Source: Acidobacteriota bacterium (GTDB taxonomy: Bacteria > Acidobacteriota > Terriglobia > Terriglobales > Acidobacteriaceae). Taken from it: 60,176 nt of DNA. The position numbers were made by a program, and so were the translations under genes. Where the stretch lies: contig QIAU01000141.1 of assembly GCA_003225055.1 (NCBI GenBank), positions 1-60,176 on the forward strand, in the 5' to 3' direction. A model generated the notes under the pieces. The model had not been told where the DNA came from. It searched no databases and was given only the letters and a program-made list of their open reading frames with translations. This document shows positions 1-60,176 of the stretch, piece by piece; within the stretch, counting starts at the first letter, position 1, and each line of letters opens with the position of its first letter.

Positions 1-156
1 AAGCCGAGCCTCGAAATCGGCACCAACCTTCGCCAAGATTAGCCGTAGGCTGTGGATGGCAGCTTTATCGCACACTTTTGTGCGGTATTTGGCGCCGAAG
101 ACCAAATGTACATGTATCTGGAAAACACAGTATCTACCATGTCAAATATCGTTTAC
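1..156 (-). pseudogene. IS200/IS605-type TnpA transposase remnant, N-terminal part
   Basis: Minus-strand translation from 141 down to the window edge gives 47 residues including VHLVFGAKYRTKV, the start of the Y1 (HUH) single-strand transposase of IS200/IS605 elements. A TGA at 142-144 interrupts the frame just upstream, where an Arg codon would fit (NDI-stop-HGRYCVF), and no good start codon precedes it. The catalytic HUH and Tyr residues would lie beyond the window edge. The premature stop and missing start suggest a dead copy. A divergent tnpB fragment follows at once on the plus strand, as in IS605-type organisation. Confidence 0.72.
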
Positions 157-182
157 GAACGCAATAGACCAAGTGCATCCTA

Positions 183-341
183 AACGTAGGAGAAGCTCAA
201 CCCAAAGGGGCTTTCCAATATCGTCTTTACCCAACTTTAAGACAAAAGTCTTTGCTCCGACAGACTCTCGAGGTGTGTCGGATGCTCTACAACGACGCCC
301 TGCACGAACGCAAAGATGCATACAGATCTGCCGCAAGTCGA
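183..341 (+). pseudogene. IS605-type TnpB (OrfB) N-terminal fragment
   Basis: The plus frame starting at 210 reads AFQYRLYPTLRQKSLLRQTL and continues with RMLYNDALHERKDAYR, the typical N-terminus of TnpB/OrfB RNA-guided nucleases of IS200/IS605 elements. No ATG, GTG or TTG occurs in frame between the upstream stop at 165 and codon 252. The similarity ends near 335-345, where the minus-strand pseudogene next door begins. Only about 45 codons survive, so this is a truncated relic with none of the RuvC-like catalytic part. It lies head to head with the tnpA remnant. Confidence 0.7.
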
Positions 342-925
342 GGCATTGTCGCTCTTGTGCAAGTTCGCCTTCCGCCGATTCAGTTCTTTCTCGATAAAGT
401 TGTGCCCGTTCAGGAAATAGGTGGTCTGGAAAAGCAAAGAAGCAAGCCACCCGCATCACCATCGCTCCCAGCACCTCATCCCGGATGTAGAAGTAAGAGC
501 GGGTGAAGCGGCTACGCTGTTTGGCCAGAATGCGAAAGTTGGGATCGGTGGCGGGACACTTGGGGACAGTGGAGCGCAAGGTGTTGCCGTGTTGCCTTGC
601 CCTATGCTCTTGAGAACGAAGTAGACGCCGTGCTCGTTCCGGCGCTCCATTTGCTCGGCCCATTCGAGGGTGGTGCGGTGATTGCGGGCATAGGCTTCCA
701 CCCAAGCCTGATATTGTTGAGTGTGCCGGGACAAGACTTCCTTGCTATGCTAAGAGATGGGCTTGCCAACGACGTCACGGAAGAAGTAAACCGCCTGTTC
801 TGGGCGGGACAGGCCGGCAAGATAGCCGTGGATGACAGCCCGGGCGAAACAGTAGTAAACAAACAACAGCGAGTCTTGGAAAAGGCGGGGCGAACCGTTC
901 CATCGGGACGTCTGCCAGGAAATCT
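342..925 (-). pseudogene. Frameshifted conserved hypothetical gene
   Basis: Read on the minus strand from about 925, three frames must be joined to recover one protein. The first segment carries LFQDSLLFVYYCFARAVIHG and then a TAG near 765. The same frame continues with a Glu/Arg-rich stretch (YQAWVEAYARNHRTTLEWAEQ). A second frame carries FTRSYFYIRDEVLGAMVMRV and a third carries YFLNGHNFIEKELNRRKANL. The pattern of an aromatic-rich YFYIRDE segment followed by LNGHNFIEKELNR recalls a family of soil-bacterial hypothetical proteins of unknown function. At least two stops and two frameshifts show that the copy is dead. Its 3' end is cut by the tnpB fragment at about 340. Confidence 0.6.
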
Positions 926-956
926 ACGGTATGCGGTTTTTTAGGGAGCAACCGGA

Positions 957-1355
957 ATGGGTCGACGAACCATCAAGCGCAGAGCGGGAAAACAATGGGT
1001 GGAAGCCAGGACCTTCCGTCTTGCTGATGAAGTGCGTTACATGCAACGTCGGGCGGCTGAGCATGCCAGCCGGATTGTGACGATTGGTCCGTTGCTGCTT
1101 TTCTCCACCGAAACCGGCGATGCCTGGTTACTGGATCCATCCGATCAACTTGCCGCTCCGCTGGCCCGGGATGGAGATCCGTTTCCGGTAGTGATCAAGG
1201 ACACCGCTACGAGCTTTAGTGTCGCCTGGACAGGTCGCTACCAAATCGATGGTGCGGCGTTCGTCTATGCTGACAATGAATCGGGAAGCATCCGCACTAT
1301 CCTCGGTTATCCTACCCAACGCATCACCGATCAAATTTCAAATATGTTTGGCTAG
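957..1355 (+). CDS. Conserved hypothetical protein, 132 aa
   Basis: An intact reading frame starts at ATG 957, with a GGGAGCAACCGG stretch 5-15 nt upstream. The product is soluble, has a basic N-terminus (MGRRTIKRRAGKQW), no signal peptide and no membrane segment. The middle is hydrophobic and probably beta-rich (SRIVTIGPLLLFSTETGDAW), followed by an acidic loop with a WLLDPSD motif. I do not recognise a domain. It converges with the DUF4097 gene, and the two stop codons overlap at 1352-1355. It directly follows the decayed IS/hypothetical block, so it may be the last intact gene of a remodelled region. Function unknown. Confidence 0.6.
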   Translation: MGRRTIKRRAGKQWVEARTFRLADEVRYMQRRAAEHASRIVTIGPLLLFSTETGDAWLLDPSDQLAAPLARDGDPFPVVIKDTATSFSVAWTGRYQIDGAAFVYADNESGSIRTILGYPTQRITDQISNMFG

Positions 1356-2827
1356 TTTTCTGTCGGTGCTAGCGGCTTTTCCCTGGGGGGAGGCAGCGCC
1401 TTAGGCGCTTTGGGGACAGCCGGCGGAGGTGGAGCTAGCGCTTCAACCGTGCCCTTGTGAATTTCGATCGTGCCGTGCTCATTATTCAGGCGTACCGAAA
1501 CGTTCCCACTTCCCACCGTGCCGGCCAGGGTCGCCTGGTCGTGGGCATTTTCGACCTTCAGTTCGGCAAAGTCGGACTGAATTTCGCCATTGCGGGCGCG
1601 CGCATCCATGCGGAAGGCAGCCTGCGGGGGTAGCGCGAGTTGAATGTCGCCATTACGGTTGTCGATCTGCAGATTGCCCAGCTTCCGAACCAGGACTTCG
1701 ACGACGCCATTGCTGTCTTCGAGCCGCAGATCCCCCGACATTCCATCCAGGTGAATGTCCTTGGATCGGGTGATCAGGCGGCCTGGGCCGCTGGCAGAAG
1801 TCGCGCGCAGATCCCCGGAATCGAGGTCTAGATTGCCCTCCAGCTTCGCAAACTCCATGTCGGTTCGGGAAGACTTGAACGTCACCGCTTTGCCAATTTG
1901 TGACAGGTGGACGCTCTCCATAAATTCGCCGGTGAGACGAGTCGCTCCCTTCACATTCGAAACAGTAAGGTCATTCACTCGGCCGTCCACCGTGACATCG
2001 CCCGACACATGGGAAACCTTGGCGGAACTATGTTGCAAGTTGAGGCTGACGCTCCCGTTGATGTCCTCCGCCATGACCTCGCCGCGCTGGCTGGAGATAT
2101 CCAGGCTTCCATCACGCCCGGTCACGTTGATATCGCCGTGACGCGTCGAGATCACGACGGGCACCTTTCGTGGAATGGAAATCGTCATGTCCGCAGCCAC
2201 TCCGTGCTCGCCCGCGCCTTGCGTGTTGGCGTTCACGGTAACTATTTTCTCGCGGATCGTAATCTGCGGTTTCGTCCCGGCGTTGTACTTGTCGGCATCC
2301 TGCTGATTCTCGGCATGAACTTTTTTGGCGATGTCGACTTTGATCTGATTTCCTTCGGAAACGACAACGTTGACGTCGCCACGGTCGGAAACCACGTGCA
2401 GGCTCCCGCCCGCGGGAAACGTCTGGCTGCTCTGATCGGTGAAACTGTAGGTATTGCCGAATAGACTGCCGAAATCCTCGTCGTCCCAACCGATTTGGTC
2501 GTGAAGGCCGCTCCAATTTACGCGCGAGGCCTGGGTTGAGATCAGCCCGGCAACAATCAGGCAGCAGAGCAGGAAAACACCGCCAATACTGATTCCAGAG
2601 GCACGCGTTCCCTCACGTTGCGCCTGCTGATGCTCAATCAGCTTCACGACACCCCAAAGAATGATCAGCAGAGGCCAATAGTGGGCAAAAAGGCGTCCCA
2701 GCATGTACCAGTGCAGCACTCCCATGGTCCCCATCAGGAACACAACACCCATGACGATGAGCACCACCGGGCCAGCCAGCGAACGCCGTCTCGTACGCCC
2801 AACCGGACCTGGAGCAGGACTAGACAT
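1352..2827 (-). CDS. DUF4097-type beta-repeat membrane protein with LiaF-like N-terminus
   Basis: A 491-residue protein. Three hydrophobic segments at about residues 14-37, 48-64 and 80-98 resemble the LiaI/LiaF-like transmembrane (DUF5668) module. From about 125 to 460 the chain is a long run of short beta strands with repeated V-x-N/D-x-x-G-x-V patterns (GDINVTGRDGSLDISSQRGE), typical of the DUF4097 adhesin-like beta-solenoid. A Pro/Ala-rich tail ends the protein. LiaF-type proteins take part in envelope-stress signalling in Firmicutes; here only a surface or envelope-sensing role can be inferred. The ATG overlaps the end of the B-box gene by 8 nt, making it the last gene of the ECF sigma operon. 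Confidence 0.85.
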   Translation of the reverse strand: MSSPAPGPVGRTRRRSLAGPVVLIVMGVVFLMGTMGVLHWYMLGRLFAHYWPLLIILWGVVKLIEHQQAQREGTRASGISIGGVFLLCCLIVAGLISTQASRVNWSGLHDQIGWDDEDFGSLFGNTYSFTDQSSQTFPAGGSLHVVSDRGDVNVVVSEGNQIKVDIAKKVHAENQQDADKYNAGTKPQITIREKIVTVNANTQGAGEHGVAADMTISIPRKVPVVISTRHGDINVTGRDGSLDISSQRGEVMAEDINGSVSLNLQHSSAKVSHVSGDVTVDGRVNDLTVSNVKGATRLTGEFMESVHLSQIGKAVTFKSSRTDMEFAKLEGNLDLDSGDLRATSASGPGRLITRSKDIHLDGMSGDLRLEDSNGVVEVLVRKLGNLQIDNRNGDIQLALPPQAAFRMDARARNGEIQSDFAELKVENAHDQATLAGTVGSGNVSVRLNNEHGTIEIHKGTVEALAPPPPAVPKAPKALPPPREKPLAPTEN

Positions 2828-3758
2828 TTTTCACCTCATTGGCTGGCGGCTGGGGAGCCTGATCGGTTGCTTCGATCGTCGGAGGTTCCTGCGGATTGGC
2901 GCTGCCCGGCGGAATGTGACCCGCGCCTGAAGCGTTGCTGTGGAGGAGTTTCACGGTTCCAATGACTAGGATCAAGATTGGCCAGGTTCGATGCCAGCCG
3001 AACCTGCTTACGCTCTCAAGCAGAGATAACACGCCGATTGTGACTAGGACGGCTGGTCCCATCAGGCTTCGCGTGCGGCACCGATCGCAATAACAACGGT
3101 CCCCCGACGATCCCATCAAGCCCCATTTCTGCGCCAAGAGCCAGACACCCAGGGCAATCAGAAAAATGGGCCAGACGCGGTTGAAATCGAAGTAGAACAA
3201 GCCTGCGTTGCGTAGGAGAAACAAGACCCCAAGCATAATTAGGACGACAGCGCCGACGGGTACCCTGGAGGCATTCACCTTCTCTCCTGCTCCGAAGGTC
3301 TGGGCTAGGCCAAACGGGTCGGGGGCGGGTTTACCATCCTGGATTGCTCGAGCAGAGCGCACGGCATCGATAATCTGGTAGAAAATGAAGAACGCAATAC
3401 CAAGCCCGAACAGGGTGTCCCACGGGTCGCTGGCCGTGTTGGCTCCGATTACCAACAGAGAAAAAATAATCAGGTGTGCAAGCCCTTTGGCATATTGGCC
3501 GTTGTAAACGGCACCGACTCCGAAGGGGATAGCGCCGAGAATTCCTGCCACCGCTGGGTTCGGCCCGCTGCCGGGCGCGACGGGAGGATACCCTGCCGAG
3601 GCTGACACCGGAGGCTGCACGCCCTCCAGGCGAGCTGCCAGGCAGTTCTCGCAGTAGATCACTCCCCGCACGTCACGCGTGCAGCTCGCGCACAGTGCTT
3701 TCCCGCACGTGCGGCAATAGGCCACCGCCGATTTGTCGGTATGGTTGGCGCAGTTCAT
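2820..3758 (-). CDS. B-box zinc-finger multipass membrane protein
   Basis: A 312-residue protein. Residues 3-45 hold a B-box-like zinc site: C3, H6, then CRTCGKALCASCTR and CENC, which is the usual Cys/His spacing. The rest is membrane-embedded. About residues 67-136 form a hydrophobic block with a GAVYNGQYAKGLAH stretch, and two DUF5668-like two-helix units follow at roughly 168-210 and 230-270, similar to the N-terminus of the downstream DUF4097 protein. The start codon overlaps the anti-sigma stop (ATGA), so the genes are probably translationally coupled. B-box proteins with membrane tails are common in Acidobacteriota sigma operons; the molecular role is not known. A zinc-dependent interaction platform is the simplest inference. 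Confidence 0.82.
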   Translation of the reverse strand: MNCANHTDKSAVAYCRTCGKALCASCTRDVRGVIYCENCLAARLEGVQPPVSASAGYPPVAPGSGPNPAVAGILGAIPFGVGAVYNGQYAKGLAHLIIFSLLVIGANTASDPWDTLFGLGIAFFIFYQIIDAVRSARAIQDGKPAPDPFGLAQTFGAGEKVNASRVPVGAVVLIMLGVLFLLRNAGLFYFDFNRVWPIFLIALGVWLLAQKWGLMGSSGDRCYCDRCRTRSLMGPAVLVTIGVLSLLESVSRFGWHRTWPILILVIGTVKLLHSNASGAGHIPPGSANPQEPPTIEATDQAPQPPANEVKNV

Positions 3759-4507
3759 ACAAACCTCCCGGTCGCGGTCACCGGCGCGACAGGCGGTACA
3801 TCCGGCGTCGAGGCCAGCACCGGCTGGTTCTCTCCCTGGCTGTAGTTACGCTCCTGCCTTTGGTCAGGTTGTTCGCTGGTGTTGCTATTGTCCTTGCGGG
3901 GCTGGTCCTTCTGAGGAGCAGGCTCCGCCGGTGTGGTTGCGCGCTTGATTTCCCTCACCTTGGATTCGATCTGGTAGACAAAACGAATGTTCTCGTAATA
4001 CTTCACAACTTTGCCCGAGGTCATGTGATACCCGCGCACCATCGCGCTGGGATGCAAGTCAACATGCCGCAGATCGCTGACCTTCACTCCTGCCAGGTTC
4101 AACACCATGGAGACGGAGAAGAAGGCCATGCCAAACGACATGGCAAAGCGCGGCTGCCGGACCACGGCAAAGACTGGCGTCAGCGCCGGCGCTATGCGGG
4201 CGCGCACACGGTCCAGCCATGAGACTTGCGGCTGTGCCATGGGAGCATGCATCCGGACCGTGTCCAGTCCCGAGGTGGCCGCCAGGATGTTGTACGCCAG
4301 GTGGGCGGGGGGCTCTACCTCGGTGATTGATTTCAGCAATCGGCGCCCGGCGTCAATCTCGGCAAAGAGGGGCCCGCAAGCCGAGCACGCCCGGGCGTGG
4401 GCCTGGAACCGTTCCAGCCTTTCTCCGCCCAGCGTCCCATCCAGGGCCTCTGTGAGCAGCGCATCGAACTCTAGGCACGGCATACCGTCTTTGGTTTCGC
4501 CTGGCAT
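3755..4507 (-). CDS. Anti-sigma factor with zinc-binding ZAS motif and one membrane segment
   Basis: A 250-residue protein when started at ATG 4507, whose A overlaps the sigma-factor TGA; a GTG at 4510 is the alternative start. The N-terminus carries H37-x3-C41-x2-C44 (HARACSAC), the zinc-associated anti-sigma (zf-HC2) signature that binds ECF sigma factors. One hydrophobic helix at about residues 118-140 (FAMSFGMAFFSVSMVLNL) would span the inner membrane. The remainder, ending in a low-complexity Pro/Gln/Asn-rich tail, would be extracytoplasmic and could sense the signal. Position directly after the sigma gene supports the pairing. Confidence 0.86.
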   Translation of the reverse strand: MPGETKDGMPCLEFDALLTEALDGTLGGERLERFQAHARACSACGPLFAEIDAGRRLLKSITEVEPPAHLAYNILAATSGLDTVRMHAPMAQPQVSWLDRVRARIAPALTPVFAVVRQPRFAMSFGMAFFSVSMVLNLAGVKVSDLRHVDLHPSAMVRGYHMTSGKVVKYYENIRFVYQIESKVREIKRATTPAEPAPQKDQPRKDNSNTSEQPDQRQERNYSQGENQPVLASTPDVPPVAPVTATGRFV

Positions 4508-5151
4508 CACACCACCTGCCTATAGGTACGTTGTAGGAGGCGCGCAAGTTCCGCACGCCCGCGGTTGATTCTGGATTTGACGGTCCCTTCCGGAACCCTC
4601 AAAACCGTGGCAATTTCCTTGTAATCCATGTCTTGCAAATCCCGCAGAATGACCGCTTCCCGCAGCTCGGGAGACAACTTTTGCAGGGCTAAGTGGACCG
4701 CTTCCCCGGTTTCCCGGCTCTGAACCTGGGCGTCCGGCGGCATACCCTTATCCTGGATCCGCTCGCTCAGGGGCATGGCACCGTCGTGCTCCGATGGCGC
4801 CGCGTCCAGCGAATCCGTCATCCGGGCATGCTTGCTTTTCCGGAAATGGTCTACCAGCAGGTTGCGGGTAATCGTGGTTACCCAGGTCATGAACGCCCCA
4901 CGTTCCACGTCATAGGTGTCCAGCGTTTTATACATCTTGATGAATACATCCTGCGTAAGATCTTGGGCGTCGTCCCCGGATCCCGCGAACCGGTAGCAGA
5001 TGTTGTAGATGCGCCGATGATAGCGTCGGACAATTTCCTCCCAGGCAGCTGCGTCGCCGGCCATGCAGCGACGGAGTAGAGCAGCTACCACTTGGGCGTC
5101 TTCCAACCGGCGCTCCCCCGAACTCCTGGTTTCGTGAGGCTCAGGACGCAA
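4507..5151 (-). CDS. ECF (RpoE-type) RNA polymerase sigma factor
   Basis: A 214-residue sigma-70 family regulator. Region 2 is visible as AGSGDDAQDLTQDVFIKMYK with WVTTITRNLLVDHFR. Region 4 is visible as LSPELREAVILRDLQDMDYK followed by a helix-turn-helix with VPEGTVKSRINRGRAEL. There is no region 3 or 1.1, as expected for the extracytoplasmic-function class. The frame opens with TTG at 5151; GTG 5091 or ATG 5064 would shorten it but cut into the region before region 2. It heads a four-gene overlapping operon with its cognate anti-sigma factor. A possible self-recognised promoter lies at 5188-5216. Confidence 0.93.
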   Translation of the reverse strand: MRPEPHETRSSGERRLEDAQVVAALLRRCMAGDAAAWEEIVRRYHRRIYNICYRFAGSGDDAQDLTQDVFIKMYKTLDTYDVERGAFMTWVTTITRNLLVDHFRKSKHARMTDSLDAAPSEHDGAMPLSERIQDKGMPPDAQVQSRETGEAVHLALQKLSPELREAVILRDLQDMDYKEIATVLRVPEGTVKSRINRGRAELARLLQRTYRQVV

Positions 5152-5187
5152 AACCGGCAGGCACGCACCCGCGCCTTACACCCGGAA

Positions 5188-5216
5188 GATACTTCTTTTG
5201 CGCCACTAAAAGTTCT
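5188..5216 (-). promoter_or_regulatory. Possible ECF-type autoregulated promoter of the sigma operon
   Basis: On the minus strand AGAACTTTT is followed about 15 nt later by GTATC. This resembles the AAC-containing -35 element and GT-starting -10 element of ECF promoters. It lies about 37 nt ahead of the TTG start of the sigma gene. The match is visual only, and no second copy elsewhere in the window was confirmed. Confidence 0.35.
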
Positions 5217-5321
5217 TTGTTGCCAGGAAGAAAGGATTGTAGCAGGGGGTTCAAAAGGCAGGCGAACAGATGGCGAAAGCGAGCTGCTTTCCTGGAGAGT
5301 CCGCTGACGGCGGAGAAAGAC

Positions 5322-5777
5322 TCACTTCAGTGCTGCCTTGGGTTTAAGCAGGCGCCGGAGGGACCTCAACAAATCGGGAGCCTCCAGGCGAAGCTGGGAA
5401 AAGCTGTACTGCGCCACCTGCTCCAACATCTTGTCTCCTGTCCTTGTCAGCGAGAGCAACACCGCCCGGCGGTCGTGCGGGGAACGTCGCCGTCGCACCA
5501 ACCCCCGCCTCTCCAGGCGACTGGCTAGTTCGACCGCGCTGTGATGCTTGAGCAGCAATTGCTGCGCGATCTGCTTAATATTCGGTTGCTCGCCATCGGG
5601 AAGTCCTTTGAGAGCCAGGAGGAATTCGTACTGCTGAGCCTCCAGTCCGGCGCTCTCCGCCGCCTGTCGCCGGCGCTTCAGAAAGGCCGACAGCTGACGG
5701 CGAAACTCGGAAAGGGTGCGATATTCGGACGAGGAAATCTCTGATTTCCGAGACGAGTTGCTCGAGCGCGAAGCCAT
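5322..5777 (-). CDS. MarR-family transcriptional regulator
   Basis: A 151-residue protein. The N-terminal helix region (FRRQLSAFLKRRRQAAESAG) leads to a winged helix: IKQIAQQLLLKHHSAVELAS is the recognition region, and LVRRRRSPHDRRAVLLSLT is the beta wing with the conserved D-x-R-x3-L-x-L-T pattern of MarR. The C-terminal dimerisation helix is shorter and basic. It lies 34 nt downstream of glgC on the same strand, so the two may share a transcript. The ligand and targets cannot be told; control of carbohydrate storage is only a neighbourhood guess. Confidence 0.88.
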   Translation of the reverse strand: MASRSSNSSRKSEISSSEYRTLSEFRRQLSAFLKRRRQAAESAGLEAQQYEFLLALKGLPDGEQPNIKQIAQQLLLKHHSAVELASRLERRGLVRRRRSPHDRRAVLLSLTRTGDKMLEQVAQYSFSQLRLEAPDLLRSLRRLLKPKAALK

Positions 5778-5811
5778 GCTTGAAGAACCTGAGATCTGCG
5801 ACCTGCGCCCT

Positions 5812-7062
5812 CTACTCCGAAGTGAAGTAGTCCACCGTCACCGGATTCTCGAACAAGGAGTAATCGCGTGTCACCACGGTGATGCCAGTATCCGTGACAA
5901 AATAGCGCTGGCGGTCGGCCTCAGTGTCGTATCCGATCGTCGTGCCTTCCGGAACGTGCACGTCACGATCGAGAATAGCTTTACGGATGCGGCAATGCCG
6001 TCCCACGTTCACGTGCGAGAAAAGGATGCTGGCATCAACCTCACTGTAAGAATTCACGCGCACGTCAGGTGAGAGCACGCTGTTGCGCACAGTGCTTCCA
6101 GAAACGATGCAGCCAGAGGAAACAATGGAGTCCAGAGCCGTGCCCGTGCGTCCTGCCTCGGCGAACACGAACTTGGCGGGCGGGTACTGCCGCTGGTGAG
6201 TGCGGATCGGCCAGTCTTCGTCGTACAAGTTGAAGACCGGCGACACAGAAACGATGTCCATGTTCGCCTCGTAGTACGCCTCCAAGGTGCCGACATCGCG
6301 CCAGTAGAGCGCTTCCTTCTTATTCTCATCGATGAAGTTGAAAGCGTATACACGGTAATCGTCCACCATGCGGGGCAGGATATCGTGGCCGAAATCATGG
6401 CTCGACGTGTTGTCTTCCGCATCCTTGAGCAGCACGGGTATCAGCACGTCGGTGTTAAACAGGTAAACGCCCATCGAGGCAGATAACATCCGCGGGTTAT
6501 AAGGCGATCGGAGATCGGTCTGCTTGGGCTTCTCCTGAAAACCCACCACCCGGCTGTCGCGGTCCACGTCGACGACTCCGAAGCGCGAACTCTCCGACGG
6601 ATCAATGAGGATGGTAGCCAACGTGACGTCCGCGCCAGAATCGCGATGCTGGCGCAGCATGCGCCCGTAGTTCATCTTGTAAATGTGGTCGCCGGAGAGG
6701 ATGAGCGCGTGCTTGGGCTGCTCCGAGCCGATGGAATAGATGTTCTGGTAAACCGCATCGGCCGTGCCCATGTACCAGTTTTCGCTCACCCGCTTCATGG
6801 GCGGAAGGATCTCGATGAACTCGCCCATCTCGCGACCCACGATGTTCCAACCTTCGCGAATATGCCGGTTCAGAGACAGCGCTTTGTACTGGGTAAGGAT
6901 GAAGACGCGCCGCAGATCGGAATTGACGCAATTGGAGAGCGTGATATCGATGATCCGGTAGATCCCGCCGAAGGTAACGGCTGGCTTGGCTCGGTCACGG
7001 GTGAGGGGGTAGAGTCGCTCGCCCGCGCCTCCGGCCAGCAGGACTCCCAGCGTATCCTTCAT
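5812..7062 (-). CDS. glgC: Glucose-1-phosphate adenylyltransferase (ADP-glucose pyrophosphorylase)
   Basis: A 416-residue cytoplasmic enzyme that makes ADP-glucose from ATP and glucose-1-phosphate, the committed step of bacterial glycogen synthesis. The nucleotidyltransferase signature LLAGGAGERLYPLTRDRAKP is at residues 8-27. YRIIDITLSNCVNS follows, and the substrate-loop motif MGTADAVYQN is near residue 100. The C-terminal left-handed beta helix shows hexapeptide-like repeats (GCIVSGSTVRNSVLSPDVRV). Length and order match the family. The gene is followed closely by a MarR regulator; other glg genes are not in the window. Confidence 0.96.
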   Translation of the reverse strand: MKDTLGVLLAGGAGERLYPLTRDRAKPAVTFGGIYRIIDITLSNCVNSDLRRVFILTQYKALSLNRHIREGWNIVGREMGEFIEILPPMKRVSENWYMGTADAVYQNIYSIGSEQPKHALILSGDHIYKMNYGRMLRQHRDSGADVTLATILIDPSESSRFGVVDVDRDSRVVGFQEKPKQTDLRSPYNPRMLSASMGVYLFNTDVLIPVLLKDAEDNTSSHDFGHDILPRMVDDYRVYAFNFIDENKKEALYWRDVGTLEAYYEANMDIVSVSPVFNLYDEDWPIRTHQRQYPPAKFVFAEAGRTGTALDSIVSSGCIVSGSTVRNSVLSPDVRVNSYSEVDASILFSHVNVGRHCRIRKAILDRDVHVPEGTTIGYDTEADRQRYFVTDTGITVVTRDYSLFENPVTVDYFTSE

Positions 7063-7212
7063 TGTTCGCTCCGCTTTCTATGCTTTCCGGTCCTGGGATC
7101 GTTCTGGGCGTTAACTCGCCCACAACGCGCGAGCGCCGACGTGAACTTGAGATACTAGCACAGGGAAGAAAGATGAGCGCGACGGATGGGTTACGTAACG
7201 GGCGTGGATCAA

Positions 7213-7500
7213 TCAGGCCGCGTCATCGTCGATCTTGATGCGCAGCGACTTCAGGAACTTCACGTCCTGGTCGCTAACCTTCAGTTCAGGCTTGCTGCTC
7301 AGGGTCGTCACCAGAGAAGCCTTCTCCGCAGCCTTCTCTCCCTGCTTGCTGAAACCAATCGTAGCCTCCAGCACGAGGAAAATGTCATAGCCGCCATCCT
7401 TGATGCGGGAGACAACTTCGGCGATCTGCTCGGAGTCCGCTAGTGATTCATTGATCGCCTCGCCTAGTTCCTTCATCAGCTTCTTGAGTTCCTGGTCCAC
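7213..7500 (-). CDS. Small conserved hypothetical protein, 95 aa
   Basis: The most plausible start is GTG at 7500, giving VDQELKKLMKELGEAINESL. An upstream start at 7533 would add 11 residues without resemblance to a coding start. The protein is acidic, mostly helical and soluble, with a central GYDIFLVLEATIGF stretch and a charged C-terminus ending DDDAA. There is no signal peptide, membrane helix or Cys motif. It lies 150 nt upstream of glgC on the same strand. I do not recognise a domain; such small helical proteins recur in Acidobacteriota, and the function is unknown. Confidence 0.68.
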   Translation of the reverse strand: MDQELKKLMKELGEAINESLADSEQIAEVVSRIKDGGYDIFLVLEATIGFSKQGEKAAEKASLVTTLSSKPELKVSDQDVKFLKSLRIKIDDDAA

Positions 7501-7641
7501 AATGCCCCCTCTGCATTTTACTCTCGCTAGCAAGGCCTACTATAGTCTGTCACATTAGATGGTCTGCGCGGTCACCGGGTTTCGTGACCGGACTCCTTGG
7601 CGCGTTATTGTACCCCCGTACACTGCTAAAATCACTGGGTA

Positions 7642-7983
7642 ATGAGAGTGTCGACGGCTCAGAAGTTGGGAATAGCGGCCCGGGTCGCCGCCCGGATGGC
7701 GGGTGCACGAGCCAGCAAAAGCCGGCTTTTAGGGGCAACCTGGCGCGGGGTAAGGGTTACAGCCACCCACCTCGGCCGGGTTCTCGGAGTTTTGTGGTTG
7801 GAGGTTACAGGCTTTGTTTTCCTATGCCTGGCAGGGATTGGCGGCTTCGCCTTTACCCGCGAGTATGCCAGGTATCAGGCGGGCAAAATCGGCTCAGGAC
7901 GGGTCATTTTGGCGGTATGCGTCACCCTGATGTTCGCCTGGTTTGGCGCCAGTTCCTTCTGGCGTTCCCGCCGGAAATCGTGA
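7642..7983 (+). CDS. Small membrane protein, 113 aa, unknown function
   Basis: Starts at ATG 7642 with a strongly basic amphipathic N-terminus (residues 1-40, rich in Arg, Ala and Lys). Two hydrophobic helices follow at about 47-70 ([20 protein letters not shown]) and 86-105 ([20 protein letters not shown]), and the protein ends in RSRRKS. The topology suggests a two-helix inner-membrane protein with both ends in the cytoplasm. Its stop lies 4 nt before the ATG of the mutase gene, so the two are probably co-transcribed. No family is recognised. Confidence 0.66.
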
Positions 7984-7987
7984 GTGG

Positions 7988-9640
<1,653 letters not shown>

Positions 9641-9957
9641 GAAAATGCTCCGGTTTTGCTGATAAGAGGCTTGCGAACGACGATGAAGCTTCGAAGGTGG
9701 CAATCGGTTCTCCTCATCTCTCTGGTCCTGCTCGCCTCCACGAGTTTGAAGTTATCATTCCCGTTCTTGTCGCCTCATCGGCCATTGAAGCCCAGTCAGC
9801 TCAGCTTGCGATTATTATTGCGGCTGTTCTCACTGCAGGCGCCTATAAATCTCTCGGAAGCTAGGCTAAGGCTACAGGGGTTGGCAAGTCGCCGAGATAT
9901 ACCTGGTCTGCCCCTTGCTAGGCTGCTGAGTGTCGAACATCTGATCTGTTCATGACT
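9641..9957. other. Intergenic stretch after the mutase gene
   Basis: No gene is supported. A plus-strand frame from 9656 could encode a basic, Leu/Ser-rich peptide with a signal-like start, but it has no recognisable motif and no convincing ribosome site. Another frame without a start codon contains a hydrophobic Ala/Ile-rich run. This may be decayed coding sequence. Confidence 0.4.
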
Positions 9958-10304
9958 TCCGAAACTACTCGGGGGTTCAGAATCGTCTCGTAGTGCCTCG
10001 ATCGTTCATCGAACCGCGAGAGCAGTTTACGCGCATATGGTGGAACGACGGCCACCTCGCAGTCCTCTCCGCCCAACGCGCGCCGTGTCCATCGAGTCGA
10101 AAAAGCTTGCAGTTAGGAATTCGACTTCCGTCCCCCATCTTTACGCAGCAAGAACGCGCCGTGATAGCCCTTGATCCGGCGAATTCCAGGCAGGATTTCC
10201 GAGAGTAGGAGCTTTTCGTACCCGTCCGCGTTGGCGGGAGTTGTCCAGCCATGCCAGAGCCGTGCAATCACCTGGTCGTCTCCTTCTCTTTTCAGGATCG
10301 TCAT
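9958..10304 (-). pseudogene. Decayed antibiotic-biosynthesis-monooxygenase-like (ABM) gene
   Basis: From ATG 10304 the minus strand reads IARLWHGWTTPANADGYEKL and LPGIRRIKGYHGAFLLRKDG, the start of a dimeric alpha-beta barrel ABM-like protein. The frame then shifts: the expected continuation EVEFLTASFFDSMDTAR is in another frame, and ALGGEDCEVAVVPPYARKLL with SRFDERSRHYETIL is in a third. At least two indels within about 330 bp show the gene is broken, yet the residues remain family-like, so decay looks recent. The end point is approximate. Confidence 0.66.
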
Positions 10305-10456
10305 CCCGTCCAGCCCAGCGAGAGATCTGCATTTCGCAGCTTCCAACAAGAACCGCAGATTCCTCGCCAAACTCGGACGCTCGGAATGACAATTCATTCT
10401 TGACGGGGGGTGCCCAGCCTGCAGAGCGTGTTTTTTGGGGAGTGAGACCTCTGCGG

Positions 10457-10636
10457 CTAGCGGGGCTGTTCGGTCTTGTAGTCGCAGGCTTCGCGGCAAG
10501 CCGAGCAGTAGTAAAGGCCATCATGGCAGAGCCGCACGTCGATCTGGCCCTGGCACAAGCAGCAGTATTTCTCGCACTCACAGCGCTGTTCGCTCATCTC
10601 GCACTGGGCGCAGACGAATTTTGTCTTGGTTGCCAT
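10457..10636 (-). CDS. 59-residue Cys-rich, probably zinc-binding protein
   Basis: A short frame from ATG 10636 to TAG 10457 encodes 59 residues starting MATKTKFVCAQCEMSEQ. Cysteines fall at 9, 12, 19, 21, 25, 26, 28, 37, 44, 47 and 51, giving C-x2-C, C-x-C, C-C-x-C and C-x2-C pairs with H38 between. This density is hard to explain by chance and suggests two zinc sites. No signal peptide is present, and the C-terminus is polar (CDYKTEQPR). It stands alone upstream of gcvT on the opposite strand. I do not recognise a named family. Confidence 0.72.
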   Translation of the reverse strand: MATKTKFVCAQCEMSEQRCECEKYCCLCQGQIDVRLCHDGLYYCSACREACDYKTEQPR

Positions 10637-10804
10637 GAGCGAACTCTAGCGCAGGGCGTGGAAAGGCCAAAGTGCCCTTGGTAACCGGGAAACCGAGATT
10701 CCTCGCTGGCCTCGCTGGGGGCATTATTGAAGCCCTTAGCACGTGCGTGTTAGGGTATGAAGTCTCATATCCGGCAGCCCAGCCACTGCCCGTGAGGTTC
10801 GTCC

Positions 10805-11950
10805 GTGTCCGCTGTCGAGGCGACTACTCCGATCGTCCATAAGACTGCGCTCAATCCCGTCCACCGCCAGATGGGTGCGAAAATGGTCGAGTTCAACGGC
10901 TGGGACATGCCGGTTGAGTACCCCTCCAGCGGCGGCATCATTGCCGAGCACAATGCCGTGCGCAATGGCGTCGGCATCTTCGACGTCAGCCATATGGGCG
11001 ACATCCGCCTGCACGGTCCCGAAGCCCTGTTTGCCGTCCAGCACATCACCATGAATGACGCGTCCAAGCTGTCCATCGGGCAGGCCCAGTACTCGGCCAT
11101 GCTGTATCCGCAAGGCACCTTCGTGGACGATGTCATCGTGCATCGGCTCGCAGAGACCGATTACTTGCTGGTGATCAACGCCGGCACGCGCGAAAAGGAT
11201 TTCCATTGGGTTCGCGACAACACGCACGAGTTCGATTGCTACGTCGAGAACCTAAGCGACGACTTCACTCAGATTGCCATTCAAGGTCCGAAAGGAGTGA
11301 ACCTGCTCCAGAAGCTGACCGACACGGATCTGAGTGCGATCAAGTTTTATTGGCTCACGCGGGGAACTGTATGTGGCCTGCCCAACACGCTGATCGCCCG
11401 CACCGGCTACACCGGCGAGGACGGGTTCGAAATCTATGTGCCCGGGGATGAGCCAACCAGCGCGATGGCCTGGACGAGAGTTCTGGAAGCGGGCAAGGAG
11501 TTCGGCGTGGTGGCTTGCGGCCTGGGGGCGCGCAATACCTTGCGGCTCGAGTCCAAGCTGGCGCTCTATGAGCACGAAATTTCCGACCGCATCAACGTCT
11601 GGGAAGCGGGCCTCGACCGCTTCTGCAAGATGGAGAAGCTCAATTTTATGGGACGCGGCGCATTAGAAGAGGCCAAGGCAGAGGGCCTGAAGCGCACTCT
11701 GGTTGGCCTGGAAATGGTGGAGCGTGGAATTGCCCGCGACCGATACCGGGTCCTCGACGATTCCGGCCGGGAGATCGGTTACGTGACCAGCGGTTCTTAT
11801 GCGCCGTTCCTGAAGAAGAACATTGCGCTTGCCTATGTGCCGCCGGAGTTTTCAAAAGTCGGTGGCACGGTCAAGGTCGAGATTCGCGGGCAGGGCGTGA
11901 AGGCGCAGGTAGTGCCCACGCCGTTCTACAAGCGGCCCAAAAAATTTTAG
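10805..11950 (+). CDS. gcvT: Glycine cleavage system T protein (aminomethyltransferase)
   Basis: A 381-residue enzyme that moves the methylene group of the aminomethyl-lipoyl H protein to tetrahydrofolate, releasing ammonia. The family start is clear: HRQMGAKMVEFNGWDMPVEY, then GIFDVSHMGDIRLHG. ARTGYTGEDGFEIYVPGDE is in the middle and GYVTSGSYAPFLKKNIALAY near the end. The GTG start at 10805 is preceded by GAGG at 7-nt spacing. It opens the cluster gcvT-gcvH-gcvPA-gcvPB. No glycine riboswitch could be seen in the 165 bp upstream. Confidence 0.96.
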   Translation: MSAVEATTPIVHKTALNPVHRQMGAKMVEFNGWDMPVEYPSSGGIIAEHNAVRNGVGIFDVSHMGDIRLHGPEALFAVQHITMNDASKLSIGQAQYSAMLYPQGTFVDDVIVHRLAETDYLLVINAGTREKDFHWVRDNTHEFDCYVENLSDDFTQIAIQGPKGVNLLQKLTDTDLSAIKFYWLTRGTVCGLPNTLIARTGYTGEDGFEIYVPGDEPTSAMAWTRVLEAGKEFGVVACGLGARNTLRLESKLALYEHEISDRINVWEAGLDRFCKMEKLNFMGRGALEEAKAEGLKRTLVGLEMVERGIARDRYRVLDDSGREIGYVTSGSYAPFLKKNIALAYVPPEFSKVGGTVKVEIRGQGVKAQVVPTPFYKRPKKF

Positions 11951-12018
11951 CCGTGACCCGAGACAGAGCTTTTTGCAGTCGTTTGCTAAAAGCTCAATGC
12001 TAGGAGCTGACAGCTACC

Positions 12019-12408
12019 ATGGCCTATCCATCCGATTTCAAATACACCAAGGAACACGAGTGGATCAAAGCCGACGGCAAAACCGGCACGGTGGGAATCA
12101 CCAACTACGCCCAGGAATCGCTCGGCGACATCGTTTTTGTCGAGTTGCCCAAGGTGGGCACAGAGATCACTGCGGGAAAGGCCTTCGGTAGTGTAGAGTC
12201 CGTGAAGGCTGTGTCTGATCTGTACGCACCGGCCTCAGGGACGGTGACCGAGGTCAACACCGAGTTGGCCACCGCGCCTGAAAGGATTAATAAAGATGCT
12301 CACGCCGCCTGGATGCTGAAAATCCGACTGAAAAATCCGGCAGAGCTCAATGGGCTGCTCTCTGCGCCTGACTATGAGAAGTTTGTCGCGGAGGAAGCGG
12401 GACACTGA
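12019..12408 (+). CDS. gcvH: Glycine cleavage system H protein (lipoyl carrier)
   Basis: A 129-residue shuttle protein that carries the aminomethyl group from the P protein to the T protein. The lipoyl-attachment site is GSVESVKAVSDLYAP, with the modified lysine at residue 63. The N-terminal KYTKEHEWIK and the SLGDIVFVELPKVG segment are typical. AGGAG lies about 10 nt before the ATG. It sits 68 nt after gcvT and 65 nt before gcvPA, and a short repeat-like AT-richer sequence fills the second gap. Confidence 0.97.
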   Translation: MAYPSDFKYTKEHEWIKADGKTGTVGITNYAQESLGDIVFVELPKVGTEITAGKAFGSVESVKAVSDLYAPASGTVTEVNTELATAPERINKDAHAAWMLKIRLKNPAELNGLLSAPDYEKFVAEEAGH

Positions 12409-12473
12409 ACGAAATTGTCGATTGCCGATTGGAAATCAGATTCATTCGCTTCGTCATCTAATTAAGGTCTCCT

Positions 12474-13844
12474 ATGCGCTATCTACCCAAATCTCCCACC
12501 GACCGCGAAGCCATGTTGAAGGCGATTGGCGCGCGCTCGATCCATGAGCTGTTCGAACCGATTCCGGCCCAATACCGCCTGAAACGCGATCTCAATGTGC
12601 CCCGGCAGATGGCGGAATCGGAAATTATGGATTGGTTCGACCAATGTTCGCGCGAAAACGGCGACGAGTACTCCATCTTTCTCGGCGCCGGCGCCTACTA
12701 CCATTACCGGCCGGTGATCATCGACTCGCTGATCTCCCGTGGCGAGTTCCTGACCGCCTACACGCCTTACCAACCGGAGGTTTCGCAAGGCACGCTGCAG
12801 TCCATCTTTGAATTTCAGACGATGATTTCGGAACTGACCGGCATGGAGGTGGCGAACGCCTCCATGTACGACGGTTCGACGGCCTCCACCGAGGCGGTGC
12901 TGATGGCCACCCGGCTCACCGGCCGGCGCTCGGTCACCGTTGCGCGCAGCCTTCATCCCGAATACCGCGAGGTGCTCGCTACCTATGCCTGGCATCAGGG
13001 CATTCGGCTGAGCACCGCCTCCTTCGGTGAAAACGGCAGAATCAATCTCAAAGAATTCGATAAGTCCCTCACCCCGGACACCGCCTGCATCCTGATTCAA
13101 TCCCCGAATTTCCTCGGGACGATTGAAGACGTAGCTGCAGTCGCTGACATTGCCCATAAGCATGGCGCCTTGCTGGTGGTGGCGATTGCCGAAGCCGTTT
13201 CGTTAGGAATCGTCGAACCTCCCAGACAGGCGGACATCATCGCCATGGAAGCGCAGTCATTCGGCGTTCCCCTTGGGTTTGGTGGTCCCTACTGCGGCGT
13301 GATTGCCACTCGCGAGCAATACGTCCGACAAATGCCGGGCCGCCTGGTTGGCCAGACAACCGACAGAAAAGGCAAGCGCGGTTTCGTGCTCACTCTGGCT
13401 ACGCGCGAGCAGCATATCCGTCGCGAAAAGGCTACATCGAATATCTGTACCAATCAGGCCCTGGTGGCCTTGATGGCTAACATCTTTATGACCGTGTACG
13501 GCAAGGTCGGTCTGAAGGAACTGGCCAAGCAGAATCTGGCCAAAACCGCTTATGCTGCGAGCAAGTTCGGGAAACACGCCAGGATGCTCTTCGCCAGCGC
13601 TCCGCGATTCAATGAGTTCGTGGTCGAGACCAAGGAAGATCCCTATGCGATCAACCATCGTTTGCTCGGACACAAGATCGTGGGAGGCTTCCCTTTGAAG
13701 AAGTTCCTTCCGGAGTTGGGCAATGCGGCCCTATGGTGCTGCACCGAGATGACCAGCCGCACCGCAATTGACACCGCTGCCGGCGTGCTCCGAGAAAGCG
13801 AAGCCACTGAACCGGCACGAGAGACTGCGGAGGTGGCGCGATGA
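12474..13844 (+). CDS. gcvPA: Glycine dehydrogenase (decarboxylating) subunit 1, P protein alpha
   Basis: A 456-residue chain forming the N-terminal half of the two-subunit P protein, which decarboxylates glycine with PLP and loads the aminomethyl group on GcvH. Landmarks are [20 protein letters not shown] at the start, [40 protein letters not shown], and the [20 protein letters not shown] segment. The split form, unlike the single-chain P protein of E. coli, is common in thermophiles, Firmicutes and Acidobacteriota. Its stop overlaps the start of gcvPB by 4 nt, implying coupled translation in an equal ratio. Confidence 0.96.
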
Positions 13845-15334
13845 CACGCATGACCCGCAAGGCCACGCGCCACACCAGCCAGAATGAAGGCTTGATTTTT
13901 GAGAAGTCGTCCCCCGGCAAAGCCGCTTTCAAGTTGCCGCCGCTCGATGTGCCTGAGGTGGACGCCGCTCAACTTCTTGGCTCATCCGAGCGCAAGGACC
14001 TGGGCAATATGCCGGAGGTGAGCGAGATCGAGATCATCCGCCACTTCACGCGGCTCTCGACCTGGAACTATGCCATCGATCTGGGCATGTACCCGCTCGG
14101 CTCCTGCACGATGAAGTACAACCCGCGTGTCAACGAGGTGGTCACGCGGCTGCCGGGACTGGCAAACGGACACCCTTATCAGCCGGAGAAAATTTCCCAG
14201 GGCGCCCTGCGCATTATCAAGACCTTGAGCGAGTGCCTGACCGAAATCACCGGTATGGAGGCCATCACTCTGCAGCCCGCGGCGGGAGCTCACGGTGAGT
14301 TGACCGGGTTGCTGCTGGTGCGCGGCTATCTCGAGTCAAAAGGAAATCCGCGCAAGAAGATTCTGATTCCCGACTCGGCGCACGGGACAAATCCTGCTAC
14401 TGCCGCCACGGTGGGCTATGCCGTCGAGAACCTGAAATCGAACGCCCAAGGCATGGTGGACGTGCCTTCGCTGGTGGCGCAGATGAATGAGGATGTTGCC
14501 GCGCTCATGCTCACCAATCCCAACACCCTGGGAGTTTTCGAGCAGGAGATCCACAAGATCGCGGAAATCATGCATGCCAAGGGCGGCCTGCTTTACATGG
14601 ATGGCGCCAACATGAATGCTTTGGTCGGCAAGGCTCGGCCCGGTGATTTCGGCGTGGATGTCATGCACTTGAACCTGCACAAGACCTTCTCCACGCCCCA
14701 CGGTGGCGGAGGGCCTGGTTCAGGTCCGGTTGCGGTGAAGCAATTCCTCGAGCCTTTTCTGCCCAAGCCGGTGATCGTAACCAAGGCGGATGGAACCCTT
14801 GGCTTTGACTACAACCGTCCGCAGTCCGTCGGCCGCGTGCGCGCCTTCTACGGCAACTTCGGAATGTTTACGCGCGCTCTCGCCTACATCCTGGCCAATG
14901 GCCCTGACGGCCTGCGCCAGACCACCGAAGATGCCGTGCTTAATGCCAACTACATTCGCAAGGAACTGGAGGACGTCTACGATCTGCCGTACTCCACGCC
15001 CAGCATGCACGAGGTGGTATTCAGCGACAAGTTGCAGGCGAAACAAGGAGTGAAGACGGGCGATATTGCCAAGCGCCTGATCGATTACGGCTTCCATCCG
15101 TACACGGTGTCGTTCCCCTTAATCGTGCACGGCGCGCTGATGATCGAACCGACGGAGAGCGAATCGAAGCAAGAACTCGACTTGTTTATCGAGGCCATGC
15201 GCTCGATTGCCCAAGAAGTGCAGGAAGAGCCGCAAATGGTGCTGGAGGCTCCGCACCATACGCGCGTCTCACGACTAGACGAAGTGGCAGCCGCCCGCAA
15301 CCCGGTGCTGCGCTGGAAACCGGCAGCGCAGTAA
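13841..15334 (+). CDS. gcvPB: Glycine dehydrogenase (decarboxylating) subunit 2, P protein beta
   Basis: A 497-residue PLP-binding half of the split P protein. The cofactor lysine lies in [57 protein letters not shown] and [20 protein letters not shown] are strong family motifs. The ATG at 13841 overlaps the gcvPA stop. A second in-frame ATG three codons later (MTRMTRK) is an alternative. The gene closes the glycine cleavage cluster; the lipoamide dehydrogenase L protein is not in the window. Confidence 0.96.
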
Positions 15335-15336
15335 GA

Positions 15337-15413
15337 AATTGTCAATTTCCGATTGCCAGTTGTCGATTGGAAAGTGCTCGCAATCGGGCTTTGGAAATTG
15401 GCAATGGGAAACG
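15337..15413. repeat. AT-richer intergenic repeat words after gcvPB
   Basis: The sequence contains repeated words such as ATTGTCAATTTCCGATTGCC, GTCGATTGGAAA and AAATTGGCAATGGGAAA. The same words appear before gcvPA at 12413-12435. They form a quasi-periodic block of GATTGCC/AATTGGC units between genes, clearly different in composition from the surrounding coding DNA. Confidence 0.55.
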
Positions 15414-15416
15414 GTC

Positions 15417-15581
15417 TTAGCTCTTTTTCGATGTAACCGCAAAGAACGCTGCCGCTTCCTGCTCCACGTTTTTGCTCCCGCAGTGCGGGCACTTGATTTG
15501 CTGGCGATCGTGTTCGCTTAGGGTGAGAACCGTTTCGAAGGTCTTGTGGCAATCGCTGCACGTGTAGTCGTAGACGGGCAT
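15417..15581 (-). CDS. FmdB-type zinc-ribbon protein, 54 aa
   Basis: The protein starts at ATG 15581, preceded by GGGAGG at 5-nt spacing, and reads MPVYDYTCSDCHKTFETVLT. C8-x2-C11 and C31-x2-C34 form the zinc ribbon of the FmdB/putative regulatory protein family. The C-terminus, after CPHCGSKNVEQEAAAFFAV, is short and basic. Family members are small cytoplasmic proteins first noted near formamidase genes; no firm biochemical role is known. It stands alone on the minus strand between two repeat blocks. Confidence 0.88.
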   Translation of the reverse strand: MPVYDYTCSDCHKTFETVLTLSEHDRQQIKCPHCGSKNVEQEAAAFFAVTSKKS

Positions 15582-15652
15582 GGGCACCTCCCGCTCAACG
15601 AGCCTGGTGTTGTCCTCGAGGAAATTGTAGCGCTTTCCCCGGTGCAAAAGTT

Positions 15653-15718
15653 GCTGATTTCTGATTGTTGATTGCTGACGGGAAATATTCCCAGCTCAGC
15701 TTTCAATCAGAAATCAGC
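15653..15718. repeat. Long inverted repeat (15-bp arms), possible transcription terminator
   Basis: Arms GCTGATTTCTGATTG (15653-15667) and CAATCAGAAATCAGC (15704-15718) are exact reverse complements with a 36-bp spacer. The spacer holds a smaller hairpin, GGGAA-ATA-TTCCC. The element starts about 12 nt beyond the stop of the DUF2911 gene on the minus strand, so it could fold in that transcript's 3' end. The arms are built from the same TGATTGC/TGATTTC words seen in other gaps of the window. Confidence 0.75.
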
Positions 15719-15730
15719 AATCAGCAATTT

Positions 15731-16267
15731 TCACTTCTTCTCTGCGAACTCGACGGTCGATCGCGTGTTCTCCCAATCAAGCCGCAGGTTGCACGCATCG
15801 CCCATCTGGTCGAAACCGATGGTGAAGTTCTCAACCGGGACTGGGGTCTTTGAAACCTGCATGTCCACGCGCGCCAATTCATCGGCCTCGTATTTGTAGG
15901 GAATACCCCATTCGCCGGTCTTCTTGTTGATGATCAGAGTCCACTTGTCCGGGTTAGGAATCGTGAAAAGGGTGTAACTCCCGGCCGGAACTTCCTTGCC
16001 GCTGACCGTCAGGTCGGCATCCGTGACGAAACTCGTGGCCTCGTTGGCGCCGGTGCGCCACACTTTGCCGTAAGGTTCAAGGCCTCCAAAGATCTTGCGG
16101 CCCCTCATGCGGGGGCTGGAATAGTCCACCTTGATGGTTTTCCCGTCCGGAAACTTGCATTCCGCATTAGCCGGTGGGCTGGGACGTTGGCTTTTGTCCT
16201 GCTGCGCCGCAGCGAGAAGAGCGAGGCTCAGAAGGAAAACTGCGACAATCGCGATATTCTTCTTCAT
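15731..16267 (-). CDS. Secreted DUF2911 protein
   Basis: Started at ATG 16267 after a GGAGCAACC ribosome site, the product is 178 residues. Residues 1-21 (MKKNIAIVAVFLLSLALLAA) form a signal peptide. The mature part shows DUF2911 landmarks: VDYSSPRMRGRKIFGGLEPY, GKVWRTGANEATSFVTDADL, AGSYTLFTIPNPDKWTLIIN and the final DWENTRSTVEF. Proteins of this family are exported beta-sandwiches of unknown function, common in Acidobacteriota and Bacteroidota. A longer frame from 16327 is less likely because it would bury the signal peptide. Confidence 0.88.
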   Translation of the reverse strand: MKKNIAIVAVFLLSLALLAAAQQDKSQRPSPPANAECKFPDGKTIKVDYSSPRMRGRKIFGGLEPYGKVWRTGANEATSFVTDADLTVSGKEVPAGSYTLFTIPNPDKWTLIINKKTGEWGIPYKYEADELARVDMQVSKTPVPVENFTIGFDQMGDACNLRLDWENTRSTVEFAEKK

Positions 16268-16365
16268 GGTTGCTCCTGGAAAAAGGCACTTAGATTGAGT
16301 CCTTAGCACCCAGCCCGCAACGGCCACCGGAACTCCCGCAAACAGAACGCCAGCCCGGCTCAGGG

Positions 16366-16394
16366 GCCAAATGCTAATTGCTAAATGCTAAGTG
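16366..16394. repeat. Short TGCTAA-type tandem repeat
   Basis: Four units of the form AAATGCTA, ATTGCTA, AATGCTA and AGTG follow one another between the acyl-CoA dehydrogenase and DUF2911 genes. Similar words (TTTGCTAAAAGCTCAATGCTA) occur before gcvH at 11979-12002. They look like the 7-8-bp intergenic repeats seen in Acidobacteriota. Confidence 0.5.
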
Positions 16395-16432
16395 TTTTTG
16401 ACGTAAAAACAAACCGAGAGATAGCAAGGTTC

Positions 16433-18232
16433 TTATGCCAGCACGTATTTGCCGGCTTCGATCATTTTCTGCGCGATCTTCTGCCCTGCTGCGATGGTGT
16501 TGAACGGCTCGTGCTTAGCCAGGCGACGCAGAATCGCCATTTGCGTGCGCAGCAGGTCGCCGTCGGCGACGGCCGCGATGACCTTTCTGGCCGCCGCCTC
16601 GATCTTCTCCATCGCCTGTGAAAGATACACCTGGGTCATGGCAATCGGAAGCTGGGAGGCACCTTCGCCGTTGGTCTCAATCAGTTTCTGAGTCCGCAGG
16701 ACCCCGGTTTCGATCGCATAGGTTTCAATCACCATGTCGGCGATGGCGCCCATCACCTCCTGCTGGTCCTGAATCGCCTGCATGTATTTCTGCGTAGCCG
16801 CACCGGCCGCGAACAGGCCGAGTTTCTTGGCGTTGGCCACCAGCTTGCGCTCGTCCGCCAGTGGACCTTCCCTTTCCTCGCCCATGCCGGGACCGGCGAG
16901 CACTTCGTCCATCAGCTTCTTGACAGCCGGTAGGAGCGGCAGCTGTCCGCTCATTGCGCGCTTTAGCAGAAAGCCAGTGATGATGAGCCGATTGATCTCG
17001 TTGGTACCCTCGAAAATACGATTGATGCGGGCGTCACGATAGGCGCGCTCGGCCGGGTACTCCTCGACGAAGCCGTAGCCGCCATAAATCTGCACCGTCT
17101 CGTCGACCACGTAGTCGATCATCTCCGAGCCCCACACCTTAATGATCGAGCACTCGACCGCGTATTCCTCGATCGCCTTGCGTATCTGCTGCATGGCGTC
17201 GGCCGCCGATTTATCCACTTCAGACAGAGCTACATCCATCATTCCGACTGTACGATAAACTAGAGACTCACCGGTGTAGATCTCCACCGCCATGTTGGCG
17301 ATCTTCTCGCGCACCAATCCGAAGTCGGCGATGACTTTGCCAAAAGCCTTGCGCTGCTTGGCATAGGCGATGGCGTTTTCCATTGAGACGCGAGCTCCGC
17401 CCACACACATGGCACCGAGTTTGAAGCGCCCCACGTTGAGAATATTGAAGGCGATCACGTGTCCCTTACCGGCTTCGCCCAGCAGGTTCTCTACCGGTAC
17501 CTGGCAGTCATTGAGAATGATGGGACAGGTGGAAGATCCACGGATGCCCATCTTGTGCTCTTCAGCGCCGACAGAAAATCCGGGGAAGCTCTTTTCAACC
17601 AGAAACGCCGTGAACTTCTCGCCATTGATTTTGGCGAACACGGTGAACAGGTCCGCGAACCCGGCGTTGGTGATCCACATCTTTTCCCCGTTCAAGATGT
17701 AGTGCTTGCCGTCCTTCGAAAGCTCGGCGCGAGCCCGGCAGTTGAGCGCGTCCGATCCGGAAGACGCCTCGGAAAGAGCATAGGCTCCGACGATCTCGCC
17801 CGTTGCCAACCGGGGCAGGTACTTCTTCTTCTGTTCTTCCGTGCCGAAATAAACGATAGGCAGCGTGCCGATGCCAGTATGGCCGCCCCAGGTGGTGGCA
17901 AATCCCGCATACTTGGCCACGTGGTCCGCAATGATGGCCGAGGTGACCTTGTCCATTTCCACTCCGCCGTAGGCTTCCGGGATGTCGACCGAACTGAGGC
18001 CGAGCTCTCCTGCTTTCTTCAGCAGGTCACGGGTGATGGAAAAATCCTTGTGCTCGATTTTTTCAGCGTTCGGAATGATTTCGTTCACCGCAAAATCTTC
18101 CGCGGTCTGGGCTATGAGCTGGTGCTGTTCGGAAAAGTCCTCCGGCGTGAAAATCTCGCTGGGCTTGCGTTCCTCCAAGAGAAAGCTGCCGCCCAAAACC
18201 TTGCTCCTGGGAATTGCCGAAGTAGTCGCCAT
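16433..18232 (-). CDS. Acyl-CoA dehydrogenase
   Basis: A 599-residue flavoenzyme of fatty-acid beta oxidation. The FAD/substrate motifs are present: GAYALSEASSGSDALNCRAR, NGEKMWITNAGFADLFTVFA, the AFGKVIADFGLVREKIANMA helix, and QIYGGYGFVEEYPAERAYRD with ARINRIFEGTNEINRLII. The catalytic glutamate is probably the E of FEGTNEINR. About 170 residues follow the usual 380-residue core, as in long-chain members related to ACADVL/ACAD9. AGGGGG lies about 8 nt before the ATG. It is transcribed alone, divergent from secA. Confidence 0.94.
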   Translation of the reverse strand: MATTSAIPRSKVLGGSFLLEERKPSEIFTPEDFSEQHQLIAQTAEDFAVNEIIPNAEKIEHKDFSITRDLLKKAGELGLSSVDIPEAYGGVEMDKVTSAIIADHVAKYAGFATTWGGHTGIGTLPIVYFGTEEQKKKYLPRLATGEIVGAYALSEASSGSDALNCRARAELSKDGKHYILNGEKMWITNAGFADLFTVFAKINGEKFTAFLVEKSFPGFSVGAEEHKMGIRGSSTCPIILNDCQVPVENLLGEAGKGHVIAFNILNVGRFKLGAMCVGGARVSMENAIAYAKQRKAFGKVIADFGLVREKIANMAVEIYTGESLVYRTVGMMDVALSEVDKSAADAMQQIRKAIEEYAVECSIIKVWGSEMIDYVVDETVQIYGGYGFVEEYPAERAYRDARINRIFEGTNEINRLIITGFLLKRAMSGQLPLLPAVKKLMDEVLAGPGMGEEREGPLADERKLVANAKKLGLFAAGAATQKYMQAIQDQQEVMGAIADMVIETYAIETGVLRTQKLIETNGEGASQLPIAMTQVYLSQAMEKIEAAARKVIAAVADGDLLRTQMAILRRLAKHEPFNTIAAGQKIAQKMIEAGKYVLA

Positions 18233-18237
18233 GTGAA

Positions 18238-18505
18238 TTGACCCCCTTAGCCCAAAGTAGACACGAACCTTATCCCTTGGCCGTGTGGTTGGCAGATGCT
18301 TAGATAGCGATTTTCAGGTGAGCCACAACAAAGTTTACAGCCCTGGCCGTGATTTGTCAGTGCGGTGTGGAGGCAGGTCTCCGACCCCACCTGCATTCTC
18401 GAGGACTCTTGCCTGTCGGCGACTTACCCCGGTGGTTCGCATCTAAGTATGCTAGGCTTCTAAAGATAAGCTTGGGGTGTCGGCTCCACCTGAAGGATCG
18501 CGGAT
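18238..18505. other. Divergent promoter region between acyl-CoA dehydrogenase and secA
   Basis: About 270 bp separate the two divergent starts. GAAGGATCGCGGAT gives secA a purine-rich ribosome site. I could not pick a clear -35/-10 pair for either gene and see no ORF or hairpin of note. Confidence 0.4.
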
Positions 18506-21481
<2,976 letters not shown>

Positions 21482-21830
21482 GCAGCGTCTCAAGGAGAGT
21501 GGCGCCGGCATCTTGCCGGCCCGATGTGGGGGCGGGATGCCGGCGCGGCTGCCGCCGGGACGAGGGTCTTCCAGCGCAGTTAATTCAGGGTTGTCACCTT
21601 TAGCAAAGCGAAGGATCTTTGCCGCTGCGTGCTCGGTCGCTTCTGGACTCCGGCAAAGCCGGCAACGCGATTGCCTGCTGGTGCTCTCTCCCGGTCATTT
21701 TCTGATAATGCCCGATGTAATTATTTGTAATATCGTGTCACGATATGTTATTGTGAAGCCACAGATGCGGCGCATCTCGAGGGTCGCTGTCGGCATCCAA
21801 ATGAGTAAAGCGGGGTGAACAAAAATAGGA
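21482..21830. other. Intergenic region after secA with GC hairpins
   Basis: Positions 21502-21552 hold two copies of a GCCGGC-type inverted motif (GCCGGCATCTTGCCGGC, then GGGATGCCGGC), which could end secA transcription although no T-run follows. A smaller pair, GGCAAAGCCGGCAAC, lies near 21652. The second half turns AT-rich and carries the palindrome described separately. No gene is supported. Confidence 0.45.
21731..21747. promoter_or_regulatory. Perfect palindrome ATATCGTG-T-CACGATAT, possible operator
   Basis: Two exact 8-bp arms flank a single T in an AT-rich stretch 84 bp before the RsbRD-N-like gene. The size and symmetry fit a homodimeric repressor site. No regulator gene in the window can be tied to it, and no second copy was noticed. 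Confidence 0.45.
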
Positions 21831-22274
21831 ATGATTGCGCTTCGTTTAGTGCGGCTTATTGAAGATCATTCCGACGAGTTGGCAGAGGGGTTGTTGAAGA
21901 AATTCCAGAACTCGCCTCGGACTAAGGATTTTGCCAAGGTGCCTGCCCATGAGTTGCGGGAGCGCGTATACGAAATTCTGCACAATCTGGGAGATTGGCT
22001 ACTTTACAAGAAAGAGGGAGACGTCGAGCGTCGCTATCGTGAGTTGGGCGCACGCCGCGCCGCCCAGGATGTTTCCGTTTCCGACTACTGTTGGGCGATT
22101 GTTCTGACCAAAGAACATCTCTGGGACTTTCTCGAGAGGCAGGGAATGCTGCGCGGTCCGCTCGAAATTTACGGCGAGATGGAATTGCTGCGCCTGATGG
22201 ACCAGTTCTTCGACCGTGCCCTGTGCTACGCCACAGAAGGTTACGAAAAAACGCGCGTGGCTGATACGGTGTAG
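21831..22274 (+). CDS. RsbRD N-terminal-like (RsbT co-antagonist) protein, 147 aa
   Basis: A soluble, helical, acidic protein: LVRLIEDHSDELAEGLLKKF, then ELRERVYEILHNLGDWLLYK, YRELGARRAAQDVSVSDYCW and MDQFFDRALCYATEGYEKTR. The helix pattern with W and Y positions recalls the globin-like N-terminal sensor domain of RsbR/RsbRD stressosome proteins. The STAS domain that normally follows is absent, so it is a stand-alone domain. The ATG at 21831 has AGGA directly against it, a poor spacing. Its upstream palindrome may control it. Family assignment is by pattern only. Confidence 0.62.
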   Translation: MIALRLVRLIEDHSDELAEGLLKKFQNSPRTKDFAKVPAHELRERVYEILHNLGDWLLYKKEGDVERRYRELGARRAAQDVSVSDYCWAIVLTKEHLWDFLERQGMLRGPLEIYGEMELLRLMDQFFDRALCYATEGYEKTRVADTV

Positions 22275-22337
22275 AGGAGGGCACGCCTATGCGGTTGTGC
22301 TGCTGCCGTCATGGCAAGGTTCTATTGCGAGCGGGCT

Positions 22338-23777
22338 TCAACCGCGAAGCTTGGATTCTGCCAGAAACTTCTGGTCCCACTGCTTGATCATCGGCCACAT
22401 CTGTTTCAACGGACGCTTTAACCCTCTACCGAGCAGCACGGGCCCATTCTCCCAGGGATTCGTATACGGGATGTACAACGCCGCGGCCACCGTGACCTCG
22501 CGGGACCGCTGCGCGCTCCTTGGGGGGCGATCGCCCAAAAATGATCAGGAGCTCGCCAGAGTAATCCCGCGGTCCCCATAGCCAGTAACTCTGGTGATTG
22601 CCGATGGCTTTTGGCAATCCGCACTTTGGCCCAAGCCGATCGATCGCTCCCGCCTCGCCGAAGTTCTTGCCGAAGATGGCGGCTTTGGCGCAGTCCTCCG
22701 GCCGCGGGCTGTAACAGAGACGCGCCATGGCTGCGGTCATCTCCTCCCAGCCGAACTCCCAGGCATTACGATGCGACAAGCGCGCCCTCAGGTGACCTTT
22801 TTCAGAGGCCGGCACAGAGAAGGGAAGCTTCGACTGATAGCGCAGGTAATTCTCAACCGACAGCACAGGAACGGCAATCGGCAGCATTATGACGGTGACG
22901 GCCAAGATCAGGGCTACGAGAGCCGGCTTCACCCAGACCTGAGGTCTGCCGAACCTCTTCGATTGCCACAGCCGTCTCCGGCGAAAACCATGGGATAAAC
23001 CGGAGTCGCGTAATAGTCCTTGCCGTGAAGGACAACCAACGTCGCAAGCACAGCCATAAAAGCCCAGCCCAAGCCTGAAATCCTCGGCCCTCGCGTCCGA
23101 AAAGAAAATAGAACACTCCCGTCAGCCAGACCGGAAATGTCGCCGGAGTCACCAGGAAGATCTGGCGCCCGAGGTAATCCAAAGGCGCCCACTTCAATGT
23201 CGCGGCCGCTTGCCCGAATGTTGCGCATTAGCTCAACCAACGGCCCGTTGTGCTGAAGCTTCCAGATGAGATTGGGAAGAAAGATCAGCAAGGCAATTGG
23301 TCCGCCGATCCAGATCCCCTTGCTGGCAAAGACCCGCCGCTGCTCGGTCAGCAGCGGGCCGACGACAACGGCGAATCCGAACACTGCCATCGAGTACTTG
23401 TTCTCCAGCCCGATTCCGTACCGTACTGCAAACCACAGCCACAGCCTTTGCTCGCCCGTCTTGATGATCCGAAGTAGCAAGTAAGCGGATGGCGGACAGC
23501 GATGTCCCAAGGACGTGGCGGACGAACCAGGCAATGCATTATGAAAGAGCGCTATGAGCGAAGGTTGATCTACGTATCCCCAGGCGGGGCACTCGCCGCA
23601 GGCCATGTGATACAACTCGTCCCCGAAATAGCCGTGCGATTGCTGTCAGCAGATGCAACAGGAGCTTGGTTCCTGCCATGTACAGCACGAGCGCAGGTCC
23701 GCTGCTGAACCAGGGCTCCGATGGGCTGGTTTCGGCACCGCCTTGGCCGCAACTGCTTTTGGTGCTGTGGCACTCAT
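22338..23777 (-). pseudogene. Broken GT39-type (PMT/ArnT-like) glycosyltransferase
   Basis: Minus-strand pieces in different frames join to one protein: ALVLYMAGTKLLLHLL, then GYFGDELYHMACGECPAWGY and VDQPSLIALFHNALPG. These are followed by GLENKYSMAVFGFAVVVGPL, KWAPLDYLGRQIFLVTPATF, GKDYYATPVYPMVFAG and a C-terminal part ending LKQMWPMIKQWD. The ACGE-x-PAWGYVDQP loop is typical of membrane glycosyltransferases using polyprenyl-linked sugars. At least four frameshifts, and an apparent deletion just after the FHNALPG segment, show the gene is dead. Residue identity between breaks is still high, so decay is recent. Confidence 0.78.
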
Positions 23778-23822
23778 GCTGTCGGCTCCTCGATCATCAA
23801 TTCGTTGCTCAGCCATTAACGC

Positions 23823-24404
23823 TCAGCGCTTCCTATTCGCTCCCTCTTTCCGCAGCGCCTCAAAGGTCATCTCTTGAGCGCGACTCCCTGTTTGGCTCTT
23901 CCAATCAAGAAAGAGGCTCGCGTAATTTTGCGTGATGTAACGATCCGGCGCAACGCCCAGCGCCCGGGCGGTTTGATCAATCCAACGCGGCGGGCCTTCG
24001 ATCTCGGCAAAGTTGCCGATCGGGGTTTCGTCGAGCACGACGCACCCGTTGCCATCATTCCACTCGGTGCGAAATTTCTCATAATGGAAACTCGGGTCGA
24101 ACCCAAGAGCGCGCAGGATGGCTTCCATTTCTCTTCCATTTTCGACGCGGGTTTCGGTTTCCACCCGTGTTTTATGACGGCCTCGACTGCCCTTAGCTTT
24201 ATGAGTCAAGACCCACTCCGGCCCAAATTTCCGCAATCGCAGCAGTTCCCCCCGACGCCGTAGGGGCTGGCCCGGGAGGTCGTATAGGGTGTTCATTTCG
24301 TGCGTGCGATGAGTTTTACGACGAAACCCCAATTTGCGGAGCTGAGCTGAAAGCGCCGGCAGATCTGCAGCGCGAAACTTGACTTCAACTTCTCTCGAGG
24401 ACAT
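23823..24404 (-). CDS. CYTH-domain protein (class IV adenylate cyclase/triphosphatase type)
   Basis: A 193-residue soluble protein. The N-terminal E-x-E-x-K signature is present as REVEVKFRAADLP. Further tunnel residues appear in NTLYDLPGQPLRRRGELLRL, LTHKAKGSRGRHKTRVETET, and VVLDETPIGNFAEIEGPPRW, where the acidic and basic residues bind metal and triphosphate. CYTH proteins split triphosphates or make cAMP; which applies here cannot be told. It lies downstream of the DedA-rhodanese gene on the same strand with a gap of about 65 nt. Confidence 0.88.
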   Translation of the reverse strand: MSSREVEVKFRAADLPALSAQLRKLGFRRKTHRTHEMNTLYDLPGQPLRRRGELLRLRKFGPEWVLTHKAKGSRGRHKTRVETETRVENGREMEAILRALGFDPSFHYEKFRTEWNDGNGCVVLDETPIGNFAEIEGPPRWIDQTARALGVAPDRYITQNYASLFLDWKSQTGSRAQEMTFEALRKEGANRKR

Positions 24405-24470
24405 CAGGAAAAGTATATGTGAGGGGAAGAAACTAGCGTGGGCTAACGACCAAGGACCAACCGCCGACGA

Positions 24471-25442
24471 CTAAGTAAAGGTTGGCAGTTTAACCATGTC
24501 GTCACGGGGTACGTTTTCCAGCGCTTGTCCGGCTTTCCGCCAGGCGCCGAGGCCACCGACAATAACGAAAGCATTGAATCCTTTTTCCCGCAGCAGATGC
24601 GCCACCCGGGCGCTGGTAGCTTCGCGCGCTCAAGTGCAGTAGACATAGATATCTTTGTCCTTGGGCAGAGCCTTCAGTTCCTCGGGCAGATTGTTGGGTT
24701 CGATGCGAATCGAGCCGCGAATACGATCGGCGCCAGCATCGTAGTAGCCATGGCTACGCACGTCGACGATCAGGATCTTAGTTACCCCTTCCGATTCAAG
24801 CTTGCGTGCCAATTCTCCCACTTGCACCCGGGGAACAACCTGGTAAAGGCGGTGTCTGCTAAACAGGTAAACACGGTAGGCAATAAACCCGATTAAGGCG
24901 CCCAGCACCACGAACTCGACTACGTGCTGGGCAGTTTGAAATCCATGGGTGATCGACGCGACAAAGTCACGGAAAACATACCCGACGGTGCCGTAGGCGA
25001 GCGTATAGAGAGCTGCGCCCGCAAGGTCGAACCAGAGAAACTGTTCGTATCGCATCTTCATGCTCCCCGCCAGAGGGGGCGCCATGGTATTGACGCCTGG
25101 AACGAATTTCGCCAGCAGTAGCGTCGCCTTGCCTCGTTTGTAGAACGATTCTGCCGAGCGCAGGATGCAGCTCTCCGGGTTGGCCGACACCTTGCACAGG
25201 AAGCCCAGCAGCGCCCAGCCCATGCAGCGGCCCAGAATGTAGAGCAGCGAGTCGCCGAGGGCCAGCGCGATCAAAGCCACCGCAAATACCATGGGAGCAC
25301 GCAGTGTGTGCGCGGCGGATGCGGCGCCGCCTGCTACCAGGGCGAGTGCCGCCGGCATGGGCAAGCCGATTGATTCTGCGAGCACTACCAGGAAGATGAC
25401 CAGGTATCCGTGATGCGCGATCAGTGAGACGAAGTCGCTCAT
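24471..25442 (-). CDS. DedA-rhodanese fusion with in-frame TGA; candidate selenoprotein
   Basis: Residues 1-200 form a DedA/VTT membrane domain: ESIGLPMPAALALVAGGAAS, FVPGVNTMAPPLAGSMKMRY, and several hydrophobic helices. Residues from about 205 form a rhodanese domain: ILIVDVRSHGYYDAGADRIR, then LPKDKDIYVYC269-T270. TGA at 24632-24630 follows as codon 271. In frame, translation continues AREATSARVAHLLREKGFNA, VIVGGLGAWRKAGQALENV to TAG at 24471, which completes the domain. Relatives I recall read YCTC-x2-EATSARVA, so TGA stands for Cys. A GC hairpin lies 17-31 nt beyond. Either selenocysteine or a recent nonsense mutation explains this; without readthrough the protein ends at residue 270. 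Confidence 0.7.
24599..24613 (-). promoter_or_regulatory. Possible bacterial SECIS hairpin after the in-frame TGA
   Basis: On the minus strand GCGCC-CGGGT-GGCGC forms a perfect 5-bp stem with a 5-nt loop. The loop starts 22 nt after the TGA and has G at its second position, within the usual spacing for bacterial SECIS elements. A weaker AGC/GCT pair could extend the stem outside. GC-rich coding DNA makes such hairpins by chance fairly often. Confidence 0.35.
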
Positions 25443-25907
25443 AGAGTTGAGCCGCTAGACTAAACAGGATTAGATTCGCGGTCTAGGGGAAAGCTTCAGG
25501 AAGGTCGGCCTTCCGGAGGTCTTGCGGGCCTCCGTTTTCCGATCGAATCGCGTGTGTCGGTGAGCAACCTCATTGTGGGCACCCATAAGTCGGCATTGAA
25601 AAACTCATCCGCCGGCCAAGAAATTGCTTGTTAAAGTTTTGCAAGCTGTATTGACCGGTGTAACCGAAAGGGATGATGCCGCCTGTTCGTGAGTGGGGTG
25701 GGGCCGGGCCGCTGTTCCCGGAGGTGTTTGCAGCAAAAACTCGTGCCCGCTCGGGCATGCGTCGGCTCGGGACCGCTCCTGAGAGAGGGCCGATTTGAGA
25801 TGCTGGGAATTTCTGACAAGAAAAATTAACCGCAGTGGCGCAGAATACGCCGGGAGAGCCGAAAAATATCTCTGCGTACTCTGCACTAGGATCTCGGCGG
25901 CGAAAAA
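25443..25907. other. Intergenic region between DedA-rhodanese and polyprenyl synthase genes
   Basis: No gene is supported. Two adjacent hairpins occur near 25499-25540 (GGAAGG-TCGG-CCTTCC and CGGAGG-n9-CCTCCG, followed by TTTTCC) and one at 25744-25757 (TGCCCG-CT-CGGGCA). The 3' third carries the palindromic repeat listed next. Confidence 0.45.
25825..25886. repeat. ATTAACCGCAGAG-type dispersed repeat, copy 1
   Basis: ATTAACCGCAGTGGCGCAG opens the element and TCTCTGCGTACTCTGC nearly closes it, so the two ends are imperfect reverse complements built on GCAGAG words. A related sequence occurs at 50896-50952. It resembles the dispersed ACCGCAGAGACGCAGAG repeats known from several environmental bacterial genomes. 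Confidence 0.55.
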
Positions 25908-26903
25908 TCACTTCTCTCGTGCCACCACAAACTCAGGCGCCCAAAGCAAAGCGCGTTTAATTTCAGAGTCGGGGAACTGACAGACGGCCTTGCGTGCCGA
26001 TTCGGCATATTCCAAGGCACGGGCATTGGCGGCATCGAGCGATCCATAGCGGCTCAAGATATCCAGGATCTGGGGGTGGGTGACGCCGTTGAAAGCCCGA
26101 TCGTGGAGGACGGTCTCGATCCTCCTCCTTTCTTCCGCAGTGCAGCGATCGAGCGCATGAATGACCGACATCGTGACCTTGCCCTCGCGTAAATCGCTGG
26201 CCACCGGCTTACCCAAGATGGTTTCCGAGGCCGTCAAATCGAGCACGTCATCGACAATCTGAAAAGCCATTCCCAGATCGCGTCCGTACTGCCCCAATTT
26301 CTCTTCCTGGTCAGGCGTTGCCCCACCCAGGATTCCGCCCAGCCGCATGCAAACCGAAAACAGGCAAGCCGTCTTGCGATAGATGAGATCGAAATGCTCC
26401 TCGAGTGAGATCAGCTTGCCTAATTTCTCCATCTGCAGCAGTTCGCCCTCGACCATCTGCTGGGTGAGTTCGATCAAGGTGTCGAGGATCCGGAAATTTC
26501 GTTCCTGCACGGCAATCTTGAAGGCCTGCATGTAAAGCCAGTCGCCCGCCAGCACGCATTTCGAGTTGCCCCACTGGGTGTTGGCCGCAGGCCGTCCCCG
26601 CCGGGTCTTGGCTTCATCAATGATGTCGTCGTGAACCAGGGTGGCGGTGTGAATGATCTCAACTACCGCTCCTAGCCGGATGGCCCCGCGGCCTTCGTAG
26701 TTAAACAGCTTGGACGAGAGCAACACCAACGCCGGGCGAATCCGCTTTCCTCCTCCACCGCGCAGGTATTCCCCGATATCGGTAATTGCCGCCACATTGG
26801 AGACAGTGTCGCGCCCGAACTCGCGTTCCATGACCGCGAGGTCGTGGCGCAGCAACTCGAAAATTTCTTTCCCGTTAATGGCGGCTGGCGTGCTCAAGAT
26901 CAC
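25908..26903 (-). CDS. Polyprenyl diphosphate synthase (hepta/octaprenyl type)
   Basis: A trans-prenyltransferase of about 331 residues that builds the isoprenoid tail of quinones or related lipids. Both Asp-rich motifs are present: LVHDDIIDEAKTRRGRPA (first) and FQIVDDVLDLTASETILGKP (second). GGGGKRIRPALVLLSSKLF precedes them, and DLREGKVTMSVIHAL follows. The opening codon is GTG at 26903, but TTG at 26897 has a better-spaced AAGGA (8 nt). Chain length of the product cannot be read off by eye. It lies 55 nt downstream of yajQ on the same strand. Confidence 0.93.
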   Translation of the reverse strand: MILSTPAAINGKEIFELLRHDLAVMEREFGRDTVSNVAAITDIGEYLRGGGGKRIRPALVLLSSKLFNYEGRGAIRLGAVVEIIHTATLVHDDIIDEAKTRRGRPAANTQWGNSKCVLAGDWLYMQAFKIAVQERNFRILDTLIELTQQMVEGELLQMEKLGKLISLEEHFDLIYRKTACLFSVCMRLGGILGGATPDQEEKLGQYGRDLGMAFQIVDDVLDLTASETILGKPVASDLREGKVTMSVIHALDRCTAEERRRIETVLHDRAFNGVTHPQILDILSRYGSLDAANARALEYAESARKAVCQFPDSEIKRALLWAPEFVVAREK

Positions 26904-26957
26904 TGTCCTTCTGGTCAGAGGGGAGTATCGTTCTCTCCGTGCCTCCCTGGTAGATGT

Positions 26958-27455
26958 TCAGTTGGTTCGATAATTCGTGAACTGCATATCAATACCCAAA
27001 TCCTGCTGCCGCAGCATAGCGATGATTTCCTGAAGCGAGTCGCGATCTTTGCCGCTGACACGCACCAGATCGCCCTGGATCGAAGCCTGTACCTTCTTCT
27101 TGGAATTCTTAATTAGCTTCACAATATCGCGCGCCTTCTCGATCGGGATCCCCTGCTGCATGGAGATCTTTTGCCGGACCGTGGAGCCCGCCGCGGGTTC
27201 CACCGCGCCGTAGGTGAGGCCTTTCAGCGGCACGCCGCGCTTGACCAGTTTCTGCTGGAAAACGTCATTGACCGCCTTCAGCTTGAACTCGTCCACCGAC
27301 GAGAGAATAATGGCGTCTTTGCCCTCCAATGCGATGTCTGACTTCGAATCCTTCAGATCGAAGCGCGTATGGATTTCCTTTAGCGCCTGCTGAATGGCAT
27401 TGCTGACCTCCTGCAGGTCGATTTTGCTCACGATATCGAAGCTGTTGTCGGGCAT
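26958..27455 (-). CDS. yajQ: YajQ-family nucleotide-binding protein
   Basis: A 165-residue cytoplasmic protein with the two-ferredoxin-fold YajQ layout. It begins MPDNSFDIVSKIDLQEVSNA. FDLKDSKSDIALEGKDAIIL, PAAGSTVRQKISMQQGIPIE, and KKVQASIQGDLVRVSGKDRD follow, and it ends DLGIDMQFTNYR. Length and order match the family closely. Members bind c-di-GMP or other nucleotides in some bacteria, but the cellular role varies. It is co-directional with the polyprenyl synthase and tatD genes. Confidence 0.95.
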   Translation of the reverse strand: MPDNSFDIVSKIDLQEVSNAIQQALKEIHTRFDLKDSKSDIALEGKDAIILSSVDEFKLKAVNDVFQQKLVKRGVPLKGLTYGAVEPAAGSTVRQKISMQQGIPIEKARDIVKLIKNSKKKVQASIQGDLVRVSGKDRDSLQEIIAMLRQQDLGIDMQFTNYRTN

Positions 27456-27508
27456 GGTCTTAGATAGTAACCGATAAGATTAACTTTCCCCTACTCAAGA
27501 TGCACTCG

Positions 27509-28321
27509 CTAAGGGGAGTTCACTTTCTCACGAAGCGAAAAGAAACGATAGAAATTGCTGCTCGTCTCGTGCCCGATTTCTTCGGTCGAGAGTCCGCGCA
27601 ATTCACCCAGTTGCCGCGCAACTTCTTTGACAAACGCGGGCTCATTGCGCTTGCCTCGATGCGGCACCGGTGCCAGATAAGGTGAGTCGGTCTCAATCAG
27701 AATGCGATCCAGGGGAACCGCTTTGCCCGCATCACGGATCCGTTGCGCTTTTGGGAATGTTACATTGCCGGCGAACGAGATCATAAATCCCATGTCGAGG
27801 GCGAGCTTGGCGTGGACGGTCATCCCCGTAAAGCAGTGCAAGATCCCGCCCAGCCCACTCGAACTCCAATGCTCCTTGATGAAACTCAGACAGTCATCCC
27901 AGGCGTCTTCACTGCCATTCGAAGGACGACAATGAATGACGATAGGCAGGTTTGCGGCGCGTGCCAGCTCCATCTGCCGCACAAAGACTTGCTGCTGCAC
28001 ATCGCGCGGCGAGTGGGCGTAGAAATAATCCAATCCGATTTCGCCCCAGGCAATTACTTTGGGATGCCTTGCCAGTCGCTCCAGTTCCTGGAAATCGCCA
28101 TCGGTGGGCAACTTGGCCTCGTGAGGATGAATGCCAACCGTAGTGTGAAGAAACTCGTACTGCTCCGCGAGTCGAATGCCGCAATCGAGCGACCCCGGCC
28201 CATCTCCATTGCCGATCGCGACGATGTCGTCGATACCGGCTTCTCGCGCGCGCGCAATCACCTGCTCGCGATCCGCCTGGAACTGCTTGCCTTCGAGATG
28301 TGCGTGAGAATCAACGAACAT
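27509..28321 (-). CDS. tatD: TatD-family metal-dependent deoxyribonuclease
   Basis: Started at ATG 28321 (MFVDSHAHLEGKQFQADREQ), the protein has 270 residues, the family norm. Metal ligands are visible in DSHAHLEG, in the AWGEIGLDYFY segment, in IVIHCRPSN and in the LIETDSPYLAP loop. GILHCFTGMTVHAKLALDMG is also typical. TatD enzymes are 3'-5' exonucleases of the TIM-barrel hydrolase group. The gene lies 64 nt downstream of metG, the classic metG-tatD pairing. Confidence 0.94.
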   Translation of the reverse strand: MFVDSHAHLEGKQFQADREQVIARAREAGIDDIVAIGNGDGPGSLDCGIRLAEQYEFLHTTVGIHPHEAKLPTDGDFQELERLARHPKVIAWGEIGLDYFYAHSPRDVQQQVFVRQMELARAANLPIVIHCRPSNGSEDAWDDCLSFIKEHWSSSGLGGILHCFTGMTVHAKLALDMGFMISFAGNVTFPKAQRIRDAGKAVPLDRILIETDSPYLAPVPHRGKRNEPAFVKEVARQLGELRGLSTEEIGHETSSNFYRFFSLREKVNSP

Positions 28322-28385
28322 AAATGAAGAGGCAAGGAACATGGGGAGACGGGTCTCTGACCCGTTCAGCCGAGCGAAGCTCGGC

Positions 28386-30386
28386 CTATTTCAGCCGTGT
28401 CCCCACGGGCACGTCTTCGAGAAAACTGCACAGCACCGGCTTACCGCCTTCGGCAGAAGCCGCCACAATCATTCCGTTCGATTCCAGGCCCCGAAGTTTG
28501 CGAGGAGCAAGGTTGGCCACGATGACGACCTTGCGTCCCACCAACGTCTCAGGGGCGTAGCTCTCGGCAATTCCGGCGACCACCTGGCGCACTTCCGATC
28601 CAATGTCCACTTCGAGCCGCAGCAACTTGTCCGCACCCTTCACTTTTTCCGCCACCTTCACCTGACCGACGCGCATCTCGACCTTAGCGAAATCATCGAT
28701 GCTGATTCTGCCGTCGAGTGACGGGCCAGCAGCATTAGGCGGGGGCGCAGCCGCAGTCTCGACGGCAGGAGCGCTCGGCTTCTGTTCCGGTGCAGCCGGG
28801 CCCTCACGTTGCTGCTCTTCCATCTTCTGCATGCTTGCAATCGTGCTCTTGTCGGCGCGCGGGAACACCGGTTCGATAGTACCAAGCTTAGTGCCCAGTT
28901 TGAGTTGCCCCCAGTTGAGATCCGACAAACGAAACTGCTTGAGCTCCCCCAAGCCCAGTTGTGCCCAGATGCGCGCCGTCGAATCCGGAATTACAGGGTG
29001 CGCCAGTGCCGTGACGATCCGCAAAGCCTCCGCGCTGGTATACAGAATCGTCCCTAGGCGGGAGCGGCTCATTTCATCCTGCTGCTCGCCTAGCGTCCAA
29101 GGTTCCGTCTCCACGATGTATTTATTTACCGCCCCCACCAGCGACCAGGCTGATTCGAGAGCCCGCGAGAACTGGTACTGATCGAAGAGTGCGCTGAAAT
29201 CGGCGATTGTCTTGCGCGCCCCTTCGGCGATTTCATTATCCAGCGCTTTGCGTGCCGCAGTTTGGGACGGATAGGGAACCTCGCCACGAAAATAGCGTGA
29301 GATCATGGTCAAGGTTCGGCTGGCCAGATTGCCCAGACCGTTTGCCAGATCGGCGTTGTAGCGTTGCACCAGCGCATCGAAGGAGAAAGATCCGTCCTGG
29401 CCAAAAACAACTTCGCGCAGAAGGAAATAGCGCAAGGCGTCGGAGCCCATTGCTTCAACAATGGTCTCGGCGCGCACGATGTTCCCGCGCGACTTCGACA
29501 TCTTGTTTTCTTCGAACAGCAGCCAGCCATGCGCCACGATGGCCTTGGGCAGGGCAAGACCTGCCGCCATCAGGAACGCCGGCCAGTACACGCAATGAAA
29601 GCGCACGATTTCCTTACCGATCATGTGCAGATCGGCGGGCCAGTATTTCTCATACTGGCTCGTGTCGCCTGACCCGTAGCCCAAAGCGGTGATGTAGTTG
29701 GATAGCGCGTCCAGCCAGACGTAGACGACATGCCCGGGATCGTCGGGCACGGGCACACCCCATTTGAATGTCGAGCGGCTGACCGACAGGTCGCGCAGCC
29801 CGCTGCGCACAAACGACATCACCTCGTTGCGCCGCGTGTCCGGACGGATGAAGTCTGGTTGTTCGGTATAGAGACGGAGCAGCTTGTCCTGAAACGCAGA
29901 GAGCTTGAAGAAGTAGTTTTCTTCATGAACCGTTTCGGTGGGGCGCCCGCACTCCGGACAGGGCGCGCCGGGGCCGACCGCATCGACGTACAGCTCGTCG
30001 TAGATGCAATATTGTCCGGTGTACGAGCCCTTGTAGATATAACCATTATCGCGAATCTTCCGCCAAAGAGCTTGCACACCTTTCTTGTGCCGATCCGAAG
30101 TGGTGCGAATGTAGTCGTCGTAGGTCAGGCCGAGACGATCCCATAACTTGCGGAAGGCGGAAGAGACTTCGTCGGCCCACTGCTGCGGCGGCTTACCTGC
30201 GGCCACCGCGGCCCGCTCCACATGCACACCATGTTCATCGGTGCCAGTCAGAAAGAAAGTATCGGCTCCCAGCATGCGCTGGCGGCGAGCAATTGCGTCA
30301 CAAGTTATGGTCGTGTAGGCGTGGCCGATGTGGGGCCGCGCATTGACGTAGTAGATTGGTGTCGTGAGATAAAACTTCCTGCTCAT
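28386..30386 (-). CDS. metG: Methionyl-tRNA synthetase
   Basis: A 666-residue class I synthetase charging tRNA-Met. The HIGH signature appears as NARPHIGHAYTTITCDAIAR and the KMSKS loop as FEENKMSKSRGNIVRAETIV. A reduced zinc knuckle reads CPECGRPTETVHEENYFF. After the anticodon-binding helices, a Pro/Ala-rich linker (about 535-565) leads to a C-terminal EMAP-II/Trbp111-like tRNA-binding domain (DFAKVEMRVGQVKVAEKVKG) that dimerises the enzyme. Its start overlaps the stop of larC by 4 nt. Confidence 0.97.
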   Translation of the reverse strand: MSRKFYLTTPIYYVNARPHIGHAYTTITCDAIARRQRMLGADTFFLTGTDEHGVHVERAAVAAGKPPQQWADEVSSAFRKLWDRLGLTYDDYIRTTSDRHKKGVQALWRKIRDNGYIYKGSYTGQYCIYDELYVDAVGPGAPCPECGRPTETVHEENYFFKLSAFQDKLLRLYTEQPDFIRPDTRRNEVMSFVRSGLRDLSVSRSTFKWGVPVPDDPGHVVYVWLDALSNYITALGYGSGDTSQYEKYWPADLHMIGKEIVRFHCVYWPAFLMAAGLALPKAIVAHGWLLFEENKMSKSRGNIVRAETIVEAMGSDALRYFLLREVVFGQDGSFSFDALVQRYNADLANGLGNLASRTLTMISRYFRGEVPYPSQTAARKALDNEIAEGARKTIADFSALFDQYQFSRALESAWSLVGAVNKYIVETEPWTLGEQQDEMSRSRLGTILYTSAEALRIVTALAHPVIPDSTARIWAQLGLGELKQFRLSDLNWGQLKLGTKLGTIEPVFPRADKSTIASMQKMEEQQREGPAAPEQKPSAPAVETAAAPPPNAAGPSLDGRISIDDFAKVEMRVGQVKVAEKVKGADKLLRLEVDIGSEVRQVVAGIAESYAPETLVGRKVVIVANLAPRKLRGLESNGMIVAASAEGGKPVLCSFLEDVPVGTRLK

Positions 30387-31675
30387 TTCTGGTCCCGGGT
30401 GCTGCCGAGGAAAACCTGTACCGCCTCTTCGATTACGCTCTTGAGAGGAACGCGATGCTCGAGGGCAATGCGACGGCAGTCTTCATATTCGGGCGCGTAG
30501 TTGGTGACGGTCCCATTCCTGCTGGCGATCTTCAGCCGCACGTCGCCCCAGCGGGTTGCTATGGTCAGCCACTTTCGCTCTAAGACCTGGCGGCGCTCAT
30601 CGCGACGGCGCACGCCTAACGTCGTGGTCTCCGCGAAGATGAGTTGAGTCAATTTTGCAGCATCGTCTGGCCGGCAGAGCGCAGTCAGCAACATGCCGGG
30701 ACGATTCTTCTTCATCTGCACCGGCATGCCGAACGCATCAAGCGCGCCTTCTTCCCGGAGCCGGTCCATCACGTAGCCGAAAACCTGTGGGTTCAAGTCG
30801 TCGAGGTTGGCTTCCAGAACCGTAATCGTCTCTTCGGAAGCTTTCACCCCTGCCCCCGTCTCTCCGATGGTTAACCGCAGGACGTTGGCGTGACCCTGAA
30901 TGTCACGGGTACCGGCTCCGTAACCGATTCTCTCAATCTGCATCTCGGGGAAAGCGGCAAAGCGACTGGCCAGTGTCTTAACAATCGCCGCTCCCGTAGG
31001 CGTGACCAGCTCAAAATCTAGTCCGGAAGAGTAAACCGGAGCGCCTTTCAACAATTCCACCGTTGCCGGCGCCGGCACGGGGAAAGTGCCATGTGCGCAT
31101 TTCACAGTACCGCCCCCGACATTGAGCGGCGACGAGACCCATTCGTCGATGTTCAAAGCTTCCGCTCCGACGGCGGCACACACAATGTCGACCATTGCAT
31201 CCACCGCGCCGACCTCGTGAAAGTGAATCTTCTCTATCTCGGTGTTGTGGATCCGGGCTTCCGCCGCACCCAACGCCTGAAAAATAGCGACGCTCATTTG
31301 CTTCGCGCCCTCGCCGACGGCCGAGCGAGAAATGATGTCCTTAATTTCTCTCAATCCTCGATGCTCGTGTGGTGCGGGCGTACTCGCCCGGGAATGCCCA
31401 GGATCATGCTTATGCCCGTGGTCATGCTCGTGCTTGTGCCCTTTTTGTTCCCAATAGACTTCTCGCGGCAGTTCCTTCTCCCCATGCACGAGCACATTAA
31501 TTTTCGTCGCCGAAATTCCACTGCGATTCACGCCGGATATTTCCAGCTTGGCGCCGATATTGAGAGCCGCTACCGTTTTTTCAAATAGCTCGGCCGGCAC
31601 CCCGGCATCGACGAGCGCACCCAGAAACATGTCGCCGCTGATTCCCGAGAAGCAATCTAGATAGGCAATGCGCAT
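30383..31675 (-). CDS. larC: LarC-type nickel insertion protein (nickel-pincer cofactor biosynthesis)
   Basis: A 430-residue protein of the LarC/DUF111 family, which inserts nickel into the pincer cofactor of lactate racemase and related enzymes using CTP. Family landmarks are AYLDCFSGISGDMFLGALVD at the start, EKIHFHEVGAVDAMVDIVCA, SGLDFELVTPTGAAIVKTLA, and TITVLEANLDDLNPQVFGYV. At about residues 83-112 there is a His-rich insert (HKHEHDHGHKHDPGHS) that probably holds metal. In Lactiplantibacillus LarC is made by a programmed frameshift; here it is one unbroken frame. No larA, larB or larE gene is visible here. Confidence 0.92.
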   Translation of the reverse strand: MRIAYLDCFSGISGDMFLGALVDAGVPAELFEKTVAALNIGAKLEISGVNRSGISATKINVLVHGEKELPREVYWEQKGHKHEHDHGHKHDPGHSRASTPAPHEHRGLREIKDIISRSAVGEGAKQMSVAIFQALGAAEARIHNTEIEKIHFHEVGAVDAMVDIVCAAVGAEALNIDEWVSSPLNVGGGTVKCAHGTFPVPAPATVELLKGAPVYSSGLDFELVTPTGAAIVKTLASRFAAFPEMQIERIGYGAGTRDIQGHANVLRLTIGETGAGVKASEETITVLEANLDDLNPQVFGYVMDRLREEGALDAFGMPVQMKKNRPGMLLTALCRPDDAAKLTQLIFAETTTLGVRRRDERRQVLERKWLTIATRWGDVRLKIASRNGTVTNYAPEYEDCRRIALEHRVPLKSVIEEAVQVFLGSTRDQK

Positions 31676-31887
31676 TGTGCTTGTGAGTCTCGGCCTGGTC
31701 TCGGAACTCGGCGGTTAATTCTTTCAGCCGGGAGCATACATAGCTGGCCGCGATTCCAGAAACCCAGATGCCTAAGCTTGGCCACCCAAAACCTTCATCA
31801 TAGGGAAGCGCCCCCTACCCGTCAAACCTCTCGGAGCCCGCGGGTTTGCTACAATCACTATTTTCTTCAACAGGTTAGAGAGACCCT

Positions 31888-33861
31888 GTGTACCGTCATC
31901 TACACCGCCGGCTGGCCCAGCACGTGCGCGATTTCCTGCGCCAAAACTATGGCGTTGACTTGCCCAGCATCGTCATTGAGCAGCCGCCCAAGGTCGAAAT
32001 GGGTGAGTACGCGCTGCCGTTGGCCTTCGAACTCGCCAAGAGGCTCCGCCAGCCGCCCCGCAAGATTGCCGAGGAGATCGTTGCTGGGATCGGTCCGATT
32101 GAAGGCTTCGCAAAGCTGGAACTAGCCGGGGCCGGCTACATCAATGCCCGGGTCAACCGCGCCGCCCTGGCTGCGTCTCTGGCAGCCAGGGAGGAACCGC
32201 CAAGGGAAGTTCGGCCCGGCAAGATCCTGGTGGAGCATTCCAGCATTAACCCCAACAAGGCGGCGCATATCGGCCACCTGCGCAACGCCATTCTGGGCGA
32301 CACCTTTGTTCGTCTCCTCGAATATGCCGGTAGCCAGGTCGATGTGCAGAATTACATCGACAACACTGGCGTGCAGGTAGCCGACGTGGTGGTTGGATTT
32401 CTGCATCTGGACAAGAAATCGAGAGCAGAGATCGAGCAACTCACCCGCCAGCCCCGCGTCGACTACTACTGCTGGGATCTGTATGCCCGTGTCTCGGAGT
32501 GGTATGGCGAGAGTAACGAGAATCTCAAGCGGCGTGCCGAGGTACTCCACGCGATCGAAGAGGGAAACAACCAGACCGCAGCCATTGCCGATATGATCTC
32601 CGTTGCCGTTCTGCGTCGCCATCTCGAGACGATGGATCGGGCTGATATCGAATATGACTTCCTGCCCCGCGAAAGCGAGATCCTGCAGCTCCATTTCTGG
32701 GATGCAGCGTTCGAGAAGCTCAAAACGGGTGGCGTGCTGTTCCACCAGACCGAGGGCAAGAACAAAGGCTGCTGGGTCATGCGACGCGCCGGCGCTAATT
32801 CAACCGCCGAGACCGCCGAACTCGCCGAGGAAGATCAGAAAGTCATTGTTCGTTCCAATGGAACGGTCGGCTATGTCGGAAAGGACATCGCTTATCATCT
32901 CTGGAAATTCGGACTGCTGGGGCGTGACTTCGGCTATCGAAAATTCTATCGTTACCCAAACGGGCATCCATGCTGGATATCAACTACCGACGGAGAGCCG
33001 GACCATCCCCACTTCGGCGAGGTGAGCGAGATCTATAACGTGATCGACGCGCGCCAGGCCGAAGCCCAGAATGCGGTCATTGAGGCCCTGCGCGGCCTCG
33101 GTTACAACCAACAGGCCGATCACTACACTCATTTTTCCTATGAAATGGTTGCGCTCACGCCACGCTGCGCTGCCGAATTGGGTTACCAGCTTTCCGAAGA
33201 AGACAAAACACGCACCTACATTGAGGTTTCCGGACGCAAGGGATTTGGTGTGAAGGCGGACGACCTGATTGACTCCCTGATCGCCTCCGCCAGAAAGGAA
33301 GTAGACGCCCGCCACGAACAGCTCAGCGATCGCGAGCGCGCTTCCGTTGCGAATCAGATTGCGGTTGGCGCGCTCCGTTATTTCATGCTGAAGTACACCA
33401 AGCCGTCGGTGATCGCCTTCGACTTCAAAGATGCCCTAAGCTTCGAAGGCGAAACCGGTCCTTACGTTCAATATGCGGTCGTGCGCGCAACCAATATCTT
33501 TCGCAAAGCTGGCCTCGATCCCGAAACTTTTGGTAAAGACGGGGCTTGCCCCGTCTCCATCGAGGATTTCGGCAAATTTCTAAACGACGACTCCGGCACC
33601 GAAATCTGGGAACTCTGGCTGGCCGCGTCCAAAACTTCCTACATCGTGGAGCAATCGATCGCGACTACCGAACCTGCCTATGCCGCCAAGCATGCCTTCC
33701 AGTTGGCGCAATGGTTCAATAACTTCTACCACCGCCATCACATTCTCACCGAGCCGGACGATGCGCGGAAGAAATTCCTGCTGGCCACGGTTGCGGTCGT
33801 TCGCCGCGAATTAATTCGCGTGCTGGCCTGCATGGGAATCAGCGTACCGCCGGTTATGTAA
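31888..33861 (+). CDS. argS: Arginyl-tRNA synthetase
   Basis: A 657-residue class I synthetase. It opens with an ArgS N-terminal additional domain (HVRDFLRQNYGVDLPSIVIE). The HIGH-type motif is SSINPNKAAHIGHLRNAILG. The catalytic-core and anticodon-binding parts include FEGETGPYVQYAVVRATNIF and HAFQLAQWFNNFYHRHHIL at the C-terminus. There is no canonical KMSKS, as is usual in many ArgS. The start is GTG 31888. An internal stretch near residues 310-330 (AGANSTAETAELAEED) is a low-complexity insertion. It is divergent from larC. Confidence 0.96.
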   Translation: MYRHLHRRLAQHVRDFLRQNYGVDLPSIVIEQPPKVEMGEYALPLAFELAKRLRQPPRKIAEEIVAGIGPIEGFAKLELAGAGYINARVNRAALAASLAAREEPPREVRPGKILVEHSSINPNKAAHIGHLRNAILGDTFVRLLEYAGSQVDVQNYIDNTGVQVADVVVGFLHLDKKSRAEIEQLTRQPRVDYYCWDLYARVSEWYGESNENLKRRAEVLHAIEEGNNQTAAIADMISVAVLRRHLETMDRADIEYDFLPRESEILQLHFWDAAFEKLKTGGVLFHQTEGKNKGCWVMRRAGANSTAETAELAEEDQKVIVRSNGTVGYVGKDIAYHLWKFGLLGRDFGYRKFYRYPNGHPCWISTTDGEPDHPHFGEVSEIYNVIDARQAEAQNAVIEALRGLGYNQQADHYTHFSYEMVALTPRCAAELGYQLSEEDKTRTYIEVSGRKGFGVKADDLIDSLIASARKEVDARHEQLSDRERASVANQIAVGALRYFMLKYTKPSVIAFDFKDALSFEGETGPYVQYAVVRATNIFRKAGLDPETFGKDGACPVSIEDFGKFLNDDSGTEIWELWLAASKTSYIVEQSIATTEPAYAAKHAFQLAQWFNNFYHRHHILTEPDDARKKFLLATVAVVRRELIRVLACMGISVPPVM

Positions 33862-33992
33862 GCGTCCGGCTGTCTTCTTTTCGGCGCACTCATCCACCAC
33901 CACATCCAGCTGTCGACCAGGGGCTGTACAGCAGCCTGTGCAACAAAATTCGCTTCCCGGCTCATCTAATCCATAGGGCAAGGAGGCATTCC

Positions 33993-34472
33993 ATGAAACG
34001 AGCCTTAAGTGGGGTGCTCGTTTGGCTCATCGCTGCGGCCGTGGCAATGGCCGCGCCCGAGACTAGGGATCAGCCTTTCCCAGGCACGCTGATCAACGCG
34101 AAATATGTTTACGTCACCGCCTATGACACCAATCAGTTTGATCCCAATCGGTTGCCGGAAGATCGCCAGGCGATCGCGGCGGTCGAAGACGCGATCCAAA
34201 AATGGGGACACTATGTCTTGGTCTAGCGCCCAGAGGAGGCCGACATTGTGCTCATGGTCCAGTCGCGTCCCTCAGAGGACGTGCTGGCCGTGTACGACGC
34301 ACACAGGTGGCCTGAACAGAATTACCTATGGCGCGTCATGGGACGTAACGGCTTCGAAGCGGGCGAAACTCCTTTAGTGAGCAAGCTCCAGAAGGCATTC
34401 GAGAAGGCAAGCAAGAGGGCATGTGGCCGTACTGTCTACCGAGTCAAGATCCGCGTTTGCGGCCGCCGGTGA
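33993..34472 (+). pseudogene. Secreted hypothetical protein gene split by an in-frame TAG
   Basis: From ATG 33993, after AAGGAGG, residues 1-21 form a signal peptide (MKRALSGVLVWLIAAAVAMA). The protein reads AKYVYVTAYDTNQFDPNRLP and EDAIQKWGHYVLV, then TAG at 34224-34226. The same frame goes on with RPEEADIVLMVQSRPSEDVL, YDAHRWPEQNYLWRVMGRNG and LVSKLQKAFEKASK to a stop at 34470. The two halves fit as one 159-codon protein, so a Tyr-like codon seems to have become TAG. Whether any product is made is unknown. The domain is not recognised. Confidence 0.65.
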
Positions 34473-34665
34473 TCATTAACAGAACTCCGCCCGCAATCAG
34501 AACGGCGCTGACCAGCGGCGGAACTCGCTCGCTATGGTGGGTCTGGACCCCAATATCGATGTCGCCCGCCTTGATTCCTTGCCGCTCGGTTCGTGGAATG
34601 GCGACAAAGAGAGACGCGATTCCCAGGATCAATACCAATACTCCAACCCACAACAGAGCCTTCAT
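34444..34665 (-). CDS. Small two-helix membrane protein, 73 aa
   Basis: Started at ATG 34665, it begins MKALLWVGVLVLILGIASLF, a first membrane helix. It continues with a hydrophilic loop (PRTERQGIKAGDIDIGVQTH) and has a second helix, LVSAVLIAGGVLLMITGG, before a basic end (RKRGS). Small proteins of this plan are common in Acidobacteriota genomes; no function is known. Its 3' end overlaps the end of the convergent broken gene by about 29 nt. It lies 26 nt downstream of pepA on the same strand. Confidence 0.62.
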   Translation of the reverse strand: MKALLWVGVLVLILGIASLFVAIPRTERQGIKAGDIDIGVQTHHSERVPPLVSAVLIAGGVLLMITGGRKRGS

Positions 34666-34690
34666 CGACGCGTCTCCTGCAGCCCCGGAT

Positions 34691-36196
34691 CTAGGAGCGG
34701 CTACCATCGCTAGCGAAATCTTTGGCAAACTCCACCAGCGACCGCACGCCGATTCCCGATGGCCCTTTAGCAATCCATGGCTTGTTCTCTTCCATCCAGG
34801 CGGTTCCGGCGATGTCGAGGTGCAGCCACGGTGTATCCTCGGCAAACTCTTTCAGGAACATGGCCGCTGTGACTGCTCCACCCCAACGTCCGCCGGAGTT
34901 GACGATATCGGCGATGTTGGAACGGATCACCTCTTTGTATTCCTCATCCAACGGCAAGCGCCACATTTTCTCGCCAGCCTTATCAAGCGCCCGGCTGAAG
35001 CGCTCATACATTTTGTCATCGTTGGCGAAGACACCGGCATTCACATATCCCAACGCCACGACGCACGCCCCGGTAAGGGTGGCGGCATCGATCAGATGGG
35101 TACAACCGAGTTGGCGCGCGTAGTAAAGACCGTCGGCCAGCACGAGCCGCCCTTCGGCGTCCGTGTTGATGATTTCGATAGACTTTCCCGACATGGCAAT
35201 CTGCACGTCACCCGGTTTCTGCGCCTTTCCTGAAGGCATGTTCTCTGTCGCACACACAATCCCGATTACTTTGACCTTGGGCTGGAGCAGGGCAATGGCC
35301 CGCATGGTGCCGATCATGGCGGCGCCGCCGGCCATGTCGTATTTCATTTTCTCCATGCCGTCGGCGGGCTTGATCGAAATGCCGCCCGTGTCGAACGTAA
35401 TGCCCTTGCCGACCAGACCCAGCACCGGCTTCTCCGGCGCCCCCGCCGCCTCATAGCGCATTATGATCAGAGCCGGCGGCTCATCGGAGCCTTGAGCCAC
35501 GCTCCAAAATGCCCCCATCTTCAGCTCTTTTATTTTGTCCGCCCCATAGACTTCACACTTAATGCCGACCTCCGCGGCCATCTTTCGAGCCTGTTCTGCC
35601 AAGACAGTGGGCGTCATGCGATTGCTGGGCTCGTTTACCAGTTGACGAGTGAAGTTCTGGGATTCTCCGATGATGCGCGCCTCTTCGGCGGCCTGCTGCA
35701 GTTTGCCTTGCTCACCGCGCGTGACCAAGGTGAGGCCGTCGATCTTCTGGTCCTTGCGATCACTCTTGTAAGTGTCGGGATCGAAATTGCCGACAAACGC
35801 CCCTTCGACAATGGCTTTGACCGCGCCTTCCGCCTTGAGATTGTCGTCCGGGACCACGAATGCAAAGCTGCGAATGCTTTTGGACTTCAGCGAACGTACC
35901 GCCGCACCGGCTAAGCGGCGGAGTTCGTAAGCCGAGAAATTCTTCGCCTTGCCTCCTCCCAGCAACAATAGGCGCTTAGCCTTCAGCTTTGCCGGGTTGT
36001 GGATCAGCGTAGTTTCGAACATTTTACCGCTTACTTCGCCGGTCGAAACGACACCCGCGGCAGCCGACTTCACCGCTTCATCGGCGCTTTCCGCGCTCAC
36101 CTGGGTTTTGTCCTTTTCCCCACGGTCGAGGGCGACCACCACCAGGCACTCCGTTTCAACTTCGGCAGGACGAGAGAAAGAAAGGTTGGTTTTCAT
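34691..36196 (-). CDS. pepA: Leucyl aminopeptidase (M17 family)
   Basis: Started at ATG 36196 (MKTNLSFSRPAEVETECLVV), the product is 501 residues, the normal size. The dizinc site and catalytic residues lie in LVGKGITFDTGGISIKPADG, in MKYDMAGGAAMIGTMRAIA, and in IINTDAEGRLVLADGLYYAR. The C-terminal part ends with WLHLDIAGTAWMEENKPWIA. The N-terminal macro-like domain contains LLLLGGGKAKNFSAYELRRL. It cleaves N-terminal residues from peptides in the cytosol. A frame opening earlier, at 36385, adds 63 residues without family likeness. Confidence 0.96.
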   Translation of the reverse strand: MKTNLSFSRPAEVETECLVVVALDRGEKDKTQVSAESADEAVKSAAAGVVSTGEVSGKMFETTLIHNPAKLKAKRLLLLGGGKAKNFSAYELRRLAGAAVRSLKSKSIRSFAFVVPDDNLKAEGAVKAIVEGAFVGNFDPDTYKSDRKDQKIDGLTLVTRGEQGKLQQAAEEARIIGESQNFTRQLVNEPSNRMTPTVLAEQARKMAAEVGIKCEVYGADKIKELKMGAFWSVAQGSDEPPALIIMRYEAAGAPEKPVLGLVGKGITFDTGGISIKPADGMEKMKYDMAGGAAMIGTMRAIALLQPKVKVIGIVCATENMPSGKAQKPGDVQIAMSGKSIEIINTDAEGRLVLADGLYYARQLGCTHLIDAATLTGACVVALGYVNAGVFANDDKMYERFSRALDKAGEKMWRLPLDEEYKEVIRSNIADIVNSGGRWGGAVTAAMFLKEFAEDTPWLHLDIAGTAWMEENKPWIAKGPSGIGVRSLVEFAKDFASDGSRS

Positions 36197-36251
36197 AATT
36201 TTCGACCAATAGTATCGGGGCCGGGCAGGGAAATGTGCAAGGCCGTGCTGG

Positions 36252-36785
36252 TCAGCTAGCTTCTTTGCGGCCTCGAGCCATAGCCTCGCGGGCTTCGCGA
36301 TCCGCCGTCTTGCGCCGCTCGGTTTCGCGCTTGTCCCAAAGCTGCTTGCCCTTGGCGAGCGCAAGTTCCACCTTGACTCGGCCATTCTTGAAGTACATGC
36401 GGGTCGGAATCAGCGTAAGCCCACGTTGCTGGGTTTTGCCGAGCAAGCGCCGCAATTCCTCTTTGTGGACAAGCAATTTGCGGGTCCGTAGAGGAGCGTG
36501 ATTGAAGATATTGCCGTGCTCGTACGGCCCAATGTGGCAGTTCAACAGCCAGAGTTCGCCGTCTTTAATGAGCCCATAGGCGTCCTTGAGGTTGGCACGT
36601 CCGGCGCGCACGGATTTGACTTCGGTGCCGGTCAAAACGATGCCGGTCTCAAATTTTTCCAGCAAGAAATAGTTGTGGGCAGCGATCCTATTGACGGAGG
36701 CGTCCCGCTGGCCCGCCGCGGTAGGATCCCGCCGCGGATTTTTCTCCGGATTCGGGCGGGTCTGATGGGCGGGCGGGCGGGCCAT
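36252..36785 (-). CDS. smpB: SsrA-binding protein SmpB (trans-translation)
   Basis: A 177-residue protein that brings tmRNA to stalled ribosomes. Core motifs are NYFLLEKFETGIVLTGTEVK, SVRAGRANLKDAYGLIKDGE, LLNCHIGPYEHGNIFNHAPL and RGLTLIPTRMYFKNGRVKVE, with the basic tail KRETERRKTADREAREAM. An unusual 30-residue basic, Pro-rich leader (ARPPAHQTRPNPEKNPRRD) precedes the core; a later start near ASVNRIAAHN would give normal length. ssrA itself is not visible in the window. It lies 56 nt upstream of pepA. Confidence 0.94.
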   Translation of the reverse strand: MARPPAHQTRPNPEKNPRRDPTAAGQRDASVNRIAAHNYFLLEKFETGIVLTGTEVKSVRAGRANLKDAYGLIKDGELWLLNCHIGPYEHGNIFNHAPLRTRKLLVHKEELRRLLGKTQQRGLTLIPTRMYFKNGRVKVELALAKGKQLWDKRETERRKTADREAREAMARGRKEAS

Positions 36786-36960
36786 AGGCTTGCTGGAAAC
36801 TTATCACACTGCTCGGGGCTGGGTGCGAGTGCCGGGCGGCCTTAAAAACATCGGGAGATCCCCCTGGCGCGACCTTTGGCGCGAGTTTCTCTGGCTTTGA
36901 TCCAGCTTTCGTACCCAATTTGGAGGGACTACGACCAACGTGTAAATGCCACCACCGCAG

Positions 36961-36994
36961 TCACTTCGGGTGAGATAAGTTGCGATGCTATAAT
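36961..36994 (+). promoter_or_regulatory. Probable promoter of the secretin operon
   Basis: A perfect TATAAT lies at 36989-36994, about 90 bp before the secretin ATG. The -35 region (TTCGGG at an 18-nt spacing) is weak. The rest of the 298-bp gap from smpB holds no gene. Confidence 0.5.
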
Positions 36995-37083
36995 CAGCCG
37001 CTGTTTACAATCAGCAACATTGGCATACCAAGCCCCTGGGGTATTCGTGTGCTCGGGGCAGACTGTGTTTACGAGGAAATGAG

Positions 37084-39411
37084 ATGAGACGTTTGATCCG
37101 CCCGGCGGCATGGGCAGCCTTGCTCGTGATGCTCGCGACCTTGCCCGCCGCCGCCGATAAGGCCAAGTCCCTCTACAACAAAGGACGAGACGCCGAGGCC
37201 CGCCAGAACTACGAGTCGGCCTACGACCTGTATAAAGAGGCTTATGACCTGAAGCCCAAGGACATCCGGTACCGTGCGGCTTATGAGCGGATCCGTTTCC
37301 TGGCGGGGGCTTCCCACGTGCATCGCGGACAGTTGCTGCGTGACGCGGGCAAGCTGGACGAGTCTATGGTGGAATTTCAGAAGGCGGCGGCAATCGACCC
37401 CTCCAGTTACATCGCCCAACAGGAGATCCGGCGTACCCAGAGGATGATTGACACGGCCAAAGGTACTCCGCCGCAAGGCGCTGCCAACCGCCCCACCGAT
37501 TCTTTTAAGAAGATGCTGGAGTCGGCCGGCGGTCCCATCGAACTGGCGCCGATTTCCAACGTACCCATCACGCTGAAGCTCACGGAAGATACCAAGGTGA
37601 TCTATGACACGGTGGGCAAGCTGGCGGGCATCAACGTGCTCTTCGACCCCGACTACACTTCACGACGCGTACGCATCGAGCTGAATGGCGTTACCCTGAA
37701 TGAGGCGCTTGAGATCGTTGCCCTTGAGTCGAAGACATTCTGGCGGCCGGTAACGCCAAACACTATTTTTGTGGCGGCCGAGACCGCGGCCAAGCGCAAG
37801 GAAATTGATCAGAACGTCATCAAGACTTTTTATCTTTCGAATGTTTCTACCCCCCAGGAACTGCAAGACCTGGTGAACGCCATGCGGCAGATTCTGGAGA
37901 TCGCGCGCATCCAGCAACTGCCCACACAGAATGCCATCGTGGTGAGGGGAACCCCCGATCAGATTGCCCTGGCCGCCAAGTTGATCGACGATCTCGACAA
38001 GTCCAAGCCGGAAGTGATCGTGGAAGTGGCCGTCATGCAGGTAAACCGCGACAAGATGTATAACCTGGGTTTAAACCCGCCCACCGGCACGACCATTACC
38101 CTGCAGCCGAACGCAACTTCACCTGTAACTACCACCGGTGGTACGACTACGACGCCTGCCAGTTCCGGCGGCGGACTCAACCTGAACCGACTGGGTAATT
38201 TGAACGCCACCGATTTCACGATAACGATTTCGTCGGCGGCGGTGACGACGCTGTTCAGCAACAGCGACAGCAAGCTCCTGCAGAATCCTCAGATTCGCGC
38301 CGTCGATGGCCAAAAAGCTTCGCTCAAGATCGGCCAGCGCATCCCGGTGGCCACAGGTTCGTTTCAGCCTGGCATCGGCGGGGTGGGTATCAACCCCCTG
38401 GTTAATACGCAGTTTCAATACCAGGACGTCGGCGTCAACATCGACCTGACGCCTCACGTGCACGCTAACCGCGAGGTCACCTTGAAGTTGACGATGGACA
38501 TCTCCGCGGTCGACTCCTTTCAGAACATCGGCGGCATCAGTCAACCGGTGATCGGGCAGCGCAAGATTGACCACGAGCTCAGGCTCAAGGAAGGCGAGAT
38601 CAGCCTTCTGGGCGGGATGTTTGAGAACCAGGACTCCAAGTCCTTGAGCGGCCTTCCCGGGCTCTCGCAGATTCCCTTCTTGAAATACCTGTTTTCGACG
38701 ACGAATACAGAGCACCGAGAGACCGAGCTGGTGTTCGTGATTATTCCTCACATCGTGCGCGGCCAGGAACTCAGTGACTTGAATGAAAAAGCCATCGACG
38801 TGGGCACGGCCAATACGCTCGAGTTGCGACAGGTCAGCCGGCCAGCCCCGCCCGCACCCCAGTCCAATCCCACGGCCGCGCCTCCGGTCCAGCAGCAAGC
38901 GCCACCGCCGCAACCGCAGATGACTGCGCCGCCACCTCAGCCTCAGGCCCCTGCGCCTACCGCTTCCCAGACCGGCGCGCAGGCTGCGTCGCCCGGCATG
39001 GCGAGCTTCATGTTTGATCCTGCCAGCATCACGGCCGCCTCAGGTGCAACCTTTGCGGTGAATATCCAGCTCTCGGGCGCCCAAAACGTTTATTCGGTTC
39101 CCGTACAGATCAACTACGACCCCAACAAGCTGCAGGTCATCAACGTGTCGAACGGCGGATTCCTATCCCAGGACGGACAGGCTGTGGCGCTGGCTCACCG
39201 CGACGACAACACTGCCGGTATCTTGCAGGTAACCGCGACTCGTCCTCCGGGGTCGGGCGGAATATCAGGGCAGGGCTCAGTGATTACTCTGACGTTCATG
39301 GCCAAAGCCGGTGGCCAATCGACGCTCTCCATCACCCGGGGCGGGGCGCGGGATGCGGGCATGCAGGCTATTCCGGTTTCGGGTGCGCAAGCGCTGGTGA
39401 ACGTGCAATAG
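37084..39411 (+). CDS. Secretin with TPR N-terminus and cohesin C-terminus (PilQ/GspD type)
   Basis: A 775-residue envelope protein. Residues 1-24 are a signal peptide (LLVMLATLPAAAD end). TPR-like helices span about 25-125 (SAYDLYKEAYDLKPKDIRYR). An STN-like domain follows at 165-240 (VIYDTVGKLAGINVLFDPDY), then a secretin N domain (NAIVVRGTPDQIALAAKLID) and the secretin pore domain (LKIGQRIPVATGSFQPGIGG to LVFVIIPHIVRGQ). After a Pro/Gln-rich linker (580-635), the last 130 residues form a cohesin-like fold (ASGATFAVNIQLSGAQNVYS). Two pseudopilins follow, so an outer-membrane channel of a type II or IV pilus machine is likely. The cohesin tail is unusual for classical secretins. Confidence 0.88.
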   Translation: MRRLIRPAAWAALLVMLATLPAAADKAKSLYNKGRDAEARQNYESAYDLYKEAYDLKPKDIRYRAAYERIRFLAGASHVHRGQLLRDAGKLDESMVEFQKAAAIDPSSYIAQQEIRRTQRMIDTAKGTPPQGAANRPTDSFKKMLESAGGPIELAPISNVPITLKLTEDTKVIYDTVGKLAGINVLFDPDYTSRRVRIELNGVTLNEALEIVALESKTFWRPVTPNTIFVAAETAAKRKEIDQNVIKTFYLSNVSTPQELQDLVNAMRQILEIARIQQLPTQNAIVVRGTPDQIALAAKLIDDLDKSKPEVIVEVAVMQVNRDKMYNLGLNPPTGTTITLQPNATSPVTTTGGTTTTPASSGGGLNLNRLGNLNATDFTITISSAAVTTLFSNSDSKLLQNPQIRAVDGQKASLKIGQRIPVATGSFQPGIGGVGINPLVNTQFQYQDVGVNIDLTPHVHANREVTLKLTMDISAVDSFQNIGGISQPVIGQRKIDHELRLKEGEISLLGGMFENQDSKSLSGLPGLSQIPFLKYLFSTTNTEHRETELVFVIIPHIVRGQELSDLNEKAIDVGTANTLELRQVSRPAPPAPQSNPTAAPPVQQQAPPPQPQMTAPPPQPQAPAPTASQTGAQAASPGMASFMFDPASITAASGATFAVNIQLSGAQNVYSVPVQINYDPNKLQVINVSNGGFLSQDGQAVALAHRDDNTAGILQVTATRPPGSGGISGQGSVITLTFMAKAGGQSTLSITRGGARDAGMQAIPVSGAQALVNVQ

Positions 39412-39439
39412 AGGGCATGTAAGCTAGTAAAATAGTTAT

Positions 39440-39931
39440 ATGCAGCAAAGCGACAAAGCAACATACCGCCGGGGAGTGCTATGCCTTCGAAGCGCAAAGG
39501 GCTTTACGCTGATCGAGTTGATCGTGGCCACTGCCATCTTGGCGCTTCTGACCACGATGGCGTTGCCGCTGGCGCGCCTCACCATCAAGCGCGAAAAAGA
39601 AAAAGAGCTCCGCTTCGATCTTTGGCAAATGCGGGATGCCATTGATCGCTACAAGGACGTCGCTGATCGTGGCGCCATCCAGATTAAGCTGGGAAGCCAG
39701 GGTTATCCACCTGATCTCGATACCCTGATGAACGGCGTAGACATTGGTGGCAAGAAGGTGCGCTTCCTGCGCAAAATTCCTGTAGATCCCATGACCGGAA
39801 AGGCGGAGTGGGGTCTACGCGCCGTCCAGGATGATCCCAACTCGGATTCCTGGAGTGGCGATGACGTGTTTGACGTCTACAGCAAGTCGGAAGGGACGGC
39901 GCTGGACGGGACCAAGTACAAAGAATGGTGA
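39440..39931 (+). CDS. Type II/IV pseudopilin (GspG-like), 163 aa
   Basis: The prepilin peptidase site is AKGFTLIELIVATAILALLT, with cleavage expected after the Gly. The chain then has a helical spine (LPLARLTIKREKEKELRFDL) and ends in EGTALDGTKYKEW. The start is ATG 39440, or GTG 39476 for a shorter leader. It lies 29 nt after the secretin and overlaps the next pseudopilin by 7 nt, so the three form one unit. Confidence 0.88.
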   Translation: MQQSDKATYRRGVLCLRSAKGFTLIELIVATAILALLTTMALPLARLTIKREKEKELRFDLWQMRDAIDRYKDVADRGAIQIKLGSQGYPPDLDTLMNGVDIGGKKVRFLRKIPVDPMTGKAEWGLRAVQDDPNSDSWSGDDVFDVYSKSEGTALDGTKYKEW

Positions 39932-40332
39932 CAAAGTTCAAAACCGAGCGGAGCCGGGGCTTCACTTTAATCGAGTTGATGATCGTGATTAGCTTGCTGC
40001 TGATCCTGATTTCGGTGGCGATTCCCGTCTACAACCAGTCGATTCTGCGCGCCAAGGAATCGGTGCTGAAACAGGACTTGTTTACCTTGCGGCAAGTCAT
40101 CGATCAGTACACGCTCGACAAGCAACGCGCCCCGCAATCCCTGGAGGATTTAATTGCAGCGGGTTATTTAAAGCAGATCCCCGTCGATCCCTTTACCGCC
40201 CGCAACGATACTTGGGCGGTGGCGCAGGAAGACATCACGCAGAGTCCGGAGCAGACCGAGCCCGGCATTTCCGACGTCCACAGCGGCTCCAACCTGGTGG
40301 GAAGCGACGGCACTATGTATTCCACGTGGTGA
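39925..40332 (+). CDS. Type II/IV pseudopilin (GspG-like), 135 aa
   Basis: Prepilin signal RSRGFTLIELMIVISLLLIL, with a hydrophobic helix of about 20 residues after the cleavage Gly. The following region SVLKQDLFTLRQVIDQYTLD matches the GspG pattern. LEDLIAAGYLKQIPVDPFTA is the conserved loop before the C-terminal strands. It ends in SDGTMYSTW. The ATG overlaps the stop of the previous pseudopilin. No assembly ATPase or inner-membrane platform protein follows; the next gene is hutU. Confidence 0.9.
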   Translation: MVTKFKTERSRGFTLIELMIVISLLLILISVAIPVYNQSILRAKESVLKQDLFTLRQVIDQYTLDKQRAPQSLEDLIAAGYLKQIPVDPFTARNDTWAVAQEDITQSPEQTEPGISDVHSGSNLVGSDGTMYSTW

Positions 40333-40394
40333 ATCAATCAGTCTCGACGGCCGGTTGATTGCTTGCGACTGCCGATAACGACTACCATGGACTC

Positions 40395-42065
40395 ATGCCG
40401 GTAGACACCGAAATTATTCCGGCCATCCGTGCGCCGCGTGGCACAAGCCTTTCCTGCAAAGGCTGGCAGCAGGAAGCAGCCATGCGCATGCTCATGAACA
40501 ACCTCGATGACGAGGTGGGGGAACGTCCCAGGGATCTGGTGGTTTACGGCGGAACAGGCAAAGCGGCGCGCAATTGGGACTGTTACCACGCCATGGTTGC
40601 GTCCCTCAAGAGCCTGGAAAACGACGAGACCTTGCTGGTCCAGTCCGGCAAGCCTGTCGGGATATTCAAGACTCACGACTACGCCCCACGCGTGCTGATC
40701 GCCAACTCCAACCTGGTGGGCCACTGGTCGAACTGGGAAAAGTTCAATGAACTGGACCGCGCCGGCTTGATGATGTACGGCCAGATGACCGCGGGCTCAT
40801 GGATCTACATAGGCTCGCAGGGAATTGTCCAGGGGACCTTTGAAACCTTCTCGGCAGCGGGCGAGCAGCATTTCGCCGGCAATCTGGAAGGCAAGCTGAT
40901 TATCTCCGGCGGCATGGGCGGCATGGGCGGAGCCCAGCCTCTGGCGGCCACCATGGCCGGCGCAGCATTTCTGGGAATTGAGATCGATCCGGAGCGCATC
41001 AAGAAGCGGCTGAAGACCGGCTACTGCGACTTTATGGTCAACACGCTCGACGAAGCGCTGCGCATCCTGAAGAACGCCATTCGCAAGAAGGAGAACGTCT
41101 CGGTGGGCTTGATAGGGAACTGCGCCGACGTTGTTCCCGAGTTGGCGGACCGTGGCGTAGTACCTGATATCTTGACCGACCAAACCTCCGCCCATGATCC
41201 GCTGAACGGATACGTGCCCAATGGAATGACCCTGGACCAGGCACTGGAACTGAGGAAACGCGATCCCGAGGCCTACCAGGAGAAGTCGCTGGACGCGATT
41301 GCTCGTCATGTCGAAGGCATGCTGCGGCTTCAGAAGATGGGCTCGGTGACTTTCGATTATGGCAACAACATCCGCACGTTTGCCTTTGAACGCGGGGTAA
41401 AGAAGGCCTACGATTTTCCGGGGTTTGTTCCCGCCTACATTCGTCCGCTGTTTTCGGAAGGACGCGGGCCTTTCCGATGGGTTGCGTTATCCGGCGACCC
41501 GTCTGACATTCATCGGACTGACGATCTGGTGCTGGAACTGTTTCCGGAGAATCGCATCCTGAAGCGCTGGATCGATCTGGCACGCAGGCGGATCAAGTTC
41601 CAGGGACTGCCGGCACGAATCTGCTGGCTGGGTTATGGCGAGCGCGCCGCTTTCGGTCTGGCCATGAACGATCTGGTGAAAAAAGGAAGGATCAAGGCTC
41701 CTATCGTAATTGGCCGCGATCACCTGGATTCGGGTTCGGTAGCCTCGCCCTTCCGCGAGACAGAATCTATGAAGGATGGCAGCGATGCGGTAGCCGACTG
41801 GCCGCTGCTGAACGCGATGCTGAACACGGCTGCCGGCGCCTCGTGGGTATCGATTCACAACGGTGGTGGCGTGGGTATTGGTTATTCCTTGCATGCCGGT
41901 CAGGTGACAGTCGCGGACGGCAGCGAAATGATGGCGAAGCGTATTGAGCGAGTCCTTACAACCGACCCAGGAATGGGCATCATCCGCCATGCGGATGCGG
42001 GCTACAAAGAAGCCGTCGATTTTGCCGGCCGCCAAGGCGTCAAGATCCCGATGCAAAACAAATGA
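40395..42065 (+). CDS. hutU: Urocanate hydratase (urocanase)
   Basis: A 556-residue enzyme converting urocanate to imidazolonepropionate, the second step of histidine degradation, with tightly bound NAD. Signatures: [40 protein letters not shown], and [20 protein letters not shown] for the NAD-binding loop. The conserved Cys region contains [20 protein letters not shown], and [20 protein letters not shown] lies near the end. ATG 40395 gives the standard length; an upstream TTG at 40359 would add 12 unlikely residues. It is followed 170 nt later by hutI; hutH is not in the window. Confidence 0.97.
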
Positions 42066-42234
42066 ACATCCGCCACCCAGACTAAGGAGGCACGGAGCTG
42101 TTTAGGTCTCACTGCCGAGCGGCCCCCTGATTAGCAATTTCCACCTCGCTTAGATCCGTCGTGGCATTATAAGTCGAGCCTTGTGATACGTAAGCTGCTC
42201 CGTGTCTCCCTGGTGGATTTCCGACGAAAGATAA

Positions 42235-43542
42235 ATGGCGGACGAAAAAGCCTTATTCTTGGTCAACATCGGCCAACTACTTACGCTGCGATCCTCCTCC
42301 GCCGGCCCGCGCCGTGGGCCGGAACTGAAACAACTCGGCATGGTTAAAGAAGGCGCGATCCTGTGCGCCGGCGGGAAAATTGTCTCCGTGGGTACGACTA
42401 AAGACGCCTTGCGCGACCCCTGGCTTAAGAAAAACCGAAAAAAGATTACAGAACTCGACTGCTCCAACCATGTCGTGATGCCCGGCTTTGTCGATTCCCA
42501 TACGCATCCTGCTTTTCTCGGACCCCGCTTGGGTGATTTCGAAAGGCGAATAGCAGGTGCAAGCTACCAAGCAATCGGGGATGGCGGGGGCGGCATTCGC
42601 TCCAGCGTGCATGCGGTGAGGGAAGCTACCAAGGCTGAACTCGCTGGCCAAGTTCTTTCCGCGCTCAACCAAATGGCCGGCCAGGGCACGACCACTGTCG
42701 AAGCAAAATCCGGCTATGGATTGAACTTGGAATCTGAGTTGAAGTCGCTCGAGGCGATTCGCCAGGCATCCTTCGAATGGCCTGGAACTGTAATCGCAAC
42801 CTGCTTGGGTGCGCATGTTGTTCCCCAGGAATACCAGGGACGCTCACATAAATATGTCGAACTCGTCTGTAAGAAGATGATTCCGGAAGTCGCCAGGCGG
42901 AACCTGGCGGTCTTCGTCGACGTATTTGCGGACCGCGGCGGGTTTACGACCGAGGACACAGAAAAAATATTCGAAAGCGCAACAAAACACGGTCTCGGTG
43001 TGAGAGCCCATGTTTGCCAGTTCGCGGAATGCGTTCTGTGGCCGCTCCTCGAATATCATCCGGCCTCGTTTGACCACATGGATCACGTGATGGCAGAAGA
43101 CATCCCACAACTCGCCAAACATGACACGGTTGCAACCCTGGTGCCGGGAGCCAACTATTTTTTGGGATTGGAAGAGTTTCCGCCGGCGCGCACGCTGATC
43201 GATCGAGGAGTTCCCGTGGCCTTGGCCACCGACTATAACCCCGGCAGTTCGCCGACGCTCAGCATGCCGTTTATTCTGTCGCTGGCCTGCACGCAGATGA
43301 AGATGTCACCGGCAGAAGCGATCGCCACCGCGACGATCAACGGAGCTCACGCCCTCCGCCTTGCCGATCGAAAGGGAAGCATCGAGCCCGGCAAAGATGC
43401 GGATCTCGCCATCTTCGACGTAGATGATTTTCGCGAAATACCTTACTGGTTCGCAGCCAATCGCTGTGCTTTCACGATTCTCAACGGAGCTGTTAGCGTA
43501 AACACTTACAGGATGGCATTTGGAGCGCCGAGACCTGCTTGA
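42235..43542 (+). CDS. hutI: Imidazolonepropionase
   Basis: A 435-residue amidohydrolase-family enzyme that opens the imidazolone ring, step three of histidine breakdown. The metal-binding start of the TIM barrel is MPGFVDSHTHPAFLGPRLGD. GGGGIRSSVHAVREATKAEL and TTTVEAKSGYGLNLESELKS are typical. VPVALATDYNPGSSPTLSMP lies near the catalytic end. The last segment is IEPGKDADLAIFDVDDFREI, followed by the closing beta sandwich. It follows hutU; a 170-bp gap separates them, so a secondary promoter is possible. Confidence 0.95.
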   Translation: MADEKALFLVNIGQLLTLRSSSAGPRRGPELKQLGMVKEGAILCAGGKIVSVGTTKDALRDPWLKKNRKKITELDCSNHVVMPGFVDSHTHPAFLGPRLGDFERRIAGASYQAIGDGGGGIRSSVHAVREATKAELAGQVLSALNQMAGQGTTTVEAKSGYGLNLESELKSLEAIRQASFEWPGTVIATCLGAHVVPQEYQGRSHKYVELVCKKMIPEVARRNLAVFVDVFADRGGFTTEDTEKIFESATKHGLGVRAHVCQFAECVLWPLLEYHPASFDHMDHVMAEDIPQLAKHDTVATLVPGANYFLGLEEFPPARTLIDRGVPVALATDYNPGSSPTLSMPFILSLACTQMKMSPAEAIATATINGAHALRLADRKGSIEPGKDADLAIFDVDDFREIPYWFAANRCAFTILNGAVSVNTYRMAFGAPRPA

Positions 43543-43614
43543 AGAAATTGATTCGCAAGGTCAAGAACCTGTCCTGATCCAGCAGAAACATGCCAATTCG
43601 TCAAAGGGGACCCA

Positions 43615-46242
43615 ATGAAAAAAATCACTCTCTTGTTGCCTGTCGTCGTTCTGGCTTTCCACCTCGTTGGTTTGGCTCAGCGTCTACCCGATCTGGCAGA
43701 ACCCGACAACTATCGCATCACCTTCGCGCCGAACTTCGACCAAGACAACTTCTCCGGAGACGAAACTATTCAGGTCCGGGTTCTCAAGCCGGCATCGAGT
43801 ATGGTCCTCAACTCGTTGGAAATCGATTTCCAGGAAGCCAGCGTGACAACTGGCAATCTGACTCAGATCGCCAAAGTTGTCTCCGACAAAGAAAAAGAAA
43901 CCGCGACACTCTCGCTCGACAAGCCGCTCCAGCCCGGGCGCGCGACCATTCACATCCGCTACACCGGCATCCTGAACGGTCAGTTGCGCGGCTTGTATCT
44001 GAGCAAGGCCAACGGTCGCAAGTATGCGGTCACGCAATTCGAAGCCACCGACGCCCGCCGTGCTTTCCCGTCCTTTGACGAACCGGCGTACAAGGCGACT
44101 TTCGACATCTCCGTCGTCGCGGACAAAGGCGATACTGCCATTTCGAACGGCAAAATTATTGCCGACACTCCGGGACCCACTGACGGAAAGCACACCATCG
44201 AGTTCTCGACGACTCCCAAAATGTCGTCTTATCTGGTGGCCCTAGCTGTGGGCGATTTCGAATACGTCGAAGGTTCGGCCGATGGCATCCCGATCCGTGT
44301 TTGGGCCACTCCCGGCAAGAAGGAAATCAGCAATTATGCACTGCAGGTTGCCGAGCAGTGCATGCACTACTTCAACAGCTACTTCGGCATCAGGTACCCA
44401 TTCGAAAAGTTGGATCTCATTGGCCTGCCGGACTTCGCAGCCGGAGCTATGGAAAACACCGCCGCAATCACCTTCCGTGATGCCTTGCTCCTACTGAATG
44501 AGAAGAACGCCCCCGCCTGGGCGTACAAGGAGATCGGCTCGGTGATTTCCCACGAAATGGCGCACCAATGGTTCGGAGATCTGGTCACGATGGCGTGGTG
44601 GGACGACATCTGGCTGAACGAAGGCTTTGCCACCTGGATGGAGTCCAAGCCGTTGGAAGCCTGGAAGCCCGGGTGGCACATGGAACTAAGCGACGTGCTC
44701 GAATCCGGCAACGCTCTCTATGTGGACTCGTTGCAGAATACTCGTCCCATTCACCAGGCGGCAGAAACTCCTGCCGAAATTCAGGAACTGTTTGATGGGA
44801 TTGCATACGACAAAGCAGCCGCCGTGCTGCGCATGTTGGAGGCCTATCTGGGAGCGGAGACTTTCCGCAAGGGGGTTAACGAGTACCTGAAGGCGCACGC
44901 TTATAGCAACGCCACCGACGTAGATTTCTGGAACGCTCTGGCGGCCGCTTCCCATAAGCCGGTCGATAAAATGATGGCCACATTTGTCAACCAGCCCGGC
45001 GCTCCCCTGGTGAACGTCCACACCGAAGTGCAAGGTAACCAAACCAAAGTCACCCTCTCCCAGCGACGATACTACTTCGATCGTTCGCTGTTGCAGTCGC
45101 CGTCCCAGGAGCTATGGATCGTTCCGGTCTGTTTGAAAGAGGCGAGCAACAAGGCTGCTCAACAATGCGAGTTGCTGAGCAGCAAAGAACAGAGTTTCGA
45201 ACTTCCCGGACCGAGTCCTTGGGTGTTTGCCAACGCCGGAGCCAGCGGTTACTACCGCACAGGCTACGACTCTGCAGGCTTTCACGCGATCAGTCATAGC
45301 GCCGAGAAAGATCTCACTCCGGCGGAACGCATCGCTCTAGTACGCGATGCCTGGGCGGCGGTTCGGGCCGGGCAACAGCCGATCGGCGATTTTCTCCAAC
45401 TGGCGGAAGGTTTGCGCTCAGAGCGGACTAGCACGGTCGTTCAACAATTGGACAGCACGTTGGATTACATCGGCACCTATTTGGTGACAGATTCCGATCA
45501 GCTTCAGTATCGAGCGTGGGTGTGCGGGCTGCTCAGCCCCATCCTGGCAGAGTTAGGCTGGCAGCCAGCCTCCAGTGAAGACGATAATCAAAAGGCTCTT
45601 CGCGCCTACGTGATCTACACCCTCGGGTACACCGCCCGAGACCCTCAAGTCCTGGAAAAGGCGAAGACTTTGGTGACCAAAGCCATCCAGAACCCCAGCG
45701 CGGTTGATCCCTCACTCCTGGACACCGTCTTCCATTTGGCCGCCGTGAACGGGGACGCCGCTCTCTACGATCAGATCCTGGCGCGGGTCAAACAGAACGA
45801 CGATCCCGAACAGTATTACAGGTACCTATTTACTCTTGCGCGGTTTAGCCAGCCTGCGCTGCTGGAAAAGACTCTGGAGTTTTCGCTGAGTCCGGCTGTC
45901 CGCACCCAGGATTCACTTCGTCTCATATCAACGGTCATGGACAACCCTGCGGGCGAGCGGCTTGCCTGGGAGTTCGTGAAGGCACATTGGGCGCAGATCG
46001 AAAAAATCATGGGCGGATACAACACCGGTGGGTTAGTGGCTACCACCGGTTCCTTCTGCGACGCGGGCATGCGAGATGAAGTGAGAAATTTCTTTTCTCA
46101 GCACCCGGTTCCCGCTGCCGAAAGATCGCTGCGGCAAGCGCAGGAGCGAGTCAACTACTGCATTGATCTGAAGGCGCAAGCCTCACCCGCATTAGCGTCT
46201 TGGCTGCAACGAAGCGAGATGTCATCAGGCGCTGGTCAGTGA
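43615..46242 (+). CDS. Secreted M1-family aminopeptidase
   Basis: An 875-residue metallopeptidase. Residues 1-21 are a signal peptide (MKKITLLLPVVVLAFHLVGL), so it acts in the periplasm or outside. The substrate-N-terminus motif is AAGAMENTAAITF. The zinc site is SHEMAHQWFGDLVTMAWWD, with the second ligand in IWLNEGFATWMES. The catalytic Tyr is probably in the FDGIAYDKAAAVLRML region. The C-terminal helical ERAP1-like part occupies the last 330 residues. AAAGGGGA stands 4 nt before the ATG. It trims N-terminal residues from imported peptides. It follows hutI, though with its own leader. Confidence 0.95.
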   Translation: MKKITLLLPVVVLAFHLVGLAQRLPDLAEPDNYRITFAPNFDQDNFSGDETIQVRVLKPASSMVLNSLEIDFQEASVTTGNLTQIAKVVSDKEKETATLSLDKPLQPGRATIHIRYTGILNGQLRGLYLSKANGRKYAVTQFEATDARRAFPSFDEPAYKATFDISVVADKGDTAISNGKIIADTPGPTDGKHTIEFSTTPKMSSYLVALAVGDFEYVEGSADGIPIRVWATPGKKEISNYALQVAEQCMHYFNSYFGIRYPFEKLDLIGLPDFAAGAMENTAAITFRDALLLLNEKNAPAWAYKEIGSVISHEMAHQWFGDLVTMAWWDDIWLNEGFATWMESKPLEAWKPGWHMELSDVLESGNALYVDSLQNTRPIHQAAETPAEIQELFDGIAYDKAAAVLRMLEAYLGAETFRKGVNEYLKAHAYSNATDVDFWNALAAASHKPVDKMMATFVNQPGAPLVNVHTEVQGNQTKVTLSQRRYYFDRSLLQSPSQELWIVPVCLKEASNKAAQQCELLSSKEQSFELPGPSPWVFANAGASGYYRTGYDSAGFHAISHSAEKDLTPAERIALVRDAWAAVRAGQQPIGDFLQLAEGLRSERTSTVVQQLDSTLDYIGTYLVTDSDQLQYRAWVCGLLSPILAELGWQPASSEDDNQKALRAYVIYTLGYTARDPQVLEKAKTLVTKAIQNPSAVDPSLLDTVFHLAAVNGDAALYDQILARVKQNDDPEQYYRYLFTLARFSQPALLEKTLEFSLSPAVRTQDSLRLISTVMDNPAGERLAWEFVKAHWAQIEKIMGGYNTGGLVATTGSFCDAGMRDEVRNFFSQHPVPAAERSLRQAQERVNYCIDLKAQASPALASWLQRSEMSSGAGQ

Positions 46243-46275
46243 TTCGCGCCGGCGTTCTCGAAAGGATAAGCAAGG

Positions 46276-47277
46276 CTACTGTTCCTGGACTGATGGTGCT
46301 TGCACCTTATGTTGCTGCTCCATCATTGCCCGCCGGGCGCCATACATGCCTTGCAGAACTTGTATGGGAGTCGTCTGCTCGGGTGTGGTGGAACCCTGCT
46401 GCTGCACAGGCTGCGCATCGCTTGTGTTTACAGGCTCCGGAACACTCGAATTGTTGCTGCCCATCGTTTGAGGTGGCGCGACTAGGTTGTTGCTGCCGGC
46501 AGTTTGAGCTGCTGGTTCGGGCACTTCAGTTTCTGAAGCAGCAACTGGGGCCAACGCAGGGGTGACTGTCCCCGTTGCAGTGTTTTCCGAGAACTCCGGT
46601 TGTGCTTGTGCCGCCTGTGGCTGGTAAGGCAACGTGCGAGGTCTCAGTTGTTCCAGCAGCACACGCGACGCAGTAGGTTGACCTGCGGCGAACCCGGAGC
46701 CGGTTGCCGCGGGCCCACGGCCCGGCACTCCGGCTACAGCTGTGGTCTCGGTGGCGCCGCTGGTCCCTGCTTTAGGCGTGAGGACAAGCTTGGCAAACGA
46801 ATGGGGAGCCGTCTCCGTTCCGAGCATTACGTAATTAAAACGCGAGCCGTTCAGCAGGGATGCCAGCACTTCGCGAGCTGCTCCGGGGCCGATCTTACCG
46901 ACCACTCGCTCGCTGTCGGCTCCTGCAGGAATCTCGATCTCCGCCCCAGTTTTAATGCGCACCGCCTCCAGGATCGCACTCAGTGTCGAGTTCGGAGCCA
47001 TGATGGTCAAATCGCCATTCTGGTAGTCGACCGTCGGTGGCATGGCCGACATGTCTTCCAGTTTTGGCGGTCCGGAGGGCGTTGCCGGCTCTGGGCTGTT
47101 GTCGACCGTATAACCGGTCTGCGTCTTTACACCGGCGATTGCTCCGCAGTCGCCGGTCAACTTGACCGTTTTCTTGCCTGGATCTCTAGTGAAAACGCAC
47201 GTTCCTTGGGCAACAGCAAAGAGGCTTCCAACCGAAAAGCAGAGGCAAAGGATTGCTGACCTAGGGATGAGATTCAT
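46276..47277 (-). CDS. Secreted STN-like domain protein, low-complexity C-terminus
   Basis: A 333-residue protein started at ATG 47277, preceded by GAAGGAAGT. Residues 1-24 are a signal peptide (LCLCFSVGSLFAVAQG). Residues 90-170 carry a secretin/TonB short N-terminal-like domain (LTIMAPNSTLSAILEAVRIK, then VVGKIGPGAAREVLASLLNG). The second half is rich in Pro, Ala, Gln and Ser and has no visible fold. It may be a periplasmic partner of a secretin or TonB system. It faces the aminopeptidase gene 3' end to 3' end. Confidence 0.72.
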   Translation of the reverse strand: MNLIPRSAILCLCFSVGSLFAVAQGTCVFTRDPGKKTVKLTGDCGAIAGVKTQTGYTVDNSPEPATPSGPPKLEDMSAMPPTVDYQNGDLTIMAPNSTLSAILEAVRIKTGAEIEIPAGADSERVVGKIGPGAAREVLASLLNGSRFNYVMLGTETAPHSFAKLVLTPKAGTSGATETTAVAGVPGRGPAATGSGFAAGQPTASRVLLEQLRPRTLPYQPQAAQAQPEFSENTATGTVTPALAPVAASETEVPEPAAQTAGSNNLVAPPQTMGSNNSSVPEPVNTSDAQPVQQQGSTTPEQTTPIQVLQGMYGARRAMMEQQHKVQAPSVQEQ

Positions 47278-47746
47278 ACTTCCTTCCAAGCGCTTACAGT
47301 GCGTTGCCAGCTAGTGCCTGGGGGGGAAGCCGATTCAAGCAACGCTACACCGGGGGAATTGAATAATACTACGATTTTCAGGGACGAGCAACACTCGACC
47401 GGAGTCCATTTTTGAAGTCCATTTCGGAGTCCAACCGGGGTCCGACAAAGTCCAACCAGTTCAATATTGCGCGCCTGGAAATCTTGTGGGGGAAGGAACT
47501 TTTTGAGCAAGCTCCCGGCGCCAGCCCGCGCTCCGTGCCTGGTTGCAGGCGAAGGAGGCGAAAAGAACGGTTGCGGCACCCCATGGTTAGTGTAGAATAT
47601 AAGTCCCTCCAGAATTGTGGCCCAGAAAGGTGACTTTTTGTTCTCGCCGGCCTACTTGCAGGCCTTCCGCTCGCGGCAAATTCCGCTAGATTTTGCGGAG
47701 ACCGTCGTTAGCAGCGTTTTGCAATGTAATTGCCGGCCCAATATTT
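47278..47746. other. Divergent intergenic region with a promoter and a spaced GTCC series
   Basis: No gene is supported. A GTCC word recurs at 47404, 47417, 47429, 47440 and 47450, within AGTCCA contexts, with spacings falling 13, 12, 11, 10. A likely promoter for the GAF-TonB gene lies at 47571-47598. Confidence 0.45.
47571..47598 (+). promoter_or_regulatory. Probable sigma-70-type promoter of the GAF-TonB gene
   Basis: TTGCGG (47571-47576) and TAGAAT (47593-47598) are 16 bp apart, a fair match to the sigma-70 consensus. The start codon is about 150 bp downstream. Confidence 0.5.
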
Positions 47747-49297
47747 ATGGCTGACGATTCGCTATCTCCGCTGGATGCGTATCAACCAACTGCGGCTGAC
47801 GTAGAGCCTGCGCCAACGGCTAATACGCAAGCAGGCGAACGTTCTGTGGCCCAGTGGTCCGGCGCTGCAAATACGGCTTCGAACCAGAAACCCACAGCCT
47901 CGCCTCTCGATATCGCATTAAGCCTTGTTTTTAAAGAGATTGCCGAGCAAGCTCGGTTGGCGACCACCGCCACCGGGGCGGCCATTGGTCTGGCCTACGG
48001 ATCACGAATCGTCTGCCGCGCCACGACGGGCGCCACCGCCCCCGATGTTGCCGCCTGTCTGAATAACGGTTCCGGAATTTCGGAGGCTTGCGTCCGCACC
48101 GGACGGGTGCAGGTCTCGGAGGATGTGGAGAGCGATTCCCGGATCGATGCAGCCACCTGCCGACGGTTTGGAGTGCGGTCCGTCCTGATGGTTCCAATCC
48201 AGCAGCAAGAAGAACGGCTGGGGGTAATGGCCATATTCTCACCCCGCGTAAACGCCTTTTGCGATCGCGATGTCGTAACACTACAGGCATTTTCGCGGCG
48301 GGTGGCTGCCAATATTGAGCTGGCCAAGCATAGTCTTGCTCTGCCTTCCGGTGGTGTCACGAGCGCCACCGGTGCCACCCGTGCGTCATCGAAGTCGCCC
48401 AAATTTCGCGTCAATCTCTTGCCCAAGGTCCGAACCGCTGGCTGGCTCCGCAGCTGGAATTCGTTCTTGATGGTGTTAGTGATTGGTCTTTCTCTAACGG
48501 TGGGATGGATGCTGGGCCGCTCGAGCCGGAAACCGATTAGAGCGGCAAGTCACGCTAGCGCAGCCGTGGCGCCGTCCACCCCCGAGGTGCAGAAGGATGC
48601 AGCAGCACTGGTCCCGACCGAGCAGCCGGCGCCAGCCGCAGTGGCGCCGCCAACCTCCGAGTCTCCAATTAAGGCCAGCGAGCTGCCGGCTGGCTCAAAC
48701 CCCGAAGCTTCCTTCGCGCAGGTGACTATTGAAGATAGGCGACCGGTTTCCAGATCGACTCGGGAAAAAATGGAGTCGAATGCAGAGACACCAGGCTTGC
48801 CGGTTAATGCCCAGCCAGCGTCAAACGCGACAAAGGCGTCCACAATCAAGGCTAAGGATGGAAATTCAGCGGAGAGCTTGGTCGTTTTCGAGAATCGGAA
48901 ACTGACTTCCCAATCGAGCGGATCGCAGTCATTGCCCCAACCAGCAGGGGATTCTGGAAGAAAAATTACGATTTCAGCAGCCGGTGCCAAGCGAAGTGCC
49001 GATACCTCCCAGCCTGTCGTGCTTCCGGAAGAAACGGCCAAACAGTATCTGGTTCGAAGGGTTGAGCCGGCGTTTCCGGGTGCAGCCAGACAACAGCGCA
49101 TTCATGGCCGCGTGGATGTGAATGTGATCGTTGGCAAGGACGGCTCCGTTGAAGGTATCGGCCAAGTCAGCGGAGATCCCCAACTCATGCGCGCTGCCGC
49201 GGACGCAATCAGGCAATGGCATTTCAAACCGTATCTTCAGAATGGCCAACCGGTGAAATTTCAGAGCCGCATCACTCTGAATTTTGCGCTGCCGTGA
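47747..49297 (+). CDS. GAF domain, membrane helix and TonB C-terminal fusion protein
   Basis: A 516-residue protein if started at ATG 47747. Residues 50-200 form a GAF domain (QARLATTATGAAIGLAYGSR, then VRSVLMVPIQQQEERLGVMA). A membrane helix follows at about 245-265 (SFLMVLVIGLSLTVGWMLG). A long Ser/Ala/Pro-rich stretch of roughly 150 residues would span the periplasm, and the last 90 residues are a TonB C-terminal domain (EPAFPGAARQQRIHGRVDVN, then DAIRQWHFKPYLQNGQPVKF). So a cytoplasmic small-molecule sensor is joined to a periplasmic force-transducing module. It lies 8 bp before the AMIN protein gene. Confidence 0.86.
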   Translation: MADDSLSPLDAYQPTAADVEPAPTANTQAGERSVAQWSGAANTASNQKPTASPLDIALSLVFKEIAEQARLATTATGAAIGLAYGSRIVCRATTGATAPDVAACLNNGSGISEACVRTGRVQVSEDVESDSRIDAATCRRFGVRSVLMVPIQQQEERLGVMAIFSPRVNAFCDRDVVTLQAFSRRVAANIELAKHSLALPSGGVTSATGATRASSKSPKFRVNLLPKVRTAGWLRSWNSFLMVLVIGLSLTVGWMLGRSSRKPIRAASHASAAVAPSTPEVQKDAAALVPTEQPAPAAVAPPTSESPIKASELPAGSNPEASFAQVTIEDRRPVSRSTREKMESNAETPGLPVNAQPASNATKASTIKAKDGNSAESLVVFENRKLTSQSSGSQSLPQPAGDSGRKITISAAGAKRSADTSQPVVLPEETAKQYLVRRVEPAFPGAARQQRIHGRVDVNVIVGKDGSVEGIGQVSGDPQLMRAAADAIRQWHFKPYLQNGQPVKFQSRITLNFALP

Positions 49298-49304
49298 TCG
49301 TTCC

Positions 49305-50780
49305 ATGAAATGGGTGTCAGGTATGGGTCCCAAACTCGTAATGCTTTCGGCTCTTGCCCTTTCCGGGCTTGTTTTTGCCCAGGCTCAGTCCAGGCCACAA
49401 TCCCGCACCACGCAGCCTCGCCCGCCGGAGCCCGCCGCTATTTCCCGCGTCAAGATCCTGCTAGAGAAGGATTCGCCGGCCGTAGAAATTCTTGCCACGC
49501 GGGCGGTAGTTCCGAGCATCACCAAGCTGCAGAACCCACCCCGCCTGGTCATTGACCTGCCCAACTGCAATGTGTCGGGAGAGAAAAAGCGAATAGCGGT
49601 CAACCGCGGTGACATTCTCGCCGTTCGCTTGGGCCAGTTCCAAAACAAGCCGCCTGTAGTTCGCGTGGTTGTGGACCTGGCCAAGCCGCATAGCTATACC
49701 TGGGACTCAGCCGGCAATCGGCTCGTGGTGCGTTTGCACTTGGAGGGGAAAGAAGTGACGGCAAAGGCGCCCACACTCCCCGTTTTGAGTAAAGCCCCGC
49801 AGCCGGTCGCCATTCCCGTCGCGGCGCCGCCAGGCGCTGGTACGCCGATTTGGGCGGATAAGCTGGCGGCTGGCTCCTCCATGTCAACTACCGACGACAC
49901 CACCGTGCTGCGCTTGACCCGAGGCGGTGAAATCCATGTTTGTCCCGGAACGACCGTCTCCATCGCCCACTCAAAAGATGGTCCCGACTTGCTGCTTGGT
50001 ATGGGCGTGGGTGCCGTGGAAACGCATTACGCCTTGGAAAATTCGGCTGACTCCATCGTGACCCCAGATTTCCGTATTCTCCTGCGCGGTCCGGGCGAGT
50101 TCCACTATGCAATCGCTGCCGATTCTCACGGCAACACCTGCGTGCGCCCGCTGCCCGGCGATACGGCCCCCATCATTGTCTCGGAACTTATAGGAGATGC
50201 CGTATTCAGAGTGCCGACCGGCGAGCAATATGTTTTTCATGGGGGACGTTTGAATCCTGCTGATATAAGTCCGCGGGGAGCTCGCCCGACCAACGTCGAC
50301 TTTGCATTTCCGCTCGGTTGCGGCTGTCCGGCAGCCTCCACACCGCCAGTGATGCTAGCTTCTTTGCCGCCTACCCCCGTAATGCCGCAACCGAATTCCT
50401 CAGCGGTCCGCCTGGCGCAAGCCGGTGACCTGGCAAGCCCCTTACTTCCTCGTGCCGGGGGCGCGCCGCCTTCGCAATTGAAGACGCCACAAACGGCAAC
50501 GGTACGGGACTCTCACGCAAGGGACATGCACATACAAGTGGAGGCCCGCGTGGTATACCCAGCCCCAAATCAGCCAGCAACCGGGCAGCCGGGCGCTACT
50601 CTACAATCGAATCTCAAATCCGTAGGCCCGGCCCCAGCCGAGTCGCCCTCGACCCTTATCTTAGGACCTCCTTCTTCGGCGGACGCAAAGGAGTTCTCCC
50701 CTGATAAGAAACGGACACGGAAAACGAACAAGGGTGTATTCGGCAAGATCAAGGGTTTCTTCGGGAAGGTTTTCCGCTAA
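49305..50780 (+). CDS. Exported AMIN-domain protein with FecR-like middle
   Basis: A 491-residue protein. The N-terminus holds a signal peptide (LVMLSALALSGLVFAQAQS). An AMIN domain follows at roughly 35-125 (PSITKLQNPPRLVIDLPNCN, then VRLGQFQNKPPVVRVVVDLA), the module that localises proteins to septal or pilus-secretin peptidoglycan. The middle (about 180-335) resembles a FecR-like beta domain (LRLTRGGEIHVCPGTTVSIA). The C-terminus is low complexity and ends very basic (KGVFGKIKGFFGKVFR), a possible amphipathic membrane anchor. ATG 49323 is the alternative start. The pairing with a GAF-TonB protein suggests an envelope assembly role. Confidence 0.74.
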   Translation: MKWVSGMGPKLVMLSALALSGLVFAQAQSRPQSRTTQPRPPEPAAISRVKILLEKDSPAVEILATRAVVPSITKLQNPPRLVIDLPNCNVSGEKKRIAVNRGDILAVRLGQFQNKPPVVRVVVDLAKPHSYTWDSAGNRLVVRLHLEGKEVTAKAPTLPVLSKAPQPVAIPVAAPPGAGTPIWADKLAAGSSMSTTDDTTVLRLTRGGEIHVCPGTTVSIAHSKDGPDLLLGMGVGAVETHYALENSADSIVTPDFRILLRGPGEFHYAIAADSHGNTCVRPLPGDTAPIIVSELIGDAVFRVPTGEQYVFHGGRLNPADISPRGARPTNVDFAFPLGCGCPAASTPPVMLASLPPTPVMPQPNSSAVRLAQAGDLASPLLPRAGGAPPSQLKTPQTATVRDSHARDMHIQVEARVVYPAPNQPATGQPGATLQSNLKSVGPAPAESPSTLILGPPSSADAKEFSPDKKRTRKTNKGVFGKIKGFFGKVFR

Positions 50781-50895
50781 GCGACACCCGGCACAAAGCT
50801 CGCCGGCAGTCTCCTGCAAATCGGGAGCCTCCCACAAAACAGGTACCTTGCTTTTGGGCGCCCCAGTTCCTGGACGGCGGCAAGAGTAATTCTTA

Positions 50896-50952
50896 ATTAA
50901 CCGCCGAGACGGCAGAGTTCGCAGAGATATTTTGGTTTTTCTCGGCCTACTC
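50896..50952. repeat. ATTAACCGCAGAG-type dispersed repeat, copy 2
   Basis: ATTAACCGCCGAGACGGCAG is followed by AGTTCGCAGAGATATTTTGG. The element shares its start and GCAGAG words with 25825-25886. It lies in the gap between two convergent genes, where it might also help end transcription. Confidence 0.55.
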
Positions 50953-51037
50953 TAGGCTCAGTCTTTTTTGGCTGCCCCGTCGTTTCATAAGGAGAGCGGT
51001 CCCAATTGACGAGACTCTTCCGGGCGAGAGAATACCC

Positions 51038-51820
51038 TCACTTTTGCTTGATGGTTTGCGAGAGATCAATGAGTTTCTGGGGATCGCGAATCATAACTGC
51101 CTTGCGCAGGGTTTGGACGATCCCGCGCTGTTCCCACTCGCAAAGCAACCGGCTGACCGTAAACAGCGTAGTTCCGGTCATCTGCGCCAGTTCTTCGTGG
51201 GAGAGATCGATGCGGCTGGGATGGCTGCCATGATTTCCCTGCTCGAGCAGGCGGAACAACATCCTGGCCAGGCGGGGAGCTACTTGCTCGGTGGCCAACT
51301 CGAGGAAACGCTCCTCAAGCATGCGCAGACGATCCGACAAGATGCCTACTGCGTTGCGCCTTATGGCCGGAATGCGCTCTTCCAGGCTGAGAAAGGCGCG
51401 TGCATCCCAGCTCAGCACGTGGCACCGCTCGAGCGTTTGCGCCGTTAGTCGCTGCGCGCTGTTCGGCGTCAGACCGAGTCCACCCAGCACGTCTCCAGTT
51501 CTCCCGACACTAAAAATGACTTCCGTGCCGAAGCGGCTGAGTTGCGTCAGCTTCACCCGCCCCGAGACCAGCACCAGGACAAAGCGTACCGGGTCGCCTT
51601 CGCGAAAGATGGTCTGACGATCCGCGAACTGACGTTCCTGCGCCATCGAAGCCACTTCTGCGCACTCCGCAAGGGTTAGCCCGCGGAAGAGATTGATCTG
51701 CTGGATGCAGGAGACTCGGGCATTTAACGGTAGCACCCGGGAAGAGACAGGCGCGGCTATCGAAAGCTCGCGCACGAACATTTTCTCCGGAAGGACCTCA
51801 GGAGCATTACTACTTGGCAT
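51038..51820 (-). CDS. Crp/Fnr-family transcriptional regulator
   Basis: Started at ATG 51820 (MPSSNAPEVLPEKMFVRELS), it has 260 residues. The cyclic-nucleotide-like beta barrel shows IFREGDPVRFVLVLVSGRVK and RTGDVLGGLGLTPNSAQRLT. The long dimer helix reads ILSDRLRMLEERFLELATEQ. The C-terminal winged helix contains LSHEELAQMTGTTLFTVSRL and WEQRGIVQTLRKAVMIRDP. Only one N-terminal Cys is evident, so an FNR-type iron-sulfur cluster is unlikely. The cAMP pocket residues cannot be confirmed. An earlier start (51913) would add 31 residues. Nothing in the window is an obvious target. Confidence 0.88.
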   Translation of the reverse strand: MPSSNAPEVLPEKMFVRELSIAAPVSSRVLPLNARVSCIQQINLFRGLTLAECAEVASMAQERQFADRQTIFREGDPVRFVLVLVSGRVKLTQLSRFGTEVIFSVGRTGDVLGGLGLTPNSAQRLTAQTLERCHVLSWDARAFLSLEERIPAIRRNAVGILSDRLRMLEERFLELATEQVAPRLARMLFRLLEQGNHGSHPSRIDLSHEELAQMTGTTLFTVSRLLCEWEQRGIVQTLRKAVMIRDPQKLIDLSQTIKQK

Positions 51821-52017
51821 GCTGTTTTTCCCCACAAACAACTCTATTTGGACGGCAACTGCCTTACTGAGACGTCCGAAGCTGCCTTCGCAGCTGACGT
51901 CCGTTCCGTTCAAGCACCCTTAACGGGTCCAGATAACCGAACTTCAAGGTTGAGTGGGGAGGGCCTACCAGCTACATAAACCGATTGCTACATAAAAACC
52001 CTGTTCACAAACCCTGT

Positions 52018-52551
52018 TTACTCTCGCTTCGCGAGTACCTTTGATTCATCGCTCTGGCTTTCGTTCCTGACTGCTTTGGCATGGTGATTACGCTTGGAGC
52101 CTTTGTAGTCTTTGGCCGTGGCGACGTAGCAGGGCAAAGATGAGGACGGCTTTAACACCCTTATTTGTGGCGCATCGCTGCTGTACTGCAACGGGTGCGC
52201 GGCAAGCTGTGCCGCGCTGGCGTCGCAGTCGCGATCTCGAGTTGCTCGAAACGTAAGCACGATTTCGTAATCGCGAAGCTCTTCCGGGATGGGCGATTCA
52301 TAGGGCAAAAAACGAAACGAAAGACGCGCCAGATGCTCATCCCCATGCTTGTCCACGAGTTCGACTAAATAGGAATCGACGTTTTGGCTAAAAGCGCTCG
52401 CCGCTGCCGGGGCCTCGCGGGCGATCAGCCGGACATGAATGGTTTCTTGCTGTTTCTTGATGTAAAGGGATTCCGAGAAAGCAGGAAGCGCAGAACAGAT
52501 AAGCGCGGCAGATACCAGGAGAAAGTTGTTCGTGCTCAGAGCAAACCGCAT
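52018..52551 (-). CDS. Secreted hypothetical protein, 177 aa
   Basis: Residues 1-27 form a signal peptide (FLLVSAALICSALPAFS). The mature part is beta-rich and carries RLIAREAPAAASAF, LVELVDKHGDEHLARLSFRF, and PIPEELRDYEIVLTFRATRD, with a charged, Lys/Ser-rich tail. Two Cys residues (in RDCDASA and LPCYVATA) could pair. No domain is recognised. It follows the Crp/Fnr gene's promoter region in the same direction. Acidobacteriota often encode such exported orphans. Confidence 0.65.
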   Translation of the reverse strand: MRFALSTNNFLLVSAALICSALPAFSESLYIKKQQETIHVRLIAREAPAAASAFSQNVDSYLVELVDKHGDEHLARLSFRFLPYESPIPEELRDYEIVLTFRATRDRDCDASAAQLAAHPLQYSSDAPQIRVLKPSSSLPCYVATAKDYKGSKRNHHAKAVRNESQSDESKVLAKRE

Positions 52552-53220
52552 GGCTAGTGCCTCTCTATTTCTCAGCGGAACTCTCAGACGGAAGGGGGAT
52601 GACCGTCCCGGAGGATGAATAACATTTCTATCTGGCTAACTGGGCCTGCACGCTCGATTCCAATTGCAAGGTTCTAATCAAACTCCAAAATCTCAACAGC
52701 TTGCTGTCATTCCTGAGTAAATCACCTACAAACCATGTGCAACTAGTTTCCCCAAAAAAGACGGGGAATATTCTCAAAACTCAAGCAGTGGGGGAGTCAG
52801 CAGAGGTGGGTGAATATTAGCACGAACTCGGTCGAGCGCCAAGAGCCTAGTTTTGGCCTAGTTTTGGCTTGTTTTGGCCTAGTTTCAGCCAGAGCATAGT
52901 TTTGGCCCCTACCAGGCGCTGGGGGACGTACGAAAGTCGATCACGACAATCACGACAGTACCGGGTTGCTATTCTCTTGAATAGAGGAGGAAAATTGTCT
53001 GCCAGCCATGACGAAAGGATGTGATATTCTAATGCTCCCAACGCGCTGCCAGGTAAAGCGGGCAGGAGTAGCGTCCCCCTGATGAAAGTCCCCCTCGTCG
53101 TGCACTCAACCTGCTTTGGACGTATAAAGCCTGGCAGCAAGCGAATTTAAAGCGACGCCGAGCGCTATTGGCTCAAAGTTAACGCAGACACCCAGTCTTG
53201 CAGCAGTGGAGTAGAAGATC
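52552..53220. other. Long intergenic region before the metal-efflux genes
   Basis: A hairpin TTCCCC-n9-GGGGAA lies at 52748-52768. A tandem repeat (listed next) occupies 52845-52910. The 200 bp before the efflux genes carry no recognised metal-regulator site or riboswitch that I can support. No gene is convincing here. Confidence 0.5.
52845..52910. repeat. Tandem 11-bp repeat GCCTAGTTTTG
   Basis: Units GCCTAGTTTTG, GCCTAGTTTTG, GCTTGTTTTG and GCCTAGTTTCA follow in a row, and a further TAGTTTTGGCCC lies 10 bp on. The array ends near 52910. Confidence 0.8.
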
Positions 53221-54714
53221 ATGAATAAACCGGCGACAGTCGGTTCCGTAGTTGTGCTGTCCTTGGCTGCGTTCGTGGCCGGCCGCTATAGTGGCACTCC
53301 CAAGAGCACCGGCCATCCGAGTTCGAAACGCGTTCTTTACTACGTCGATCCCATGCATCCGGCATATCGCTCCGACAAGCCCGGGATCGCTCCCGACTGC
53401 GGAATGGCCCTGGAGCCGGTGTACGAGGGCGACGACCCGGCCGGCAAACTCCAGTTGGCGGCGGGCGCGGTCTCCATCAGTTCTGACAAACAGCAACTGA
53501 TCGGTCTTCGCGTGGAAGCCGTGGAGAAGAACTCCGGAACCCGTCTCACTCGCACCACCGGGAGGGTAGAAGCCGATGACAATCGCGTGTACCGTTTGAC
53601 GGCTGCCACGGAAGGTTGGGTGCAGTCTCTGGAGAATAATCCCGCCGGCACGATGGTCAAAAAGAACGAGCTGCTGGCGACGTTTTACAGCAGAGAGTTC
53701 CGCAATGCGCAGCAGGCCTATCTGGGTTCTTTGGCCAGCGTCGAAAGGCTGAGGTCCACTCGCCGCGAGGAGGACCCAAACAAGTCGAATGACGCCAATT
53801 TAAAGCTGAATGAGGAACAATTACGCGCTCTCGGAATGGGAGAGCCGCAGATTAAGGAACTGGTCAACACTCGGCAGACCACGCGCGACATTGCCGTAGT
53901 CTCGCCCACTGACGGCATTGTTTTAGCCCGCAACATTTCTCCCCAACAGAGATTCGATAAAGGAACCGAATTCTATCGCATAGGGGATCTCAGCAAAATA
54001 TGGATCATTGCCGATATCTTCGGCGAAAGCGAATTGTACGGGCTTCGCCCCGGCACGCGGGTCCGGGTCACGGTGCGCGAACTCGGGAAGACCATTTACG
54101 CGACGGTCAGTGATAACCCACCGTTGTTTGATCCCGCATCCCGCACTCTCAAGCTGCGCCTGGAGGCGAATAATCCGGGTTACCAGCTTCGGCCTGACAT
54201 GTTCGTAGACGTGGAGTTCACGGCCAAGGCGCCGGCCGGGATCTCCATTCCCGAAGAAGCGGTCCTGGACAGCGGCATGCACAAAATCGTGTATGTCGAA
54301 ACCAGCGACGGCGTCTTTGAGCCTCGCGCCGTGGAAATAGGGACCACGTACGGCGATCGGGTTACGATCACACGCGGGCTGGCCGAAGGCGAGCGCGTCG
54401 TAACCTCAGGAAATTTTCTGATCGACTCGGAAAGCCGCATGCGCTCCTCTGCAGTGGTTTCTTCTGGCGTGAAGCAGGAGGCGAGGCAGCACTCGACTAA
54501 CCGGGCGGTCGCGACGCGTGATCCCGTCTGCGGCATGCCACTGGATTCCGGCAAGCTCCATTCGAGTTTCCGCCGGGAAACGTACCGGGGAGAAACTTAC
54601 GTCTTCTGTTCGGAAAAATGCCAGAAGAAGTTCCAGCAGGACCCGGCCAAATACGTCGGGGAGAAATTGGGAAGCACTGCCAGCCTCCAGCCAGAGATCG
54701 AGGCGGCTCGATGA
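53221..54714 (+). CDS. RND efflux adaptor (CusB type) with heavy-metal-binding and YHS domains
   Basis: A 497-residue periplasmic adaptor. After an N-terminal membrane/signal segment (VVVLSLAAFVAGRYS), residues 40-68 read YVDPMHPAYRSDKPGIAPDC and GMALEPVY, the heavy-metal-binding domain pattern. The adaptor core has WVQSLENNPAGTMVKKNELL, DGIVLARNISPQQRFDKGTE, and VDVEFTAKAPAGISIPEEAV. The C-terminus (about 436-486) is a YHS domain (RDPVCGMPLDSGKLHSSFR, then YVFCSEKCQKKFQQDP). The stop overlaps the pump gene by 4 nt. Copper or silver export is likely, but the metal is not proven by sequence. Confidence 0.92.
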   Translation: MNKPATVGSVVVLSLAAFVAGRYSGTPKSTGHPSSKRVLYYVDPMHPAYRSDKPGIAPDCGMALEPVYEGDDPAGKLQLAAGAVSISSDKQQLIGLRVEAVEKNSGTRLTRTTGRVEADDNRVYRLTAATEGWVQSLENNPAGTMVKKNELLATFYSREFRNAQQAYLGSLASVERLRSTRREEDPNKSNDANLKLNEEQLRALGMGEPQIKELVNTRQTTRDIAVVSPTDGIVLARNISPQQRFDKGTEFYRIGDLSKIWIIADIFGESELYGLRPGTRVRVTVRELGKTIYATVSDNPPLFDPASRTLKLRLEANNPGYQLRPDMFVDVEFTAKAPAGISIPEEAVLDSGMHKIVYVETSDGVFEPRAVEIGTTYGDRVTITRGLAEGERVVTSGNFLIDSESRMRSSAVVSSGVKQEARQHSTNRAVATRDPVCGMPLDSGKLHSSFRRETYRGETYVFCSEKCQKKFQQDPAKYVGEKLGSTASLQPEIEAAR

Positions 54715-57700
54715 TCAATCGCATCATCAGCTTTTCCGCGAAAAATAAGTTTCTCGTCTTCGCGATGGTGGCGGCCGCTTGTTTCTGGGGTGCCTGGTCG
54801 ATCGTACGTCTTCCACTCGATGCAACTCCGGATTTAAGCGAGATCCAGGTCATTATTCTTTCCCGCTGGGACCGCAGCCCCGACATCATTGAAGACCAGG
54901 TGACCTACCCGATCATTACGGCCATGACGGGCGCGCCGAAAGTTAAGACGGTGCGCGGCATCTCCGATTTCGGCTTCTCCTATGTCTACGTAATCTTCGA
55001 GGAAGGAACCGACATCTACTGGGCGCGTTCCAGGACACTCGAATATCTTTCCGGAGTTACTGCGCGGCTGCCGCAGGATGTCCGAACCGAGATCGGGCCC
55101 GATGCCACCGCGCTTGGCTGGGTCTTTCAATACGTTCTTAAGGACGAGTCGGGAAAACACAACCTGGGCGAACTGCGTTCCTACCAGGACTGGTATTTGA
55201 AGTACTACCTCAAGGCTGTGCCCGGGGTTTCAGAGGTAGCTTCGCTGGGTGGATTCACACAGCAATACCAAGTGAATGTCGATCCCAACCGCCTGCGCTC
55301 TTATGGCATCCCGATCTCGCGCGTAGCGGATGCCGTCCGCGCCGGCAACAGCGAGGCGGGAGCTCGCCTTTTGGAATTCGGGGGTGCCGAGTACATGATT
55401 CGCGGCCGCGGCTACATGCGGTCCCCACAAGACCTGGAAGAAACCGTTCTCGCGTCCGTCGATGGCACGCCCATCCGTATTAAAGATGTGGGTAGAGTCG
55501 TTGTGGGCCCGGACATCCGGCGCGGTACCGCCGACTTCGATGGTAGCGGCGAAGTGGTGTCCGGAATTGTCATCATGCGCGAGGGTAGCAATGCTCTCGA
55601 GGTGATTAGGCGGGTTAAGGCTCGTCTCAAGGAAATCGAGCCGGGTCTGCCGGCAGGCGTGAAGGTCGTGCCCGTATACGATCGCTCGGAACTGATTGAG
55701 CGCTCCATCTCCAGCGCAAGCCGCACCTTGCTCGAGGTGATTCTCACCGTCGTCATCGTCATCCTGATTTTCCTCTGGCATTTTCCCAGTGCGGTCATTC
55801 CCGTCGTTACGATCCCGGTTTCCGTTTTGCTTACCTTCATCCCGCTGCACTATGCGGGCGTGAGCATCAACATCATGTCGCTGGCCGGCCTGGCTATCGC
55901 CTGTGGTGAACTGGTGGACGCGGCGATCGTGGTGGTCGAGCAAACGCACAAGAAGTTAGAAATTTACCAGCGCTCCGGCCAGGCCTTCTCGCATAGCGAA
56001 GTGATTCTCGAAGCCGTGAAGGAAGTGACCGGCCCGACATTCTTTGCCTTGCTGGTGATCGCGGTCTCCTTTCTGCCCGTGCTTGTGCTCGAAGGCCAGG
56101 AAGGGAAGCTCTTCCGGCCTCTTGCGTACACCAAGAATTTCGCCATGCTGGTGGCGGCGGTGCTGGCCATCACTTTGAATCCGGCCCTTCGTCTGCTGCT
56201 GGTTCGGCATCGTCCGGCACTTGCTGTCAAAGATAAGTTTCAGCGTGTTTTGGATTCGCTGCTGGGCGGCCGCGTCCGCGCTCAGGAAGATCATCCCATC
56301 ACAGGGCCTCTGATGCGGCTCTACGATCCCATTGTGCGCTGGACGCTCCGTTGGAAAACCCAGGTGATCGTAGGCGCGCTGCTAATCGTAACTTTGACGA
56401 TTCCGCTGTTCTGGCGAATTGGCTCGGAATTCATGCCAACCCTGGAGGAGGGCTCGCTTCTTTACATGCCTTCGACCATGCCGGGTATTTCCATAGCCGA
56501 GTCTCAAAAACTTCTACAGGCGACGGATCAGATCTTGAGAGCTTTCCCTGAGGTCGATCACGTTTTGGGGAAGGCCGGTCGCGCCGATACGGCCACCGAT
56601 CCCGCGCCGCTCTCGATGCTCGAAACCGTGATTGTCCTTAAGCCCCACTCGCGGTGGCCTAAGGCGCATGTGTGGTATTCCTCGTGGGCTCCGGTCTGGT
56701 TGCTTCCCGTGCTGCGGCACATTACTCCGGATCACTTCTCGCAACAGCAGTTGGTGGCCGAGATGAACGAAGCCCTTCAGATTCCCGGTGTATCGAATTC
56801 CTGGACGATGCCCATCCGCGGCCGCATCGAGATGCTAAGTACGGGCATTCGAACGCCCATCGGCCTGAAGATCCAGGGCGATGACGTGCAACAGATTCAG
56901 GAAGTCGGCCACCAGGTGGAAAAAGTTCTTGACAGCATCGCCGGAACCCGCAGCGTATTCGCGGAGCGCACCGGGCAAGGGTACTTTCTCGACGTGGTTT
57001 GGGATCGTCCGGCGCTCGCCCGCTATGGTCTCTCGGTTGAAGATGCCCAGAATGTTCTCTCGACGGCTGTAGGTGGCGACAATGTCAGCACAATGATTGA
57101 AGGCCGCGAGCGTTATCCCATTAATGTCCGCTACTTGCGCGATTTTCGCTCCGACATTGAGTCGCTGAGTAAAGTGTTGGTTTCCACGAGCGGAGAAAAA
57201 CAAATTCCCCTCTCCGAGTTGGCCACCATTCGCACGCTTACCGGCCCGGCGATGATTCGCAACGAAAACGGATTGCTTACGGGATACGTATTCGTTGATG
57301 TCGCGGGCCTGGCGCCCGGGGATTACGTCGAGCATGCACGACGCGAGCTAAGCACCCGGGTAAAGCTTCCGGCTGGCTACACCATCCAATGGAGCGGCCA
57401 GTTCGAATCGGCCGAGCGTGTACGCCATCGCTTGCTGCTCATCGTGCCGGTGACGATTGCCATCATCCTTTTTCTGCTGTACTCGAATACCCGCTCCTTC
57501 GTGAAGACCATGATCGTTACCCTGGCCGTGCCATTCTCGGCTGTGGGGGCTCTATGGACGGTTTATGCCATGGGCTACAACATGAGCATCGCGGTCTGGG
57601 TAGGCATCATCGCGTTGCTCGGCATCGATGCTGAAACCGGCGTGTTCATGCTGCTCTATCTTGACCTTGCCTATGAGAAGGCAAAGGGCGAGCACTCCCA

Positions 57701-58037
57701 TCTCACGCGGCCGCAGCTTTACGAAGCCATTGTGGAAGGCGCGGCCAAGCGCCTCCGTCCCAAGTTCATGACTTTCGCCACCATGAGCATCGGACTGATT
57801 CCGATTCTCTGGTCCAACGGCACTGGATCGGAGATCATGAAGCGAATTGCGGCGCCCATGGTTGGCGGGATTGTGACTTCGTTTATTCTCGAACTGCTGG
57901 TATATCCCGCCATTTACGCGGTATGGAGGGAAAAGGCTCTGGCGAAGGAGCCTGCTGCAAGCGAGCTGGTGACAAGCTATCTGGGATCTTCGGAAGGGAA
58001 ACGAGATGATCTGGTAACTCTGTCGCTGCCGCGATAG
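54711..58037 (+). CDS. RND heavy-metal efflux pump (CusA/CzcA type)
   Basis: A 1108-residue inner-membrane proton-driven pump started at ATG 54711. The N-terminal helix is FSAKNKFLVFAMVAAACFWG. The first porter region contains LDATPDLSEIQVIILSRWDR and DQVTYPIITAMTGAPKVKTV. The membrane blocks are clear: VVIVILIFLWHFPSAVIPVV, INIMSLAGLAIACGELVDAA and AVPFSAVGALWTVYAMGYNM. MSIAVWVGIIALLGIDAETG and MKRIAAPMVGGIVTSFILEL close the second half. Family length and order are normal. The outer-membrane channel gene is not next door. Confidence 0.94.
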   Translation: MINRIISFSAKNKFLVFAMVAAACFWGAWSIVRLPLDATPDLSEIQVIILSRWDRSPDIIEDQVTYPIITAMTGAPKVKTVRGISDFGFSYVYVIFEEGTDIYWARSRTLEYLSGVTARLPQDVRTEIGPDATALGWVFQYVLKDESGKHNLGELRSYQDWYLKYYLKAVPGVSEVASLGGFTQQYQVNVDPNRLRSYGIPISRVADAVRAGNSEAGARLLEFGGAEYMIRGRGYMRSPQDLEETVLASVDGTPIRIKDVGRVVVGPDIRRGTADFDGSGEVVSGIVIMREGSNALEVIRRVKARLKEIEPGLPAGVKVVPVYDRSELIERSISSASRTLLEVILTVVIVILIFLWHFPSAVIPVVTIPVSVLLTFIPLHYAGVSINIMSLAGLAIACGELVDAAIVVVEQTHKKLEIYQRSGQAFSHSEVILEAVKEVTGPTFFALLVIAVSFLPVLVLEGQEGKLFRPLAYTKNFAMLVAAVLAITLNPALRLLLVRHRPALAVKDKFQRVLDSLLGGRVRAQEDHPITGPLMRLYDPIVRWTLRWKTQVIVGALLIVTLTIPLFWRIGSEFMPTLEEGSLLYMPSTMPGISIAESQKLLQATDQILRAFPEVDHVLGKAGRADTATDPAPLSMLETVIVLKPHSRWPKAHVWYSSWAPVWLLPVLRHITPDHFSQQQLVAEMNEALQIPGVSNSWTMPIRGRIEMLSTGIRTPIGLKIQGDDVQQIQEVGHQVEKVLDSIAGTRSVFAERTGQGYFLDVVWDRPALARYGLSVEDAQNVLSTAVGGDNVSTMIEGRERYPINVRYLRDFRSDIESLSKVLVSTSGEKQIPLSELATIRTLTGPAMIRNENGLLTGYVFVDVAGLAPGDYVEHARRELSTRVKLPAGYTIQWSGQFESAERVRHRLLLIVPVTIAIILFLLYSNTRSFVKTMIVTLAVPFSAVGALWTVYAMGYNMSIAVWVGIIALLGIDAETGVFMLLYLDLAYEKAKGEHSHLTRPQLYEAIVEGAAKRLRPKFMTFATMSIGLIPILWSNGTGSEIMKRIAAPMVGGIVTSFILELLVYPAIYAVWREKALAKEPAASELVTSYLGSSEGKRDDLVTLSLPR

Positions 58038-58134
58038 TGACCATCGGAATCGCGAGATCACGTTCACGCACCCAAGCGGCGGCTGCACTTCAAATGTAAC
58101 AGCATCGATTTCGTCATTTTAGGAGAGCCAAACC

Positions 58135-59355
58135 ATGCGTTTTGCCTGCATTCCAGTCCTGCTGGTCGCGTCCCTTGCCTTAGCACAGACACCGGCCAAC
58201 ACCACGGCCACGCCGGCTCCAAAGCCGTTTCCTACGTCAGTCAATGCGGGGACCGCCTTGCGACGCCCAAAGCCATCTTCCGTCGCGCCGGATACGCCGG
58301 TAATCACCATTATGGGCCTGTGCGAGGCTGCCTCCCGGCCCAAGACCGGCACAACGCCCGCCAAGCGGGCGGCCGGCTCGGATTGCAAGACCGTCGTCAC
58401 CCGAGCTCAATTCGACGCTTTGGCCGAGGCGATCCAGCCCAACCTCCCCTCCGCGGCTAAATTCCAGCTCGCTAACATCTATCCAAAGCTTCTGCTGATG
58501 CAGCGCGAATTCCGCAAGTACGGTCTGGAAAAAGATCCAAAAGTCCAACGGGCGCTGGCCTTCACCAGAGTGCGGTCCGAGGCGGAAGAGATGGCCAAGG
58601 CATTGAAGGAGAAGGCAGACGACGTTCCAAACGCCGAGATCGAGAAGTATTACACGAACAACCCTTCGGAGTTCGAACAGTTTGAATTGCAGCGCATTTT
58701 CGTGCCCAAGGAAAGGAAACAGGAAGCCAAGGACAATAAACCGGAGCCCAAACAGGAGTCGGCGAAGTCCTCCGAGGCGGAAAAGGACAGTAAAGAGGAA
58801 TCCACGGAAGCGGCCGAAAAAGCAAAAGCCGACAACGCAAAAGCCGACGATGACCGCATGAAAGAACTGGCGGATGCACTGCACGCCCAGGCCGTCGCTG
58901 GGGAGGACTTCGAGAAACTGCAGAAACAAGCCATCGAACTTGCGGGTTTGCAGGCTGGTGCCTCTGCTAATCTCGGAAAGCTGACAGCCCATCAATTACC
59001 GCCGGCTCACCTAGTCGTGACTTCGATGAAGCCGGGCGAAGTCTCGCAAGTCTTTGTAGACCCCAACGGTTATTACATCTACAAGATTGTATCCAAGAGC
59101 ACAAAGCCGCTCGAACAGGTGCGCGCAGATATCAAAACGAACTTGGCGCAGCGCCGGTTCGCTGATGCCATGCAGAGCGTCGAGCAATCAGCCAAGACGG
59201 TGCTGAACGAGACTTATTTCCCCACGCCGAACGCCGCGAGAGGCTTTGGGGGCAGAGACCAACATGGCATAAGACAGATCACCATACCCCCTCCGACGCC
59301 AGAGCCCGTGGCGGCCCATCCAGCTGCCCCAAGCCCGGAGGCTCCCAAGAACTAA
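58135..59355 (+). CDS. Periplasmic peptidyl-prolyl isomerase (parvulin/SurA-like)
   Basis: A 406-residue secreted protein with signal peptide MRFACIPVLLVASLALAQ. A helical SurA-like N-terminal part (about 80-185) carries TRAQFDALAEAIQPNLPSAA and REFRKYGLEKDPKVQRALAF. A parvulin-type domain starts FEQFELQRIFVPKERKQEAK but is then broken by a Lys/Glu-rich, charged run of about 50 residues (roughly 200-245). It resumes with LADALHAQAVAGEDFEKLQK and LPPAHLVVTSMKPGEVSQVF. The end is Pro-rich. GGAGAG precedes the ATG. It may help fold exported proteins; placement after the efflux genes may be chance. Confidence 0.85.
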   Translation: MRFACIPVLLVASLALAQTPANTTATPAPKPFPTSVNAGTALRRPKPSSVAPDTPVITIMGLCEAASRPKTGTTPAKRAAGSDCKTVVTRAQFDALAEAIQPNLPSAAKFQLANIYPKLLLMQREFRKYGLEKDPKVQRALAFTRVRSEAEEMAKALKEKADDVPNAEIEKYYTNNPSEFEQFELQRIFVPKERKQEAKDNKPEPKQESAKSSEAEKDSKEESTEAAEKAKADNAKADDDRMKELADALHAQAVAGEDFEKLQKQAIELAGLQAGASANLGKLTAHQLPPAHLVVTSMKPGEVSQVFVDPNGYYIYKIVSKSTKPLEQVRADIKTNLAQRRFADAMQSVEQSAKTVLNETYFPTPNAARGFGGRDQHGIRQITIPPPTPEPVAAHPAAPSPEAPKN

Positions 59356-59485
59356 AGCTTGCCAGCGTTGGGGCACACGGGCTTTGACTTGGGAAAAACT
59401 GTAAACGGCTATCGCGAGCTTACGCAGCGGCTTTCGAATAATTAAGAGGAGGGCCGCTGCGCTTGCGCTGCTTGCGCCCGCCGCG

Positions 59486-59514
59486 TTGAGCAAATTCCTG
59501 CAGGTTGTTATAAT
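59486..59514 (+). promoter_or_regulatory. Strong sigma-70-type promoter ahead of tRNA-Phe
   Basis: TTGAGC (59486-59491) and TATAAT (59509-59514) are exactly 17 bp apart. The tRNA begins about 124 bp further on. The rest of 59356-59637 contains GC-rich repeats of TTGCGC-like words but no gene. Confidence 0.6.
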
Positions 59515-59637
59515 CGCGCTGTTCCGCACGCTCCCAGCGTTGTTGGTTGTCCGCGATAACCGACAAGCCTACCTATGTTCCAGCGTGTCCCGAACGCATC
59601 GCCAGGGAGCCTGTCCCTGCGAGGAAAGCAGAGGCGT

Positions 59638-59713
59638 GGCCAGGTAGCTCAGGTGGTAGAGCGCAGCCCTGAAAAGGCTGGCGTCGGCGGTTCAACTCCG
59701 TCCCTGGCCACCA
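59638..59713 (+). tRNA. tRNA-Phe (anticodon GAA), CCA encoded
   Basis: The acceptor stem GGCCAGG pairs with CCTGGCC, followed by discriminator A and an encoded CCA. The D arm is GCTC-AGGTGGTA-GAGC and the anticodon arm is CAGCC-CTGAAAA-GGCTG with anticodon GAA. The T arm is GGCGG-TTCAACT-CCGTC with one G-T pair. A recombinase fragment begins about 60 nt beyond its 3' end and points at it. Confidence 0.95.
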
Positions 59714-59773
59714 TGTTCTCAACAACTTAGACGTCCTCCCAAACGTCAAAATGTTCCAAAATGTTCCAATTCG

Positions 59774-60176
59774 TCACTGAATTGTCGTCGTTCGTCTCAG
59801 AGTTCCGAGCCGGTCCACTGCCCGGCGTTGGTCCTTTTCGACGAATTGTTGGTAGATGTCGAGCGTTGTGCTGGCTCGCGAATGACGCATCTGCGCCTGG
59901 GCGTCCTTGACGTCGGCGCCGGCCATCTTGAGCCAGGTCGCGTGCGATGTGCGCAGACACCGCCAGTTCACCCACCCCATCCCCAGCTTCCTTCCGGCCG
60001 GCTTGATGAACCGGCTGAGGATGTTGTTGTCCCTCATAGGTGCACCACTCCTGACCGACTGGAAAACTAAGTCCTCGGGAGAAGCAGACTTCACCACACG
60101 ATACCTGCGAACGGCACATCCCGCGCGGACATGCACGACAAGATTCTTGAGGCCGAGCAACCGCTCGATGACGATT
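59774..60176 (-). CDS. Tyrosine recombinase (phage-type integrase), C-terminal part, cut by window edge
   Basis: The frame runs from the window edge to a stop at 59774. It contains PEDLVFQSVRSGAPMRDNNI, then the catalytic segment WVNWRCLRTSHATWLKMAGA with the Arg/His box. MRHSRASTTLDIYQQFVEKD follows with the second His/Arg and the nucleophile Tyr, the signature of tyrosine recombinases. The N-terminal DNA-binding part would lie outside. Its 3' end faces tRNA-Phe, the common attachment site, so it likely marks the edge of an integrated element extending past 60176. Confidence 0.86.
   Translation of the reverse strand, partial: IVIERLLGLKNLVVHVRAGCAVRRYRVVKSASPEDLVFQSVRSGAPMRDNNILSRFIKPAGRKLGMGWVNWRCLRTSHATWLKMAGADVKDAQAQMRHSRASTTLDIYQQFVEKDQRRAVDRLGTLRRTTTIQ

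Follow-up and report, generated by a model that had tools for sequence, protein, structure and literature searches.

A minus-strand gene in the window (the whole 60,176-nucleotide stretch of acidobacterial DNA analysed here) almost certainly encodes a membrane selenoprotein in which a DedA domain is fused to a rhodanese domain, and we are as good as sure that its in-frame TGA at residue 271 is recoded as selenocysteine (Sec). At the level of sequence, we demonstrate recoding signals, the Sec machinery, exchange between Sec and Cys, and selection on the part of the protein that is read through. CxU rhodanese domains were already known among selenoproteins; their fusion to a membrane domain, and the spread of that fusion, appear to be new. 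The gene has the following features.

24471..25442 (-): predicted DedA-rhodanese selenoprotein gene; 323 residues with the TGA read through; TAG stop
24978..25352 (-): DedA/VTT membrane domain, residues 31-155; PF09335, 46.7 bits (cut-off 33.9)
24534..24818 (-): rhodanese domain, residues 209-303; PF00581, 48.2 bits (cut-off 22.2)
24630..24632 (-): in-frame TGA, predicted Sec codon, residue 271; TGA/Cys alternation in homologues; aligns with GlpE Cys65
24636..24638 (-): Cys269, probable partner of Sec in C-T-U; Cys in 112/112 aligned copies among the matches listed
24599..24613 (-): bSECIS-like hairpin GCGCC-CGGGT-GGCGC; stem paired in 65/67 TGA copies; apical loop 21 nt after the TGA

The window frame starts with ATG at 25442-25440, ends with TAG at 24473-24471 and contains a single internal TGA at 24632-24630, so that the peptide around this codon reads YVYCT-U-AREATSARVAHLL. 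The initial annotation had placed a TGA at these positions, followed by the same frame up to the TAG at 24471, in a DedA-rhodanese fusion; we recovered both the coordinates and the read-through frame, and both domains scored above their Pfam cut-offs. When the window's genome was searched, the rhodanese match scored 52.1 bits over a stretch with one TGA. Because a basic stretch, YRVYLFSRHR, follows the last hydrophobic segment, the rhodanese domain probably lies on the cytoplasmic side according to the positive-inside rule. A single-sequence AlphaFold2 model of the rhodanese domain alone had a pLDDT of 54, too low for further use, and was discarded.

With the protein as read through the TGA, we searched 150 related genomes and obtained matches in 130 of them. 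Our codon counts are based on 112 aligned copies, comprising the 111 that span residue 271 among the matches listed, minus L162 (a TGA fragment of a genome already counted, excluded from all counts), plus L005 (a paralogue within the window's genome) and L054 (from the public contig 'Acidobacteriales bacterium 13_2_20CM_55_8'). Among the matches listed, the codon at residue 271 was TGA in 67 copies, TGC in 30, TGT in 13, TCT in one and CGC in one, and the TGA copies derive from 63 genomes, counting that of the window, plus the one named contig. Thus, TGA, TGC and TGT do alternate at this site, as the initial annotation had proposed to check, with one Ser and one Arg in addition; Cys, which it had named for relatives at this place, is encoded in 43/112 copies. 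The Cys two residues upstream was present in every copy among the matches listed (95/95 plus 17 further), and in the 28 of the 43 Cys copies for which the C-x-C motif was read, x was T or S throughout (28/28). The Ser and Arg codons belong to divergent second copies of approximately 31% identity in G041 and G066, namely L159 (TCT, YCSS) and L161 (CGC, YCNR), both of which keep the first Cys. G127 was tallied with one TGA, yet its codon at residue 271 is TGT; the TGA tallied is probably the terminal stop of the gene.

A tree of 92 copies, built with the trait columns masked and with 17 of the 112 copies (15 Cys copies, L159 and L161) left out, placed the closest Cys relative among the matches listed (L041, 63% identical) among TGA copies. 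On the best tree, the Sec/Cys label must change at least 10 times, and well-supported branches force 3 of these changes; shuffled labels needed 24.3 changes on average, and in 500 shuffles the count never fell as low as for the real label. Thus, the label follows descent yet has switched repeatedly.

The codon is tied to a local RNA structure. The initial annotation had described a 5-bp GC hairpin with a CGGGT loop beginning 17 nt after the TGA, and its first base is indeed the 17th. Among the matches listed, the full 5-bp stem (G-U pairs allowed) with a 5-nt loop at the exact offset was found in 65/67 TGA copies compared with 3/45 others, the loop pattern N(0-1)G[GU] in 67/67 compared with 4/45, and the two together in 65/67 compared with 1/45. 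One stem pair is missing in the TGA copies L077 and L112 and in a further TGA locus, L143. The available text of PMC13188914 limits bSECIS elements to a loop of 3-9 nt, a stem of 4-16 bp, a G in the first two loop positions, a UGA-to-loop distance of 16-37 nt and a minimum free energy (MFE) of at most -7.5 kcal/mol. With a 5-nt loop lying 21 nt beyond the last base of the UGA, a 5-bp stem, G as the second loop base and an MFE of -7.6 kcal/mol for the stem-loop alone (-15.6 for the first 43 bases), the window hairpin lies within all of these published limits, which bears out the likeness to bacterial SECIS elements that had been noted earlier; the MFE limit is itself non-discriminating, as 27/28 Cys copies tested also comply with it.

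In L060, L061 and L063, which belong to one family, the stem reads GCACC/GGTGC in place of GCGCC/GGCGC, a compensated exchange of G-C for A-U that also alters the peptide, SARVA becoming STRLV; the three loci count as a single event. In addition, we compared codon variation across 35 full-length close TGA copies, including the window's, at 71 codons whose residue is at least 90% conserved and four- or sixfold degenerate. The hairpin codons S277, A278, V280 and A281 ranked 1-4 of the 71, with an entropy of 0 compared with a median of 1.64, and showed no synonymous change among the 35, 32, 32 and 32 copies, respectively, that keep the residue.

The initial annotation had proposed a search for selA, selB, selC and selD and had named absence of selB or selC as grounds for giving up its reading. 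All four genes are present in the window's genome: selB (355.6 bits, cut-off 242.25), selA (528.4 bits summed over the frame, cut-off 267.9), selD (347.8 bits, cut-off 125) and selC, which has a TCA anticodon, is called tRNA-Sec by ARAGORN and scores 69.4 bits against Rfam RF01852. The SelD of this genome (L129, G000:C256:82082-83050, minus strand) has an in-frame TGA in GUASK and is probably itself a selenoprotein.

Across the 102 genomes in which the codon at residue 271 was read (105 of the 106 genomes over the selB cut-off being individually identifiable), selB exceeded its cut-off in 56/63 with a TGA copy compared with 11/39 without one; in genomes at least 90% complete, the corresponding counts were 49/51 and 11/31. 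The association gives a Fisher p of 6e-10, a statistic that ignores kinship. A kinship-aware test on the 92 copies in the tree offered three independent pairs on well-supported branches, too few for a verdict, of which about one agreed and the others showed no difference. In seven genomes with a TGA copy, no selB exceeded the cut-off, and two of these genomes (G030 and G077) are at least 90% complete. In five of the genomes without selB (G030, G077, G037, G071 and G038), we found a tRNA-Sec match of 68.7-76.1 bits with a TCA anticodon, called tRNA-SeC by ARAGORN; in G025 (75% complete) and G058 (85%), which carry a TGA copy, searches found neither selB nor tRNA-Sec. Among the 28 genomes with neither a TGA copy nor selB, 15 were searched for tRNA-Sec, and the three matches above the Rfam gathering score (50-51 bits) were all tRNA-Ser according to ARAGORN.

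To place residue 271 in the rhodanese fold, we built a profile from the rhodanese domains of the family and used hhalign to compare it with GlpE of E. coli and with five other rhodaneses of the window's genome. Residue 271 aligned with GlpE Cys65, which we take to be the catalytic nucleophile; the alignment was ungapped from residue 269 through the next helix, and the whole match had a probability of 99.7. In PDB 6mxv_A, a weak match for each of its domains, Sec271 fell on the Cys, and the other three of the four PDB alignments shown (Alr3790 chains) had a gap at residue 271. We infer that Sec271 replaces the rhodanese nucleophile and that C-T-U could form a short Cys-Sec bridge. This assignment is weakened by the greater constancy of Cys269 and by the Ser and Arg found at residue 271 in L159 and L161; in copies of that type, Cys269 may act as the nucleophile. 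The same two divergent copies led us to lower slightly our estimate for the chemistry as a whole.

In the mechanism we propose, SelB and tRNA-Sec, aided by the hairpin after the UGA, would insert selenocysteine at residue 271. The product would have a DedA/VTT domain in the membrane and, after it, a rhodanese that is probably cytoplasmic, with Sec271 at the nucleophile position and Cys269 of C-T-U as its likely partner. Sec271 would take up a sulfur atom, and Cys269 would release it as sulfide; the Cys-Sec bridge formed in this step would then be reset by a cellular reductant. We tentatively suggest, at somewhat below even confidence, that the protein acts as a membrane-tethered, Sec-based transferase or reductase of sulfane sulfur (persulfide).

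The DedA half departs from its characterized relatives. According to the available text of PMC10127716, Glu39, Asp51, Arg130 and Arg136 of E. coli YghB are essential in COG0586 proteins, a group that includes undecaprenyl-phosphate flippases. We counted these residues in 89 copies (35 close TGA copies and 54 distant ones, with 17 of the 112 left out). The VTT domain is common to both groups, and so mostly is Glu39, which is kept in 83/89 copies and in the window. Arg130 is replaced by Lys in 89/89, the window included, and the position of Arg136 holds Arg in 0/89 (Asn in the window). Where YghB has Asp51, the window protein has Ala; Asp occurs at this position in none of the 35 close copies and in none of the 45/54 distant copies with a residue shown, although an alignment gap lies nearby. 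Thus, the window protein keeps only Glu39 of the four residues, and because the residues given as essential in PMC10127716 are mostly changed, undecaprenyl-phosphate flipping by the DedA-rhodanese protein appears doubtful.

The recognized frames next to the gene encode a polyprenyl synthetase and a CYTH-domain protein.

25908..26903 (-): polyprenyl synthetase neighbour (context only); PF00348; adjoins the gene in 21/29 loci (L025-L053)
23823..24404 (-): CYTH-domain neighbour (context only); PF01928; adjoins the gene in 21/29 loci (L025-L053)

These counts refer to flanks of at most 1500 bases. Neither neighbour was found beside the gene in L060, L061 and L063 (another family), in the longer stretch L126, or in several loci of the window's own family, such as L049, L050 and L053 with their short flanks. 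We therefore rejected a lipid-phosphate role derived from synteny with the polyprenyl synthetase, as the neighbours were not found beside the gene in these loci and the DedA residues argue against it. Elsewhere in the window, a 228-residue PMT_2-type frame (22929-23615, minus strand) gives a partial model match and looks shortened.

The changed DedA residues also bear on an alternative in which the rhodanese serves as a redox sensor or gate for a DedA transporter and is not mainly a sulfur enzyme, or in which the pair handles selenium, with DedA for uptake and the rhodanese as Se carrier. We consider this rather unlikely, although the two domains are coupled in one chain and the Lys in place of YghB Arg130, together with the loss of Arg136, would allow for a DedA domain that carries another anion. 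A paper by Ledgham (2005) reportedly links, in its title, a DedA protein to selenite resistance, which would fit the handling of selenium. Against this, no selenium gene was present among the ten neighbouring frames scanned in the window, where the recognized neighbours are the polyprenyl synthetase and CYTH frames, and even these are not found beside the gene in L060, L061 and L063. Less likely still is a broader picture, an uncatalogued family of membrane selenoproteins across the phylum in which Sec rhodanese and changed DedA form one selenium-dependent inner-membrane machine, with a DedA domain that would no longer flip undecaprenyl phosphate and would instead move, or be gated by, sulfur or selenium species made or consumed at C-T-U. 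We retain the Sec-based sulfur transferase or reductase as our working model for the protein's chemistry.

Other readings concern the TGA itself, and selection on the sequence after it weighs on them. We compared the window gene with 34 other close TGA copies over codons 272-323, excluding the hairpin. Downstream of the TGA, the median pN was 0.154 and the median pS 0.665; pN/pS was below 1 in 34/34 comparisons, with a median of 0.22, which argues that the part after the TGA is a selected protein. Upstream, the median pN/pS was 0.36, a weaker conservation than downstream. Two TGA loci, L054 (3001-3902) and L064 (85-1013), have a frame break with residues missing in the DedA half and an intact Sec half; these breaks are either real or stem from assembly. 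Further damage in sister strains had been listed by the initial annotation as a point against Sec, and this much of it was found; the part after the TGA is otherwise intact and under selection.

UGA termination is expected when selenium or SelB is short. On this basis, the TGA could be a real regulatory stop, with a DedA protein carrying a cut rhodanese as the main product and another role for the hairpin, possibly alongside Sec insertion under selenium shortage. Such a stop is highly improbable as the main reading: conservation is stronger downstream of the TGA than upstream of it (median pN/pS 0.22 compared with 0.36), and the full domain is kept in Cys relatives. Opal-reading tRNA-Cys is known from elsewhere, and the many Cys codons at this site would suit reading of the UGA as Cys or Trp by such a tRNA, with no selenium involved. 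To this we assign next to no probability, as SelB, unlike a suppressor tRNA, needs a hairpin, and here one accompanies TGA and is mostly lacking with other codons, selA, selB, selC and selD are all present, and other TGA codons terminate frames (for example, in L027, L031 and L037). Finally, a single TGA in a draft assembly looks at first sight like a sequencing error or a Cys gene disrupted by a simple nonsense mutation, and L054 and L064 do have broken frames, but this pseudogene reading is in our view refuted by the conservation of TGA and hairpin, the same TGA recurring in 66 other copies, and by the window frame, which is intact to its normal end and under selection downstream of the codon. 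Recoding of the TGA as Sec thus stands as the preferred reading.

We then asked how the predicted protein relates to known systems. Its best NCBIfam match was NF041203 (rhodanese_LYCAU, 'rhodanese-related (seleno)protein'), a rhodanese domain with YC-x-U, in which Sec lies two residues after Cys, as in the YCTU of the window. NF041203 differs in being a 126-position domain model, whereas the window protein adds a fused DedA membrane domain, and the score of 73.7-78.1 bits is below the cut-off of 115; we did not assign the protein to this family, although the C-x-U motif fits. CxU rhodanese selenoproteins are catalogued as 'rhodanese-like form 3' in the available text of PMC13188914 and as 'COG0607 form 2' in that of PMC9312934. 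The terms DedA, VTT and PF09335 are absent from the main text of PMC13188914 as available, and the word DedA is absent from the main text of PMC9312934 and from the accessible parts of PMC12013277 and PMC5029168. A DedA-fused selenoprotein was not found in our main-text search of open-access papers. Cys-type fusions annotated as 'DedA family protein/thiosulfate sulfurtransferase GlpE' (COG0586 plus PF00581) share the architecture and have a C-x-C motif; they differ in having Cys for Sec and in mostly lacking the hairpin. TsoB (NF045694, rhodanese/DsbD fusion-like) is, from the accessible description, likewise a Sec rhodanese fusion named after a membrane protein, but has a UxxxxU motif with two Sec and DsbD in place of DedA, and NF045694 was not among the 14 NCBIfam matches of the window protein.

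The membrane-fused form extends the known set of CxU rhodanese selenoproteins. In the output of a gene finder that treats UGA as a stop, a gene of this kind would end at residue 270, and part of its active-site loop would be lost. Matched family members with Sec and with Cys provide a natural test of what Sec contributes to a rhodanese. The fusion also raises a testable question about the role of rhodanese-fused DedA proteins, whose link to undecaprenyl phosphate is called unclear in the available text of PMC10127716.

In a sample of the phylum, 41/197 genomes gave a match, some of them outside the class. Of seven loci from this sample in which the codon was read (L137-L143, not part of the 112 copies), four had TGA and the remaining three Cys; L137 and L139 come from genomes that are also in the counts above, and L138, L142 and L143, which lie outside the class, all have TGA. 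No match to the DedA-rhodanese protein was found in the phage collection.

The window's genome holds other rhodanese sequences with an in-frame TGA. L119 (G000:C162:2565-2801, plus strand) is a rhodanese stretch with one in-frame TGA at a different position (YCWGHDUHLSAK) and without the GCGCC/GGCGC hairpin; it may represent decay or another Sec form. L120 (G000:C18:43412-43759, plus strand) is a second rhodanese with YCTU and no DedA part in frame; it carries the hairpin GCGCC-AGTTT-GGCGC and scores 102.4 bits against NF041203, below the cut-off of 115.
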